A stretch of DNA of 64,000 bases from Moorella thermoacetica (GTDB taxonomy: Bacteria > Bacillota > DSM-521 > Neomoorellales > Neomoorellaceae), in contig NZ_CP012369.1 of the NCBI RefSeq assembly GCF_001267405.1, positions 584,001 to 648,000 on the forward strand, given 5' to 3'. Within the stretch, counting starts at the first letter, position 1. The number at the start of each line of letters is the position of its first letter. The notes beneath the pieces were generated by a model. It searched no databases. It worked only from the letters and a program-made list of their open reading frames with translations, and was not told the DNA's origin. Positions 1 through 64,000 of the stretch are shown piece by piece. A program made the translations under genes and the position numbers.

Positions 1-1697
1 ACTGGGCCAGGGCCCAGATCGCCGAAGCGGTGCGGAGGGGGATCCTGGTAGTGAGCGAATACCCCGGTGGGCTCAAACCTGATGATCCCATATATCGCAG
101 TGAAGCTGCCGCTATGATGATTAGAGCCCTGGGGAAGAGTCCCGACATGACCCCAACCTCTTTTAAAGACAGCAACCAGATTGCAAAGAGCATGTACCGG
201 GGCTACATCAAGGCAGCCTCCAGCGAAGGGCTGATGCACGGCTACCCGGATGGAACGTTCCGTCCCTTCCAGGGCGTGAAAAGGGGTGAGGCCTGTGCCA
301 TGCTGGTCAATCTGCTAGGCAAGATCGGTACCGCCTCTCCTCCTGCCGTCCAGGTCAACCCATCAAGCAACAGTGCCCTGTCCGCCCTGGTAATCCAGGG
401 CAACCGCTACAAACTGGGGGACACTGTCGTTTACCTCAAGCGGGACTCGACTAACATACCCATATACTCCCTCAGCGTGGCGGGGGGCTTAGTCTTCATC
501 AACAACACCTTCACTTACCCTCTAAACAGCACCGACAATAACCCGGATCTGGTCGTCAACAATACCCGCTATGTCCAATGCCGGCTCAGCGTAAGCGGCA
601 GCGATTTACAGGTCACCCCGGGCGCCGTGAAGCTGGATTCCATCTCATATAACGGCTACAAGTATAACGCCGATTACGTGAAGCTCTATATCGGCAACAA
701 AAACGGCAGCTACTACCTGTCCGACGCCGAACTGGTAGATCGGCAAACCATCAGGGTCGGCGGTAACAGCTATGACATCGGCAGCACCCCGGTATCCATC
801 GCCCTGGGGGATAATTTCTATGCCATCAACGGGATCAATTACGACAGCAGCAGTATCAGCCTGGACCTGGCAGCCACCACCCCGGTGGTGACGAACGGCC
901 TTGATATCTCGGATATCTCTGCCATCTTCGTGGATACCAGGTCCCTGGACCTCAATACCATCAGCAGCCTCTTTTTCATTATTGACGGCAGCAGGTATGA
1001 CCGCTCGGAAGTGGTCATCGACGCCTCCGGCAATTTTACGGCTAATAACAAGTATTATACCCCCGATCAGGTTACCATGGTTATAAACAACAGCTTCTAT
1101 AAGCTAACCGACGTCAAGTCCTTCGGCGGCAAGTTTATATTCTACTGCACCGCCAGCAATGTGACCACCTGGGCAATAGTTAATGATAAATACCAGGATG
1201 CCAGCACGATCCAGATCCTGATGGGGAACAACATTTACACCCTGGACAAGATCCTGGTGGTGCAGCATAACGTGATCCGCATCGGGGGGCGCCAATATAA
1301 ACTCGGCGACATATTCGGCTGCCGGATTAACGGAACATTGTACGACATCGAAGATATCGATTACGACAACAGCCTGGATCTGGTAACGATGGACGTTACC
1401 GAATCCACCGGCAGTTGGACCGGCTACCTCCCCGGCCAGCCCCAAAAGTACTTATTCTACGTCGATAACTCAATCTATCAAGACGGCGCCACCGGCAATG
1501 TCACCATTTACGCCGGCGGAGGCTGGAGGACATTTGACAGCATCACCTTCTCCGATCAGTCCCATTTCGTATACGACAACACGACTTATAACCTGTTGGG
1601 AGCAGAGATAAAGATTGGAGACACCGTTTTTACGGTCGTCGATTCCGCCTGGCGGGTCAGCTCTCAGGTTATGGAGGTGTACCTGCAGAAGGCCTGA
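1..1697 (+). CDS. S-layer homology (SLH) domain protein, 5' truncated by window edge
   Basis: The reading frame is open from base 3 to the TGA at 1695-1697. A GTG at 30 is available, but the residues before it (WARAQIAEAVRRGI) already fit an SLH repeat, so the true start lies left of the window. Two SLH motifs are visible: one ending in YRSEAAAMMIRALG and one with YIKAASSEGLMHGYPDGTFRP. SLH domains usually anchor proteins to pyruvylated secondary cell-wall polymer. The remaining ~450 residues are a beta-rich, Tyr/Asn/Asp-rich region with recurring YxLGD- and INGxxYD-like units and no recognisable catalytic motif, so an exported surface protein is likely. Its position beside polysaccharide genes fits an envelope role. 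Function beyond anchoring is unknown. Confidence 0.85.
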   Translation, partial: WARAQIAEAVRRGILVVSEYPGGLKPDDPIYRSEAAAMMIRALGKSPDMTPTSFKDSNQIAKSMYRGYIKAASSEGLMHGYPDGTFRPFQGVKRGEACAMLVNLLGKIGTASPPAVQVNPSSNSALSALVIQGNRYKLGDTVVYLKRDSTNIPIYSLSVAGGLVFINNTFTYPLNSTDNNPDLVVNNTRYVQCRLSVSGSDLQVTPGAVKLDSISYNGYKYNADYVKLYIGNKNGSYYLSDAELVDRQTIRVGGNSYDIGSTPVSIALGDNFYAINGINYDSSSISLDLAATTPVVTNGLDISDISAIFVDTRSLDLNTISSLFFIIDGSRYDRSEVVIDASGNFTANNKYYTPDQVTMVINNSFYKLTDVKSFGGKFIFYCTASNVTTWAIVNDKYQDASTIQILMGNNIYTLDKILVVQHNVIRIGGRQYKLGDIFGCRINGTLYDIEDIDYDNSLDLVTMDVTESTGSWTGYLPGQPQKYLFYVDNSIYQDGATGNVTIYAGGGWRTFDSITFSDQSHFVYDNTTYNLLGAEIKIGDTVFTVVDSAWRVSSQVMEVYLQKA

Positions 1698-1699
1698 CA

Positions 1700-1855
1700 G
1701 GCCCATTTATTTTTTGTCATGAAACAAGTCCCCGGAAACAGGGGAGAGCGTGCGCCATGTGTTGAGCGACTATAGCCCTATCTCATGTTCCTGGGACAAC
1801 TATAACAGGACGGCGTTGCCGGGTTACAAAAACTTAACGCTGAGGGACTTCTGAC
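1700..1855 (+). pseudogene. Relic of a glucose-1-phosphate thymidylyltransferase (rmlA) gene, copy A
   Basis: Just after the SLH gene the DNA repeats, in compressed form, the rmlA relic at 2704-2951: a segment like the codons for [11 protein letters not shown], then directly the codons for SPETGESVR. The roughly 50 bases between these blocks in the other copy are missing. No start codon or open frame survives. RmlA makes dTDP-glucose for rhamnose-containing polysaccharides. The assignment rests on the second, better preserved copy, and the tail (about 1770-1855) is not recognisable. Confidence 0.5.
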
Positions 1856-2016
1856 ATATCTCCCATGGTCGAATCTCTAAAAAATGATCCTCCTGTAGTT
1901 ATTACGATCAATAGTGAACCCAAATCTGTACTCCTGGATTACGAGAAATACCTATGTTCTATTGATGGATGCCCGGCAAGGCGACCGGCTTTAAATAAAA
2001 GTAAGCTTGTAATCTA

Positions 2017-2045
2017 TTGACGCACCTAACAGTTGCTGGTATTAT
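2017..2045 (+). promoter_or_regulatory. Sigma-A type promoter (TTGACG-N17-TATTAT)
   Basis: A -35 box TTGACG at 2017-2022 and a -10 box TATTAT at 2040-2045 are separated by 17 bases. They lie inside the first codons of the longest frame here, which argues that translation starts downstream, at ATG 2086. Confidence 0.55.
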
Positions 2046-2085
2046 TGTCCATAAAGTAAGTATAAGATATGTCGAAATAAATATA

Positions 2086-2349
2086 ATGGAGCAAAACGGC
2101 ATGGACACCCAGTACGCAGTCCGGGACTCCCTGCAGAAAAGTGACAACATCCCCCAGCGCGAGATCGCCCGTCATACCGGCCTTTCCTTTTACTGCGCTG
2201 CAGGCTTGGCTGGCATAGACGGCAATATCCTGGTAATCACCTGGCAGGCATGGGGAGATTTCCTGCTGTCGTACGGGGAAATATATTTAGACAGAATGTA
2301 TGAATTTGGGAGTAGGAAGAAATTATTAGGCACTCGGAATAACATATAA
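2086..2349 (+). pseudogene. Truncated MarR-like (EPS-associated) winged-helix regulator, probably broken
   Basis: From ATG 2086 the frame encodes about 87 residues. The first ~35 (YAVRDSLQKSDNIPQREIARHTGLS) look like the first helices of the winged-helix domain in the MarR-type regulators often found at the head of exopolysaccharide clusters. After that the similarity stops: the recognition helix and wing are replaced by unrelated sequence, so this is most likely a deletion product. A good promoter lies just upstream (2017-2045). Without database comparison the family call is tentative, and a short functional protein cannot be excluded. Confidence 0.4.
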
Positions 2350-2448
2350 TGGCATCCAAATATCCCGCACACCTGACGAACAGTTATCCCGAGAGACCAG
2401 GGATCTGAAAAGAGAACTACCAGCATTGTTTAGGGAGGAATGTCCCTT

Positions 2449-2706
2449 ATGCCTCGAAACACGATAAAGCCGGCTCTACAGGAACTAGCAAAACGGAACG
2501 CAGAACTTTACGAAAAATATGGGCGACCTTTAGAAAAAGAACACAAAGGGAAGTTCATTGCTATTTCCGAAGAAGGCAAAGTCATAATTGATCCTAATGA
2601 TGTCCAGGTAGCCCAGAAAGCAATAGAAGAATTCGGTCCCGGCCGTTTTGCCTTCTATAAGATAGGCTTCAAGGCAACTGGCAAGTGGAGGATTACCAGA
2701 CCATGA
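2449..2706 (+). CDS. Small conserved-type hypothetical protein (85 aa)
   Basis: The protein is about 85 residues, soluble and charged, with a pattern such as [21 protein letters not shown] followed by an acidic segment and [11 protein letters not shown]. Small proteins of this pattern (DUF5678-like) are common in thermophilic Firmicutes and Archaea and often sit beside a second small gene, but no function is established. An ATG at 2440 lies only one base after the GGAGG at 2434-2438, whereas ATG 2449 is at normal spacing, so 2449 is preferred. The stop codon overlaps the first base(s) of the rmlA relic. No toxin partner is visible next to it. Confidence 0.6.
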
Positions 2707-2951
2707 AAGGCCTCATCCTCTCGGGCGGCAAGGGCACCCGCCCCCTTACATACACCATCACTAAGCAGCTTATTCCCGTGGCCAACCGGCCCATTTTATT
2801 TTTCGTCATCGAGCAGGTCGTCCAGGCTAGGATTAGCGACATCGGATCATTATTTCCCCGGATACAGGGGAGAGTGTGCGCCAAGCAGTGGGCGACGGTA
2901 CCAGCAACGAGAAAGCCAACGTGGTAATAGTCCGGGCTATTATGCAATTAT
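2704..2951 (+). pseudogene. Truncated, frameshifted glucose-1-phosphate thymidylyltransferase (rmlA) relic, copy B
   Basis: ATG 2704 opens with [18 protein letters not shown], the N-terminal nucleotide-binding signature of RmlA-type nucleotidyltransferases; one Arg-Leu pair of the usual GGKGTRLRPLT is missing. Similarity continues through [15 protein letters not shown] and SDIG, then shifts frame near 2840 and resumes as [18 protein letters not shown], ending at TAG 2949-2951. Only ~80 of the ~290-350 residues of the family remain, so no enzyme can be made. It abuts the ABC exporter gene and shows that this locus once included dTDP-sugar synthesis. Confidence 0.75.
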
Positions 2952-2970
2952 AGAAAAGGCGGTAGTATTT

Positions 2971-3789
2971 ATGGAAAAAGTAGAGGTATATTTTATAGAA
3001 GAAAAAGAGCCATTTAAGCATCGCGTCCAACGATACTATGATCTCATCATGGGCCTTGCCTTACGGGATGTTAAAATGCGCTACCAGCTTTCCATCCTGG
3101 GATTGTACTGGGCGGTATTGAACCCATTATTAATGGCTTTGATCTGGGGTTTTGTTTTCAGCCAGATTTTCCGGGTCCAAGGAATAGAGGGCGTGCCCTA
3201 CGTTGTTTTCCTGTTTTGCGGGATCACTTTCTGGAACCTGTTTGCCAATTCCTTGCTCTCCGCTGTAAATTGCCTGACCGGCAACGCCAGCCTGCTGGCC
3301 AAGCTTTATTTTCCCAGGGTTATCCTACCTGCTGCTTCAGTCGTGGCGCGGGTGGTGGACTTTAGTTTTTCTCTAATGGTATTAATTATTCTGATGTTAA
3401 TAAATAAGGTCTCCCCGGGCCCGAAATGGTGGTGGATGCCACTTTTTGTAGCAATACAGTTAATCTTCACCCTGGGCATGGCCTATATTGTAGCGGCCCT
3501 GAATGTGCTTTACCGGGACGTTAATCAGATTTTGGGCATCTTGCTCATGCTCTGGATGTATATGTCGCCAGTCTTATATACAATTGAACAAGTGCCTGTA
3601 AATTTTAAGAAATATTTTCTTTTTAATCCTATCGGACAGCTTATTAATATGGAAACGAGAGCTATACTTGGCAGCGGCCAGGTTGATGGTTACGCCCTGG
3701 GTATTACCATTGTAATCGCCATTGGTATCTACGTGGTTGGGCGGCTGGTCTTTCGCTACCTGGAGCCTATTTTTGCGGAGGTCATGTAG
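2971..3789 (+). CDS. ABC-2 type polysaccharide/O-antigen export permease (Wzm/TagG-like)
   Basis: This 272-residue integral membrane protein has about six hydrophobic segments. It carries the ABC-2 signature region near the N-terminus (LRDVKMRYQLSILGLYWAVLNPLLMALIWG) and the C-terminal LLMLWMYMSPVLYT element typical of Wzm/TagG/KpsM permeases. It would form the channel that moves undecaprenyl-linked glycan across the membrane, powered by the ATPase encoded one base downstream. The size matches the family (~260 aa). Its location inside a glycosyltransferase cluster supports surface-polysaccharide or teichoic-acid-like export; the exact substrate cannot be read from the sequence. Confidence 0.9.
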   Translation: MEKVEVYFIEEKEPFKHRVQRYYDLIMGLALRDVKMRYQLSILGLYWAVLNPLLMALIWGFVFSQIFRVQGIEGVPYVVFLFCGITFWNLFANSLLSAVNCLTGNASLLAKLYFPRVILPAASVVARVVDFSFSLMVLIILMLINKVSPGPKWWWMPLFVAIQLIFTLGMAYIVAALNVLYRDVNQILGILLMLWMYMSPVLYTIEQVPVNFKKYFLFNPIGQLINMETRAILGSGQVDGYALGITIVIAIGIYVVGRLVFRYLEPIFAEVM

Positions 3790-3790
3790 T

Positions 3791-4546
3791 TTGGCCATTA
3801 TCGAAGTGCAGAGTTTATGGAAAAAATTTCGCTTGCGCCAGGATAGGGCTGAAAATATCTCTACTCTGTTTATAAATCTATTTCGTAAATTACCCAACCT
3901 TGATAAAGAACTGTGGGCTTTGAAGGACATCAGCTTTACGTTGCAGGAAGGAAAAAGCCTGGGAATTATCGGTGCAAATGGATCGGGAAAAAGCACCTTG
4001 CTAAAAATACTTACAGGCACCCTGCGTCCTACCAGGGGGCAAATCACCGTGCGGGGGCGGCGCTCCTCCCTTATTGAACTGGGCGCCGGCTTTCACCCGG
4101 ATTTCTCTGACCGGGATAATGTTTACCTGAACGGCCTCATTTTGGGCATGTCCAGAGCGCAGGTAAAGCGGAAGTTTGATGAAATCGTCGCCTTTGCTGA
4201 GCTGGAACAGTTCATCGATGTGCCTGTAAAGTACTATTCCTCCGGCATGCAGGCGCGCCTGGGATTCGCTGTGGCTACTGCAGTTGAGCCGGAGATTTTA
4301 ATTGTGGACGAAGTTCTGGCCGTGGGTGACGGTAATTTCCAGCAGAAATGCCTGGCACGTATCCGGGAGATGCAGCGTAGAGGAACCAGTATTCTCCTGG
4401 TTTCTCATTCCATGAATGATATTGAAACCATTTGCGATGAGGCCCTCTGGTTACATAGGGGTGAGATAGTAAGGTTTGGAAAGGCTAAAGACGTGGTGCA
4501 GAAATACCAAATAAACCAGGGATTACCTCCATGTGCGGTAAGATGA
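3791..4546 (+). CDS. ABC transporter ATP-binding protein, polysaccharide export (Wzt/TagH-like)
   Basis: The frame starts most plausibly at TTG 3791 (MAIIEVQSLWKKF), one base after the permease stop, with GGAGG at about 3777-3781; the longer open frame back to 3722 overlaps the permease and has no family similarity. The 251-residue product has Walker A GANGSGKST at about residues 61-69, an ABC signature YSSGMQARLGF and Walker B ILIVDEVLAVGD. The long first loop before the Walker A and the VDEVLAVGD variant are typical of the Wzt/TagH subgroup. It lacks the C-terminal carbohydrate-binding domain of longer Wzt proteins, so export probably does not need terminal-residue recognition. Confidence 0.9.
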   Translation: MAIIEVQSLWKKFRLRQDRAENISTLFINLFRKLPNLDKELWALKDISFTLQEGKSLGIIGANGSGKSTLLKILTGTLRPTRGQITVRGRRSSLIELGAGFHPDFSDRDNVYLNGLILGMSRAQVKRKFDEIVAFAELEQFIDVPVKYYSSGMQARLGFAVATAVEPEILIVDEVLAVGDGNFQQKCLARIREMQRRGTSILLVSHSMNDIETICDEALWLHRGEIVRFGKAKDVVQKYQINQGLPPCAVR

Positions 4547-4855
4547 GTAGGGCTGAATTAGATTATAGAGTGGCTAGAGACGTTAAAGCTTTATTCATAT
4601 TCACCGCGGTAGATGAGAATGTAAGTTTCCTGTGGTAGCTGGTCCAGTACCTGGACGCTAGTCTGTACAGGTTAAGTTAAAAATTTTGTACTGCGAAAGA
4701 TTTTATTATTTTTCTCTAGCGATTGTTGAGCTGTGTTACAAGCAGTAATTTGAAAAGCAGAATGATGCATCTTCAAGGGTTTAAGACCTGGATGGAAAAC
4801 TACGAGGAACGCATACTTTCCTGCTGAGATCCGAGATTACCTCGAGGTGGACAAG
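4547..4855. other. Intergenic stretch without recognised gene
   Basis: About 300 bases between the exporter ATPase and the large glycosyltransferase. No credible reading frame, relic or strong hairpin is seen; only the Shine-Dalgarno CGAGGTGG near 4843-4850, ahead of ATG 4856, can be assigned. Confidence 0.4.
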
Positions 4856-7675
4856 ATGAAAACTAGAATCCTCGTTATCAGTGAGTACTTCTCACGTGGC
4901 GGTTTAGAAACTCATATTGTCGGTCAAGCGCGCGTTCTATCGAAACTTGGTGTGGATCTTCTGTTAGCAACAGGTTCCTCAGCAGCCGATTGCCCCGATG
5001 GTGTGTTTGCTGCAGCCCTTACAGATCTTCGAATGGGCGCCCAGGTATCATATGACGAATTATGTGTGACGCTTAAAAGGCTCAAGAAATTCATTTCAGA
5101 CGAGCGCATAACGTTAATCCATGCGCATCCGTTTTATAGCGCAATCGTCGGTCTCTTGGCAGCGCAACAATCACGATTGCCTTTTGTCGTTACGATACAT
5201 AGTCCGTTATCATTAAGTAGTACGTTTGGGCAACTCTATGATTTTTTGCTCAAGTCTGTTGTGCTCCCAGTAGCAGGTCGAGTTTTCTGTGTATCGAAAG
5301 AGACAGAACTTTTGTGTCGCTCTTTGGCAGAATGTAGGACTGAACTTTTACTGAACGCTGTTCAAATACAGAACTCGAACCCACCAAACGTAGCCAAAGA
5401 TGGCCCATGGTTATGGGCTGGACGGCTTGATAAAGATAAGTCTAACGGCCTTCTCGATTTGATAGAGAAAATTGATCAGGCAACAGTCGGCGAACTCCAT
5501 ATATTTGGAGATGGGCCTCAAGTTCATTTAATTGAATCGTTTCTTAATAGTCGGCCAGACAAGGCTGAGTTCGTGCGACTGATGGGATGGCGTCATAATA
5601 TAACCACGATAATGCCTGCTTATGCTGGCATTGCTGGGATGGGGCGCGTAATTCTTGAGGGTTCTGCCTTAAACAGACCATGTTTGCTGGTTGGCTATGA
5701 TGGGGTTAAAGGCCTACTCGATATTAATAGGTTCGAACGAGCCTCTTTTTGGAATTTCTCGGGTCGTGGATTACCAACAATTACAGCGGATGCCCTTCAT
5801 CAGGAATTCTATAGATTGTCCAAAGATAAAGGCCCTTTTCTTCTTCGCCAATGGGTCGCCGATAATCGGGACGAAAGAGTGATCTGGCAGCGCTATGCGG
5901 AAAAGATAAAAGATTTAGCTCCGCTTGATAATCCGTTGGCTCAAAACATCTTGGATGCGTTGCAATATCGCGGTTCCATTTCCGAACCTGTGTGGTGGGA
6001 CAAAGAGTTGATGCGGGTTATTCTGGGCTTGTTCTCCAATGAGCCATACGGGAAGGAACAGGCGAAGAGTATGACCCATCAGATCTTGGTAGCGCACCTC
6101 CACTCTAAATTAGAAGCGATAAAGTATGAAACAACAATGTTACGGGAGAAAATAGATTTCCTTAAGAGTGCGCTGGCTGAGCGTGACGAAAAGATCACTT
6201 CTCTCAATCAAGCTGTGGCTGAACGTGACGAAAAGATCATCTCCTTAAATCAAGCTGTGATTGAGCGAGATGAAAAGATTGCTTCGCTACAAAAGCACAT
6301 TCAAGATATTTGGGCCAGCACATCGTGGCGGATTACACGCCCTTTAAGATTTCTTAAGAAGCTTGTTAGTGATCCCGAGCCGACAACTTATTTTATACTA
6401 AAGCGCATTTATTGGGGACTTCCAGGAAATTTGCGGATACGTCTAAATGGACTTAGATGTCTTATTATTCGTTTTTTCTTATCAAAGCGCAAAAACAATG
6501 TAGGTCTAATGGCTAATCAAGAAGGTATACATGGCCTTTCTTGGGAAGAGTTTCAAGATAAAGTACTATCGAAACGGGAACAACACAAGGGAATTTTTAT
6601 TTTAGAGGCTACCCATATAGATTGGAATATGAATTTATTTCAGAGACCTCAACATATGGCAAACGCACTTTCAAAGCTTGGTTACCTCGTAATTTTTAAG
6701 ACTGCAAATTTTTATGATAATGTATCTGGGTTTAAAAAAATATCCGATAACCTTTGGTTGACAAATAATGATAAAGTAGACAGTATTTACGGAGCAGTAA
6801 GAAGCTTTTACAGTACCTCTTCTGTTTACACTAAAGAAATCTATGATGACCGCAGAAAATACGGCCTTGTTGTTTACGAATACATAGATCATATTGACCC
6901 CGCTATATCTGGAGATGAGGAGAACATCCGACGCCTGAATGCTCTCAAGAATTATGCCTTCAATGGTGGAGTAGATTTTATCGTGGCTTCAGCTAAAGCA
7001 TTGTATAGAAAGGCTGTTCAAGCTGTAGGCGAAGATAAAGTTATTTTAATTCCAAACGGTGTGGATGTTGAGCATTATCGCGACCAACGCCACAAGTACT
7101 GTACTATTCCTAAGTCGTTGATTAAGTTCAAGAATGTACATAAAATAATTGTGGGTTACTTTGGGGCACTTGCACCTTGGCTGTGGTATGAAGAGATAGA
7201 GAAACTTGCAGCCCTTAGGCCAGAAGTAGGTTTTGTTTTCATTGGGCCTGATTATTATGGCGGTTCATCTCTGTTACCGAAAGCGAAGAATATTTTTTGG
7301 ATGGGGCCGGTTGATTACAAAATTTTACCCGGTTATGCACTTCATTTTGATATATGTTTTATTCCATTCCGACCAGGCGAGATAGCTCGGACCACATCTC
7401 CATTAAAATTATTTGAATATTTTGCTCTAGAGAAACCTGTAATAGTAACTTCGAGTATGTTAGAATGTATACAATTTTGCGAGGTTTTGAGTGGAAGTTG
7501 TGCTACAGAGCTATCAAAATGCATAGATAAAGCTTTAGATTTATCTCGTGATGAACATTTTAAAAAGCGTTTGGCTGAATTAGCTGATCAAAATTCTTGG
7601 ATTGAAAGAGCGAAAAAATATGAGATTATTTTTGAACAGACTAAGAAATGGATTTGTCATAAGAAGGATATTTAA
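4856..7675 (+). CDS. Large bifunctional glycosyltransferase (two GT-B domains joined by a coiled coil)
   Basis: The 939-residue protein starts at ATG 4856, placed correctly behind GAGGTGG; GTG 4847 lies inside that ribosome-binding site. The N-terminal ~350 residues form a GT4-like domain (EYFSRGGLETHI with the glycine loop, then WAGRLDKDKSNGLLDL). A central coiled coil at about residues 420-480 contains three copies of a ~14-residue unit ERDEKIxSLNQAV. It is followed by the WxxTxSWRITRPLR element often seen in multidomain glycosyltransferases, and then a second GT-B domain (FQRPQHMANALSKLG, IPNGVDVEHY, SPLKLFEYFALEKPVIV). It probably adds two successive sugars to the lipid-linked repeat. Codon use is more AT-rich than in its neighbours, suggesting a different origin. 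Confidence 0.85.
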   Translation: MKTRILVISEYFSRGGLETHIVGQARVLSKLGVDLLLATGSSAADCPDGVFAAALTDLRMGAQVSYDELCVTLKRLKKFISDERITLIHAHPFYSAIVGLLAAQQSRLPFVVTIHSPLSLSSTFGQLYDFLLKSVVLPVAGRVFCVSKETELLCRSLAECRTELLLNAVQIQNSNPPNVAKDGPWLWAGRLDKDKSNGLLDLIEKIDQATVGELHIFGDGPQVHLIESFLNSRPDKAEFVRLMGWRHNITTIMPAYAGIAGMGRVILEGSALNRPCLLVGYDGVKGLLDINRFERASFWNFSGRGLPTITADALHQEFYRLSKDKGPFLLRQWVADNRDERVIWQRYAEKIKDLAPLDNPLAQNILDALQYRGSISEPVWWDKELMRVILGLFSNEPYGKEQAKSMTHQILVAHLHSKLEAIKYETTMLREKIDFLKSALAERDEKITSLNQAVAERDEKIISLNQAVIERDEKIASLQKHIQDIWASTSWRITRPLRFLKKLVSDPEPTTYFILKRIYWGLPGNLRIRLNGLRCLIIRFFLSKRKNNVGLMANQEGIHGLSWEEFQDKVLSKREQHKGIFILEATHIDWNMNLFQRPQHMANALSKLGYLVIFKTANFYDNVSGFKKISDNLWLTNNDKVDSIYGAVRSFYSTSSVYTKEIYDDRRKYGLVVYEYIDHIDPAISGDEENIRRLNALKNYAFNGGVDFIVASAKALYRKAVQAVGEDKVILIPNGVDVEHYRDQRHKYCTIPKSLIKFKNVHKIIVGYFGALAPWLWYEEIEKLAALRPEVGFVFIGPDYYGGSSLLPKAKNIFWMGPVDYKILPGYALHFDICFIPFRPGEIARTTSPLKLFEYFALEKPVIVTSSMLECIQFCEVLSGSCATELSKCIDKALDLSRDEHFKKRLAELADQNSWIERAKKYEIIFEQTKKWICHKKDI
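6172..6296 (+). repeat. Three tandem ~42-bp repeats coding for the coiled coil
   Basis: Units beginning gctg(a/t)g(c/t)tgag/aCGTGACGAAAAGATC occur three times in register within the glycosyltransferase gene. They keep the frame and give the repeated ERDEKI heptads, so copy-number change would alter linker length without frameshift. Confidence 0.75.
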
Positions 7676-7690
7676 ACTGGAGGTTAAGAT

Positions 7691-9157
7691 ATGCTGATTA
7701 ACTCTTTTAATAATTATAATAAATTAAGCCGATCTTTAAAAAATAGTTTATCTTTGTGTTTACATTTTTTAACATTATTTTCAATGATCTTGGCAGCTAT
7801 ATTAGCAATTATTCATCTTGCGCAACTTTCAAGATGTTGGTTAATTGTTTCCATATTTATTGCTATGATAGTAGCTTTTATTCTTGGAAACCCTCATGGG
7901 ATTATAACACGTTCCTCTACCAAATCATTTCTTTATATTATGTTAGTAGTAACTCTATTAATTCGCATGATATGGATAATTATGGTACCATCTTTACCGG
8001 TATCAGATTTTGCGGGATATCATTTCATGGCTCTTGACATGTCACAGCTCGATTTTAAACATGACACAGTACAGGAAGTAGGATATCCTGTCCTGCTCGG
8101 AATACTTTATGCAGTATTCGGAGGCCATGTGCTTGTAGGAAAAATACTTAATGTAACTTTAAGTTTATTAACGGCTTTGGTGTTATTTCTTTTAGCCCGC
8201 GAAGCCTTTAGTGAATTCTCGGCGCGAAACGCTTTGATCTTGTTTTCGCTATGGCCTGCTCAAATAATGATGAATAGCGTCTTGGCTTCAGAAGGACCAT
8301 TTTTACTTATGTTTTTAGTGGTCTTGCTATTGCTTGTTAAGGCAAAATCTGATGACTCCAAACGTCGTCAAGCATTATGTTTTATGGCGGGTCTTATACT
8401 CGGGCTATCTTGTACTATTAGAGCGGTAGGGTTTCTTCTACTTTTTGTTGTTTTAGCCTACATATGCTTTATAGATGGTAACAAGACCAACAAATGGCAA
8501 ATACTAAAATTATTGCTGGCAGGCTTTTTTTTGGTGGTTATACCATATTACCTATTTCGATGGTTAACCTTCAAGATCCCACCTACTGTATCCTCTTTAC
8601 CTTTTAATTTACTTTATGGAACTAACATTGGATATATAGGTATGTGGAATCCCGAGGACGCTGCTTTAGCTCATAAACTGATCGAACAGTACGGTTCAAG
8701 GGCTTCGAGATATATACTTGGAGTTGCATTTTCTAGGATGATCTCTAATCCCATGGGCCTTTTGAAGCTGATGTGTAATAAATTTGAGGTAATGTGGAGT
8801 GACGATGCGTACGGTGCATATTGGAGTACTATTAACATTGCTCCTAACTTAATTGAGATCCCTATTATACGTGTAGACCTACTTTATATATTGTCCCAAC
8901 TTTATTATGTTTTTATGTTATGTTTAGCAATCATCGGCCTGATTAAGATACAAAAAACAATAAAGATAAAGATGCAAAGAGATAAGATATATAACGTTTC
9001 GTTGCTTTTCGTTTTAGTTATTATTGGATTTGTAATCCTACATTTATTTATTGAGGTTCAATCTAGATACCACTATCCAGTAGTTGCCATAATAATTTTA
9101 TTAGCCGGTTACGGTATTACAGAAAATAGTGTCAACTTTAAGAACGATAGCATCTAG
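7691..9157 (+). CDS. Polytopic membrane glycosyltransferase (GT39/ArnT-like family)
   Basis: The 488-residue protein has about ten to twelve hydrophobic segments. An early extracytoplasmic loop carries the acidic SDFAGYHFMALDM motif, resembling the catalytic Asp loop of the PMT/ArnT (GT39, GT-C fold) family, and later loops include GYPVLLGILYAVFG and ARNALILFSLWPAQIMMNSVLASE. Such enzymes use polyprenyl-phosphate sugars on the outer membrane face. The gene follows the large glycosyltransferase by 15 bases with a GGAGG at 7678-7682, so it is probably co-transcribed. AT-rich codon use matches the preceding gene. The acceptor is unknown; a polymerase-like role (Wzy) is a less likely alternative. 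Confidence 0.75.
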   Translation: MLINSFNNYNKLSRSLKNSLSLCLHFLTLFSMILAAILAIIHLAQLSRCWLIVSIFIAMIVAFILGNPHGIITRSSTKSFLYIMLVVTLLIRMIWIIMVPSLPVSDFAGYHFMALDMSQLDFKHDTVQEVGYPVLLGILYAVFGGHVLVGKILNVTLSLLTALVLFLLAREAFSEFSARNALILFSLWPAQIMMNSVLASEGPFLLMFLVVLLLLVKAKSDDSKRRQALCFMAGLILGLSCTIRAVGFLLLFVVLAYICFIDGNKTNKWQILKLLLAGFFLVVIPYYLFRWLTFKIPPTVSSLPFNLLYGTNIGYIGMWNPEDAALAHKLIEQYGSRASRYILGVAFSRMISNPMGLLKLMCNKFEVMWSDDAYGAYWSTINIAPNLIEIPIIRVDLLYILSQLYYVFMLCLAIIGLIKIQKTIKIKMQRDKIYNVSLLFVLVIIGFVILHLFIEVQSRYHYPVVAIIILLAGYGITENSVNFKNDSI

Positions 9158-9333
9158 ATTGACCAGTGAAGCCATTTTGTTAGCAATGAGTTTAATCTTG
9201 GACTTCCAGGAGATAATTTGGCCTGCATAGTGGGCTGATTTTTAAGTTCTAATTAGTGGGAGGCCAGTACAGTATGCCAACCAAGTTAAATCGATAGCGT
9301 GATGTTGAGTAAAAATGGAGGAAAAGATAGATT

Positions 9334-10479
9334 ATGCAAACACCACGCTTGCAGCGAGTACTAATATGTCGTTCAAATCCGGTGGCCCCTGATCCGCGGG
9401 TAGAAAAACTAGCTGAAGCTTTGTGCAAGGCGAACTATGAAGTTCTAGTGTTAGCATGGGATCGTACAGGGCAGTTGCCTCGTGAAGAAGAACGTTCGGG
9501 ATATCGGATAGTACGGTTTTCTCATATCTCTCCTTATGGGTCGGGGTTGAAAAATATTTTTAAACAACTATCCTGGCAATTTTTCCTCTTGCGAAGGCTC
9601 ATCCAGGAGGGACAGGGCTTGGCTCTCATCCATATTTGTGATTTCGATACCCTTCTCCCATGCTTGCTGAGCAAGGCTCTTGGTGGCAAACGTATCATTT
9701 ACGATATTTTTGACCTTTACGCGGATAGTAGGCGTAACATACCTACCCTTATACGCAAGTTGCTTCACGTGCTTGAATTTAAAGCTCTTGAATGGGTCGA
9801 TGCCGTTATTCTTGCAGATGAAAGCCGCAGGGAGCAAATCGCCGGAACTAGACCTCGCCGGCTTATCACAATCTACAACAGTCCCCCAGATGTATTAGAT
9901 ACCTTGAGGCGGAACGGACCACCCCCCCGTCTGACGGAGCTTTACCTAGTTTACGTCGGTCTCCTTCAAGTAGAACGGGGACTTTTAGAGATGATGGAAA
10001 TACTTGGCCGTCATCCGGAATGGCATTTGGATCTGGCCGGTCTTGGCGGGGGTGATGAAGAACGCATTCTGGGCTTAGCTCGCTCGCTTCCCAACGTTAC
10101 CTGGCATGGACCAATTATCTATAAGCGAGCCCTGAAGTTAAGTTATGCTGCTGATGTCCTGATCGCTACCTATGACCCAACCATACCCAACCATCGCTAC
10201 TCCAGCCCGAATAAAGTTTTTGAGGCTATGATGCTGGCTAAACCTGTTGTAGTAGCCCGAAACACGGGCATAGACCGTCTTGTTGAGAAGATTAATTGCG
10301 GCCTAGTCGTACCGTACGGGGATGTGGCGGCCCTCGAAGCAGCACTTATTCGCCTAGCCCGGGACCCGGCTTTACGGCAGCAGCTAGGGGAAAACGGGAG
10401 GCGGGCTTATGAGGAAAAATACAGTTGGAATTTGATGCGCGAGCGTCTGCTTGCGTTATATAGGGAGTTATCCATTTAA
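9334..10479 (+). CDS. Glycosyltransferase family 4 protein
   Basis: This 381-residue GT-B enzyme has an N-terminal RSNPVAPDPRVEKLAEAL segment typical of GT4 proteins. Its C-terminal half holds the nucleotide-sugar site, with the EX7E-like region SSPNKVFEAMMLAKPVVVARNTG and the closing YSWNLMRERLLALY. ATG 9334 is preceded by TGGAGGAAAAG. It would transfer a nucleotide-activated sugar onto the growing lipid-linked glycan in the cytoplasm. It stands after a 176-base gap, so it may have its own promoter, and GC content returns to the genome level here. Confidence 0.85.
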   Translation: MQTPRLQRVLICRSNPVAPDPRVEKLAEALCKANYEVLVLAWDRTGQLPREEERSGYRIVRFSHISPYGSGLKNIFKQLSWQFFLLRRLIQEGQGLALIHICDFDTLLPCLLSKALGGKRIIYDIFDLYADSRRNIPTLIRKLLHVLEFKALEWVDAVILADESRREQIAGTRPRRLITIYNSPPDVLDTLRRNGPPPRLTELYLVYVGLLQVERGLLEMMEILGRHPEWHLDLAGLGGGDEERILGLARSLPNVTWHGPIIYKRALKLSYAADVLIATYDPTIPNHRYSSPNKVFEAMMLAKPVVVARNTGIDRLVEKINCGLVVPYGDVAALEAALIRLARDPALRQQLGENGRRAYEEKYSWNLMRERLLALYRELSI

Positions 10480-10493
10480 GGTATTCATAAATC

Positions 10494-10934
10494 TTTTTAC
10501 AGGCGAGATGTCGGGGCATTTCTTCTTTGCTGACGAGTATTACGGTTACGATGACGCCCTCTATGCAGTGCAGCGAGGCTCCTGCGCTTCTCTCCAGGGA
10601 TGAGAGACCACTATCTGTTCTACTGGCGAACGTGTCACGGTACTGCGCTACCCCTGAGACGCGCATTTTCTGTGCTGACGAATACAAAGCGGCGGTAGTC
10701 TCCGGCGTAACAGGGTATTTCAAGCAGAGGGGTTATGAGGTTATCGACGTAGACGGCGCCAGGGTCATCTTCCCCGGAGGCTGGGGCCTGGTGCGGGCGT
10801 CGAACACCCAGCCTGTCCTAGTAGCCAGGTGCGAGGCCCGGACGCGGGAGGAGCTGCAAAAAATATGCACCACCATAAAGGCAGCGCTTATGGAATTTCC
10901 ACCCGTTGGTGTCTTCGAGTGGGAACTGCCATAA
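10494..10934 (+). pseudogene. C-terminal relic of a phosphomannomutase/phosphoglucomutase
   Basis: The frame through 10499-10590 reads GEMSGHFFFADEYYGYDDALYA, the conserved sugar-binding segment of the ManB/PGM family. It then runs into a stop, and similarity continues in another frame as LSRDERPLSVLLANVSRY through GYEVIDVDGARVIFPGGWGLVRASNTQP, the phosphate-binding C-terminal domain. The N-terminal ~300 residues, including the catalytic phosphoserine loop, are missing and at least one frameshift is present, so the gene is dead. It indicates past capacity for mannose-1-P or glucose-1-P supply in this cluster. Confidence 0.8.
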
Positions 10935-11006
10935 ACCGGGGGCAGGATTTTAAGTCCAGGCCCTTTTCCTTAATAGGCTTGCCTTTTTGAAAGGGTTCAT
11001 CCATAA

Positions 11007-12161
11007 GTGGCAGGGGTTGAGAGGTTGACTAACACAAAAGGCAGAGTTCTGTATTTAGCCACCGTTTACACCCACCTGGCCGCTTTTCACCTGCCTTTCA
11101 TGCAGCTTTTGCACGGTAAAGGATATGAGGTGCACGCGGCAGCCTCCTCTGATCAGGGGAGAAAGAAAGAGGTGGAGGCTATAGGTGTGAGATGCTGGGA
11201 GATCCCTTTTTCCCGCTCGCCCTATAGCCTTAAAAATTGGCGCGCTTTCAGGGAATTAGGCCGGCTGTTGGAATACTATCGGTTTGATCTCATCCATGTT
11301 CACACCCCGGTAGCCAGTTTTTTGGGGAGATATCTAGCTAGGGCTACAGGCCAGAGGCCTGTGCTCTATACCGCCCACGGCTTCCACTTTTACCAGGGTG
11401 CGTCTTTACGGAACTGGCTCCTTTACTACCCTGCCGAGCGGCTGGCTGCCCGCTGGACGGACGGGCTGATAGTGATGAATAGGGAAGATTACGATAGTGC
11501 CATTAAAATGGGTTTCAGGCCGGGGGAGAACCTATTTTATGTACACGGTGTAGGAGTAGATGTTGACAAATTCAACAGCATAGTTTCCTCTAGGAGTTTA
11601 CGTGATAAATTGGGTTTAAAAGCGGACGATATTGTTATAACTTGTATAGCGGAATTGATACCAAGAAAAAATCACCTCTTTCTGCTAAAGGCCTGGTCAA
11701 GACTTACTAAGAAGATATGTTCCGCTCATCTTTTATTGGTAGGTGATGGTGTTCTCCGCCAGGCATTGGAGTGCTGGGTAAATGGAAAAAGTGTAAGTAG
11801 GGTTCATTTTCTTGGTTTTCGTCGGGATATACCTCAGCTTGTCCAGGAGGCAAATATCGTCGTCCTTGTTTCCCGGCATGAAGGCCTCCCCAGATCCCTC
11901 ATGGAAGCAATGGCTGCGGGGAAGCCGGTGGTGGCGAGCAACGTGCGCGGCAACCGAGATCTGGTAGACCACGGCCGGACGGGCTTCCTGGTGGAGCTGG
12001 GCGATGTAGAGGGGCTGGCTGGCTATTTGGAACTGCTGGCCCGGGATGAAAACCTGCGCCTGGCCTTAGGCAGAGCGGGCCGGGAGAAGATTGGCGATTA
12101 TTCCCTTGACAAAGTGCTCGCCGAGATGGATGCTGTTTACAGCCGCTATTTACCAAGCTAG
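11007..12161 (+). CDS. Glycosyltransferase family 4 protein (capsular/EPS type)
   Basis: The 384-residue protein contains VYTHLAAFHLPFMQLL and LIHVHTPVASFLGRY near the N-terminus and a C-terminal GT4 active site with VSRHEGLPRSLMEAMAAGKPVVAS, containing the EX7E motif. GTG 11007 is the longest start, while TTG 11025 has a better placed purine-rich stretch before it, so the start is uncertain by six codons. It lies just upstream of the priming transferase, an order common in Firmicute EPS clusters, and may add the second sugar to the undecaprenyl-diphosphate-linked primer. Donor and acceptor sugars cannot be predicted. Confidence 0.88.
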   Translation: MAGVERLTNTKGRVLYLATVYTHLAAFHLPFMQLLHGKGYEVHAAASSDQGRKKEVEAIGVRCWEIPFSRSPYSLKNWRAFRELGRLLEYYRFDLIHVHTPVASFLGRYLARATGQRPVLYTAHGFHFYQGASLRNWLLYYPAERLAARWTDGLIVMNREDYDSAIKMGFRPGENLFYVHGVGVDVDKFNSIVSSRSLRDKLGLKADDIVITCIAELIPRKNHLFLLKAWSRLTKKICSAHLLLVGDGVLRQALECWVNGKSVSRVHFLGFRRDIPQLVQEANIVVLVSRHEGLPRSLMEAMAAGKPVVASNVRGNRDLVDHGRTGFLVELGDVEGLAGYLELLARDENLRLALGRAGREKIGDYSLDKVLAEMDAVYSRYLPS

Positions 12162-12202
12162 GAACGCGTAACTTCTGCTCGCCTTGGGGGAGGGATGAGA
12201 TT

Positions 12203-13549
12203 TTGCGCTGGACAAAGGTGGTAAAAATAGCCGGGGATCTTTTTTTAGTTAACTTCAGCTTCTGGTTGGCTTTCTGGCTCCGCTTCGGCGGCAGCATTCC
12301 TGCTGTCAACTGGCACGCCTACCGGACGATCTCCATCTGGATTACCCTGGCGGCCTTTGTCCTTTTTTACAGCTACGGGCTCTACGTCGGCGGCCGTTAC
12401 CGCTGGATAGAGATCTTTGCCGCCCTGGTCTGGGTGGTGGCTTTGACTATCCTCAGCGGCCTGGGCATTTCATACATGCTGCAAAAGTATGCCTTCCCCC
12501 GCTCGGTATTTCTCCTGACTGCACCTATCCAGCTCGCGCTTTTGAGTATCTGGCGGTATGCTGTGTGGCGCTTTTCTATCTGGTTACAGGGTACCCTCAC
12601 GCTGGTTGTCATTGGTCCTACAGAGACAGCCTGTCAGCGGGCGCGGGAGGTTACCCGGGAAGACAATCGCCTTTATCAGGTGGCGGGTCTGGTAGTCGAG
12701 GGCGGTTCGACAACGTCTGAGATAGAGTTTCCAGTGCTGGGAACTTATCATGAACTTCCTCAAGCCCTTGATGCCAGCCGGCCCGGAGCGGTACTATTTT
12801 GCGATGGGATTCCCTTGGAATATCGCGAAATGATGCTGAAAGAAATTATGGCTCGTAATCTGCCCGCTTTCATAGTTCCTGATATCTATGAAATCTTTTT
12901 AGCCCAGGCCCGCCTGGGACAGCTCGACGGCATCCCTGTTTTTCGGGTGGACGGCTTTATAGCTGTGCCTTCGCGCGCCTGGAAGCGGGCCTTCGATATT
13001 GCTTTGTCCTTATGTCTATCCATAATAGCCATACCCCTGATTTTGCTGGCGGCCCTGGCGATTAAGATTGAATCTCCCGGCGGACCGGTATTTTACCGCC
13101 AGCAGCGGGTGGGCCAGGGTGGTCGGGTGTTCCAGTTGATCAAACTGCGAACCATGGTACCTGATGCGGAGAAGATTACCGGCCCGGTACTGGCCACCGA
13201 TAAGGACCCGCGTATTACCAGGGTGGGCCGGATTCTAAGGGCCACTCGTATTGACGAACTACCCCAGCTCTGGAATGTTCTCAAAGGGGAGATGAGCTTC
13301 ATCGGCCCCCGGCCGGAACGCCCTTTCTTTGTAGAGCAATTCAAGAAAGAAGTGCCGGGCTACGACTGGCGCCATCAGTTGAAGGTGGGTATCACCGGCC
13401 TGGCCCAGGTCCAGGGGCGCTACAGCACCACTCCGGCCGATAAACTTCGTTACGACCTGCTCTATGCTAAAACCATCTCACCTTTAAGCGACGCCCAGAT
13501 TCTTTTACATACCCTGAAAGTCATGCTCATGCGGGACAAAGCATCATAG
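12203..13549 (+). CDS. Undecaprenyl-phosphate sugar phosphotransferase (WbaP/EpsE-like priming enzyme)
   Basis: The 448-residue protein starts at TTG 12203, eight bases after GGGAGGGA. The N-terminal ~120 residues form four membrane helices, followed by a CoA-binding/Rossmann-like cytoplasmic region (LTLVVIGPTETAC) and the C-terminal bacterial sugar transferase domain. That domain has the membrane re-entrant segment RAFDIALSLCLSIIAIP, then IKLRTMVPDAE, and TRIDELPQLWNVLKGEMSFIGPRPERP. These enzymes move a sugar-1-phosphate from UDP-sugar to undecaprenyl phosphate, the first membrane step of the repeat unit. Its last 33 bases plus the next ribosome-binding site are duplicated at 15990-16027. 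Confidence 0.92.
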   Translation: MRWTKVVKIAGDLFLVNFSFWLAFWLRFGGSIPAVNWHAYRTISIWITLAAFVLFYSYGLYVGGRYRWIEIFAALVWVVALTILSGLGISYMLQKYAFPRSVFLLTAPIQLALLSIWRYAVWRFSIWLQGTLTLVVIGPTETACQRAREVTREDNRLYQVAGLVVEGGSTTSEIEFPVLGTYHELPQALDASRPGAVLFCDGIPLEYREMMLKEIMARNLPAFIVPDIYEIFLAQARLGQLDGIPVFRVDGFIAVPSRAWKRAFDIALSLCLSIIAIPLILLAALAIKIESPGGPVFYRQQRVGQGGRVFQLIKLRTMVPDAEKITGPVLATDKDPRITRVGRILRATRIDELPQLWNVLKGEMSFIGPRPERPFFVEQFKKEVPGYDWRHQLKVGITGLAQVQGRYSTTPADKLRYDLLYAKTISPLSDAQILLHTLKVMLMRDKAS

Positions 13550-13554
13550 GAGGT
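13517..13554 (+). repeat. Direct repeat, left copy (38 nt), flanking the inserted defence segment
   Basis: This covers the last codons of the priming transferase plus AGGAGGT. It matches 15990-16027 at 35 of 38 positions. The two copies bracket the GNAT and toxin/antitoxin/chaperone genes. Confidence 0.9.
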
Positions 13555-13561
13555 TTTGTAA

Positions 13562-14218
13562 GTGAATGATATTAAACTACTCTTTAATGGTATAAAAACA
13601 AAGCTAAAACAAAACGGTATTGATATTGCTGAGCTTAATTTGGAATTTACCGCTGATGCATATGCTGACTCTTGGTGGGAGCCTAACCCTGATGAAGGTT
13701 ATATTTATACATATTCCGGCAAAATATTTTTGCAAAAATCGTGGTCTGAGATAGATGCGAGAAAAAATATAGGGGAGTTTAGGTGTTTATTTATCGATAA
13801 TGAAAGGGCGCTAGAACAGGATAACCTTTTTTACATTATAGATGCTCATAGCAGTGATTTGGTTACGGCAGTTACTCCTTTACTGGAAGAAGGAACCTGG
13901 AAGATTAAGAATGAATACCTTGAGAATATGAATGGGTTTGGAATATTGTATATTGAGCGTTTGTTTATTAAACCTGAATACCGCGATAAAGGTATCGGTA
14001 AAGCAATATTTCCAGTAATTTGCTCGTTCTTAGGGAGGGGTGCTGCTGCTGTAACTGTAATTCCCACACCATTTGATGAGAAAGGAAAAACAAAATTGGA
14101 TAAAAATGACCCTTCATATGCTAAAAAGATAGGTGGGTTAAAGAATTTCTTAAGCTTTTTTGGCTTTAGTCTAGTTGATAAAGAAAATAACGTTTATGCA
14201 CGACCTTTACCTCTTTAG
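13562..14218 (+). CDS. GNAT-family N-acetyltransferase-like protein
   Basis: The 218-residue, AT-rich gene follows the left repeat by a few bases and uses its AGGAGG as ribosome-binding site. Residues ~120-175 contain GILYIERLFIKPEYRDKGIGKAIFPVICSFL, which matches the acetyl-CoA binding beta4-alpha3 signature (R/Q-x-x-G-x-G/A, here RDKGIGKA) of the GNAT fold. The N-terminal half is not recognised. The substrate is unknown; GNATs act on amines of antibiotics, proteins, sugars or, in some toxins, charged tRNAs. It lies on the same inserted segment as the toxin-antitoxin-chaperone operon but is separated from it by ~450 bases, so a functional link is only a possibility. Confidence 0.7.
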   Translation: MNDIKLLFNGIKTKLKQNGIDIAELNLEFTADAYADSWWEPNPDEGYIYTYSGKIFLQKSWSEIDARKNIGEFRCLFIDNERALEQDNLFYIIDAHSSDLVTAVTPLLEEGTWKIKNEYLENMNGFGILYIERLFIKPEYRDKGIGKAIFPVICSFLGRGAAAVTVIPTPFDEKGKTKLDKNDPSYAKKIGGLKNFLSFFGFSLVDKENNVYARPLPL

Positions 14219-14304
14219 GATGGTTGACGCCTTCAGTCTAAACGTGGTTGGATGTCATACGGGACACTGTCCGGCGTTACGGTTGGTGCCTAATGAATAG
14301 GTAG

Positions 14305-14542
14305 GTGAAAATAGTAGACCTGGCGCGGAGCATGATTATCCTGTCCGGTCAACGCAGCTTCCCACGAGTGGATCTTCATCGCCCGATCGGAGGAATTTGA
14401 CCCCGCAGGGCTGGAGAGGTTTCTGGGGCTGGTATCCCAGCTCGGCTGGCGCGCTGACATGGCCGGGGTGGAAGAACTGCTGCGCCTGATCCTGCCGGGC
14501 TTTCGGGTAGAGAAAGGGCAGGAAATGGTGCAGGTGGGGTAG
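14305..14542 (+). pseudogene. C-terminal relic of a CapD/FlaA1-type polysaccharide biosynthesis protein, copy 1
   Basis: The DNA reads [17 protein letters not shown], a motif at the end of the nucleotide-sugar dehydratase/epimerase domain of CapD-like proteins, then continues in another frame as EEFDPAGLERFLGLVSQ through RLILPGFRV and ends in TAG 14540-14542. The same sequence occurs at 26688-26926. It has no start and a frameshift. It sits inside the direct-repeat-bounded segment, between the GNAT and toxin genes. Confidence 0.7.
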
Positions 14543-14674
14543 GGTGTTAATTGTCAGGCTCCCTTCCTGCCGCCTGGCAGGTTATGAAGTTTATAAACTC
14601 AAAATAGCAGGATTTTTACGGTTAAGCTAGAACCCATTTCCATTAGGTTATCTAACCTATATCGGGGGCATAAT

Positions 14675-15190
14675 ATGGTAAGGGTTTTTATAGGTTTTCA
14701 TGGTACTAGTAAAGCAAGTGCTGATATGATATTATTGGATAAAAGATTTTTACCTTCAAATAGAGAAGATGAATGGTTGGGGAAGGGTATATACTTTTTT
14801 GAGGATGATCCTGACCAGGCTATTGATTGGTGTGTACGCGCCAGGAAATATAAAGAATGGGCTATCTTAAAAACTATTATTGAAGCCCAGGAGGTTCTTG
14901 ATTTAACACGAAAACTGGAATGGGATATGTTTTTGTCGATAATAAAACAACTACAGGGCAAAATGAAGCAGACAAAGTATAAAGGAAAACGCCTTTTAAA
15001 TGGTGTGGCTATAAATTTTATCTGCCAACAATTTCCTTATGAAGTAGTTAGAGCTGTTTTTCTTGTGCCCGGCCGGAGTTATCCGTACGACATTACTAAT
15101 ATTCCCCCGGTACAAATTCAAATATGCGTAAAAGAAGAGCGGTGTATAAAATCTATTGAACAATGGAGGTGCAGTAACGGTGGATTTTAA
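14675..15190 (+). CDS. Putative ADP-ribosyltransferase-fold toxin of a toxin-antitoxin-chaperone (CmdTAC-like) operon
   Basis: The 171-residue protein has no signal peptide or membrane helix. Near the N-terminus it reads FHGTS (His9, Thr11), followed about 25 residues later by WLGKGIYFFEDDPDQAIDW (Tyr40). An HGT motif then G-x-GIYF is the pattern of the H-Y-E class of ADP-ribosyltransferases and of DUF3990-type proteins; the third catalytic residue is not certain. It is the first gene of a tightly coupled trio: its stop overlaps the next small gene, which overlaps a SecB-like chaperone gene. Toxin-antitoxin-SecB chaperone (TAC) operons are known, and CmdTAC uses an ADP-ribosyltransferase that modifies mRNA during phage infection. 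Assignment to that group is inference from architecture plus motif. Confidence 0.7.
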   Translation: MVRVFIGFHGTSKASADMILLDKRFLPSNREDEWLGKGIYFFEDDPDQAIDWCVRARKYKEWAILKTIIEAQEVLDLTRKLEWDMFLSIIKQLQGKMKQTKYKGKRLLNGVAINFICQQFPYEVVRAVFLVPGRSYPYDITNIPPVQIQICVKEERCIKSIEQWRCSNGGF

Positions 15191-15413
15191 AGAAGTAGTT
15201 GAGCAGATAAACCAATATCTTGCCCGGGTAACTATTGAACAATTTGAGAGTGATTTACAGAAAGCCGGGATTGAGCAATGTCCCGATATTGGGGAGGAAG
15301 CAGATTGTGAATGGCAACCAGAAAGGTTAATCGTTGAATATAATATTCTTGAGGAACCATATAGCGACTTAACAAATGGTTATATTGCTATTGCAAATGG
15401 TGAGGCGACATGA
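15180..15413 (+). CDS. Small putative antitoxin (77 aa) of the CmdTAC-like operon
   Basis: GTG 15180 follows GGAGG at 15164-15168 with good spacing and lies inside the last codons of the toxin gene; a TTG at 15156 is an alternative without a ribosome-binding site. The product of about 77 residues is acidic (many Glu/Asp; WQPERLIVEYNILEEPYSDL) and is not recognised by motif. Being tiny, acidic, and overlapped on both sides by toxin and chaperone genes is what is expected of a chaperone-dependent antitoxin. In TAC systems the antitoxin C-terminus acts as the chaperone-addiction element; here the C-terminal segment TNGYIAIANGEAT would be the candidate. Function is inferred from position only. 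Confidence 0.6.
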   Translation: MDFKEVVEQINQYLARVTIEQFESDLQKAGIEQCPDIGEEADCEWQPERLIVEYNILEEPYSDLTNGYIAIANGEAT

Positions 15414-15841
15414 TAGACAAGTCTATAGAGAGCCATTTGATTTTTCGTGGGTATAAAGTTTTATATTTATCTTATAAGTTGAATCAGAACTTTAAATCAC
15501 AGAAGAATAAGTCTATACCGCTTGACTTCAAAGTACGGACTGAATCAACTGTTGATGAAACAAATAATGAGATTACCGTTGATTTATTTTGTAATATATT
15601 TGAAGAAGGCCCCGAAAAAGATAACCCATTTCACTTAAAAGTTAATTTACGGGGCTGGTTTAAAGCCAGTTCTTCTGTTGAAAAAAATGAATTGTATCGT
15701 TATGCAGAAATTAACGCTCCGGCTATTCTTTTTCCCTTCTTAAGAACAGTTGTTTCTAGTGTTACTATGGCTGCAAATGTTCCACCTGTAATACTCCCAT
15801 TAGTTAACATCAATCGTTTAAATGAGATTCAAAAACAATAG
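15410..15841 (+). CDS. SecB-like chaperone of the toxin-antitoxin-chaperone operon
   Basis: The 143-residue protein carries YAEINAPAILFPFLRTVVSS in its C-terminal half and then NVPPVILPLVNI, the SecB-fold signature in which the acidic/aromatic start and the PPVxLP loop line the substrate groove. The N-terminal half has alternating beta-strand character. ATG 15410 overlaps the stop of the antitoxin gene (ATGA), so translation is coupled. Firmicutes of this kind normally lack a housekeeping SecB, and a solitary SecB next to a small gene and a toxin is the hallmark of TAC systems, where the chaperone folds and protects the antitoxin. Ordinary export function is unlikely. Confidence 0.82.
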   Translation: MIDKSIESHLIFRGYKVLYLSYKLNQNFKSQKNKSIPLDFKVRTESTVDETNNEITVDLFCNIFEEGPEKDNPFHLKVNLRGWFKASSSVEKNELYRYAEINAPAILFPFLRTVVSSVTMAANVPPVILPLVNINRLNEIQKQ

Positions 15842-15989
15842 GAAAAGGTCACGGATTTAAATAGCTCTTAGAAATTTTAAGGCAAGAACCTGAAAGTAAT
15901 AAGCAGTTGCCTGGATTAAATTTATAATGATAAGGCTTGCTGGTGTTTGCAGGTCTTATTTTGTTTTTTGTACAATAACCCATGCAATA

Positions 15990-17048
<1,059 letters not shown>

Positions 17049-17598
17049 CCAGCGAGTAAGAGGATAGTCCTGAGATTAGGACCATGTAGAAAGCAACCGA
17101 GTGAAGCTTGCCGCCACCGAGCACGCTAAGCCTTATAGTACTTTATGGATATGCCCTTTACAGCAAGCCTGGATTTTGTTGCAAGCATAGTGCTATAATA
17201 GTACATTTTTGTAAGAAAATCTTTCTGGTTGTAAAGAGAAGAATGCTTCATGTCCAACCCTTTAGTGCGCTTAACCAGTAAAGGGCAGATGACTATTCCC
17301 CAAAGTATCAGAGCGTTCTGCCTGGAGTGAAACCGGTAAAATACCGGGCTTCGCGGAGCAATGCCGGGAATTGAAGACAAATCGCTGGTATAAGCTGCTG
17401 GCACGCCCGGTGCGCTGTAGGGTGGTACAGTTGACGCCTGCGCGTAATGGCCGAACACTAGCGCTTTTTCATGGAGGATAATATGGCGCGTAAATTACCT
17501 AAATACCTAAAGGCGAGTCTTTTCCGTAATGCCGGCGCTTGGAAATAGCCGGATAGCCTATTAGGAAAAGAAGCAACTATAATAACCGCAGGGATAGG
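17049..17598. other. Degenerate intergenic region after galE
   Basis: Besides the antitoxin relic there is a tiny frame of 21 codons at 17483-17548 (MARKLPKYLKASLFRN) behind a good GGAGG site; it may be the start of a lost gene. Nothing else is recognised. Confidence 0.4.
17205..17330 (+). pseudogene. Relic of an AbrB/MazE-type antitoxin gene (copy of the one at 28104)
   Basis: The stretch around 17215-17310 repeats the 5' part of the intact antitoxin gene at 28070-28180, including AAATCTTTCT upstream, the ribosome-binding area and the codons for LVRLTSKGQMTIPQS. After IRAF the frame meets a stop at about 17330. A TATAAT box at about 17192-17200 is a vestige of its promoter. No PIN-toxin sequence follows. 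Confidence 0.8.
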
Positions 17599-18489
17599 GT
17601 GGGTATGATTATGCCGGATTTAGTAGAACTAATCGTTTTGGCGGCAGGAAAGACAAATCTGCGCTGCCTCCGGTTACCGGAACGAAAGATTATTACCTTA
17701 CGGCCGGTCGGAGGCGTCAGGGATGAAACGGAGGGAGAAATCCTCAGGGTTATCCCCAATAAAGAATGGGAATACAAGAAGCATACTTATCTTTCGGGTA
17801 AAGTCATTGATTCTTACATAGACGGTTCCGTATTAACACCTGTTCCCCTGAGACTGTACTTGCATGGCACCTGGGATTCTTTTTATTACTTTGCCGAGCT
17901 GTGGGAAATTGACCCGGACCGGGAATTGCCTTCGTCTTTACCTGAGTGGGTAATTGCTGTTCTGAAAGCAGGTCCCCGTGAGGTATTTGAAATGGAGCAA
18001 ATTATCCCCGGCGCGAACCCTGAGGAAATGGAGGACCCAATATCCCTAGCGGTTGAATATGCTCATCAGGGCAATATTGATAAAACGTGGCAAATTTTGC
18101 ATGGGTGCCTGACCAAAGACCTGCGTTGCATTGATGCCTTTGTCCACCTGGGCACATATACATTTGGAGATGGGCGCAGCGCCTGGCATGCAAAAAGAGC
18201 GATGCAACGTTACCTGGCAGGGGTTAAAGTTGGCGAGCAGGCCCTGCCGCCAGGCTTTAACGGACTGCTTCCGTGGAGCTGGATAAATAATCGCCCTTTT
18301 CTGCGCGCCCTGCACGGGCTGGGCCTCTGCCAGTGGCGCCTGGGCCAGTTTGATGCCGCCCGCAAGACATTCTGGCGCATTTTAATGTTTGATCCCATGG
18401 ATGCCCTGGGATGCCGGTTTATTCTCCCGGATGTAGAAAAGGGTCGCGATTACCTTGCAACTGTAGCGGATGAAAATGGGCCTTGTTAG
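17599..18489 (+). CDS. Hypothetical protein with TPR-like C-terminal half
   Basis: The 296-residue cytoplasmic protein can start at GTG 17599, ATG 17605 or ATG 17611; no strong ribosome-binding site decides among them. The first ~110 residues form a beta-rich domain (LRCLRLPERKIITLRPVGG, GKVIDSYIDG). From about residue 145 helical repeat units appear: PISLAVEYAHQGNIDKTWQIL, then a middle unit, and ALHGLGLCQWRLGQFDAARKTFWRIL, the last fitting the TPR consensus (small residues, W/Y and F/P positions). Such proteins are usually scaffolds. No pathway link is visible, though it stands next to the helicase-nuclease gene in the defence-rich part of the window. Confidence 0.65.
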   Translation: MGMIMPDLVELIVLAAGKTNLRCLRLPERKIITLRPVGGVRDETEGEILRVIPNKEWEYKKHTYLSGKVIDSYIDGSVLTPVPLRLYLHGTWDSFYYFAELWEIDPDRELPSSLPEWVIAVLKAGPREVFEMEQIIPGANPEEMEDPISLAVEYAHQGNIDKTWQILHGCLTKDLRCIDAFVHLGTYTFGDGRSAWHAKRAMQRYLAGVKVGEQALPPGFNGLLPWSWINNRPFLRALHGLGLCQWRLGQFDAARKTFWRILMFDPMDALGCRFILPDVEKGRDYLATVADENGPC

Positions 18490-18544
18490 AGGCGATTACG
18501 CTGGCTTGACCATCCAGTGTTATATCCATTGGTTACTGATATAA

Positions 18545-18840
18545 TCCGCGGGGATTTAAAGAATAACTTAAAGACCTGCCCGGTTAAAACCAGCCGGTCT
18601 TGGGAAGCGAGGGTCAATGTTTAATGGCAAGTCCCGGAAAAAGGTGGTTAGCAGTTCCTTGAACAGGCGGTCGTGATCAACGGGCATTAGCGGTTTCTCC
18701 TGTTTTTCTTTATTTTACCTGAAGAGGGTCAGGCTGAAAAAGGGTTATTTATTTTTAATATATTGCTAAAGGCCTGGCCTCGGAGCTACAGTCCCATCCA
18801 GTTCCCCCGGCGAACATGACCAGACATCATTCTGGGCGGT
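18545..18840. repeat. Footprint copy of the Rpn-gene flanks (gene itself absent)
   Basis: The sequence joins a stretch like 24775-24825 (after the galE fragment, with the GACCGGCC hairpin, here imperfect) and a few bases like 24865-24880 directly to a copy of 25730-25913 (start of the Rpn gene and its upstream DNA), up to CCATCCAGTTCCCCCGGCGA. The intervening ~0.9 kb of coding sequence is missing. It shows that the segment was duplicated and then lost its gene by internal deletion. Confidence 0.8.
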
Positions 18841-18904
18841 AATGGTCGTTCTTTTTGGATATATTTAGCCATTTAACTCAATTCACAAGGAGGGCGCCGA
18901 ACTG

Positions 18905-21900
18905 GTGGCAACTTTTGATTCGATAATCACTGAACTGATAGCGGCCCTGGAAGAAGAGATCAATGCAATCAAGGAGTCTGGCGGGGCGGAGCAAATAAGA
19001 GTCCACGACGGAAGGTACGGAGGCACTGCTGCGGGCCGCTTTCTATATATTTTTTTGCTTGATACCGAACTCAATATTCCCTCCGATACCCCGGCTCAAC
19101 TCTGTATTGATAAGGATTCACACGAGACCATCATATTAAGCGTTCAGGGGTTTGAGATGACGCTGGGCATACAGGATGACCTGGGCCCCTTTATCCCTAA
19201 GGCGGTCCTGAGCCTTTCCGCCTACTACTTATTAGAACAGTTGCAGCGACGCCTGGATGAAATTCGCACCGGCGTACTTCCTGCCGAACGGGATATGTGT
19301 ATGCGGCTTTTTGCGTTCCAAGCCAATGTTTCCTTTCCCAATGTTAAACCTGCCACCAGCCTTGGAGACTTGAACAGGGAACAAATGGAGGCAGTCAACC
19401 GGAGCCTGGGACAGCGGGTCACATTCATCTGGGGCCCGCCGGGAACGGGGAAGACACGGACCATCGGTGCCCTTGTACGGGAGTTGGTCCAGCGTGGGGA
19501 CCGTGTGCTGGTTACGTCCCACACGAACGTGGCTGTAGATACGGCCTTGATTCCCGTTATCAAAGCCCTGGACGATAACGAAATCCAGGGTGGTGCCGTG
19601 GTACGGGTAGGCGCACTGGCCCGGGAGGACCCGGAATTGCAGCAGGTGACGATGGAGGCCGTGCTTGAGAGGAAAAGCAAGGATTTAAGGCAGCAACAGC
19701 AAGCGCTGGGGGTCGAGCGCAAGAGGGTGCAGGGAGTGCGGGACCAGTTGGCTGCTACCATCCGGGTTATCGAGACTGTTGAAAAGTCAGAGCAGCTTGT
19801 CGCAACAGCAAAGATTGCCCTGGCTGGAGCCGAACAGAAGGTGCAAGAAGAAGGGAACGCTATCTCGCAGGCCCGTAAAACCCTGGGTGATTTGCATAGT
19901 AAGCTGCAGCAAGCTGAAGCAGCCGGGTTCATTCGACGGGTCTTTTTCGGTTTTAACCCGGAGGTCATCCGCCGTCAGATCGTCAATCAAGAAACTGTAA
20001 TCACAAAGCTGGAGGCAGCTTATCAGGTTGCCCAGCAGGAGAGAAGGGCTGCTAGCGTCGCGTTATCAGAAGCTGAACACCGGCAGGCCAAAGACCGGCA
20101 GGCTCTGGAAAGCCTGGGGCCGTTGCCTCCTCTCCCGGAACTTCGGCAGCAGCTGGGTGAGGTCGAGAAAAACCTCAAGCAATTAGATGAGCAATTGGCC
20201 GCCATTGAAGCCCGGCTGCGTGAAATGGCGGCGACCGTGATTCGCGACGCCAGAATCGTTGGAGCGACTTTATCTCGCCTGGTGCTTTTGGAAGAACTGT
20301 ACCGGGGCACCTTTGATACAGTAATCATCGACGAGGCCAGTATGGTTCCCCTGCCCAATCTATGGTTTGCCGGTAGCCGGGCGCAGAAGCGCGTGGTGGT
20401 CACAGGTGATTTCCGGCAGCTGCCCCCAATTGCAACCGCCCGGGACGCTGAAAAGTATCCCCTGGCTGCCAGATGGTTACAAACCGATATTTTTGTTAAG
20501 GCCGGTATCGTGGAGGGCCGGGCAAGGTTGGACGATCCCCGGTTATGTGCGCTGAAGGTGCAGTATCGCATGCATGAGGCCATTGGTGAAGTGGCCAATA
20601 TGCTGGTCTATGAGCATGACGGAAACCCGCTCGAGCACAGGGCGGACCCCAAGAAATATGCTCACGCAACTGCGGCTCTTCCGGAATCCGGGGAGCCCCT
20701 GGTCCTGTGTACCACATCGGGTGCCAATCCCTGGTGCGGCCGGCTGGACCCCGGGTTCTCCCGCTATAATATTTACAGTGCTATAGTCTGTATCCGGCTT
20801 GCCGCCCGGGCCCTGGCCAGCGGCGCCCAAATGTTGGATTGGTGGCGCCGTACCGGGCTCAAACTCGCTTGTTGCAACACCTGGTGGAGCAATACAGGCT
20901 TCCCGGGGAAAGAGTTGAAACGGCAACCGTGCACAGGTTCCAGGGCAACGAGAAAGATGTTATTATCTTCGACCTGGTGGATAGTCCCCCATTTCAGATT
21001 GGGAAGCTTCTCTCTGGCGGCTGGGGCTCCGAAGCTATGCGCTTGTTCAATGTGGCCTGCACCCGGGCCAAAGGCAAGTTGGTGATAGTGGCCCACCATG
21101 ACTATCTGAGCCAAAAAGCTCCTGCGGGTGATTCCCTGGCTACCCTGCTGCAGTATCTGGAGCAGCACGGCAAGATCATGGACGCCCGTATGGTGGTCCA
21201 GGATTACGCCGACCCGGCGGTTAAGATCGCACTGGGGGCAGTTATGCCGGCACGCCGGCAGCTGGGAAATCCCGAAGGTGCTACGCACTTCAATGAAGGA
21301 AATTTTTACCCTGCTTTTCTGGAAGATTTGCGTGACGCCGCCGGAGAAGTAGTTATATTTAGCCCTTTCATCGCCGAGCGACGCCTGGCGGACGTAATCA
21401 CTCCTTTGCGGCGCCTGGTAGACCGCGGGGTACTGGTACTGGTGGTAACCAGGGAGCGGCATGAGTCCAACCAGGTTACGGAGGAATTAATTCGTCAGTT
21501 ATCTACAATAGGTATTAAAGTGTTGCGCCGCAGGGGCCTGCATGAGAAGCTCGCCTTCGTGGATCGGAAGATCGCCTGGTTCGGCAGCTTGAACATTCTT
21601 TCCCACAGCCGGAGCAGTGAGGTGATGATCCGGTTCTCCCAGCCGGAGCTGGTGGTGAGGCTGATGGAACTCTCAGGTACGGTGTACCTGCTTAAGCAAG
21701 AGGAACGGCGGTCTGTACAAAAGCACCGCCTTACCGAGTTGGCTGATGCTCTAAAGAAGCGGATGGCGTTTCCTTCCTGTCCATTGTGCGGTGGTACCAC
21801 CGGGCTCAGAACAGGCAAGCATGGGCCCTTCTTTGGCTGTGCTTCCTTCCGGAATGGCGGTTGTAAAGGCTTGATTAACATCCCGCGTCGGGTACTGGAA

Positions 21901-22029
21901 CTGGCGGTTCAGGACCTGGAGCTTACCTGTCCGCATTGTGGGGGGAAGGTTGTCCTCAAATCTGGCCGCAACGGGGCATTCCTGGGCTGCAGCCGGTACC
22001 CGGACTGCCGCTGGACTGATTCCTTTTAA
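18905..22029 (+). pseudogene. SF1 (Upf1/Dna2-like) helicase - PLD nuclease - zinc-ribbon protein, split by one frameshift (Mokosh type II-like)
   Basis: GTG 18905 has AGGAGGGC before it. The first frame (to 21085) shows Walker A GPPGTGKT at about residues 176-183, a long coiled-coil insertion, Walker B IIDEASMVP at about residue 473, and the motifs GDFRQLPPI and VQYRMHE. Near 20829-20840 similarity moves to another frame, where VAPYRAQTRLLQHL and VHRFQGNEKDVIIFDLV (motifs V-VI) continue. That frame then gives a phospholipase-D-like domain with HEKLAFVDRKIAWFGSLN (one HKD-type motif) and two topoisomerase-type C4 zinc ribbons, ending at 22029. A joined protein would be ~1040 residues. Helicase plus PLD in one chain matches the anti-phage Mokosh type II design. 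One missing base near CCCAAAT explains the shift; it could be a real mutation or a sequencing error. Confidence 0.8.
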
Positions 22030-22219
22030 GGTGGCCTTTCGCGCAAAACTATAACCCGGGCTGGACGGCTTATAACTTATCTTCCGCTCTAATTATTCAG
22101 AAGTCGCATGAATATAATCTTTGTGAGTCTAGTAGCAGATGGTATCGAAGTATATATACCTCATAGTTCAAGGCTAACCGAGAAGGGGTGCGGAAAATAA
22201 GTTATAGAGGTGGTACTGG

Positions 22220-22840
22220 GTGGCCATTTATCGCAAATGTAAATACTGTGGGCGGCCCATCAGCCTCAGGGAGATGCCCGCAGGTCAGTGGGTGGCCTTT
22301 GATGTGGGCACGGACAATGTACATCACTGTGGCTCCAGGCCTACCATCACTCCACCGGCCGTATCCGCGGTAGCGGCAACGCTGGATACCGGAACCGTGA
22401 CCGCCAGCCCGGTAGTTGCCACGAGTTCAGAGCAAATCCGGGCGCTCTTAAAAAAGGCGCTGCAGGAACACCGCTGTGTGCATCTGAACTATTACACGGC
22501 CTCCAGGAAAGCGCTTACCGACCGGGTGGTGGAGCCGCTGGCGCTGGAACCAGGGGACTGGGGTGGTACCATCCTTCGGGCGTACTGTCGCTGGCGCCAG
22601 GATATTCGGTCGTTTGCCCTCTCTAATATCCGGCGGGCGGAGCTGCTGGAGGAGACGTTTTCACCGCGCTCACTTCCACAGTCCCAGCCTATCACTATTT
22701 ATCGAACGTCGATTTCTGGCCGGGCTTCAATTCAAGCAAGCAGCAAGACACCATCTACAGCCTCAGAATCTACGGGTTGTATTTGGTGGTTGATAGTGGT
22801 TGGAGTAGTCCTTTTGTGGCTGCTCTTTGGCAGCCGGTGA
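22220..22840 (+). CDS. WYL-domain protein with N-terminal zinc-ribbon-like motif and C-terminal membrane anchor
   Basis: The 206-residue protein starts at GTG 22220 behind AGAGGTGG. Residues 1-40 contain CKYCGRPI and a later HHC, a short zinc-knuckle-like element. A linker follows, then a WYL-type domain at about residues 72-150 (LKKALQEHRCVHLNYYTASR, VEPLALEPGDWGG, RAYCRWRQDIRSFALSNI) and a C-terminal hydrophobic helix ending the chain (CIWWLIVVGVVLLWLLFG). WYL domains sense nucleic acids or nucleotides and regulate or assist phage-defence systems. It follows the helicase-nuclease gene by 190 bases on the same strand, so it may be its partner. The membrane anchor is unusual for a WYL regulator. 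Confidence 0.75.
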   Translation: MAIYRKCKYCGRPISLREMPAGQWVAFDVGTDNVHHCGSRPTITPPAVSAVAATLDTGTVTASPVVATSSEQIRALLKKALQEHRCVHLNYYTASRKALTDRVVEPLALEPGDWGGTILRAYCRWRQDIRSFALSNIRRAELLEETFSPRSLPQSQPITIYRTSISGRASIQASSKTPSTASESTGCIWWLIVVGVVLLWLLFGSR

Positions 22841-22869
22841 TGACCAGGGTTACGAACATGGCTTTGCCA

Positions 22870-23400
22870 GTGAGATCAACTACATATCCCTCCGGTATTT
22901 CAATGTTGCCGGTGCCGACCGGGACGGTAGAATCGGCGAGGGGAAGAAGACGCCACCCACCTCATCACCCTGGCTACCCGGACGGCAGCGGGTAAGAGAC
23001 CTTATTTAAGCGTCTTTGGCACGGCCTACCCTACCCCTGACGGCACCTGCATCCGGGACTACATCCACGTCGAGGACCTGGCGGCAGCCCACGTCCTGGC
23101 CCTGGAAGCCCTGAAGCAGGGCAGCCCCACGGCGGCCTATAACCTGGGCAGCGGCCGGGGCTATTCGGTACTGGAGGTAATCCGGGCGGCGGAAAAGGTG
23201 ACAGGGCAGAAAGTACCTTACCGTGTCGGTCCCCGGCGGCCCGGCGACCCGGCGGTGCTGGTAGCATCGGCAGAAAAAGCCATGGCGGAGTTAGGCTGGC
23301 GGCCGCGGTATACAGAACTGGAGGACATCATTGCTACTGCCTGGCAGTGGCACCGCCGCAGGCCGCGGGGATTTAAAGGTTTAGTTATACGAGGGTCATA
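22870..23400 (+). pseudogene. 5'-truncated, frameshifted galE copy (mosaic)
   Basis: The sequence begins at the codons for [20 protein letters not shown] and runs to the C-terminus ([14 protein letters not shown]). Up to the codons for [12 protein letters not shown] it is almost identical to the intact galE (16510-16750), except that one A is missing in GGGGAAAGAAGA, which breaks the frame. After that point it becomes like the other galE pieces at 24480-24780 and 26290-26560. The catalytic and NAD-binding half is absent. Confidence 0.9.
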
Positions 23401-23528
23401 GGGGAGCAAATGCGGCAGGATGGTGGGGTATTTAAAGAAGAAGAAACAGATACCAGATTGAGTTGGAGACGTTTTTAGGGTATAATCTTACAGAATATAA
23501 TTGATATTAATCTCGAGCCTTAGGAGTG

Positions 23529-23798
23529 ATGGCATTGCTACAGGTTAAGAGAAGAGTAGAGCCAGGCGGAAGAATTATCATCGGAGAAGTATTGAAAATG
23601 GCCAAAATTAAACCTGGTGATTGGGTAGAGATTATCCCGGGTACGAACAAGATAACCATTAAGCTGACTAAACGTAGTAAATCAAAAGGTGCTGTCCTGG
23701 CGGCTGCGGGTATCTTAAAGGACCATCCTCAATTGGTTGATGAGATGTTACACATCAGAGAGGATGAAGATGATCGATCAGGGGTCGTACCCGAATAA
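23529..23798 (+). CDS. AbrB/MazE-type antitoxin (VapB-like), module 1
   Basis: This ~89-residue protein has the swapped-hairpin AbrB pattern: VKRRVEPGGRIIIGEVLKMAKIKPGDWVEII, then a basic strand and an acidic C-terminal tail (DEMLHIREDEDD) that would bind the toxin. ATG 23529 lies very close to AGGAG (23522-23526), and TTG 23535 is at better spacing, so the exact start is uncertain. The last 29 bases overlap the PIN toxin gene. The first residues differ from the usual VTxKGQVTIP start, so it is a divergent member. Antitoxins of this kind repress their own operon. Confidence 0.8.
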   Translation: MALLQVKRRVEPGGRIIIGEVLKMAKIKPGDWVEIIPGTNKITIKLTKRSKSKGAVLAAAGILKDHPQLVDEMLHIREDEDDRSGVVPE

Positions 23799-24246
23799 AT
23801 ATGTGGTCGATACTAACATAATTATTTATACCCTGGCAGGAGTAAAAGCAGCAGTTTGGGCAATGAAGAAACTAGAAGACGACGATATAGAAGTCTATTA
23901 TTCAACAATAGTCGAGGCAGAGCTGTTTTCATTCCATGAACTAACTCTTGAACAAAAATCAAAGATAAGAGGTATTTTGGATATAGGAGAAATAGTGGAT
24001 GTTGATTCTAAGGTCGCTCTTAAAGCCGCCGAATTACGCGCCCTTAGTAAAAAGGATTATAATCGTAAGCTAAAATTACCAGATGCCATCGTTGCAGCTA
24101 CAGCCTTATTATTATCGGCTGTTTTAGTCACACGGAATGTTGAAGATTTCAAACATCTTCGCAGGCATGGTCTACATTTATACAATCCTTTTGAACATGA
24201 GGAAGATAATAGTCAACGGTTTGTTAGTGAATTAGAACAAAACTGA
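23770..24246 (+). CDS. PIN-domain toxin (VapC-like), module 1
   Basis: From ATG 23770, six bases after GAGAGG, the frame encodes 158 residues; ATG 23764 is an alternative. The PIN active-site acids are visible: VVDTNIIIYTL (first Asp), VEAELFSF (Glu), and KLPDAIVAATALLL (third Asp), with a following VTRNVEDF. PIN toxins cleave tRNA or rRNA when the antitoxin is lost. It forms a translationally coupled pair with the AbrB-type gene upstream. Fragments of galE abut both ends of the pair, so it has landed in decaying polysaccharide DNA. Confidence 0.88.
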   Translation: MIDQGSYPNKYVVDTNIIIYTLAGVKAAVWAMKKLEDDDIEVYYSTIVEAELFSFHELTLEQKSKIRGILDIGEIVDVDSKVALKAAELRALSKKDYNRKLKLPDAIVAATALLLSAVLVTRNVEDFKHLRRHGLHLYNPFEHEEDNSQRFVSELEQN

Positions 24247-24261
24247 AATGAAGCCTGTCGA

Positions 24262-24790
24262 ACAGGCGCACCTCATCACCCTCTGCACCAGGGCGGCGGG
24301 CAGGCGGCGTTATTTGAGGGTATGTGATTCATTATGGAATTTAGTCCTGTAGAAGGCCCTGGCCTTCTACAGCCGCGCCTATGACTTCCGCGCTATATCA
24401 CTGCGTTATTTCAACGCCGCTGGGGCGTCGCCGGCAGGGGATATTGGGCACGGCGGTGCGGGACTACATCCACGTCGAGGACCTGGCGGAAGCCCATGTC
24501 CTGGCTCTGGAAGCCCTGGAGCAGGGCAGCCCCAAGGTAACCTATCTATCCTGGGCAGCGGCCGGGGCTATTCGGTCCTGGAGGTAATAAAAGCGGCGGA
24601 AAAGGTGAAGGGAAAAAGGTGCCCTACCGTGTCGGTCCCCGGCGGCCTGGCGACCCGGCGGTGCTGGTAGCCTCGGCAGAAAAAGCCATCGAAGAGCTGG
24701 GATGGCGGCCGCGATATACAGAATTGGAGGACATCATTGCTACGGCCTGGCAGTGGCACCGCCGCAGGCCGCGGGGATTTAAAGGATAAC
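24262..24790 (+). pseudogene. Scrambled galE fragments (copy 3)
   Basis: A short piece (24268-24330, codons for AHLITLCTRAAGRRRYL) precedes a second piece beginning at FYSRAYDFRAISLRYFNAAGA (about 24358) and running to [16 protein letters not shown] near 24787. The order is reversed relative to a normal galE, so these are two separate fragments placed side by side. Within the second piece the ~34 codons between DIG and [11 protein letters not shown] are missing, and further frameshifts follow. Confidence 0.88.
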
Positions 24791-24792
24791 TT

Positions 24793-24825
24793 AAAGACCG
24801 GCCTGGTTAAACCTGGCCGGTCTTT
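24793..24825. terminator. Hairpin (11-bp stem) between galE fragment and Rpn gene
   Basis: AAAGACCGGCC and GGCCGGTCTTT form a perfect stem around an 11-base loop. Flanking T/A runs are short. It would serve the convergent transcripts from both sides. A decayed copy lies near 18565-18600. Confidence 0.6.
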
Positions 24826-24865
24826 GATGCCAGGGCGACCTTAAGCCCAGAGTGGAGCTTAAGTA

Positions 24866-25780
24866 TCAATGTTTAATGGCGAGGATTCTATGCAATTCAG
24901 CTTCGCTGGTGATGTCAAGTATCTTTTCAGCCAGGTCATCTAGCTGCTCCGCTGATAAAGTCTTTATCTTCGCTTCCACTTCCGGAGACGTGGTACCAAG
25001 GCGTTTCCTTAGCTGTCTTAAGAGTATTTCCTGCCGGCCTTCCTGCCGGCCCTGCTGCCAGCCTTTTAAATGCCAGGATGTGGTTAATTCCATGACCCTT
25101 TGCACCTCCTCGGGTTGGAGTTCTTCCGACAACTTCTCTTGCAGAGATTTTTCTTCTTCGGCGTTCAACACCAGGTAGCTGTCAAAAAAAGCGGTTATCA
25201 GTTCCATCCGCGCCGGGTCTAACTGCATCCGGGTCAACAGGCGCAAAAACTCGATCTTTACCTGTACCCGCTCCCGGGGCGAATAGTCCATTTTGCTTAA
25301 CAACGCCGCCGCTACCGGGTTATTGCTGTTGAGGTACTGCCGCCAGGGCAGTCTCTTAAGTTGTATTTTGTAAAACTCGAACTACAGCACCTTGAGAAAA
25401 GGAAACTCTACTTCGTGCCGGTTTGTTTCTTCTACCTTGCTGTCATGGGCAAAGACGGCGATGGGGAGTACTCTTTTCTGGTGTTTTTCGTAAAGCCTGC
25501 TGAAGTAAATAAACATGCGCCGGGCGAAGTCGGCTTGCCGGTAGGCCTGGGGCTCGATATGGACCAGGACGCAGCCGTCTTCTCCTTTGATTTTAACTTC
25601 CGCCAGGATATCAACGTAGTGTTTGTCGCCGGCGGTAATATCGGTAATAACCTCCTGGGTTAAAAACTTGGTATCTGTATAATCGATTAAGGTATGGGCC
25701 GCAGGGAAGAAGAGCTCCATAAACTCCCGGAAAAAGGTGGTCAGCAGTTCCTTGAACAGGCGGTCGTGATCAACGGGCAT
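24866..25780 (-). pseudogene. Rpn-family recombination-promoting nuclease (PD-(D/E)XK), split by one in-frame amber codon
   Basis: Read on the minus strand from ATG 25780 (with AGGAG upstream), 132 codons give DHDRLFKELLTTFF, YVDILAEVKIKGEDGCVLVHIEPQ (the D...E-x-K/Q nuclease core) and end FPFLKVL at TAG 25382-25384. The same frame continues without shift as FEFYKIQLKRLPWRQYL, through the helical C-terminal part to 24866. Repairing one TAG gives a 304-residue protein of normal family length. A second fragment could restart at ATG 25303. Rpn (YhgA/PDDEXK_2) proteins promote RecA-independent recombination and multiply in genomes. A gene-less copy of its flanks is at 18545-18840. Confidence 0.88.
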
Positions 25781-25915
25781 TGGCGGTTTCTCCTGTTTTT
25801 CTTTATTTTACCTGAGAGGGCCTGGTTGAGCAAGGGTTATTTATTTTTAATATATTGCTAAAGGCCTGGCCTCGGAGCTGCAGTCCCATCCAGTTCCCCC
25901 GGCGAGCCTGCAGAT

Positions 25916-26596
25916 GTGATTATTGTCCTCTCGGGTGAACAGGGCGAGCGGGTGGCAACGGGGGTAAAGCTCTACCGGGAAGGCCTGGCTCCAAGGCTTC
26001 TGATGACCGGCGGCCCCGTAAAATGGAACGTAGCAGCGGCTGACATCATGGCCGACCAGGCAAAATTCCTGGGGGTACCGGAAAAGGATATCGTCCTTGA
26101 AAAGTGGGCTATCAGCACCTATGAAAACTCCCTTTACAGCCTTATGGCTCTAGGACCGGGGGATAGAAGTGGTGGGCCTGGATATCCTTATGTTATTTCA
26201 ATGCCGCCGGGGTATCGCCGGCAGGGGATATTGGGGAGGGCGGTGCGGGACTACATCCACGTCGACGACCTGGCGGCGGCCCACGTCCTGGCCCTGGAAG
26301 CCCTGGAGCAGGGCAGCCCCACGGCGGCCTATAACCTTGGCAGCGGCCGGGGCTATTCGGTCCTGGAGGTAATCCGGACGGCTGAAAAAGTAACGGGGAA
26401 AAAGGTGCCCTGCCGTGTCGGTCCCCGGCGGCCCGGCGACCAGGCGGTGCTGGTAGCCTCGGCAGAAAAAGCCATGGCGGAGTTAGGCTGGCGGCCGCGG
26501 TATACAGAACTGGAGGACATCATTGCTACGGCCTGGCAGTGGCACTGCCGCAGGCCGCGGGGATATTCTCAAGGGTACTCGCCGGCGGGCCGGTGA
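25916..26596 (+). pseudogene. Chimeric ORF: DUF218/YdcF-like fragment fused to a galE 3' fragment
   Basis: The frame is open for 226 codons but joins two unrelated pieces. The first ~78 residues ([40 protein letters not shown]-like) match the DUF218 (SanA/YdcF) envelope-protein family, missing the start and the end. From about residue 93 to ~103 galE DNA is read out of frame, and from [20 protein letters not shown] to ATAWQWH it is galE in frame. Neither half keeps an active site. The same DIG-to-VRDYIHV deletion as in copy 3 is present. It is probably an accident of recombination rather than a new protein, although the long open frame is curious. Confidence 0.8.
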
Positions 26597-26926
26597 CGGT
26601 GACCCACCCGAGGCGGGGCAGCTGGTTATCCAGGCCGGCGCCCTGGTCAGGGGCGGGGAGATCTTTGTCCTGGATATGGGCGAGCCAGTGAAAATAGTAG
26701 ACCTGGCGCGGGGCATGATTATTTTGTCCGGTCAACGCCGCTTCCCACGAGCGGAATCTTCATTGCCCGGCCGGGGGAATTCGACGCCGCCGGGATGGAG
26801 CGTTTCCTGTGGCTGGTCTCCCAGCCCGGCTGGCGGGCCGACATGGCCGGGGTGGCAGAACTGCTGCGCCTGGTCCTGCCGGGCTTCCGTGTAGATAAGG
26901 GACGGGAAATGGTGCAGGTGGGGTAA
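26570..26926 (+). pseudogene. C-terminal relic of a CapD/FlaA1-type protein, copy 2
   Basis: It directly continues the galE fragment. [12 protein letters not shown] and then [34 protein letters not shown] are CapD signatures, but the RYFMT segment between them is deleted. A further shift leads to [15 protein letters not shown] through RLVLPGFRV and TAA 26924-26926. Bases 26688-26926 match 14305-14542 closely. Confidence 0.8.
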
Positions 26927-26927
26927 A

Positions 26928-27389
26928 CTACGCCCTGGGAGGAAAAACATCTTTTAAAAATACTGTTCTCATATTCCCTACCGCCTGGGGAAGGGAAAGA
27001 TCGTTTGTGAAAAATAACGTGGCATCTGATGCTAAAGCAGATGCCAGTTGAATGGCGTCAGGAGTTCGCACCCGGTATTTAGCGCGGATTTCTGCCCCCA
27101 GAACGGCCATTTCCAGGTTAAAATCGATCAGCTTCAAATTAGGGTAAGATTTTAGTGTTGTAATATACTGGTCGCAGACTTCTTCCAGGCCCAAGGCTTT
27201 GGGCTTGACTAACAGTTCGAGAAGCGTCAAAGTCGAAGTTACGGCCTGAAACTCACCTTTTTCCAGCGGATTAAACAGCTCTTTTTTTAATACCAGGGCC
27301 CAGGGGTCTGCCTGAAGCATATAAATGAAACAGTTTGTATCCAGAGCGATAACCTGATGCCCGGTTATTATTTCTTTTATTTTTCCCAT
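26928..27389 (-). CDS. PIN-domain toxin (VapC-like), module 2
   Basis: The 153-residue minus-strand protein shows VIALDTNCFIYMLQ (first Asp), LTLLELLVKP (Glu), and RTPDAIQLASAL with FFTNDLSLPQ (third and fourth acids), a complete PIN site. The gene overlaps the 3' end of its antitoxin gene by 13 bases, indicating coupled translation. It ends two bases from the capD relic on the opposite strand. Predicted action is RNA cleavage upon antitoxin loss. It differs clearly from the PIN proteins of modules 1 and 3, so the three pairs are not recent duplicates of one another. Confidence 0.9.
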   Translation of the reverse strand: MGKIKEIITGHQVIALDTNCFIYMLQADPWALVLKKELFNPLEKGEFQAVTSTLTLLELLVKPKALGLEEVCDQYITTLKSYPNLKLIDFNLEMAVLGAEIRAKYRVRTPDAIQLASALASDATLFFTNDLSLPQAVGNMRTVFLKDVFPPRA

Positions 27390-27625
27390 TGGTCTCTTTC
27401 CTCTTTTACATATTTGTCAGGATCAGTGCCGGCCCATACTTCTTTATGCAGCCCCCAAAGATGCTCGGCATAGCTTTTAGGTTTGGGTTCGATTATCGCT
27501 TTTTTCCCTCTTATTTTAATGATTATTTCGTCGCCTTTTTTAATGCCCAGCTGTTTTCTTATTTCAGCAGGCAGCACCATCTGACATCTCGCGCCCAGTT
27601 TAACAGTTTTTATAATGTCCAACAT
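27377..27625 (-). CDS. AbrB/MazE-type antitoxin (VapB-like), module 2
   Basis: The 82-residue protein has a standard AbrB-type DNA-binding half (KLGARCQMVLPAEIRKQLGIKKGDEIIIKI) followed by a C-terminal toxin-binding tail (HLWGLHKEVWAGTDPDKYVKEERDQW). The DPDKYVxEER ending is common in VapB partners of PIN toxins. On the minus strand GGAGGG precedes ATG 27625. It would repress its own promoter in the 27626-27700 region. Confidence 0.9.
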   Translation of the reverse strand: MLDIIKTVKLGARCQMVLPAEIRKQLGIKKGDEIIIKIRGKKAIIEPKPKSYAEHLWGLHKEVWAGTDPDKYVKEERDQWEK

Positions 27626-28103
27626 TTTTCCCTCCTTGCATGAACAAAAAATTTCAATCTGATCATATCAAATTTATTATGATAAAACAAGACGGATTCG
27701 GTAACGGCCAGGCCCCGGCCACGCCCTTCCTGCCCCCGAGCCAGCAGCAGTCCTAAAAGCATCAGCCGGGAAGCGGCAGGGCCGGATGTCTTGCCGCTTC
27801 TCCCCACTGTAGTACAGTAGCCTTCCTTGTGCTTTATTTGCCATGAAGATGATTATTAATCTCAGCTGAGACCGGGCTTCTGCCAGCTCGCCCTTCTGGC
27901 GTAGAGGTCGGAAACCCTGGTTTCCACCTGGGGGAACTCGATTTTCAAGTCGCTGACTACCGTTGCTGGGATGTCGCTGAAGAAGTGATGAGTTCCTCCG
28001 TACCGCCGGCAAACAGGTCTTTAGTAATATAATCCCTTGTAATTACGTCACTGGTGGTGGTATACTCATAGTAAGGAAATCTTTCTAGAAGTAAGGAGGG
28101 GAT
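27626..28103. other. Divergent spacer between toxin-antitoxin modules 2 and 3
   Basis: No credible gene is seen. A minus-strand frame at 27677-28012 lacks family features and has odd composition. The far end holds the promoter of module 3. Codons near 27980-27900 on the minus strand could be read as FSDIPATVVSDLKIEFPQVE and may be a small relic of an unknown gene. Confidence 0.4.
28037..28066 (+). promoter_or_regulatory. Promoter of toxin-antitoxin module 3 (TTGTAA-N18-TATACT)
   Basis: The -35 box is at 28037-28042 and the -10 box at 28061-28066, about 40 bases before the antitoxin start. Part of the leader (AAATCTTTCT) is shared with the relic at 17215. Confidence 0.5.
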
Positions 28104-37108: not shown

Positions 37109-37157
37109 AATTAATGGATATTTTACATTTTCCTTCGGTCGAGGAGGGAGAATAATT

Positions 37158-38744
37158 ATGATCGGCAAAGTAGATGACGCTTTCTTCCGGCAGGCTATCC
37201 TGCCCCATACGGGAGCAGGGGATCCTGAGGTGGTAGTCGGGCCGCGCATGGGAGTGGACGCGGCGGTACTTAAAATAGGGGAGGAGTACCTGGCCGTTGC
37301 AGAGGACCCCATTTTTCCTGGACCGACGACTTCCCCCGATGACTTCGGCTGGATCACCGTCCATATCGGCGCCAGCGACGTCGCCGTCATGGGTATCAAG
37401 CCCCGTTTTATGACCTATTCCCTCTTGCTGCCGCCGGGGACGCCGGAGGACTACATCGCCGGGCTGGTCCGCAGCATCAGCACCTATGCCCGGGAGCTGG
37501 GCATTACTATCGTCGGCGGTCATACCGGTTTCTACGGGGCCGTGACCATACCTACCATTGGCGGAATTACCGTCTGGGGCCGGGGTCGGGAAGTAGTCAC
37601 CCCCGCTGGGGCCCGGGTCGGCGACGCCGTAATTATTACTAAAGGGGCGGCCATTGAAGCGGCAGCCCTGGTGGCCTGCGAGCTGGGTGAGAAGCTCCTG
37701 GCTGCCGGGATCTCCCCGGACCTGGTGGCAAGGGCTAAAAAGCGGTTGCGGGAGATGTCCGTGGTGGCTGAAGCCGGTATTGCCGTAGAAGTCGGCGGTG
37801 TACATGCCATGCACGATGCCACGGAAGGGGGCCTGGCGCGGGGCCTCTGGGAGGTGGCCGAAGCTTCCGGTGTGGGTTTAAGGATCGAACGCGCCCGGGT
37901 ACCGGTACCTGCCGATATCCGAGCAGTTTGTGACTATATTGGCCTTAACCCTTACGAAGTAATCAGCGAGGGCACCCTGGTGCTCACCTGCGCGCCGGAA
38001 AAGGCTGACGCCATGCTGGCGGCCTTTAAAGAAGCCGGCATCGAAGCGGCGGTTATCGGCCGGGTAGTACCAGCGGGCGCAGGCCGCGCCTGGCTGGAGG
38101 ATGACGGCCGGGAAGAGCAGCTCCTGCCGCCGGCGGTGGACCGCTTCTGGGAGGTCTTTTTTAACGCCCTGGCCCTAAAAAACGATACCCGTACTCCGGC
38201 GGAAGTGGCCCTGTGCCGGGAACTGGGACAGGCCGTCAGGGAGCTCGAGGAAGCTAACGTTGCCGCCCTCATCCCCGAGATCGGCGCCAACCTGGCCTAT
38301 TGCTTGCCGGAGGCAAAAGAACTCCGGGACATCGCTGCTATACCCGGCCGCCTGCTGCGTTTTAAGGGGCGAGTGGCAACCCTGGGTGAGCCGGAGATGG
38401 GCTGTTCCCACCACATGGGCGGCACCATCCTGGTGGTGCGGGAGTTCTTCCCGCAGGCACGCTGCGTCATCAACCTCCGCAACAACGCCCGGGTGCGTCA
38501 GGCCTGCGCCGATCTGGGTTATAAGGTTGTCAGCATGCCCGTGCCCCCGGACTACCGCCAGACGGACGATGATTTCTATACCGACCTGCGCCGGACCATG
38601 GCGGCCTGCCGGGAACTTCCTGACGTAATTGAAATACCCGATCGCATCAACCTGGAGCGCCTCATCCTGGTCCTGGGCCGGAACCCCGGTGAAATCGTCA
38701 GCAAGGTAACCTCCCTGGCCACCAGGGTGGCGGAATTGGAGTAG
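37158..38744 (+). CDS. AIR synthase (HypE-like) / ThiN domain fusion protein
   Basis: The 528-residue protein starts at ATG 37158 behind AGGAGGGAG. Residues ~1-325 are a PurM/HypE/ThiL-like ATP-binding enzyme: KVDDAFFRQAIL, then MGVDAAVLKIGEEYLAVAEDP, HIGASDVAVMGIKP, TIVGGHTGFYGA and MHDATEGGLARGLWEVAEA. It lacks the HypE C-terminal cysteine tail. Residues ~345-525 are different: VAALIPEIGANLAYCLPEA, IPGRLLRFKGRV, GCSHHMGGTILVVREF and CVINLRNN fit the ThiN domain of archaeal-type thiamine phosphate synthases. A kinase-like ATPase joined to ThiN suggests a role in thiamine or related phosphate-ester metabolism, but this pairing is not a standard thiamine enzyme. No thi gene or TPP riboswitch is nearby. 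Confidence 0.8.
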   Translation: MIGKVDDAFFRQAILPHTGAGDPEVVVGPRMGVDAAVLKIGEEYLAVAEDPIFPGPTTSPDDFGWITVHIGASDVAVMGIKPRFMTYSLLLPPGTPEDYIAGLVRSISTYARELGITIVGGHTGFYGAVTIPTIGGITVWGRGREVVTPAGARVGDAVIITKGAAIEAAALVACELGEKLLAAGISPDLVARAKKRLREMSVVAEAGIAVEVGGVHAMHDATEGGLARGLWEVAEASGVGLRIERARVPVPADIRAVCDYIGLNPYEVISEGTLVLTCAPEKADAMLAAFKEAGIEAAVIGRVVPAGAGRAWLEDDGREEQLLPPAVDRFWEVFFNALALKNDTRTPAEVALCRELGQAVRELEEANVAALIPEIGANLAYCLPEAKELRDIAAIPGRLLRFKGRVATLGEPEMGCSHHMGGTILVVREFFPQARCVINLRNNARVRQACADLGYKVVSMPVPPDYRQTDDDFYTDLRRTMAACRELPDVIEIPDRINLERLILVLGRNPGEIVSKVTSLATRVAELE

Positions 38745-38820
38745 GTTATTTTTCACAGAGGATAACATTTTTTCACAACTAGTTAACGATCTGCGCAAGT
38801 TTTGCTATGAGCTTATAATA

Positions 38821-38857
38821 AAAGGCGCGGCTTTTTAAATAAAGGTCGCGCCTTTTT
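38821..38857 (+). terminator. Rho-independent terminator after the AIR-synthase/ThiN gene
   Basis: AAAGGCGCG and CGCGCCTTTTT form a 9-bp stem ending in a T-run. It separates this unit from the DeoR operon. Confidence 0.8.
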
Positions 38858-38872
38858 ACACCTTGAATTTAC

Positions 38873-38965
38873 AATAAATAACGTGATATTAACAATAAAT
38901 AAAGCAGAAATAGATTGTTTTGGCCATAAATAAACATTGACAGTGTTAAAATATGAGATTAGAAT
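38873..38965 (+). promoter_or_regulatory. Promoter and repeated AT-rich motif ahead of the salvage operon
   Basis: TTGACA at 38937-38942 and TAGAAT at 38960-38965 are spaced 17 bases apart. Three copies of (A/C)AATAAATAA-like sequence lie just upstream (about 38873, 38891, and CATAAATAA at 38926) at irregular spacing. They are candidates for the operator of the DeoR-type regulator. Confidence 0.65.
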
Positions 38966-39029
38966 TGAATTATAATTATAGATAATTTATGTTAGTAAAA
39001 ATCCCGGTTCATATGGGAGGTGAATGATA

Positions 39030-39830
39030 GTGGAACTTGTCACGAATAATGATCGTAACAATGACATAGCCCCACAGGAAAGAAGGCAATTGTTGTTTGA
39101 ATACATCTATAAAAATGGATCAGCTAAAATTAGTGAACTAGCCAATCGTTTTAATGTATCAGAAATGACTATCAGACGTGATATTGAAGTCTTGGAAAAA
39201 AAGAATTTAATAATGCGTACCCATGGTGGCGTATTATATCGTGAAGGTACGATATATGACCTTGGTTTAGCGGGTAATAAAGTCCACCTAAATGAAAAGA
39301 TAGCAATCGCCAAAGCTGCCCGTCCTCTTATCGAACCCGGTGATTTAATAGCCTTTGATGCCAGCACTACTGGTGCCGAACTAGCTAGATTATTAAATGG
39401 CATCGAAGATTTAACAATAGTTACTAACAGTCTTACGGTTGCTAACATCGTTGCGCCTTATAGTAATATAACTTTAATCCTGGTAGGTGGCAATTTACGC
39501 TCTAAGGCTTTATCAACGGTTGGTCCTCTGGCGGCAGATATAGTTGATCATTTTAACTTCACCAAAATGTTCTTTTCCTGTAATGCTGTGGATCCCGTAG
39601 AAGGACTTACCGATACAAATGTAGCTGAAGCCGAGATGAAAAAAATTATGCTCCAGCGAGCTGGGCAGCGTATTCTCCTGGCAGATTCTTCTAAAATTGG
39701 CAAAAGGGCTTTAGTTCGCTTTTGGCCTATGGAGGAGATTGATATCTTTGTTACTGATGCCGGGACGCCGGATGAAGCCGTCCAGGTATTTCAGGATTTA
39801 GGAGTAAGAGTCATCAGGGCCGAAGCCTGA
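39030..39830 (+). CDS. DeoR family transcriptional regulator
   Basis: GTG 39030 is nine bases after GGGAGG; ATG 39024 is only three bases away and less likely. The ~266-residue protein has an N-terminal winged helix (SAKISELANRFNVSEMTIRRDIEVLEK) and the DeoRC sugar-phosphate-binding domain (IAFDASTTGAELARLL, TIVTNSLTVANIVA, LVGGNLRSKALSTVGP, LLADSSKIGKRAL). DeoR regulators bind phosphorylated sugars. It heads the transporter-mtnK-mtnA-aldolase set, so its effector may be a phosphorylated methylthio- or deoxy-pentose. An inverted repeat AGAAAGCG/CGCTTTCT lies just after its stop (39837-39857), ahead of the binding-protein gene. Confidence 0.92.
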   Translation: MELVTNNDRNNDIAPQERRQLLFEYIYKNGSAKISELANRFNVSEMTIRRDIEVLEKKNLIMRTHGGVLYREGTIYDLGLAGNKVHLNEKIAIAKAARPLIEPGDLIAFDASTTGAELARLLNGIEDLTIVTNSLTVANIVAPYSNITLILVGGNLRSKALSTVGPLAADIVDHFNFTKMFFSCNAVDPVEGLTDTNVAEAEMKKIMLQRAGQRILLADSSKIGKRALVRFWPMEEIDIFVTDAGTPDEAVQVFQDLGVRVIRAEA

Positions 39831-39836
39831 TTGGTG

Positions 39837-39857
39837 AGAAAGCGGCAAACGCTTTCT
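39837..39857 (+). promoter_or_regulatory. Inverted repeat before the binding-protein gene
   Basis: AGAAAGCG-GCAAA-CGCTTTCT is an 8-bp perfect dyad with a five-base centre. It could be an RNA hairpin or an operator; no T-run follows. Confidence 0.5.
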
Positions 39858-39888
39858 ATGTATAAAGCCATCAAAGGGGGTAAAATGT

Positions 39889-40965
39889 ATGTCCATTTAT
39901 GAAAAAGGTATGAATCGGAGGGAGTTTATTGTCAAAAGTCTGATGGCGAGTGGGTTGGTAGCAGGTAGCTCTCTGTTGCTGAGCGGGTGCTCATCGGGCT
40001 CAACGGGTACTACTGCAAAAGAAGGCAAACGCTTGAAGGCGGCATTCTCCAATGCTGGACTCCAAGCCACCTGGTGCGCCCAGGGCAAGGATACTGTGGA
40101 ACGTTGGGGTAAATGGTTGGGAGTAGATATTACCTGGTATGACGGCGCTCTTAGTGTAGACAAGCAGCGTGCGGCCGTAGAAGATATGGCAACTAAAGAC
40201 TGGGATTTTGTCGCTATCCAACCATTGGGTATCGGTACTTTAAATGAGCCGGTCAAAAAGATGCTGGAACGCGGCATCCCCGTAATCGATATGGATACCA
40301 TGATCGCTCAACCGGGTGAATTGCCTATCACCTGCTTTATCGCTCCGGATAATGTGTGGGGAGCTGAACAGGTAACCGAAGCCCTGATGCAGGCTATTGG
40401 TGGGAAAGGTAATGTGGTAATGACTCAAGGGTCTTTAGGGCATACAGGAGCACAAGGCCGCGCCCAAGGCTTCCATAATGTCATAAAACGTTATCCTGAT
40501 GTTAAAGTGATAGATGAAACGCCAGCCGACTTCGACGTCAATAAAGTTGCCCAGATTTGGGAAAATTTGCTTAATCGTTACGATAAAATTGATGCCGCGT
40601 ATTTTCATAACGACGATATGGCCCTGGCAGCCTACCAGGTTATTAAAAATGCCGGCAGGGAAAAAGAAATTAAAATTGGTGGTAATGATGGTATGCAACC
40701 GGCAGTAGAAGCCATCCAAAAGGGTATTATGGTTGCTACGGCCCGCAATTCGGCACCACGTATTCACTGGGGTGCATTGATGATTGGGTATTATGCTGCT
40801 ACTGAAAAAGATGCGAATAAAAAAATTCCACCCTTTATTCTGGCTGATGGTCCAATTATCACCTACAATGTAGACCAGAGTAACAAGCAACCTTGGCTCA
40901 ACAAGGGCTACGGCCAGTCTCTCGCTCCTGGCCTGATCTGGCAAGAAGATCACTTTATGGTCTAA
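39889..40965 (+). CDS. Sugar ABC transporter substrate-binding lipoprotein (RbsB-like)
   Basis: The 358-residue protein has an unusual leader: NRREFIVKSLMASGLVAGSSLLLSGCS combines a twin-arginine-like NRREF start with a lipobox (LLSGC), so it is likely a lipoprotein exported through Tat or Sec. The mature part is a periplasmic-binding-protein type I fold (WDFVAIQPLGIGTL, IPVIDMDTMI, GKGNVVMTQGSLGHTGAQGRAQGF, YFHNDDMALAAYQVI, IGGNDGMQP) typical of ribose- or autoinducer-2-like receptors. With the next two genes it forms a CUT2-type importer. The substrate is inferred from the downstream kinase to be methylthioribose, 5-deoxyribose or a related pentose. Confidence 0.9.
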   Translation: MSIYEKGMNRREFIVKSLMASGLVAGSSLLLSGCSSGSTGTTAKEGKRLKAAFSNAGLQATWCAQGKDTVERWGKWLGVDITWYDGALSVDKQRAAVEDMATKDWDFVAIQPLGIGTLNEPVKKMLERGIPVIDMDTMIAQPGELPITCFIAPDNVWGAEQVTEALMQAIGGKGNVVMTQGSLGHTGAQGRAQGFHNVIKRYPDVKVIDETPADFDVNKVAQIWENLLNRYDKIDAAYFHNDDMALAAYQVIKNAGREKEIKIGGNDGMQPAVEAIQKGIMVATARNSAPRIHWGALMIGYYAATEKDANKKIPPFILADGPIITYNVDQSNKQPWLNKGYGQSLAPGLIWQEDHFMV

Positions 40966-40975
40966 CCAGGCAGTT

Positions 40976-40997
40976 GGGGAGGGAGCAATCCCTCCCC
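40976..40997 (+). terminator. GC-rich hairpin between binding protein and ATPase genes
   Basis: GGGGAGGGA-GCAA-TCCCTCCCC is a 9-bp stem with four-base loop followed by CTTAGTT. In transporter operons such a hairpin protects the upstream mRNA or partly terminates, giving excess binding protein. Confidence 0.65.
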
Positions 40998-41025
40998 CTT
41001 AGTTAATTGCCTAAGGAGGGGAATC

Positions 41026-42504
41026 ATGGAAAAAGTTTTGGAATTAAAAAATATCGTTAAAAGATATGGCCAGGTGCCGGTTTTAAAAGGTGTAGATTTT
41101 GATCTTTATGCCGGAGAGGTACATGCCATTGTTGGTCAGAATGGGGCTGGAAAGAGTACTTTAATGAAAATTTTAGCTGGCGTTATCACTGATTATGAAG
41201 GAACTGAGGTTTTAAAAGGGAAACCTGTCAGGTTTCGTTCAGCTGGCGAAGCTCAGGTCCATGGCATTGGCATGGTACATCAGGAACTGAGCGTTATTCT
41301 AAAACTTTCTGTAGCTGAGAATTTATTTATTGGTACACCCGGTAGTAAAAAAACCTTTGTAAACTGGTGGGAAATGGAGAATAAAGCTCGACAATTACTA
41401 AAGGATTTTGGCCTGGAAAGGATTAATGTAAAACGTCCCCTGGGTAGTTACCTCTTGGGTATTCAACAAATGATTGAAATCATTCGTACTATCCATTCTA
41501 GCGCTAAAATCATCATAATGGATGAACCGACCTCGGCTCTATCACCACCCGAGGTAAAGCGGTTGTTTGAACTTATCGGCCGGTTGAAACAGGCCGGTAC
41601 TAGCATTATCTTTATTTCCCATTTTCTTGATGACGTCTTGGACATCGCTGATCGGATTACCGTTCTCCGGGATGGACGTAAGATAACAACCTTGGAGAAT
41701 AAGGATATTAATAAGGCGGAACTTATCAGATTAATGCTTGGTAGCAGTGAGGGTATAAGTGAAAACACGGAGATCGAGCTATCAGCTAGTGAAAAGGAAC
41801 CTGTTTTGGAGATCAAGGATCTGAGTTGTAGGCGTTTATTTAGGGACGTAGCCTTTAGCGTTGGGAAAGGTGAAGTGGTAGGACTTTTTGGCTATATGGG
41901 TGCCGGCCATATGGAATTACCACGAGTGTTATTTGGTCTTGAAGTACCGGAAAAAGGACGGGTGATTCTACAAGGAAAAGAAGTCAAAATTAAATCTCCG
42001 GGTCATGCCAGAAGTTTGGGGTTAGCTTATGCTCCGGAAAGCAGAAAAAAGGCCCTGTGCCTTACAAAACCTATTTACGCTAATATAACTCTACCTTTCC
42101 TGGCAACTATCGGCAGGTTTGTTAATAATCGTACGCGGGAACTAGAGATCAGCCGCCAATTAATCGAACGCACTGCCCTTAGACCACCAAAACCCCTTTT
42201 AAATGTCGGTAATCTCAGTGGAGGTAATCAGCAGAAAGTCTCAGTCTCCCGTTGGTTACCTACTCATCCTATCGTTTTTATTCTCAGCGAACCTACCAGG
42301 GGCATGGATGTCGGAGCCAAAGAAGAGATAATTAATCTAGTCCGTGACCTTAAGGCCCAAGGTATGGGAATCATTGTTGCTTCCTCAGAACCAGAAACGA
42401 TTTTTGCTCTGGCCGATCGCATATTGGTGTTCTCGAAAGGTAAAATTGTGCATGAGTTTAAGCAAGGTAAAGTCAATAAAGAGCTTTTATTTCAGTATGC
42501 TTAA
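41026..42504 (+). CDS. Sugar ABC transporter ATP-binding protein (RbsA-like, two nucleotide-binding domains)
   Basis: The 492-residue protein has two ABC domains. The first has Walker A GQNGAGKST at about residues 36-44 and IIIMDEPTSAL; the second has the degenerate GYMGAGHME usual in this family, then LSGGNQQKVSVSRWL and EPTRGMDVGAKEEI. AAGGAGG stands ahead of ATG 41026. It energises uptake together with the permease downstream. The first domain shows YLLGIQQMIEI in place of the usual LSVAQQQMVEIA signature, a small deviation. Size is normal for RbsA (~500 aa). Confidence 0.95.
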   Translation: MEKVLELKNIVKRYGQVPVLKGVDFDLYAGEVHAIVGQNGAGKSTLMKILAGVITDYEGTEVLKGKPVRFRSAGEAQVHGIGMVHQELSVILKLSVAENLFIGTPGSKKTFVNWWEMENKARQLLKDFGLERINVKRPLGSYLLGIQQMIEIIRTIHSSAKIIIMDEPTSALSPPEVKRLFELIGRLKQAGTSIIFISHFLDDVLDIADRITVLRDGRKITTLENKDINKAELIRLMLGSSEGISENTEIELSASEKEPVLEIKDLSCRRLFRDVAFSVGKGEVVGLFGYMGAGHMELPRVLFGLEVPEKGRVILQGKEVKIKSPGHARSLGLAYAPESRKKALCLTKPIYANITLPFLATIGRFVNNRTRELEISRQLIERTALRPPKPLLNVGNLSGGNQQKVSVSRWLPTHPIVFILSEPTRGMDVGAKEEIINLVRDLKAQGMGIIVASSEPETIFALADRILVFSKGKIVHEFKQGKVNKELLFQYA

Positions 42505-42528
42505 ATTTTCATCTTAAAGAGGTGATAA

Positions 42529-43524
42529 GTGGTGTCAGTCGTAACTAAAAAGGAACCTGCAAATTTAGGACGGGTTTTAAAAAGAAGTCTACATTCTATG
42601 GCCCCCCTGTGGACCTTGATTATCCTATTTATCTTTTTCAGCTTGGCGTCAGATACGTTTTTTCGAATAATTAATTTCCGCAATATCTTGATTCAGGTTT
42701 CTACTATGGCCATCATGTCTACGGGGGTAACCTTTGTTTTGTTAACTGGTGAGATCGACCTCAGCGTCGCTGACGTAGGTGGCCTGGCCGGTGTCATCGC
42801 AGCTTATGCTACGGCAACCCTGGCGTTACCCCAATCACTGTCGATAATCCTGGCCCTGGTGATAACTTTACTTCTGGGTTATTTCAACGGTTTTGGTACT
42901 GCCAGATTGGGTATTCCTTCCTTTATGATCACCTTGGCTATGATGGTCATTGCAGGTGGTCTTTCACTCTATTTTACCAGGGGTCGCGTGATTTTTAAGA
43001 TACCTGATCTATTGAAAGTCCTGGGAACTGGTAGTATTGGCCCGATACCTATCATTGTTATCATAGCTGTTATAGTCCTAGCTGTGGCCCATTTTGTTCT
43101 CCAGTATACCCGCTATGGCCGCTATGTCTATATGACGGGTGCTAATCGCGAGGCAGCTGAGCTTTCGGGAGTTAATACTCGTACCGTAATAGCCTCATGC
43201 CTGGCTATTTCCGGTTTTACAGCAGGACTTTCGGGGTTAATGAACTTAGGCCGCCTTGGAAGCGCTCAACCATCAGTGCCTAGTGATATGTTAATTAATG
43301 CCATTGCTGCTGTCGTTCTTGGCGGGACCTCTTTGGCTGGTGGTGAAGGTGGCATTCCAAATACCATTATTGGCCTCTTGATTTTAGGTATATTACGTAA
43401 TGGCCTCGACCAAGTGAGTACCGATGTATATCTAAAAACCTTTATAACCGGCATTATTCTGGTAGTAGCGTTGTTTTTAAATATCGTTGCAAGCCGCCTC
43501 CGCCATACTGCTGAAGACGAATAA
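42529..43524 (+). CDS. Sugar ABC transporter permease (RbsC-like)
   Basis: The 331-residue protein has about ten membrane segments. It carries MAIMSTGVTFVLLTGEIDLSVADVGGLAG and, near the C-terminus, LINAIAAVVLGGTSLAGGEGG, both signatures of the BPD_transp_2 (RbsC/AraH) family. GTG 42529 follows AAAGAGGTGATA. It completes the importer of binding protein and double-domain ATPase. No second permease gene is present, so it would work as a homodimer, as in RbsC. Confidence 0.93.
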   Translation: MVSVVTKKEPANLGRVLKRSLHSMAPLWTLIILFIFFSLASDTFFRIINFRNILIQVSTMAIMSTGVTFVLLTGEIDLSVADVGGLAGVIAAYATATLALPQSLSIILALVITLLLGYFNGFGTARLGIPSFMITLAMMVIAGGLSLYFTRGRVIFKIPDLLKVLGTGSIGPIPIIVIIAVIVLAVAHFVLQYTRYGRYVYMTGANREAAELSGVNTRTVIASCLAISGFTAGLSGLMNLGRLGSAQPSVPSDMLINAIAAVVLGGTSLAGGEGGIPNTIIGLLILGILRNGLDQVSTDVYLKTFITGIILVVALFLNIVASRLRHTAEDE

Positions 43525-43565
43525 TAGCAGTCGGCGGATGCAAATACAATCATGGAGGGATTTTC

Positions 43566-44831
43566 ATGGATAATTTTACTGAGCACATTAAAGTACCGGA
43601 GCCGGATTTAAGCCGCTACCAGCCTCTCAACCTTGAAACGGTCATTACTTACGTAAAGCAACGGCCGGAACTGCAAGAGTTATTCTCCCCGGACGAGGAA
43701 TTGGTCAGCAGTGAAGTTGGTGACGGTAACCTGAATTTGGTCTTCCGTATTCAAGCCAAAAATGACCCTGCCCGTTCAATTATCATTAAACAAGCTTTAC
43801 CATATGTCCGTCTGGTAGGGGATAGTTGGCCCTTGAGCCCCGATCGGGCTATTATCGAAGGCAAAGCTCTGGCCATATTCTCTGCCATCTGTCCGGACCT
43901 TACTCCGAAACTTTATTATACCGATTATGATATGTATTTGAATATCATGGAGGACCTGGCGCCACGGATTATTTTGCACAAAGGTCTCATTAAGAGGCAA
44001 CACTACCCCAACTTTACGAAGCATATTGGTCGCTACCTAGCCCGGACCTTAGGAGAAACCTGTGATTTATACCTTGACCCCCAATTGAAGAAATGGAATG
44101 CCGCCCAGTTTACCAACCCTCAGCTGTGCAAGATTACCGAGGACCTCGTTTTTACCAACCCATATATTAAAGACGGAAATGGCAATCATTTCAATCCCTT
44201 GATCGCCAAAGAGGTAGAGGTTATCCAAAACGACGAAGAGCTACATGCGGAAATGGCTGAGCTGAAGGATGCCTTCATGAGTCATGGCCAAGCACTCATA
44301 CATGGTGATCTCCATACCGGCAGTATTATGGTTGATGCTGCTACTACTAAAGTTATGGACCCCGAGTTTGCCTTCTATGGACCGGCAGGATTTGATATTG
44401 GAGCTGTAATCGGCAACCTTTTCTTGAATTATGCTTCCCATGAGGGCCATACACTAGATCCTGGCGAGCGACGGGAATACCAGCAATATCTCCTGGATTT
44501 AGCTAAAGGCGTGTGGGAGAACTTCGTGGCCGAGTTTCAATTTGTCTGGGAAAAACAGGACCCTGTCCAAAGGCCGGATGCCTACAGGGAACGCTATATG
44601 TTAAAACTTATTCAGGATACGGCTGGCTTTGGCGGTGCTAAGATGATGCGTAGAATTATCGGCCTGGCCCATGTAGAGGACCTGGAAAGTATTGCTGATC
44701 CTGAGAAGAGAGCCGTTGCCGAAAGGTTGGGCCTGGCCATTGGCCGGCGTTTGGTGAAAGAGCGGTCGCATTTTAGCAGTATCAGTGATATTATTAATGT
44801 GGTCCTGACTTCACGGCCGGAGGTGTTCTAA
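43566..44831 (+). CDS. mtnK: S-methyl-5-thioribose kinase
   Basis: The 421-residue protein has the aminoglycoside-phosphotransferase-like fold with the MtnK features: EVGDGNLNLVFRI (glycine-rich loop), SIIIKQALPYVR (ATP lysine), ALIHGDLHTGSIMV (catalytic HGDLHxG) and VMDPEFAFYGPAGFDIG. It phosphorylates methylthioribose (or 5-deoxyribose) to the 1-phosphate. Length is normal (~400 aa). Its stop TAA at 44829-44831 directly touches the ATG of mtnA, showing tight coupling. The transporter upstream would bring in its substrate. Confidence 0.95.
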   Translation: MDNFTEHIKVPEPDLSRYQPLNLETVITYVKQRPELQELFSPDEELVSSEVGDGNLNLVFRIQAKNDPARSIIIKQALPYVRLVGDSWPLSPDRAIIEGKALAIFSAICPDLTPKLYYTDYDMYLNIMEDLAPRIILHKGLIKRQHYPNFTKHIGRYLARTLGETCDLYLDPQLKKWNAAQFTNPQLCKITEDLVFTNPYIKDGNGNHFNPLIAKEVEVIQNDEELHAEMAELKDAFMSHGQALIHGDLHTGSIMVDAATTKVMDPEFAFYGPAGFDIGAVIGNLFLNYASHEGHTLDPGERREYQQYLLDLAKGVWENFVAEFQFVWEKQDPVQRPDAYRERYMLKLIQDTAGFGGAKMMRRIIGLAHVEDLESIADPEKRAVAERLGLAIGRRLVKERSHFSSISDIINVVLTSRPEVF

Positions 44832-45887
44832 ATGTACGAGCCCATTGCCCCTATCAGCTGGCGTGATGGCCAGGTGGAGATGATCGACCAGACACTCTTA
44901 CCCGGGGAGCTGGTTATCATCCGGCCCCGGACGGTAGAAGAGATGTGGGACGCCATCAAGAAGCTCAAGGTCCGGGGGGCGCCGGCCATCGGCATTGCGG
45001 CAGCCCTGGGCCTGTACCTGGCTGTGAAGGACTCGGGAGCCAGGGACAAGGCCGGTTTCGAGGCCGAATTGCAAAAGGCCGCCGCTTACCTGGCTTCCTC
45101 CCGGCCTACGGCGGTAAACCTCTTCTGGGCCTTGAAGCGGGTGCAGCAGGCGGTAGCCGCCGCGGCCACGGACGACGTTGCCGCCTTAAAGGAACTGGTC
45201 CTGAAGGAAGCCCTGGCTATCCGGGATGAGGACGAGGCCATGTGCCGGGCTATCGGTGAGCACGGCGCCTCCCTTCTGGCCGACGCCGAAGCCGTCCTTA
45301 CCCACTGCAACGCCGGCACCCTGGCCACCGCCCGTTACGGCACGGCCCTGGCTCCCATCTATACCCTGGCCGCCCGGGGCAAGGTGTTGAAGGTCTTTGC
45401 CGACGAGACCAGGCCCCTCCTCCAGGGAGCCCGCCTGACTACCTGGGAATTGCACCAGGCCGGCATCCCGGTAACCCTGATCACTGACAATATGGCCGCT
45501 ACCGTGATGGCCCGGGGCTGGGTCCAGGCAGTCATCGTCGGTGCCGACCGCATCACCGCCAACGGGGACGTGGCTAATAAAATCGGTACCTACGGCGTGG
45601 CTATTTTGGCCCGGGAGCACGGCATTCCTTTCTATGTAGCCGCACCGGCCAGCACCTTTGACTTAAGCCTCTCAGGCGGGGAGCAGATACCTATCGAAGA
45701 AAGGGACCCGGCTGAGGTCAGCCATTTCGGCTTGCGGCCCACGGCCCCCGAGGGTATCGGCATTTTCAACCCGGCCTTCGATGTGACCCCCTACCGCTAT
45801 GTCACAGCCATTATTACAGAAAAAGGAGTCATCCGGCCGCCATACAAACAAAATATCGCCAAAGTATTAGCCGGCGAAAGCAGGTGA
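44832..45887 (+). CDS. mtnA: S-methyl-5-thioribose-1-phosphate isomerase
   Basis: The 351-residue protein is an eIF2B-alpha-like isomerase. It has KVRGAPAIGIAAALG, THCNAGTLATARYGTALAPI with the catalytic Cys, DETRPLLQGARLTTWEL, TDNMAATVM and GADRITANGDVANKIGTY with the catalytic Asp. It turns methylthioribose-1-phosphate into methylthioribulose-1-phosphate, and also accepts 5-deoxyribose-1-phosphate in DHAP-shunt organisms. It stands between kinase and aldolase genes in the same order as the pathway steps. GC content rises sharply from mtnK to mtnA, suggesting that the transporter-mtnK part and the mtnA-aldolase part have different histories. Confidence 0.95.
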   Translation: MYEPIAPISWRDGQVEMIDQTLLPGELVIIRPRTVEEMWDAIKKLKVRGAPAIGIAAALGLYLAVKDSGARDKAGFEAELQKAAAYLASSRPTAVNLFWALKRVQQAVAAAATDDVAALKELVLKEALAIRDEDEAMCRAIGEHGASLLADAEAVLTHCNAGTLATARYGTALAPIYTLAARGKVLKVFADETRPLLQGARLTTWELHQAGIPVTLITDNMAATVMARGWVQAVIVGADRITANGDVANKIGTYGVAILAREHGIPFYVAAPASTFDLSLSGGEQIPIEERDPAEVSHFGLRPTAPEGIGIFNPAFDVTPYRYVTAIITEKGVIRPPYKQNIAKVLAGESR

Positions 45888-45893
45888 GAGTAA

Positions 45894-46517
45894 TTGCTGC
45901 AAACTTTAAAGGAGCAAATCGTTGAAGTGGGTCGGCGCCTCTACCGGAGGGGGCTGGTTAACGGCAACGAAGGCAATATTAGCATTCGCTTGCCCGGGGA
46001 CAGGATCCTGACCACTCCTACAGGGGTGAGCAAGGGTTTCCTGCAGGCAGACGACCTGGTAATCGTGGACCTCGACGGCAATATTCTTGAGGGGAAACAG
46101 AAGCCTTCGTCGGAAGTAAAGATGCACCTGGCGGCCTACCGGGCGCGGCCGGATATCCAGGCCGCCGTCCACGCCCATCCCCGTTTCGCCACCACCTTTG
46201 CCGTAGCCCGCAAGAATCTCCCCATTACAGCCATGCCGGAAATGGTGGTCCTGGTGGGGGAGGTAGCCTTGGTACCCTATGGGACGCCCTCGACCACTGA
46301 ACTGGTGGACCAGTTCGCCCCTTACTGGCAGGGCCACGACGCCTTTTTGCTCAGCAACCACGGTGTCCTCACCCTGGGCCGGGACATCTGGGAAGCCCTC
46401 TACCGCATGGAGTCCCTGGAGCACTACGCCAGCATTATCCTGGCCAGCCAGTCCCTGGGCGGTCCTCATTACCTGGAGCCCGAGAACCTGGAGAAACTTT
46501 ACCGCTTGAAGCAGTGA
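45894..46517 (+). CDS. Class II aldolase (fuculose-1-phosphate/methylthioribulose-1-phosphate aldolase-like)
   Basis: TTG 45894 follows GGTGAGAGTAA. The 207-residue zinc enzyme shows NGNEGNISIRLPG, TPTGVSKG, SSEVKMHLAAY with the catalytic Glu, AAVHAHPRFATTF with the zinc-binding HxH, and LLSNHGVLTLG with the third His. In the DHAP shunt this aldolase splits methylthioribulose-1-phosphate to DHAP and methylthioacetaldehyde, or 5-deoxyribulose-1-phosphate to DHAP and acetaldehyde. Position six bases after mtnA supports that role. No mtnW/mtnX/mtnD genes of the usual methionine-salvage route are present here. A fuculose-phosphate aldolase is the alternative. Confidence 0.9.
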   Translation: MLQTLKEQIVEVGRRLYRRGLVNGNEGNISIRLPGDRILTTPTGVSKGFLQADDLVIVDLDGNILEGKQKPSSEVKMHLAAYRARPDIQAAVHAHPRFATTFAVARKNLPITAMPEMVVLVGEVALVPYGTPSTTELVDQFAPYWQGHDAFLLSNHGVLTLGRDIWEALYRMESLEHYASIILASQSLGGPHYLEPENLEKLYRLKQ

Positions 46518-46534
46518 AACCGGTGTTACATCTG

Positions 46535-46568
46535 GCCGGCAGTCGTTATAAAACGCGACCCTGCCGGC
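46535..46568 (+). terminator. Hairpin after the aldolase gene
   Basis: GCCGGCAG and CTGCCGGC pair around an 18-base loop that has some further complementarity. It is followed by TAATTTTCCC. It probably ends the transporter-mtnKA-aldolase transcript. Confidence 0.65.
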
Positions 46569-46686
46569 TAATTTTCCCTATTTGGGGTAGTATATATGTA
46601 GATAGGCAAGATAAAAACTGACATTTTTTCAGATGGATTCAACCCTGACTATCCCACAGATGGACTACCCCTGGAAACGCGAAGCC

Positions 46687-47012
46687 TTGACTTCAATATT
46701 TATCCATAATAAAATATAAATATCAGATCTCCTAGTTCTCAAACAGCGGCAGCTTATGCGGAAAAACAATGGTTTTTGGGTTCGGAGGCCGAAGGTTCCT
46801 GATAGGCATGTTTCGCGGTCGATATGACCTGTAGGGGTAAGTGAACCTTATTTAGGCTTTAAAGTTTGTTCATTTAGATACACGATGATGCGAAATAAAG
46901 AGGTAAAGAAGCCTCTTATTTAGGAACAGAGCTGTTCCGCAAACAAAGGGGTTTTAATTTAATTGCAAAATAAGAGGTCGGGAAGGTCTGTGACCAGAGG
47001 GAGGAATGACTG
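46687..47012 (+). promoter_or_regulatory. Promoter and long untranslated leader of the mtnP-ahcY operon
   Basis: TTGACT at 46687-46692 and TAAAAT at 46710-46715 are 17 bases apart. The leader to GTG 47013 is about 290 bases and holds several self-complementary stretches: TTCGGAGGCCGAA near 46782, AAGAGG/CCTCTT near 46900-46918, and the dyad GGAACAG-AG-CTGTTCC at 46923-46938. I do not recognise a SAM or SAH riboswitch, T-box or other known class. Confidence 0.5.
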
Positions 47013-47795
47013 GTGCGGATAGCCATTATCGGCGGTTCCGGGGTTTACGACCCCGGTATTCTCACCAACATCCACGAAGAGAGGGTGGAAACGCCCTATG
47101 GTGCCGCCGTCCTCAAGGTTGGCACCTACCATGGGGAAGAGATAGGGTTCATGCCCCGTCACGGGGATAAGCACACCGTGCCACCCCACAAGGTTAACTA
47201 CCGGGCCAATATCTGGGCCTTGAAGATGCTAAAAGTAGAACGGGTCCTGGCCACGGCCGCGGTGGGTTCCACCAATCCGGAATTCCGGCCGGGGGATTTT
47301 GTTATTGTCAATGACTTCCTGGACTTTACCAAAACACGTACTTACACCTTTTTCGAAGGGGGCGAGACGGGGGTAGTCCATACCGATTTCACGACCCCCT
47401 ATTGCCCTGAGCTTGGCCAGGTCCTGGTGGAGACAGCCGCCCGTCTGGGCATCAAGGCCCACGCCGGCGGCGTTTACGCCTGCACCGAAGGGCCGCGTTT
47501 TGAAACCCCGGCCGAGATCCGAATGATCCGGCAGCTGGGCGGCGATCTGGTGGGCATGACCAATGTTCCCGAGGTAGTGCTGGCCCATGAGGTAGGGCTC
47601 TGCTACGGCCTCATCGCCATGGTCACCAACATGGCAGCCGGCATTTCCTCCACTCCTTTAAGCCACGAAGAAGTCCTGGAGATCATGGACCAGAACGGCA
47701 AAAACTTGCGCGACCTCATTATGCAGGCTATACCCGGTATTCCCCGGCAGCGAAACTGCCGCTGCAGCCTCGCCGCCGGTAAGATTGAGGTATAA
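47013..47795 (+). CDS. mtnP: S-methyl-5'-thioadenosine phosphorylase
   Basis: GTG 47013 follows GAGGGAGGAATG. The 260-residue protein is a PNP/MTAP family member: [15 protein letters not shown] (phosphate loop), [42 protein letters not shown] and [13 protein letters not shown], all MTAP signatures. It cleaves methylthioadenosine to adenine and methylthioribose-1-phosphate, which mtnA upstream can use directly. It is followed by ahcY after 20 bases, so the two by-products of SAM use (MTA and SAH) are handled by one transcript. Confidence 0.93.
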
Positions 47796-47815
47796 AGGGT
47801 AAGGAGGAAACGTCG

Positions 47816-49069
47816 ATGCCAGCATCAATTATTCGCGATCCCAACCTGGCCCCTGAAGGCCGGTTGAAGATCGACTGGGTCCGCAACAACATGCCTATCT
47901 TAAACGAAATTCGTCGCGACTTCGAAGAGCGCCGGCCCTTCGCCGGCAAGCGGGTGGCCATCTGCCTGCACCTGGAGGCCAAGACCGCCTACCTGGCCCT
48001 GGTCATCAAGGCCGGGGGAGCGGAAGTAGCCATCTGCGGTTCCAACCCCCTTTCCACCCAGGACGACGTTTGTGCCGGGCTGGCCAGCCAGGGGGTTACC
48101 GTTTACGCCCGCCACGGCTGTACGGCGGAGGAGTACAACACCTTCCTGAATAAAGTCCTGGACACCAGGCCCCAGCTGGTCATCGATGACGGCGGCGACC
48201 TGGTCCATCTCCTCCATACCGGCCGGCGGGAACTCCTGCCGGAGATTATCGGCGGCGCCGAGGAAACGACTACGGGGATTCTACGCCTGAAGGCCATGGA
48301 AGCCGAGGGCGCCCTGGCCTTCCCCATGGTCGCCGTTAACAACGGCGACTGCAAGCACCTCTTTGACAATCGCTACGGCACCGGCCAGTCCACCTGGGAC
48401 GGGATCATGCGCAATACAAATTTGACGGTCTGCGGCAAAACCGTGGTCGTGGCCGGCTACGGCTGGTGCGGTAAGGGGGTGGCCATGCGGGCCAAAGGCC
48501 TGGGCGCCCGGGTGATTGTCACCGAGGTCAACCCCATTGCCGCCAATGAGGCCCTTATGGACGGCTTCCAGGTTATGCCCATGAAGGAAGCGGCCAGGTA
48601 CGGGGATTTCTTTGTCACCGTTACCGGCTGCAAGGACGTCATCCGCGGCGAGCACTACGCCGTGATGAAGGACGGGGCAATCCTCGCCAATGCCGGTCAT
48701 TTTGATGTGGAAATAAATAAACCGGAACTGATGGCCATGGCCAGGAGCCACCGGGTGGCCCGTCGCAACATCGAGGAGTTTGTCCTGGAAGACGGCCGGC
48801 GCATCTATCTCCTGGCCGAGGGGCGCCTGGTGAATATCGCCGCAGCCGACGGGCACCCGGCGGAGATCATGGACCTCACCTTCGCCCTCCAGGCCCTCTC
48901 TCTGGATTACCTGTTAAAGAACGCCGGCAAGCTGCCCGCCAGGGTTCTTCCCGTGACTGAGGAAATCGACCGCCGGGTGGCGTCCTTACGCCTGCGCTCC
49001 CTGGGGGTGGAGATCGATACCCTGACAGAAGAACAGGAACGTTACCTGGCCAGCTGGCGCCACGAGTAG
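47816..49069 (+). CDS. ahcY: Adenosylhomocysteinase (SAH hydrolase)
   Basis: ATG 47816 is behind AAGGAGGAAA. The 417-residue protein has [37 protein letters not shown], the substrate-binding [44 protein letters not shown] for NAD, and the C-terminal H-rich region [20 protein letters not shown]. It is the shorter SahH form seen in thermophiles and Archaea, lacking a ~40-residue insert. It splits S-adenosylhomocysteine reversibly into adenosine and homocysteine, relieving methyltransferase inhibition. Confidence 0.95.
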
Positions 49070-49097
49070 GCGGCGCGCCAAAAAAGAGGTATCCTCA

Positions 49098-50804
49098 ATG
49101 AGCCTTATTGAAATCCGCAACCTGGAATTTACCTATAAAGGCGGTACCCAACCGGCCCTTAAAGGGATCGACCTGGATATTAACCCCGGCGAATTTATCG
49201 TCATTATGGGTCACAGCGGGGCCGGTAAGTCTACCCTGTGCCTGACTTTAAACGGCCTGGTTCCCAATTTGAAAAAGGGTGCTTTTAAAGGCGAGGTAAA
49301 GATTAAAGGTACACCAACGGCGGGGCATAAGGTCAGCCACTTTGCTCGGACGGTGGTCCTGGTATTCCAGGATTTTGAAACCCAGCTCTTCTCCACCAGC
49401 ATAGAACTGGAGGTCGCCTTCGGCCCGGAGAATTTCAATGTTCCTCCGGAGGAAATCAAGGAACGGGTGCGGGAGGCCCTGCAAAAGGTCCGCCTGACGG
49501 GATTTGAAAACCGGCAGCCGGCCAACCTTTCCGGAGGCCAGAAACAGCGCCTGGCTATAGCCTCGGTGCTTTCCATCCAACCGGAGATTATTTGCATGGA
49601 TGAGCCGACGACCGATCTCGATCCTGTAGGCAAGTATGAGGTTTTCAGCATCGCCAGCGCCCTGCGGCAGGAAAAACATATGTCCATGATTATTGTCGAG
49701 CATGAGGTGGAGGAGGCCCTGGAGGCCGACCGCATTATCCTCATGAAGGAAGGGACTATCCTGGCCCAGGGCACGCCAAGGGAGATACTGAGCCAGAGCG
49801 ATCTCCTGGCCGGCTGCGCGGTGAAACCCCTGGACATGGCCGAACTCTTCGGCCGGCTGGGTTTCAAAGAACTGCCTTTGACGGTAGAGGAAGGCCTGGA
49901 GGCGTGGCGGCGGGCGGGGTTAGCCTTAAACCAGGAGCGTTACCGGTCCATGGTTAAAGCCCAGCAGGCAGCCCGGGAGGGGAAATACGGCGAACCCATT
50001 ATTGAAGTCAAGGGCTTACGCCATAGCTATGATAAAGATTTTGAAGCCCTGAAGGGCATAGATCTCACTATCCGCCAGGGTGAGTTTGTAGCCATCCTGG
50101 GGCAGAACGGCAGCGGCAAGACTACCCTGGTCAAGCACTTCAACGGCCTGCTCCGGCCGACCGCCGGGGAAGTGGTGGTAGCCGGGATGGATACGCGGGC
50201 GGAAAGCATCGATAAATTCGGCCGCGTGGTGGGGTATGTCTTCCAGAACCCGGATCACCAGATCTTTGCCGGGACTGTAAAGGAAGAAGTGGCCTACGGT
50301 CCCAAACTCTACGGCGTGCCCCCGGCCGAGATTGAGGAGCGGGTCAGGGACGCCCTGCAGGCCGTCGAACTGGCTGGCTTGGAAGAGGAGGACCCCTTTT
50401 CCTTGACCAAAGGCCAGCGGCAGCGGGTGGCCGTAGCCTCGATCCTGGCGGCCAAACCCCGGGTGATCATCCTGGATGAACCGACGACGGGCCTGGATTA
50501 TAAAGAGCAGCGGGGTATGATGGAGTTAGTCCGGCGGCTCAATGACATGGGTCATACTATTATCATGGTCACCCACAGCATGTGGGTCACGGCCGAATAT
50601 GCCCACCGGGTAATCGTCGTTAAGGATGGGCGGGTGGTAATGGACGGCCCGACGCGGGAGGTCTTTGCCCGGGAAGAAGAACTGGAAGCCGCCTTCTTAA
50701 AGCCGCCCCAGATCGTTCGTTTCAGCAACCGCCTGGGTGCTACCTGCCTCAGCGTGGAGGAAGTAATGGCCTGCCTGGAAGGCCGCGAGGGGGGAGCAGA
50801 GTGA
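49098..50804 (+). CDS. ECF transporter ATPase, two fused ABC domains (EcfA1-EcfA2 type)
   Basis: The 568-residue protein joins two CbiO-like ATPase domains. Domain one has Walker A GHSGAGKST at about residue 37, NLSGGQKQRLAIASVL and MDEPTTDLDP; domain two has GQNGSGKTT at about residue 334, LTKGQRQRVAVASIL and LDEPTTGLDY. LTKGQ in place of LSGGQ is a known variant. The Q-loop VFQDFETQLF / VFQNPDHQIF is typical of energy-coupling-factor ATPases. It overlaps the EcfT gene by four bases (ATGA-type GTGA overlap). With EcfT and the S component downstream it forms a vitamin/nucleoside-type importer. Confidence 0.93.
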   Translation: MSLIEIRNLEFTYKGGTQPALKGIDLDINPGEFIVIMGHSGAGKSTLCLTLNGLVPNLKKGAFKGEVKIKGTPTAGHKVSHFARTVVLVFQDFETQLFSTSIELEVAFGPENFNVPPEEIKERVREALQKVRLTGFENRQPANLSGGQKQRLAIASVLSIQPEIICMDEPTTDLDPVGKYEVFSIASALRQEKHMSMIIVEHEVEEALEADRIILMKEGTILAQGTPREILSQSDLLAGCAVKPLDMAELFGRLGFKELPLTVEEGLEAWRRAGLALNQERYRSMVKAQQAAREGKYGEPIIEVKGLRHSYDKDFEALKGIDLTIRQGEFVAILGQNGSGKTTLVKHFNGLLRPTAGEVVVAGMDTRAESIDKFGRVVGYVFQNPDHQIFAGTVKEEVAYGPKLYGVPPAEIEERVRDALQAVELAGLEEEDPFSLTKGQRQRVAVASILAAKPRVIILDEPTTGLDYKEQRGMMELVRRLNDMGHTIIMVTHSMWVTAEYAHRVIVVKDGRVVMDGPTREVFAREEELEAAFLKPPQIVRFSNRLGATCLSVEEVMACLEGREGGAE

Positions 50805-51580
50805 ATCTCTATTTATACCTGGACAAGGACACCATTGTCCACCGGCTGGACCCCCGGGCTAAAATCTTGATTTTAATCTGCACCTTCGCTATACCCCTCC
50901 TCAATGACCACCCCTTATGGGTGGCGGGAGCAACGCTTTTAATTCTAATCTACGGTATGCTGGCCCGGTCCCTGGGGAATATCGCCCGCATCAAAACCAT
51001 CCTGGTTTTAATCTTCATTTTCTCCTCCCTGATGTGGTTTGTTTTTGCTAAAGGGACCACGCCCCTGTTCTGGCGTGTGACCCGGGAATCGGTCATGTAC
51101 GGCCTGGCCACCGGCCTCAAAATCGATGCCATGATTATCTCCGGGCTGATCTTCCTGTCGACTACCAAAAATGAAGAGATTACCCAGGGCCTAATCAAGC
51201 TCGGCCTCCCCTTTGCCGTAGCCTTTGTCTTTTCCACCGCCCTCAGGCTGGTGCCCACCTTTGTGGGCGCCGGGGCCACAGTATCCCAGGCCATGCGGTC
51301 CCGGGGGCTGGATATTGACTCCGGCTCCTTCCTGGAAAGGATTAAAAAATATGTACCCCTGCTGGTGCCTATCTTCCTCTCTTCCATCCGCAATACTGAT
51401 AGCCTGGCTATGGCCCTGGAAAGTAAGGGCTTTGGCAACTCTCCCCGGAGGACCTTTTACCTGCAGTTAAAATGGCAGCCGGTTGACACCCTTTTTCTGG
51501 TCTTTTTCGTGGTTTTAACCATCCTTAACGCCTGGGCTAAAATAAACGGTTTCACGTCAATAAGTGGTTTAATAAAATAA
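50801..51580 (+). CDS. ecfT: ECF transporter transmembrane (T) component
   Basis: The 259-residue membrane protein begins LDKDTIVHRLDPRAKILILICTFAIPLL, the EcfT start, and has about five helices plus the two cytoplasmic coupling motifs: SQAMRSRGLDIDS and LAMALESKGFGNS, both with the diagnostic A-R/K-G pattern. It couples the ATPases to the S component. GTG 50801 lies inside the end of the ATPase gene. Confidence 0.93.
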   Translation: MNLYLYLDKDTIVHRLDPRAKILILICTFAIPLLNDHPLWVAGATLLILIYGMLARSLGNIARIKTILVLIFIFSSLMWFVFAKGTTPLFWRVTRESVMYGLATGLKIDAMIISGLIFLSTTKNEEITQGLIKLGLPFAVAFVFSTALRLVPTFVGAGATVSQAMRSRGLDIDSGSFLERIKKYVPLLVPIFLSSIRNTDSLAMALESKGFGNSPRRTFYLQLKWQPVDTLFLVFFVVLTILNAWAKINGFTSISGLIK

Positions 51581-51682
51581 AAGGGAGGCGATGCCTCATA
51601 CATAAATGGGGGGTGATGTTTACTCAGCTGGTTGCTGGCGAGATAAGCCGGCGGAAAATTTTCCGGAAGGGGGAGAAAGGCA

Positions 51683-52471
51683 TTGAAAGAGCTATGGACC
51701 ATGTGGAAGAACACCCGGATGATCACCATGACCGCCCTCACCGCAGCCATTTTTGCAGCCCTTTTAATTCCTTTTAAAGGTATCCCGATTATCCCTGGCA
51801 TTACTGAATTTCGTCCGGCCCAGATTATCGCTACTACCTTTCCTATTTTCTTCGGACCCGCCGGTGCCTGGGGCGTGGCCATCGGCAACCTGATCGGCGA
51901 CTTTTTCGGTACCCTGGGTCCCGGCAGCTTTTTCGGCTTTTTCGGTAACCTTTTTGAAGGCTATGTGATTTATAAGATCTGGCAGGCCCTGAAGAAGGAG
52001 CCCACCATTAAATCCGGTGGCGACCTTTTTCACTATGTTTTGGCCGTCATTTTGAGCGGGGCTACCTGCGCCATGATCATCGCCTGGGGCCTGGAGGTCC
52101 TGGGAATGTTTCCCTTCGCCGTCCTGGGCACCATTATTACCCTGAATAATGTTATTGTCCCTATCTTCCTGGGGCCGCCCTTAATCCTGCTCCTTTATCC
52201 CCGGATTAAGAAATGGGACCTGATCTGGACGGATGTTATGGACCCCGAAGACATCAGCACTGTCAAGTCGCCCACCCTGGGCCTGGCCCTGATGTGGATC
52301 GGCGGCCTGGGGGGACTGATTGTTGGCCTGCTCTTGTCCACCGGCCTCTACGGGGCTAAACTGGCCGGCTTTGGTGTAGGTCACACAGGTACAGGTGTTA
52401 TTTTGGGCCTAATTCCTTTCATCGTTGTCTTCCTGGCTTCGGCCCTGGCCTTTCCCTCAAAGGGAGAGTAG
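51683..52471 (+). CDS. ECF transporter substrate-binding (S) component
   Basis: TTG 51683 follows GGAAGGGGGAGAAAGG. The 262-residue protein has about six membrane helices. It contains MTALTAAIFAALLIPFKGIPIIPGITEFRPAQ, similar to the A-x-x-x-A contact helix of S components, and AGAWGVAIGNLIGDFF. The substrate class is not evident from motif. Position directly after mtnP-ahcY suggests a methylthio or nucleoside compound (for example methylthioadenosine or a methionine precursor), but this is inference only. It is longer than typical S components (~190 aa), with an additional C-terminal two-helix section. Confidence 0.82.
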   Translation: MKELWTMWKNTRMITMTALTAAIFAALLIPFKGIPIIPGITEFRPAQIIATTFPIFFGPAGAWGVAIGNLIGDFFGTLGPGSFFGFFGNLFEGYVIYKIWQALKKEPTIKSGGDLFHYVLAVILSGATCAMIIAWGLEVLGMFPFAVLGTIITLNNVIVPIFLGPPLILLLYPRIKKWDLIWTDVMDPEDISTVKSPTLGLALMWIGGLGGLIVGLLLSTGLYGAKLAGFGVGHTGTGVILGLIPFIVVFLASALAFPSKGE

Positions 52472-52476
52472 CCGGT

Positions 52477-52517
52477 AAAAAGAGGGGTGGGGTTGCTAAG
52501 GAACTCCACCTCTTTTT
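52477..52517 (+). terminator. Terminator after the ECF operon
   Basis: AAAAAGAGG...GGTT and AACTCCACCTCTTTTTT form an imperfect stem with a T-run, just after the S-component gene. Confidence 0.8.
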
Positions 52518-52592
52518 TATTTGGCCCCGTGTACATTACCCGGCATCCGGGGGAACAATATAAAAAAACGCCAGGAGGAAAGGAGGTTCTGG

Positions 52593-52769
52593 ATGGATAA
52601 GGAGCGGGAAATAGATGCCCGGCGCCGGGAAGCTGAACTCCTGGGGGAAGAACAGGAGCAAAAGAGGCAGCAGTTCATGCGCAATATTATGCAGCAGGGG
52701 GAAGGAGTCGCTGCCGAGAGGGAGAAATTCCTGCGGGATCTGCAAACGGGTTCCCTGAAAAAATTATAG
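52593..52769 (+). CDS. Small charged coiled-coil protein (58 aa)
   Basis: ATG 52593 sits behind AAGGAGGTTC at ideal distance; the longer frame from 52521 crosses the terminator region and is not credible. The product is almost entirely charged and helical (DKEREIDARRREAELLGEEQ, KRQQFMRNIMQQGEG, EREKFLRDLQTGSL). No family is recognised. It stands alone between the ECF terminator and the M20 hydrolase gene. Confidence 0.65.
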   Translation: MDKEREIDARRREAELLGEEQEQKRQQFMRNIMQQGEGVAAEREKFLRDLQTGSLKKL

Positions 52770-52847
52770 CTGAACCTTGCCGCTAACTATTAAGGGGTAC
52801 TATAATGAAGCCGGAAACTGGGGCCGTAAATCAAGGGGGATTTAACT

Positions 52848-54032
52848 ATGCTGACAGAAGCCAGGCGCCGTGAGGTGCTGGAATTGGCGCGGCAGTTGCT
52901 GAGGATACCCAGCCTTTCCGGCAAAGAAAAATGGGTGGCCAGGGCCATCCGGGAGCGGATGCAAGAGTTTGGGTACGACGAGGCGCGGATTGACAGCCTG
53001 GGGAATGTTATTGGTATTATTCGCGGCCGGCGGCCAGGTCCCTGCCTCCTCTTCGACGGTCACATGGATACTGTTGCTGCCACCGGGGAAGGCTGGCGCC
53101 ATGATCCCATCGGCGGCGAGGTGCAGGACGGCAGGCTCTATGGCCGCGGCGCTTCCGACATGAAAGGAGCCCTGGCGGCTATGGTAGCCGCCGCCGGTTA
53201 CTTTGCCCATGACCGGGAGCGGGATTTCGCCGGTACCCTGGCGGTGGCCGGCACCGTCCATGAGGAATGCTTTGAAGGGGTGGCGGCCAGAGAGGTTTTT
53301 AAGGCCGTTAGGCCTGATTATGTGGTTCTCGGCGAGGCTTCGGAATTAAACCTGAAGCGCGGCCAGCGGGGCCGGGCGGAGATCGTCATCACTACCCGGG
53401 GCCGTGCCGCCCATTCATCCAACCCCGGGGCGGGGAATAATGCCGTCTACCAGATGGTCGAGGTGGTCCGCCGCCTGCGGGAGCTGGAGCCGCCCCTGCA
53501 TCCGGTCCTGGGGCCTGGGATTCTAAAGCTGACGGATATTATTTCCGCGCCTTATCCCGGAGCTTCGGTGGTTCCTGATACCTGCCGGGTTACCTACGAC
53601 CGCCGCCTGCTGGTAGGAGAGACCAGGGAGGGGGTACTGGCTCCCATTCGTAAGGTTCTCGATGAGCTGGCGGCATCTTGCCCCGGTTTCCGGGCCGAGG
53701 TCGCCTTCGCCCGGGGTGAGGGTAAGTGCTATACCGGCGCCCACCTCGCCAGCGAGCGCTTTTATCCCGGATGGCTGCTGCCGGATGATCATGAACTGGT
53801 GCGCCGGGCCCTGGCCGGCCTGCGGGCTGCCGGCCTGCAGCCGGCTTTAAGCCATTACTCCTTCTGCACCAACGGTAGCTTTTACGCCGGCGAAGCCGGG
53901 GTGCCCACCATCGGCTTTGGTCCTTCCCGGGAAGAACTGGCCCATGTGGTTGATGAATACATTGAGCTGGAACAGCTCTGGGCCGCGGCAACGGGTTATT
54001 ACGCCCTGGCCGGCGCCCTCCTGGCTCCTTAA
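52848..54032 (+). CDS. M20 family metallohydrolase (YgeY/ArgE-DapE-like)
   Basis: The 394-residue protein has the M20 metal sites: LLFDGHMDTVAA (HxD), RGASDMKGALAAMV (bridging Asp), GTVHEECFEGVAA (Glu-Glu) and the C-terminal region GVPTIGFGPSREELAHVVDEYIEL with the last His. A dimerisation domain lies between. The sequence style (LLRIPSLSGKEKWVARAIRERM, VVLGEASELNLKRGQRGRAEI) fits the YgeY subgroup of amidohydrolases, sometimes linked with selenium-dependent purine catabolism. The exact substrate is unknown. It is a single-gene unit. Confidence 0.9.
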   Translation: MLTEARRREVLELARQLLRIPSLSGKEKWVARAIRERMQEFGYDEARIDSLGNVIGIIRGRRPGPCLLFDGHMDTVAATGEGWRHDPIGGEVQDGRLYGRGASDMKGALAAMVAAAGYFAHDRERDFAGTLAVAGTVHEECFEGVAAREVFKAVRPDYVVLGEASELNLKRGQRGRAEIVITTRGRAAHSSNPGAGNNAVYQMVEVVRRLRELEPPLHPVLGPGILKLTDIISAPYPGASVVPDTCRVTYDRRLLVGETREGVLAPIRKVLDELAASCPGFRAEVAFARGEGKCYTGAHLASERFYPGWLLPDDHELVRRALAGLRAAGLQPALSHYSFCTNGSFYAGEAGVPTIGFGPSREELAHVVDEYIELEQLWAAATGYYALAGALLAP

Positions 54033-54112
54033 AACGGGAACTTTTTCCCAGCCGGCGGCGTCTTAAATTATAGGCGCGGTGAATAACAGGTTACTGGCCG
54101 GGAGGGGAAAAG

Positions 54113-54199
54113 ATGACCAGGAGTACCGCCATTGTAATGACCATAGCTGTGATTGGAGTGATGGTTTTCCTTTCGCTAATAGGACACTTCCTCCCCTGA
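54113..54199 (+). CDS. Very small membrane protein (28 aa)
   Basis: ATG 54113 follows GGGAGGGGAAAAG with good spacing. The peptide has a short basic start (MTRSTA), one hydrophobic helix (IVMTIAVIGVMVFLSLIG) and ends HFLP. It is followed at once by a hairpin. Such single-helix peptides are often missed in annotation, and nothing in the context tells its role. Confidence 0.5.
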   Translation: MTRSTAIVMTIAVIGVMVFLSLIGHFLP

Positions 54200-54201
54200 A
54201 A

Positions 54202-54230
54202 GACGGCGCCGGTTTTAGATCGGCGCCGTC
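54202..54230. terminator. Hairpin between convergent genes
   Basis: GACGGCGCCG and CGGCGCCGTC pair in a 10-bp stem with a nine-base loop. It overlaps the last codons of the LD-carboxypeptidase gene. T-runs are weak on both sides. Confidence 0.55.
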
Positions 54231-55171
54231 GCTGCTTCCAGGTAGGTAAGGGTACAGGCCGTGGCATCCAGGCGGGCACGGATGCCAAGGGGCAGGGTGG
54301 CCTGGGGTTTGACATGGCCGGCCGGGAGGCCGTAGAAACAGGGTCGGCCCAGGGGCTTGAGCCGGGCGGTGATGACTTCCAGGGCAGTTAATCCCTGGCG
54401 GTTATCGTCGCACCGGGTACAATAACCGAAGACAATCCCGGCCGCCTCCTCCAGCTTGCCGGCCAGCTGCAACTGGGTGAGCATCCGGTCCAGGCGATAG
54501 GGGGCTTCGTCTACTTCTTCCAGGAAAAGGATTCTGCCACGGGTATCGATTTCAAAGGTCGTACCCAGAGTTGCCGTAACCAGGGAGAGGTTGCCGCCGG
54601 TAACCGTCCCTTCGGCCTGCCCGGGAATAATGCTCACCGGAGCTGGCAACTCCGGAGCCGGGGGTATGGTACCCAGGGGTGCGGTTGTTGCCAGGGTACG
54701 AAAGAGGGCTTTTTCGGTATAAGGGTCCGGGACCGGGCCGCCCAGCTCGGGGTAGATCATGGGCCCGTGAAAAGTAACCAGCCCCGCGATTTTGTTGAAG
54801 GCCAAATGTAAGGCGGTAATGTCGCTGTAGCCTAACAGGATCTTCGGATGAGAGAGGACAAGATCATAGTCGAGGCCGGCCAGGAGCCTGAGGCTGCCGT
54901 AACCGCCCCGGAGGCAAATTATGGCCCCTATTTCCAGGTCCCGGAACATCCAGTGCAGGTCGGCCAGGCGATCGGCATCATTCCCGGCCAGGTAGCCGGC
55001 GGCTTTACTTATATGCCTACCGGTACGGACCCGGTAGCCCCGGCTGCGCCAGAACTCCAGGCCCCGTTCCAGGTATTCCGGCTGCGCCAGGGGACTGGCC
55101 GGGGCTATGATGCCGATGGTAGCGCCTTTTTTGAGGGCCGGCGGTTTGAGGATCAGCTTTAATTTCTCCAT
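54215..55171 (-). CDS. LD-carboxypeptidase (peptidase family S66, MccF/LdcA-like)
   Basis: The 318-residue protein shows LKKGATIGIIAPASPL, RGGYGSLRLLAGLDYDL with the nucleophile-region glycine/serine turn, LGYSDITALHLAF, FHGPMIYPEL and GTVTGGNLSLVTATLGT, FLEEVDEAPYRLDRML, all typical for S66 peptidases. These cleave the L-D bond of tetrapeptide stems in murein recycling, or confer microcin C resistance. GGGAG before ATG 55171 on the minus strand serves as ribosome-binding site. It is a single gene, convergent with the M20 hydrolase unit. Confidence 0.92.
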   Translation of the reverse strand: MEKLKLILKPPALKKGATIGIIAPASPLAQPEYLERGLEFWRSRGYRVRTGRHISKAAGYLAGNDADRLADLHWMFRDLEIGAIICLRGGYGSLRLLAGLDYDLVLSHPKILLGYSDITALHLAFNKIAGLVTFHGPMIYPELGGPVPDPYTEKALFRTLATTAPLGTIPPAPELPAPVSIIPGQAEGTVTGGNLSLVTATLGTTFEIDTRGRILFLEEVDEAPYRLDRMLTQLQLAGKLEEAAGIVFGYCTRCDDNRQGLTALEVITARLKPLGRPCFYGLPAGHVKPQATLPLGIRARLDATACTLTYLEAATAPI

Positions 55172-55400
55172 GAACTCCCTCCGTCCGGGTCTTTTTCGAT
55201 GCTTATCTCCATCACCGATGGCCTCGCCTTCGCTCCCCGGCCTTCCTGGACCGCTATGCTGCTCGGCCGAGTCCCTTCCTGCAACAAATACCGGCCGGCA
55301 ATTGCGGGCGGCTTAGGGCGCCGTTTAAGTAGCCCGGGGTAGCTCCCTGGTGGCGGTTAGCGGGGGGCTCTCAGGTAAATATATATGCTGCACCCCGGGT

Positions 55401-55431
55401 AAAAGAAAAGCGGCAGGTCTTGCCTGCCGCC
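55401..55431 (-). terminator. Terminator of the DUF1540 gene
   Basis: On the minus strand GCGGCAGGC-AAG-ACCTGCCGC is followed by TTTTCTTTT, a standard intrinsic terminator. Confidence 0.85.
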
Positions 55432-55465
55432 GGGGAACATAATTCATGAAACCCTGGTGACCTGA

Positions 55466-55708
55466 TTACTGGCGAGTAACTCCATCGTCGGTCTTCTGGG
55501 CCGAACCCTTGGCAACAAAGGTTTTGCAGCAGGTTTCAGCCGACGAGTTTACGGGCGTAGCTGAAATACTCCCCGCCATGGGGGCATCGACATTCTGGGC
55601 CTGGGATTTGCTCATAGAATCAGAAGTAACAAGAATCTGGGAAGCATCACAGACGTTGCCACTGGACCAGTAATGGCAGTTGTTAACACTGCAGCTAATC
55701 TTAGGCAT
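55466..55708 (-). CDS. DUF1540 domain protein (80 aa)
   Basis: ATG 55708 has GGAGGTG before it on the minus strand; the longer frame from 55789 has no site. The protein has a first cysteine cluster, SCSVNNCHYWSSGNVCDA, and a second incomplete one at ETCCKTFV near the C-terminus, with a Ser/Ala-rich linker. DUF1540 proteins are small cysteine-rich, often metal-binding, proteins common in spore-forming Firmicutes with no proven function. It is a single-gene unit with its own terminator. Confidence 0.85.
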   Translation of the reverse strand: MPKISCSVNNCHYWSSGNVCDASQILVTSDSMSKSQAQNVDAPMAGSISATPVNSSAETCCKTFVAKGSAQKTDDGVTRQ

Positions 55709-56019
55709 GAAATGGCACCTCCATAAAAATTTTTCATCCCTAAAAAAAATATCCCCCGGTAATAAGCCTTTTATGCGCACCTTTAGCATGAGAAAATCTC
55801 AGGGTAGTGGGAATACTATTTTTGAAGTTTTAGTGAAGTTCCTTGACAATAGAGGGGGAGCTAAATTAAGATCTTCGTAAGATAATGTACAGGCCGGGGG
55901 TAGGATTGGGCCTGCCGGGGGCTTCTCGAGGCCTGGAAGCAGGCAAATCAGGCCCCGGTGGGTTTTAAGCGCACTGACGAGGTTAAACTTGCCAAATATG
56001 GCTATGGAGGTTATGATGT
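55709..56019. other. Divergent intergenic region with possible promoter for the psp operon
   Basis: TTGACA at 55843-55848 and TTAAGA at 55866-55871 (17-base spacing) could drive the SHOCT-htpX-psp genes. No reading frame or relic is recognised. Confidence 0.4.
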
Positions 56020-56250
56020 ATGATGTGGGGATATTATAATTGGGGTATGGGCGTGTGGATGCTCGTTTGGTGGGCGATACTAATTGGCATTATCGTCCTG
56101 GCGGTATACGGACTGGTAAGCCTGTTTAACCGCCGTGACGGGCAATCGCCCATGCGTCCCGATCCCTTAGGAATTATTAAGGAAAGGTATGCAAGGGGTG
56201 AAATTACCGCTGAGGAGTACCACCGCATGCGCGATGAGCTCAAGGAGTAG
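56020..56250 (+). CDS. SHOCT-domain small membrane protein
   Basis: The 76-residue protein starts at ATG 56020, nine bases after GGAGG. It has a Trp/Met-rich N-terminus (MMWGYYNWGMGVWM) and one membrane helix (WWAILIGIIVLAVYGLVSLF). It ends with a SHOCT motif, DPLGIIKERYARGEITAEEYHRMRDEL. SHOCT tails mediate oligomer contacts. It precedes htpX by 47 bases and may be part of the envelope-stress unit. Confidence 0.88.
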   Translation: MMWGYYNWGMGVWMLVWWAILIGIIVLAVYGLVSLFNRRDGQSPMRPDPLGIIKERYARGEITAEEYHRMRDELKE

Positions 56251-56297
56251 TGATAGGGTAACACAGCCTGGATTTATGTCGGGGGAGGGTAGTCGCT

Positions 56298-57197
56298 ATG
56301 CGACGGCAACTCGGTAGTGATGCCGGTTTAACGGCACGAATGTTCCTGACCATGTTCCTCCTGGCAGCCCTGTATCTCTTTTTCCTGGCCGTTTTATGGC
56401 AGGCCGGCGTCAGCTATACGGGGATCATTGTCTTTGTAGCTATTATGCTGGGGGTTCAGTACTACTTTTCCGACCGGATGGTCCTCTGGTCCATGGGTGC
56501 TAAGGAAGTATCGCCCCGGGAGGCTCCGGAACTCCACGCTCTGGTGGAGAGGCTGGCCGCCCTGGCGGATTTGCCCAAGCCAAGGGTAGCCATTGTCCCC
56601 ACCCCTATGCCCAACGCCTTTGCCACCGGCCGCAACCCGGCCAACGCCGTAGTGGCCGTGACAACGGGGCTCATGGAGCGTCTAACCCCATCTGAGCTGG
56701 AGGCAGTCCTTGGTCACGAGCTGACCCACGTTAAAAACCGGGACATGACCGTGCTGACCCTGGCCAGCTTTTTCGCCACCGTAGCTTCCTTCATCGTCCA
56801 GAACTTCTTCTACTGGGGCGGAGCCTTTGGGGGCGGTCGCGATCGAGACGAGCGTAACAATATAATGCTGGTTTACCTGGCGTCCCTGGTAGTATGGCTG
56901 GTAAGCTATTTCCTGATCCGTGCCCTGTCCCGTTACCGGGAGTTTGCAGCCGACCGGGGTTCGGCCATTCTTACCGGGTCACCGGGACAATTGGCCTCCG
57001 CCCTGGTGAAAATTAGCGGCAGCATGGCTCGCATTCCCACCCGGGACCTGCGCCAGGCCGAGGCTTTTAACGCTTTCTTTATCATCCCGGCCCTGAACGG
57101 CAACAGCATCATGGAACTCTTTTCCACGCATCCGTCCCTGGAGCGGCGCCTGGCCTACCTGCGGCGGCTGGAGCAAGAAATGGAGGAACGGCGGTGA
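56298..57197 (+). CDS. htpX: HtpX-type membrane zinc metalloprotease (M48)
   Basis: The 299-residue protein has two N-terminal helices, the zinc motif VLGHELTHVKNRDMT, two further helices at about residues 155-210, and the third zinc ligand region YREFAADRGSAILTG. It degrades damaged membrane proteins with the active site in the cytoplasm. ATG 56298 is behind GGGGGAGGG. The stop overlaps the pspAB-like gene by four bases, a linkage of HtpX with PspA-associated proteins known in several phyla. Confidence 0.94.
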   Translation: MRRQLGSDAGLTARMFLTMFLLAALYLFFLAVLWQAGVSYTGIIVFVAIMLGVQYYFSDRMVLWSMGAKEVSPREAPELHALVERLAALADLPKPRVAIVPTPMPNAFATGRNPANAVVAVTTGLMERLTPSELEAVLGHELTHVKNRDMTVLTLASFFATVASFIVQNFFYWGGAFGGGRDRDERNNIMLVYLASLVVWLVSYFLIRALSRYREFAADRGSAILTGSPGQLASALVKISGSMARIPTRDLRQAEAFNAFFIIPALNGNSIMELFSTHPSLERRLAYLRRLEQEMEERR

Positions 57198-57766
57198 GCT
57201 TGCTGGATGCCCTCCTGGGGCGTACCAGGGTGCCACCCGCCCGGACAGAACCCCTCTTTGCCCTGAGTACAGCTATTATTAGCCTGGAGGACGACCTGGG
57301 CTGGCATTCCGGCGGCCGGGCCGGGGTGGTCCTGCGGCCGACCGAGGATAGTTTTTACGCCCGGGCCCAGGAAGAAACCGGGGAACTGGTGGCCCTGGCA
57401 GCCCGGGAAATGAAGGGCCATGTGGAAAACCAAAGGGATGAATACGGGTACCAGTGGCTAATATTTTCTGACCAGGATTGGGAAGATCTGGTAGCCCTGG
57501 CCCATATGGCCGGCCAGAATCTTAAAGAAAAGGGGGCCGGGGATCGCCTCCTGGCAGCAGTTTTTAAATTAGAGAAGGATAAGCAGGTTTTATACCTGAT
57601 CTTTAACTATAAGCGGGGAGCCTTTTACCCTTTCATCCCCCTGGCCGGCAAGGACAAAGAACGTGATAACGCCCAGGAAATGCGCCTGGCTGCCCTCATG
57701 GAAAAAGAGCTTCCCTGGGAAAAGGATTTTAGCCGCTGGTACCCCCTCTGGGGCTGCCCGGTATAA
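57194..57766 (+). CDS. PspA-associated protein PspAB
   Basis: The 190-residue soluble protein begins SLLDALLGRTRVPPARTEPLFALSTA and includes DEYGYQWLIFSDQDWEDLVALAHMA and YLIFNYKRGAFYPFIP, matching the PspAB family found with PspA outside Proteobacteria. GTG 57194 overlaps the htpX stop. It is thought to work with PspA and PspAA in membrane-stress signalling; the mechanism is unknown. Downstream, pspA starts after 21 bases. Confidence 0.85.
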   Translation: MSLLDALLGRTRVPPARTEPLFALSTAIISLEDDLGWHSGGRAGVVLRPTEDSFYARAQEETGELVALAAREMKGHVENQRDEYGYQWLIFSDQDWEDLVALAHMAGQNLKEKGAGDRLLAAVFKLEKDKQVLYLIFNYKRGAFYPFIPLAGKDKERDNAQEMRLAALMEKELPWEKDFSRWYPLWGCPV

Positions 57767-57787
57767 ACCACGAAAGGAGTTTTAGGT

Positions 57788-58489
57788 ATGGGCATCCTCT
57801 CGCGCATGTCAACCATTTTTAAAGCGAAAATGAACAAGATCCTTGATCAGGCGGAAAACCCCCAGGAAACCCTGGAGTATTCCTACCAGCGCCAGCTGGA
57901 GATGCTGCAAAACGTCAAGCGCAACCTGGCGGATGTGGTCGCTTCCAAAAAACGACTGGAGTTACAGGCCGTAAAGCTAAAGGACAACCTGCAGAAATTG
58001 GAAGACCAGGCACGTCAAGCCTTGCAACTGGGACGGGAAGACCTGGCCACCTCCGCCCTGGAACGCAAAGCCGCCATCCAGCAGCAGCTCGATGGATTGG
58101 AGGAACAGGTCAAAGGCCTGGAGGCCGAGCAGGAGAAGCTGGCGTCAGTTGAGGCCAAACTCCAGGCCAAGGTAGATGCCTTCAGGACGAAAAAGGAGGT
58201 CCTGAAGGCTCAGTATTCCGCCGCCCAGGCCCAGGTGAAGATCGGAGAAGCCGTCACCGGCCTGTCGGAAGAACTGGCCGACGTCTCCCTGGCTATCCAG
58301 AGGGCCGAGGAAAAGACGGAGAGCATGCGCGCCCGGGCTGCGGCCATCGATGAACTGGTAGATTCCGGTGTCCTGGAGGACGCCCTGGAAACAGGAGATC
58401 CCCTGGAGGCCGAACTAAAGAAAGCGACTGCCAGGAGCAGGGTGCAGGAAGATCTGGAACGTTTAAAAAAAGAGGTGGGTAAAGCTTGA
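57788..58489 (+). CDS. pspA: Phage shock protein A / IM30 (ESCRT-III-like)
   Basis: The 233-residue protein is almost wholly coiled coil, with the diagnostic start ILSRMSTIFKAKMNKILDQAENPQETLEYSYQRQLEMLQ (helix 0/1) and many long heptads. PspA proteins assemble into rods that protect or remodel the cytoplasmic membrane. AAAGGAG stands before ATG 57788. It lacks the extra C-terminal helix of Vipp1. The last codons overlap the PspAA gene by four bases (the GTG/TTG-type junction at 58486-58489). Confidence 0.94.
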   Translation: MGILSRMSTIFKAKMNKILDQAENPQETLEYSYQRQLEMLQNVKRNLADVVASKKRLELQAVKLKDNLQKLEDQARQALQLGREDLATSALERKAAIQQQLDGLEEQVKGLEAEQEKLASVEAKLQAKVDAFRTKKEVLKAQYSAAQAQVKIGEAVTGLSEELADVSLAIQRAEEKTESMRARAAAIDELVDSGVLEDALETGDPLEAELKKATARSRVQEDLERLKKEVGKA

Positions 58490-58764
58490 TAATCCGTATT
58501 CTGACGGAAGGTCAGTACCGCCTGGAAGGCCAGGCCCTGGCAGATCTGGACCGGCTGGATGACCGCCTCCTGGACGCCCTGGCGGCCGGTAACAGGCAAG
58601 AGTATGAAGATAGCTTCCGGGAGGTTCTAGGCCTGATCCGGGGCCGGGGCAACCGGGTTCCCGACACCGAACTCGTGGAATCGGACCTCATCCTCCCCCC
58701 GCCGGATACGACCTTTGAAGAAGCCCGGGGCCTTTTTGCCGATTATCCCCGCCATCTGGGTTGA
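58486..58764 (+). CDS. PspA-associated protein PspAA
   Basis: The 92-residue protein begins IIRILTEGQYRLEGQALADLDRLDDRLL and ends PPPDTTFEEARGLFADY, the PspAA pattern. In bacteria lacking the PspBC/PspF regulators, PspAA accompanies PspA and is believed to interact with it. The TTG 58486 start lies inside pspA, so synthesis is coupled and stoichiometric. It is the last gene of the unit and a terminator follows. Confidence 0.88.
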   Translation: MIIRILTEGQYRLEGQALADLDRLDDRLLDALAAGNRQEYEDSFREVLGLIRGRGNRVPDTELVESDLILPPPDTTFEEARGLFADYPRHLG

Positions 58765-58816
58765 CGCGCCCGGATAACGATACTGGCGGTTGTGCAACGG
58801 TTGTGTATTAGTAAAC

Positions 58817-58853
58817 AAAAACAGGTTATCCCTGGACGGGTAACCTGTTTTTT
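58817..58853 (+). terminator. Terminator of the psp operon
   Basis: AAAACAGGTTA and TAACCTGTTTTTT form an 11-bp stem ending in a T-run. Confidence 0.88.
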
Positions 58854-59008
58854 AGTGGTTACATATGGGATATTATGGTATTATATCTATAAAATAGAAA
58901 GTAAGTTATAAAAGCTTCCGGCCCTCGATCGCATACTTAGACGAGGGCTGGGGAGCAAGGAAAGGTGAGACCAACCAGGAATAAGTCTTTGATAGGGGGA
59001 GGAGAAAG

Positions 59009-60313
59009 ATGCGCAAAGTAAGCTTGACGGGGCTGATCCTATTTTTTATGTTCCTGCCCTGGGGCACGGCCTGGGCCGGCCCCACCGCCGGCGAACTCCT
59101 GGCCCTGCTGCCGCCGGGAGCTGGGCAGGCAACGGAATTGACCCAGGGCGGTTTTGCGGTCATGCTGGCGGTTGCTGCCGGGATTAAGGGCGATGCCGAA
59201 ACCGGCGAGCTGCCCGTGGATGTGCCACCGGAAAGCTGGTACACCCCGGCGCTGCGGGCTCTGTGGCAACAGGGGATTATCCAGGGTTATCCCAACGGCA
59301 CCCTGCGGCCGGAGCAACCGATCACCTCCCTGGAAGCGGTAATCCTTACCGCCAGGGCCATGGGATTACCCAACGAGATCGGCGGGCGGGAAGATAATCC
59401 CTTGCCTGGGGAGATACCTTATGGCCTTAGCCAGTACGCCTTTTTTCAGCAGCAAGGGTTGTTGCCTCCCGGCGAACCCCTCGCACCCATGAGCCCGGCG
59501 GAAGCGGCCAGGTGGCTGGCGGCAGTCTTCGGTTCCGAAACCAGGGCGGGAAACCTTTTGGCCCGGTGCCGCCAGGTCCTGGCAGGTAAAGAGGCCATCC
59601 GCGTCAGAGGGACAGTTAGCCTGCAGTTCTATAACCGGCCGGGGTTACCAACTACTGCCGAATTGGACCGCATGGTGATTTATGGCGACGTTCTGAATGA
59701 GGTTAGTATGACAGGAAAGATGCACCAGCTGGTGACCCTGCACCTGGAAAAAAAGCAGGAGATGACCATCGAGCAATTTGTCTCAGGTGGGTACCTCTAC
59801 CGCCGGGTGACAGGCAGTGGAAGGGAAACCGGCGAATGGCAACGTCTATCTTTCGCCCCTGATGTTAGCCTTTTGTTGCGCCAGCAGCAGAACCTGGGCT
59901 TGCCGGCCGGCATTTTTCCCTTCCTGCATTACCACCTCCTGGGGGAAAGGGAGATTGCAGGCCGGCACGTGGTGGGGGTCAGCTTTTATGCCCGGCAAAA
60001 TAACCCCGGGGCCCCCGGTGACCTCCTGCCGCTCCAGGTTTTCAGCGGCAGCGTGGACGATTATTTCAGCCAGCCGGGTAAACTTATCCGCTCCCTGTCT
60101 TACTGGGGCGTTATTTACCTCGATTCGGAGAGCCTGCTGCCGGTAAAGATCGACCTTAACCTGGTGATGGCCTTTGAGCCTGCCCCCGGCGGGCAACCGG
60201 CAGTTATGGCCGCCATGGAGGCCCGTTTTCAGGGGAAGGACTACAACTTTGACGATTTTAAAATAGAGTTACCGGCGGCTGCGGTGGCGGCGCCAGTAAA
60301 AGAAAACCAGTAG
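59009..60313 (+). CDS. Exported SLH-domain protein
   Basis: The 434-residue protein starts at ATG 59009 behind GGGGGAGGAG. It has a signal peptide (RKVSLTGLILFFMFLPWGTAWA) and SLH-like repeats in residues ~60-175 (VPPESWYTPALRALWQQGIIQGYPNGTLRPEQPITSLEAV). The C-terminal ~240-residue region (VRGTVSLQFYNRPG, VVGVSFYARQNNPG, LIRSLSYWGVIYLDSESLLPVKIDLNLVM) is beta-rich and resembles LolA/DUF6612-type lipid- or ligand-binding folds. It probably sits at the S-layer. The gene's last 45 bases overlap the convergent dedA gene. Confidence 0.88.
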   Translation: MRKVSLTGLILFFMFLPWGTAWAGPTAGELLALLPPGAGQATELTQGGFAVMLAVAAGIKGDAETGELPVDVPPESWYTPALRALWQQGIIQGYPNGTLRPEQPITSLEAVILTARAMGLPNEIGGREDNPLPGEIPYGLSQYAFFQQQGLLPPGEPLAPMSPAEAARWLAAVFGSETRAGNLLARCRQVLAGKEAIRVRGTVSLQFYNRPGLPTTAELDRMVIYGDVLNEVSMTGKMHQLVTLHLEKKQEMTIEQFVSGGYLYRRVTGSGRETGEWQRLSFAPDVSLLLRQQQNLGLPAGIFPFLHYHLLGEREIAGRHVVGVSFYARQNNPGAPGDLLPLQVFSGSVDDYFSQPGKLIRSLSYWGVIYLDSESLLPVKIDLNLVMAFEPAPGGQPAVMAAMEARFQGKDYNFDDFKIELPAAAVAAPVKENQ

Positions 60314-60895
60314 GATCAGACCGGCGACTATAATTAAGTCGAAGCGATGGAAAATGGGACTCAGGGCTTCCCAGTTGGCCCCCAGCTGCCGGCCGACAAA
60401 GACTAGGAGGATGGACCAGGGCAGTGAGCCCAGGAAGGTATAAACCACGAAGCGGCCGAAGGGCATGGCGGCGATACCCGCCGGCAGGGAGATAAAGGTG
60501 CGAATAACGGACATTAGCCTGGTAAAGAAAACAGTGGCCTCGCCGTAGCGGTTAAACCACTTCTCGGCTACGGCGAATTCTTTTTCGGAGAAAAAAACAT
60601 AATGGCCGTACTTCCGCAAGAAGGGCCGGCCTCCCCGCAGCCCCACGAAATAAGCGACTATAGAGCCGATAGTACCGCCGATGGTGCCGGCCAGGACGGT
60701 TCCCCAGAAGCCCAGGGACCCTGTACTGACCAGGTAACCGCCGAAGGGCAGGATAACCTCACTTGGCAGGGGGATGCAGGCACTCTCCAGGGCCATGGCC
60801 ACTGCTATGCCCGGATAACCGAAGCTGGCGATAGCGCTGGTGATGAATTCAAACAACGGGGCAAGCAAACTCGACACTCCTGTACCTCCTCGCAA
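60269..60895 (-). CDS. DedA family membrane protein (VTT/SNARE-associated fold)
   Basis: The 208-residue protein has the DedA pattern: GYPGIAVAMALESACIPLPSEVILPFGGYLV, GGTIGSIVAYFVGLRGGRPFLRKYG, FNRYGEATVFFTRLMSVIRTFISLPAGIAAMPFGRF and a C-terminal membrane helix. DedA proteins are proton-linked lipid transporters; several recycle undecaprenyl phosphate, which would serve the surface-glycan genes. Its stop lies inside the convergent SLH gene. The last residues are very basic (YWRRHRSRR). Confidence 0.93.
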   Translation of the reverse strand: MRGGTGVSSLLAPLFEFITSAIASFGYPGIAVAMALESACIPLPSEVILPFGGYLVSTGSLGFWGTVLAGTIGGTIGSIVAYFVGLRGGRPFLRKYGHYVFFSEKEFAVAEKWFNRYGEATVFFTRLMSVIRTFISLPAGIAAMPFGRFVVYTFLGSLPWSILLVFVGRQLGANWEALSPIFHRFDLIIVAGLILLVFFYWRRHRSRR

Positions 60896-61018
60896 AATCT
60901 ATTCCCGGTTAATTATATCAGGCTTTCTTTACCGGGAACACTAAAAATTTAATTAAAAACAAATGGCCGGGATTTGACCAGCTTTGCCCTCTTCCTAGCT
61001 TCTCTTTTGCCATGGATT

Positions 61019-61057
61019 ACGTTATAATAACTTTATTCCTAAAAGCATTTATAACGT
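61019..61057 (+). promoter_or_regulatory. Inverted repeat at the xpt promoter
   Basis: ACGTTATAA at 61019-61027 and TTATAACGT at 61049-61057 are perfect complements 21 bases apart. The left arm includes a TATAAT -10 box (61022-61027 region) and the right arm lies just before the ribosome-binding site. It could be an operator or an RNA hairpin. No purine riboswitch is seen. Confidence 0.5.
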
Positions 61058-61072
61058 GGAGCAAGGAGAAGG

Positions 61073-61663
61073 GTGGTAGCTTTGTCGGTAGTCGAGCTCT
61101 TAAAAGAAAAAATTCGCCAGGAAGGACGGGTAATATCCGACGACGTCCTCAAGGTGGATTCCTTTTTAAACCACCAGATTGACCCGGTTTTAATGCTCAA
61201 GGTGGGTGAAGAGTTTGCCCGCCGCTTTGCCGGTTCCGCGATTACCAAAGTTCTCACCGTGGAGGCTTCGGGCATCGCCGTGGCCTTGATGACGGGTCTC
61301 AGCCTCAAGGTGCCGGTTGTCTTTGCCAAGAAGAAGCAACCATCCACCATGGACGGAGAGACTTATTGCGGCCGGGTACGTTCTTTTACTAAAGAAGAGG
61401 TAATAGATATAGTAGTAGCCGGGAGCTACCTGGGGCCGGAAGACAGGGTGCTGATCATCGATGATTTCCTGGCCTCGGGAGAAGCAGCCAGGGGGTTATT
61501 GAAAATCATCACTCAGGCCGGGGCCACTCTTGTGGGCGTGGGTACGGTGATTGAGAAGGTCTTCCAGACCGGCGGCGAAGCCCTCCGGGATCAGGGTATC
61601 CGGGTGGAGTCCCTGGTACAGATTGGTAGCTTGGCTGGGGGACAAATTGAATTTTTAAATTAA
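61073..61663 (+). CDS. xpt: Xanthine phosphoribosyltransferase
   Basis: The 196-residue protein opens VVELLKEKIRQEGRVISDDVLKVDSFLNHQIDP, the Xpt start. It contains LTVEASGIAVALMTGLSLKVPVVFAKK and the PRPP loop VLIIDDFLASGEAARGLL. It makes XMP from xanthine and PRPP, a purine-salvage step that would also use bases released by nucleoside cleavage. GTG 61073 is six bases after AAGGAG; TTG 61082 is an alternative. Length is normal for the family (~190 aa). It is a single-gene unit. Confidence 0.93.
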   Translation: MVALSVVELLKEKIRQEGRVISDDVLKVDSFLNHQIDPVLMLKVGEEFARRFAGSAITKVLTVEASGIAVALMTGLSLKVPVVFAKKKQPSTMDGETYCGRVRSFTKEEVIDIVVAGSYLGPEDRVLIIDDFLASGEAARGLLKIITQAGATLVGVGTVIEKVFQTGGEALRDQGIRVESLVQIGSLAGGQIEFLN

Positions 61664-61730
61664 TTTTTAACTCCTGAGCAGGATTTTATATTTTTTTAGC
61701 GAAGTAATAATTAAACAGCTCCATAAGCGA

Positions 61731-61813
61731 CTTCCGAGTTGTCCTCTCCCACCGGGAAGGGCAAACGTCAGGGCCGGGGAGCAATCCCTTGACCTGCTAT
61801 TGGGCAAAGGAAG
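61731..61813 (+). ncRNA. Candidate Moco/Tuco-type riboswitch aptamer
   Basis: About 83 bases start CTTCCGAG and end GGGCAAAGGAAG; CTTCC (61731-61735) pairs with GGAAG (61809-61813) as P1. Inside are CTCTCCCACCGGGAAGGGCAAAC and a GTCAGG..CTTGACCTG element, which recall the Moco RNA motif as I remember it. The 3' P1 strand overlaps the 5' arm of the terminator at 61811, so the two folds exclude each other. It stands before the ferredoxin-aor operon, whose enzyme needs a tungsto- or molybdopterin. The class call is from memory of the consensus. Confidence 0.55.
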
Positions 61814-61846
61814 GTACTCTTTGTAGGGGAGTACCTTTTTCTTTTT
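61811..61846 (+). terminator. Terminator, probable expression platform of the riboswitch
   Basis: AAGGTACTC and GAGTACCTT form a 9-bp stem followed by TTTCTTTTT. It lies about 140 bases before the first gene. Confidence 0.85.
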
Positions 61847-61986
61847 AACTGTAATAATAAACTGGCAGCCCATAAGTTAGCTTCCCGTTTTTTACCTGAA
61901 TTTTTACCTGGAGGTGGTGGGGCAAAGGCGAGGCAGTAAATATAAATGTCGAATTTATAATGAAAATCGCGAAAGGGGGAATTATC

Positions 61987-62466
61987 TTGCCTAAGGTACT
62001 GGTAGTCGATCAGGGTAAATGCACCGCCTGCCGGCGCTGCGAGCTGGCCTGCTCTTTCAAACATACCGGCGAATTCAATCCTGCGGCAGCCCGGCTGACA
62101 GTGGCTGTTTTCCTTGATGACGATTATTATCAACCGGTGGTCTGCCAGCACTGTGACGAACCGGCCTGCATGGCCGTCTGCCCGGCAGGTGCCATCAGCC
62201 GCGATGTAAAAACTAATGCCGTGATCATCGACGAAGATCGCTGTATCGGTTGTCGTATGTGCATCATGGCCTGCCCCTTTGGCGGGACCGATTACTCGGT
62301 TTCCGAGCAAAAGGTAGTAAAATGCGACCTTTGCGGGGGCGAACCGGAGTGCGTCCTAAACTGTCCCTGGGGCGCCATTGAATATAAAGAACCGGCAGGC
62401 CAGGCCCTGGACAGGCGCGAGCAGGTGGCTCGCAAAGTCCAGGCCGCTCTACGGGAGGTGGTTTAA
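61987..62466 (+). CDS. 4Fe-4S ferredoxin-type electron transfer subunit
   Basis: TTG 61987 is placed seven bases after AAAGGGGGA, so the ATG at 61960 is not favoured. The 159-residue protein resembles HycB/AorA-type four-cluster ferredoxins: CTACRRCELAC, CQHCDEPACMAVCPAGAI, CIGCRMCIMACPFGG and CDLCGGEPECVLNCPWGAI give four cysteine sets. It would pass electrons between the aldehyde oxidoreductase encoded directly downstream and cellular ferredoxin. The stop TAA touches the ATG of aor. Confidence 0.93.
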   Translation: MPKVLVVDQGKCTACRRCELACSFKHTGEFNPAAARLTVAVFLDDDYYQPVVCQHCDEPACMAVCPAGAISRDVKTNAVIIDEDRCIGCRMCIMACPFGGTDYSVSEQKVVKCDLCGGEPECVLNCPWGAIEYKEPAGQALDRREQVARKVQAALREVV

Positions 62467-64000
62467 ATGTATGGTTGGACCGGACAGTTACTGCGCGTAA
62501 ACTTGAGCAACGGTAAGTGCAGGACGGAAAGGTTAGACCCGATCCTGGCCCGGGATTACGTCGGCGCCAGGGGGCTGGCCAGCAAAATTCTCTGGAATGA
62601 AATTGATCCTCAGGTCGACCCCCTGGCCCCGGAGAACAAGCTCATATTTATGACCGGGCCCCTCACCGGGACTACGGCTATTTCCGGCAACCGTTACAAC
62701 GTCGTCACCAAATCGCCCCTGACCGGCGCTATCGCCGCCTCCAGCTCCGGCGGTTACTTTGGCAGCGAACTCAAGTACGCCGGCTTTGATGGGATTATCT
62801 TTGAAGGCCGGGCGCCCGAGCCTGTTTATCTCTGGATTGAAGACGGTTCCTTTGAGTTGCGGCCAGCCGGCGAACTTTGGGGGAAAAACGTCCACGAGAC
62901 GGAAGACGCTATAAAAGCAGTCACCTGCCCCCATGCTAAAGTGGCTTGCATCGGCCCGGCTGGAGAGAAACTGGTTCGTTTTGCCTGTATAATGAATGAT
63001 AAAAACCGGGCCGCTGGCCGTTCCGGTGTCGGCGCCGTCATGGGGTCCAAGAACCTGAAGGCCATTGCCGTCCGCGGTCACGGTGGGGTCAAGGTGGCCG
63101 ATGGGCCGGCGTTCCGGGAAGCGGTCCTGGCGTCCCTGGCCAAGATCAAGGCCAATGATGTCACCCACGGCGGCCTGCCCGCCTACGGCACCGGGGTCCT
63201 GGTGAATGTCATCAACGCCCATGGAGGCCTGCCTACCCGAAATTTTCAGACAGGCATCTTTCCAGGAGCGGAAAAAATCAGCGGTGAAGCCCTGGCGGCT
63301 ACCTACCTGGTGCGCAAGAAGGCCTGCCTGGCCTGCCCCATGGCCTGCGGCCGCGCCACGATGGTACCTTCCGGTCCCTACGCCGGTCATGGTGAAGGGC
63401 CGGAGTATGAGGCCCAGTGGTCCCTGGGGGCCGACTGCGGCATTGACGACCTGGCGGCCATCCTCAAGGCTAACTTCCTGGCTAACGAGCTGGGCTATGA
63501 CCCCATTTCCTTCGGCTCTACCCTGGCCTGTGCTATGGAACTATATGAAAAGGGTTACCTGCCGGCCGGGGATACCGAGGTGCCCCTGGAATTCGGCAAT
63601 GCCGCCGTCATGGTGGAAACGGCCCGCAAGGTGGGCTACCGGGAGGGTATCGGCGATCTGCTGGCGGAGGGTTCTTACCGCCTGGCATCACGCTACGGTC
63701 ATCCCGAACTCTCCATGACCAGCAAAAAGCAGGAATACCCGGCCTATGACCCGCGGGCCTTCCAGGGTATCGGCCTGAATTATGCCACCTCCAACCGCGG
63801 CGGCTGCCACGTCCGGGGCTATACCATCGCTGCCGAGGCCTTGGGTACTCCTGTCCAGGCGGATCCCCTTTCTTCTGAGGGCAAAGCGGCCCTGGATAAG
63901 GCCTTCCAGGATCTGACCGCCCTGGTGGATGCAAGTGGTATCTGCCTCTTCACCACCTTTGCCCTGGGGGCTCCGGATGTCGCCAGCATGCTGGCGACGG
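62467..64000 (+). CDS. aor: Aldehyde ferredoxin oxidoreductase, 3' truncated by window edge
   Basis: ATG 62467 directly follows the ferredoxin gene stop. The 511 codons present start [16 protein letters not shown] and continue [50 protein letters not shown] and [25 protein letters not shown], all AOR_N signatures for the bis-pterin tungsten site. The Fe-S ligand motif CLACPMAC lies near residue 286. The family runs to ~600 residues, so about 90 are missing. It oxidises aldehydes to acids with ferredoxin, or the reverse in acetogens. The fourth cysteine lies beyond the edge. Confidence 0.95.

Follow-up and report, generated by a model that had tools for sequence, protein, structure and literature searches.

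The question raised by this locus is what reaction is carried out by a protein in which an AIR-synthase-like ATPase is followed by a ThiN domain, and whether that reaction belongs to thiamine metabolism. The gene (37158..38744, forward strand) lies in the stretch of Moorella thermoacetica DNA that was analysed (64,000 nucleotides in full length, hereafter the window), starts with ATG, encodes 528 amino acids and is conserved in Moorella relatives. The original prediction described it as a HypE/AIR-synthase-like ATPase fused to ThiN, and this description was borne out by Pfam, by matches in the PDB and by fold comparison of an AlphaFold model. The AIR-synthase-fold domain (PurM/HypE/ThiL/SelD superfamily; residues 1-335; 37158..38162, forward strand) was matched by the Pfam families AIRS (residues 33-136; 75 bits; cut-off, 24) and AIRS_C (residues 153-310; 86 bits; cut-off, 23). 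The profile search proposed earlier for the C-terminal part identified ThiN (PF10120) at residues 355-518 (38220..38711, forward strand; 133.4 bits; cut-off, 25; E 8e-39). In the PDB, the first part of the protein matched HypE by sequence, and the second matched the ThiN domains of two archaeal proteins (2pb9 and 2php). In the AlphaFold model (pLDDT 90.8; pTM 0.69), residues 1-332 resembled HypE (Z 37.2 to 3wjp), with ThiL and SelD lower (Z about 30 for both), and residues 343-528 resembled 2php (Z 24.5) and 2pb9 (Z 24.3). To judge from the pTM value, the position of the two domains relative to each other is not settled in the model. Since the frame is kept in related species and dN/dS is about 0.05-0.2 in both domains, the ORF is neither a chance one nor a misjoined one. 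It is confirmed that one gene encodes an AIR-synthase-fold domain closest to HypE together with a real ThiN domain.

The AIRS half passed none of the NCBIfam equivalog cut-offs (HypE, 124 against 251.6 bits; ThiL, 116.4 against 184.15 bits; SelD, 79 against 125 bits). Its family is characterized by GGHT, AEDPIF, D-A-T-E-G-G and SEGT. GGHT was present in 80 of the 91 relatives compared and absent from the ThiL proteins compared (most ThiL have GGDT), and His122 of this motif (37521..37523, forward strand) is diagnostic of the family. The ThiL motifs GxGDD, GG[ED]D[YF] and [YW]xHF were found in none of the 91 relatives, and D-x-SDG in one. Glu271 of the SEG motif (37968..37970, forward strand) was aligned with the Glu of the motif NEG, which is catalytic in HypE. 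HypE (hydrogenase maturation, COG0309) is thus the nearest in fold (Z 37) and sequence and has the SEG/NEG glutamate in common, but the AIRS half differs from it in GGHT instead of GDT, in a thiamine rather than hydrogenase context, and in the C-terminal Cys (PRxC); no Cys occurs between residues 279 and 352, as had been noticed originally. The true HypE of the genome, encoded beside HypD in the hyp operon, ends in PRIC. Identity with HypE was therefore rejected, on the missing Cys and on the true hypE elsewhere in the genome. ThiL (thiamine-monophosphate kinase) shares the superfamily and the pathway, and the AIRS half is presumably ATP-dependent too, but the signature motifs are missing and most carrier genomes encode ThiL besides; this identity was also rejected, as a true thiL is present elsewhere in the host genome. 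SelD (selenophosphate synthetase) shares the superfamily and a GGH[TS] motif, but the AIRS half is under the family cut-off, and nothing in it matches the N-terminal catalytic Cys/Sec segment of SelD. The published SelD-like sulfur family is a different family, since it keeps the SelD Cys. A phage origin of the fusion was rejected, as only distant AIRS-superfamily matches were obtained. A second, wider AIRS branch with GGHTE and no SEG exists in Firmicutes and can adjoin the S component of an ECF-type transporter; such AIRS genes directly follow an S component of the TIGR04002/ECF-ribofla_trS kind at L119:4417-5908, L120:4607-6153 and L117:4681-5965.

The host genome (2.53 Mb, single contig, 99.94% complete) was covered by family searches and by individual stretches. 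It contains no ThiN domain other than that of the fusion, and it has two ThiE-family genes over the cut-off, a true ThiL (306 bits), and ThiD and ThiC-family genes; a family search of the genome detected no thiamine pyrophosphokinase. The window protein is 97% identical to its counterpart in M. thermoacetica DSM 21394 (L032). No thi gene adjoins the Moorella fusion gene and no TPP riboswitch was detected upstream of it, also under a lax threshold; the thiamine role of the Moorella gene therefore rests on homology. Close relatives with a thiamine context include L036 (75% identical) and L044 (70% identical).

As for the surroundings of the gene, the region downstream (39024-49066 of the window) encodes a DeoR regulator, a ribose-type ABC transporter, MtnK, MtnA, a class II aldolase, MtnP and adenosylhomocysteinase, and corresponds to a methylthioribose/5'-deoxynucleoside salvage cluster. 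The DeoR-ABC-MtnK block has no counterpart at this place in DSM 21394, in which MtnA directly follows the fusion. A complete ECF transporter (double ATPase, CbiQ-type T component and QueT-type S component; 49098-52468) ends the cluster. Just upstream of the fusion are two ORFs of about 190 amino acids (36536-37108 and 35713-36288) with no Pfam or NCBIfam match, and a VanW-like protein with an N-terminal copper amine oxidase-type domain (34610-35542).

The thiamine link of the AIRS family is strong. Among the 28 family loci scanned for TPP riboswitches (calls over the Rfam cut-off), 19 had one no more than about 160 nt ahead of AIRS itself or of the gene that opens its operon. The riboswitch immediately precedes AIRS in L036, L044, L045, L047, L050, L051, L052, L054, L056, L103 and L113; in L038, L039, L043, L046, L048, L049, L053 and L122 it precedes an apparent operon that contains AIRS. 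Note that L036, L050 and L054 are fusions, and that L113 is a pair of separate AIRS and ThiN genes. Over the 72 loci with a scored AIRS gene, 45 thi genes were counted in 322 kb within 2.5 kb of AIRS (0.14 per kb) against none in 511 kb beyond 4 kb; 20 of the 72 had no thiamine gene nearby. The operons were thiD-thiE-thiM-thiC-fusion in L038, thiD-thiE-thiM-thiL-tenA-fusion in L039, and AIRS-thiD-thiE-HAD phosphatase in Desulfotruncus and Desulfoscipio. In a group of Thermoplasmatota that lack ThiC (0 of 9) and have ThiD (9 of 9), thiD and thiE flank AIRS so closely in L137, L138, L139 and L148 that the gene ends touch or overlap; in the other members, AIRS immediately precedes thiE. Thus, the "unknown thiamine-linked enzyme" of the original prediction is the reading that survives, by virtue of the riboswitches and thi operons around the relatives. 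The prediction had counted a retained full thiE combined with the lack of any thiamine link against itself; ThiE is over the cut-off in the host (G000) and in all other Moorella genomes tested, but the link is clearly there, and the interpretation as a whole is partly supported.

The AIRS family is carried by Moorella, Desulfotomaculum relatives, Clostridium, Megasphaera, Fibrobacter, methanogens, Thermoplasmatota and Asgard-type archaea. The AIRS-ThiN fusion was found in six Moorella genomes (including that of the window) and in G011, G018 and G142, and by name in Megasphaera, Fibrobacter intestinalis, a Truepera MAG, a methanogen MAG and several Firmicutes MAGs. A search of three Moorella genomes (G001, G003 and G008) found no ThiN domain in any of them; in G001, a piece corresponding to the first 64 residues of the fusion (81% identical) is still present. 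The reversed order, ThiN-AIRS, occurs in archaea, a Zixibacterium and others (L063, L074, L076, L086, L088, L089 and L100), and AIRS and ThiN are separate neighbouring genes in L057, L061, L064, L015 and L016. A Bacillota protein (L050:439-2835), directly after a TPP riboswitch (375-489), is a triple fusion of AIRS, ThiN and isochorismatase. In a tree of 108 rows reconstructed with a quick method, 17 of the 18 AIRS-ThiN proteins grouped in a single clade (support, 97), inside which standalone proteins were also placed, the ThiN-AIRS group was in another clade (98), and the separate-gene pair of L015 and L016 was apart (100). Since the ThiN-bearing architectures are in different parts of the tree, ThiN was tied to the AIRS enzyme more than once; inside the AIRS-ThiN clade, ThiN was probably lost or gained repeatedly. 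MTH1187 thiamine-binding proteins (TIGR00106) were neighbours of AIRS in 18 of the 72 loci and ThiN in 23, and no locus had both (p about 3e-4 if the loci are independent), an exclusivity that is partly phylogenetic. The MTH1187 family differs from ThiN in its unrelated domain and in not being fused to AIRS, but it is encoded next to the same AIRS gene at loci that lack ThiN, and so it probably plays a part like that of ThiN.

The state of the ThiN domain was examined at two positions. All 19 substitutions of H95 in Thermotoga maritima ThiN are inactive (PMC11551756). His419 of the window protein (38412..38414, forward strand) was aligned with the only His common to 2pb9 and 2php in the aligned stretch, and its equivalence to the T. 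maritima residue essential for TMP synthase was drawn through this alignment, not through direct comparison with the T. maritima sequence. The position is His in 10 of the 18 AIRS-ThiN fusions, the window protein included, and Tyr, Arg or Asn in the other 8, both states occurring among the Moorella fusions; it is His in all 12 ThiN-first or separate ThiN proteins. Arg398 (38349..38351, forward strand) is invariant across all ThiN domains compared, and ThiN shows dN/dS of 0.27 between two His-less fusions, that is, purifying selection. Because the His is lost in 8 of 18 fusions while Arg398 is invariant and selection persists, ThiN is kept for something else; in the AIRS-ThiN lineage it is retained, not strictly as a synthase. 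Furthermore, as the Moorella genomes tested all keep ThiE, the ThiN domain is not needed as their TMP synthase. The fusion thus agrees with the known thiamine phosphate synthase domain of ThiDN and ThiN in domain family, fold, Arg398 and, in the window protein, His419, but differs in having the AIRS enzyme instead of ThiD as the partner, in the additional presence of ThiE and in the loss of the essential His from 8 of 18 fusions.

The explanation that we prefer, with a rough probability of 0.45, is that the protein would be an ATP-using enzyme of thiamine metabolism acting at a salvage or repair step, its AIRS half representing a distinct, unnamed branch of the PurM/HypE/ThiL/SelD superfamily and its ThiN domain serving, in the Moorella-type lineage, as a thiamine-phosphate-binding module. 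The chemistry of the superfamily is phosphorylation (ThiL) or ATP-driven dehydration (PurM, HypE). The AIRS half would bind Mg-ATP at the dimer interface and spend the ATP on a thiamine-type substrate at the ThiD/ThiE/TMP node, in a salvage or repair reaction outside the canonical steps; the Moorella-type ThiN would mainly hold a thiamine phosphate (substrate, product or regulator) in the Arg398 pocket. ThiN may have remained an active synthase in the ThiN-first lineage (archaea and others), all of whose ThiN domains retain the essential His and most of whose genomes lack ThiE. As the L039 operon contains ThiD, ThiE, ThiM, ThiL and TenA in addition to the fusion, no canonical coupling or kinase step is left there, and the reading that assumes least is a reaction beyond the canonical ones. 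Salvage is suggested by TenA and by the absence of ThiC from several carriers. This argument is made by exclusion, and redundant enzymes for one canonical step would look identical. Against the preferred explanation count the Moorella locus itself, with neither riboswitch nor thi gene and with the salvage cluster as its neighbour, the 20 of 72 loci that have no thiamine gene nearby, and the window protein, which still has the catalytic His. It is possible, though on balance doubtful, that the family constitutes a new ATP-dependent salvage or repair step of bacteria and archaea with ThiN or MTH1187 as exchangeable thiamine-binding partners. One concrete form, by pure analogy with PurM, which uses an N-formyl group to close the imidazole ring of AIR, would be a dehydrative ring closure that re-forms the thiazolium of a ring-opened (N-formyl, thiol) thiamine phosphate; the ring-opened thiol form may also close without an enzyme.

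A bifunctional TMP synthase/TMP kinase, in which ThiN makes TMP and a ThiL-like AIRS half converts it to TPP, is unlikely. G011 (99% complete) encodes the fusion together with ThiC, ThiD, ThiM and two ThiE, but neither it nor the L038 genome has a ThiL over the cut-off or a thiamine pyrophosphokinase; ThiL is also absent from several genomes with a standalone AIRS in thi operons (G206-G209 and G224), and AIRS is structurally similar to ThiL (Z 30). However, a true ThiL is present in most carriers (all Moorella and nearly all archaea) and in L039 lies within the same operon, the three ThiL motifs found in 0 of 91 relatives and the ThiL score of 116 against 184 argue against a kinase of this type, and most ThiL-less Firmicutes have a pyrophosphokinase; the synthase role is disfavoured by the presence of ThiE and the frequent loss of the ThiN His. 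A general replacement of ThiL was rejected, since among 80 archaeal genomes ThiL was over the cut-off in 67 and strongly matched in 78. Replacement of ThiM was also rejected, since the operons of L038 and L039 include ThiM as well, and in G011 and G142 it adjoins thiE.

We consider it quite improbable that the protein is a non-orthologous ThiDN, with AIRS as an HMP-P kinase supplying HMP-PP to ThiN. The ThiN-AIRS architecture does mirror ThiD-ThiN, and five genomes with ThiN-AIRS, fused or adjacent (G214, G216, G217, G220 and G221), have ThiC and no ThiD over the cut-off, but these are mostly draft assemblies, and such absence calls are affected by the incompleteness of metagenome assemblies. 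ThiDN or ThiD is present in seven other ThiN-AIRS genomes (G211, G212, G213, G219, G223, G469 and G471), so that ThiD replacement was rejected as a general explanation, and thiD shares an operon with AIRS in many loci. Similarly low is the probability of a regulator or metabolite sensor, namely an ATP-dependent AIRS dimer set by TMP or thiamine on ThiN or MTH1187: the catalytic His is dispensable while the Arg is kept, the thiamine-binding partners are exchangeable, and non-catalytic ThiN domains reportedly act as sensors in the archaeal repressor ThiR, but the protein has no DNA-binding domain and its AIRS half keeps enzyme-like invariant residues. A HypE paralogue for a hydrogenase or another metallocentre, with no thiamine role, has almost no probability left, as the best match in fold and sequence (HypE) and the common NEG/SEG Glu are set against the missing C-terminal Cys, the true HypE in the hyp operon, the score of 124 against 251.6 and the thiamine context, by which this reading is already largely refuted.

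The thiamine pathway belongs to the textbook pathways and is regarded as almost fully worked out. In the open-licence literature, we found no paper on an AIR synthase with a TPP riboswitch or with MTH1187, and the AIRS-family step of thiamine making or salvage appears to have been assigned by nobody so far. A riboswitch-controlled AIRS family would mean either that the pathway maps omit a salvage, repair or control step or that an alternative enzyme for known steps has gone unrecognised; the ThiN domain would be a case of retention without the catalytic His as part of a larger enzyme. Two further gene sets were observed in the operons. An MtnX-like HAD-IB phosphatase is a late gene of the AIRS-thiD-thiE operons (L103:12727-13392, and likewise in L044-L047 and L049) and is a candidate TMP or HMP-P phosphatase. 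In G142, LuxE-, LuxC- and SDR-family genes follow a TPP riboswitch and precede the AIRS-ThiN fusion (L122:10233-15376); they could reduce an oxidised thiamine precursor, and the set is possibly a carboxylate-to-alcohol reduction module in the thiamine regulon.
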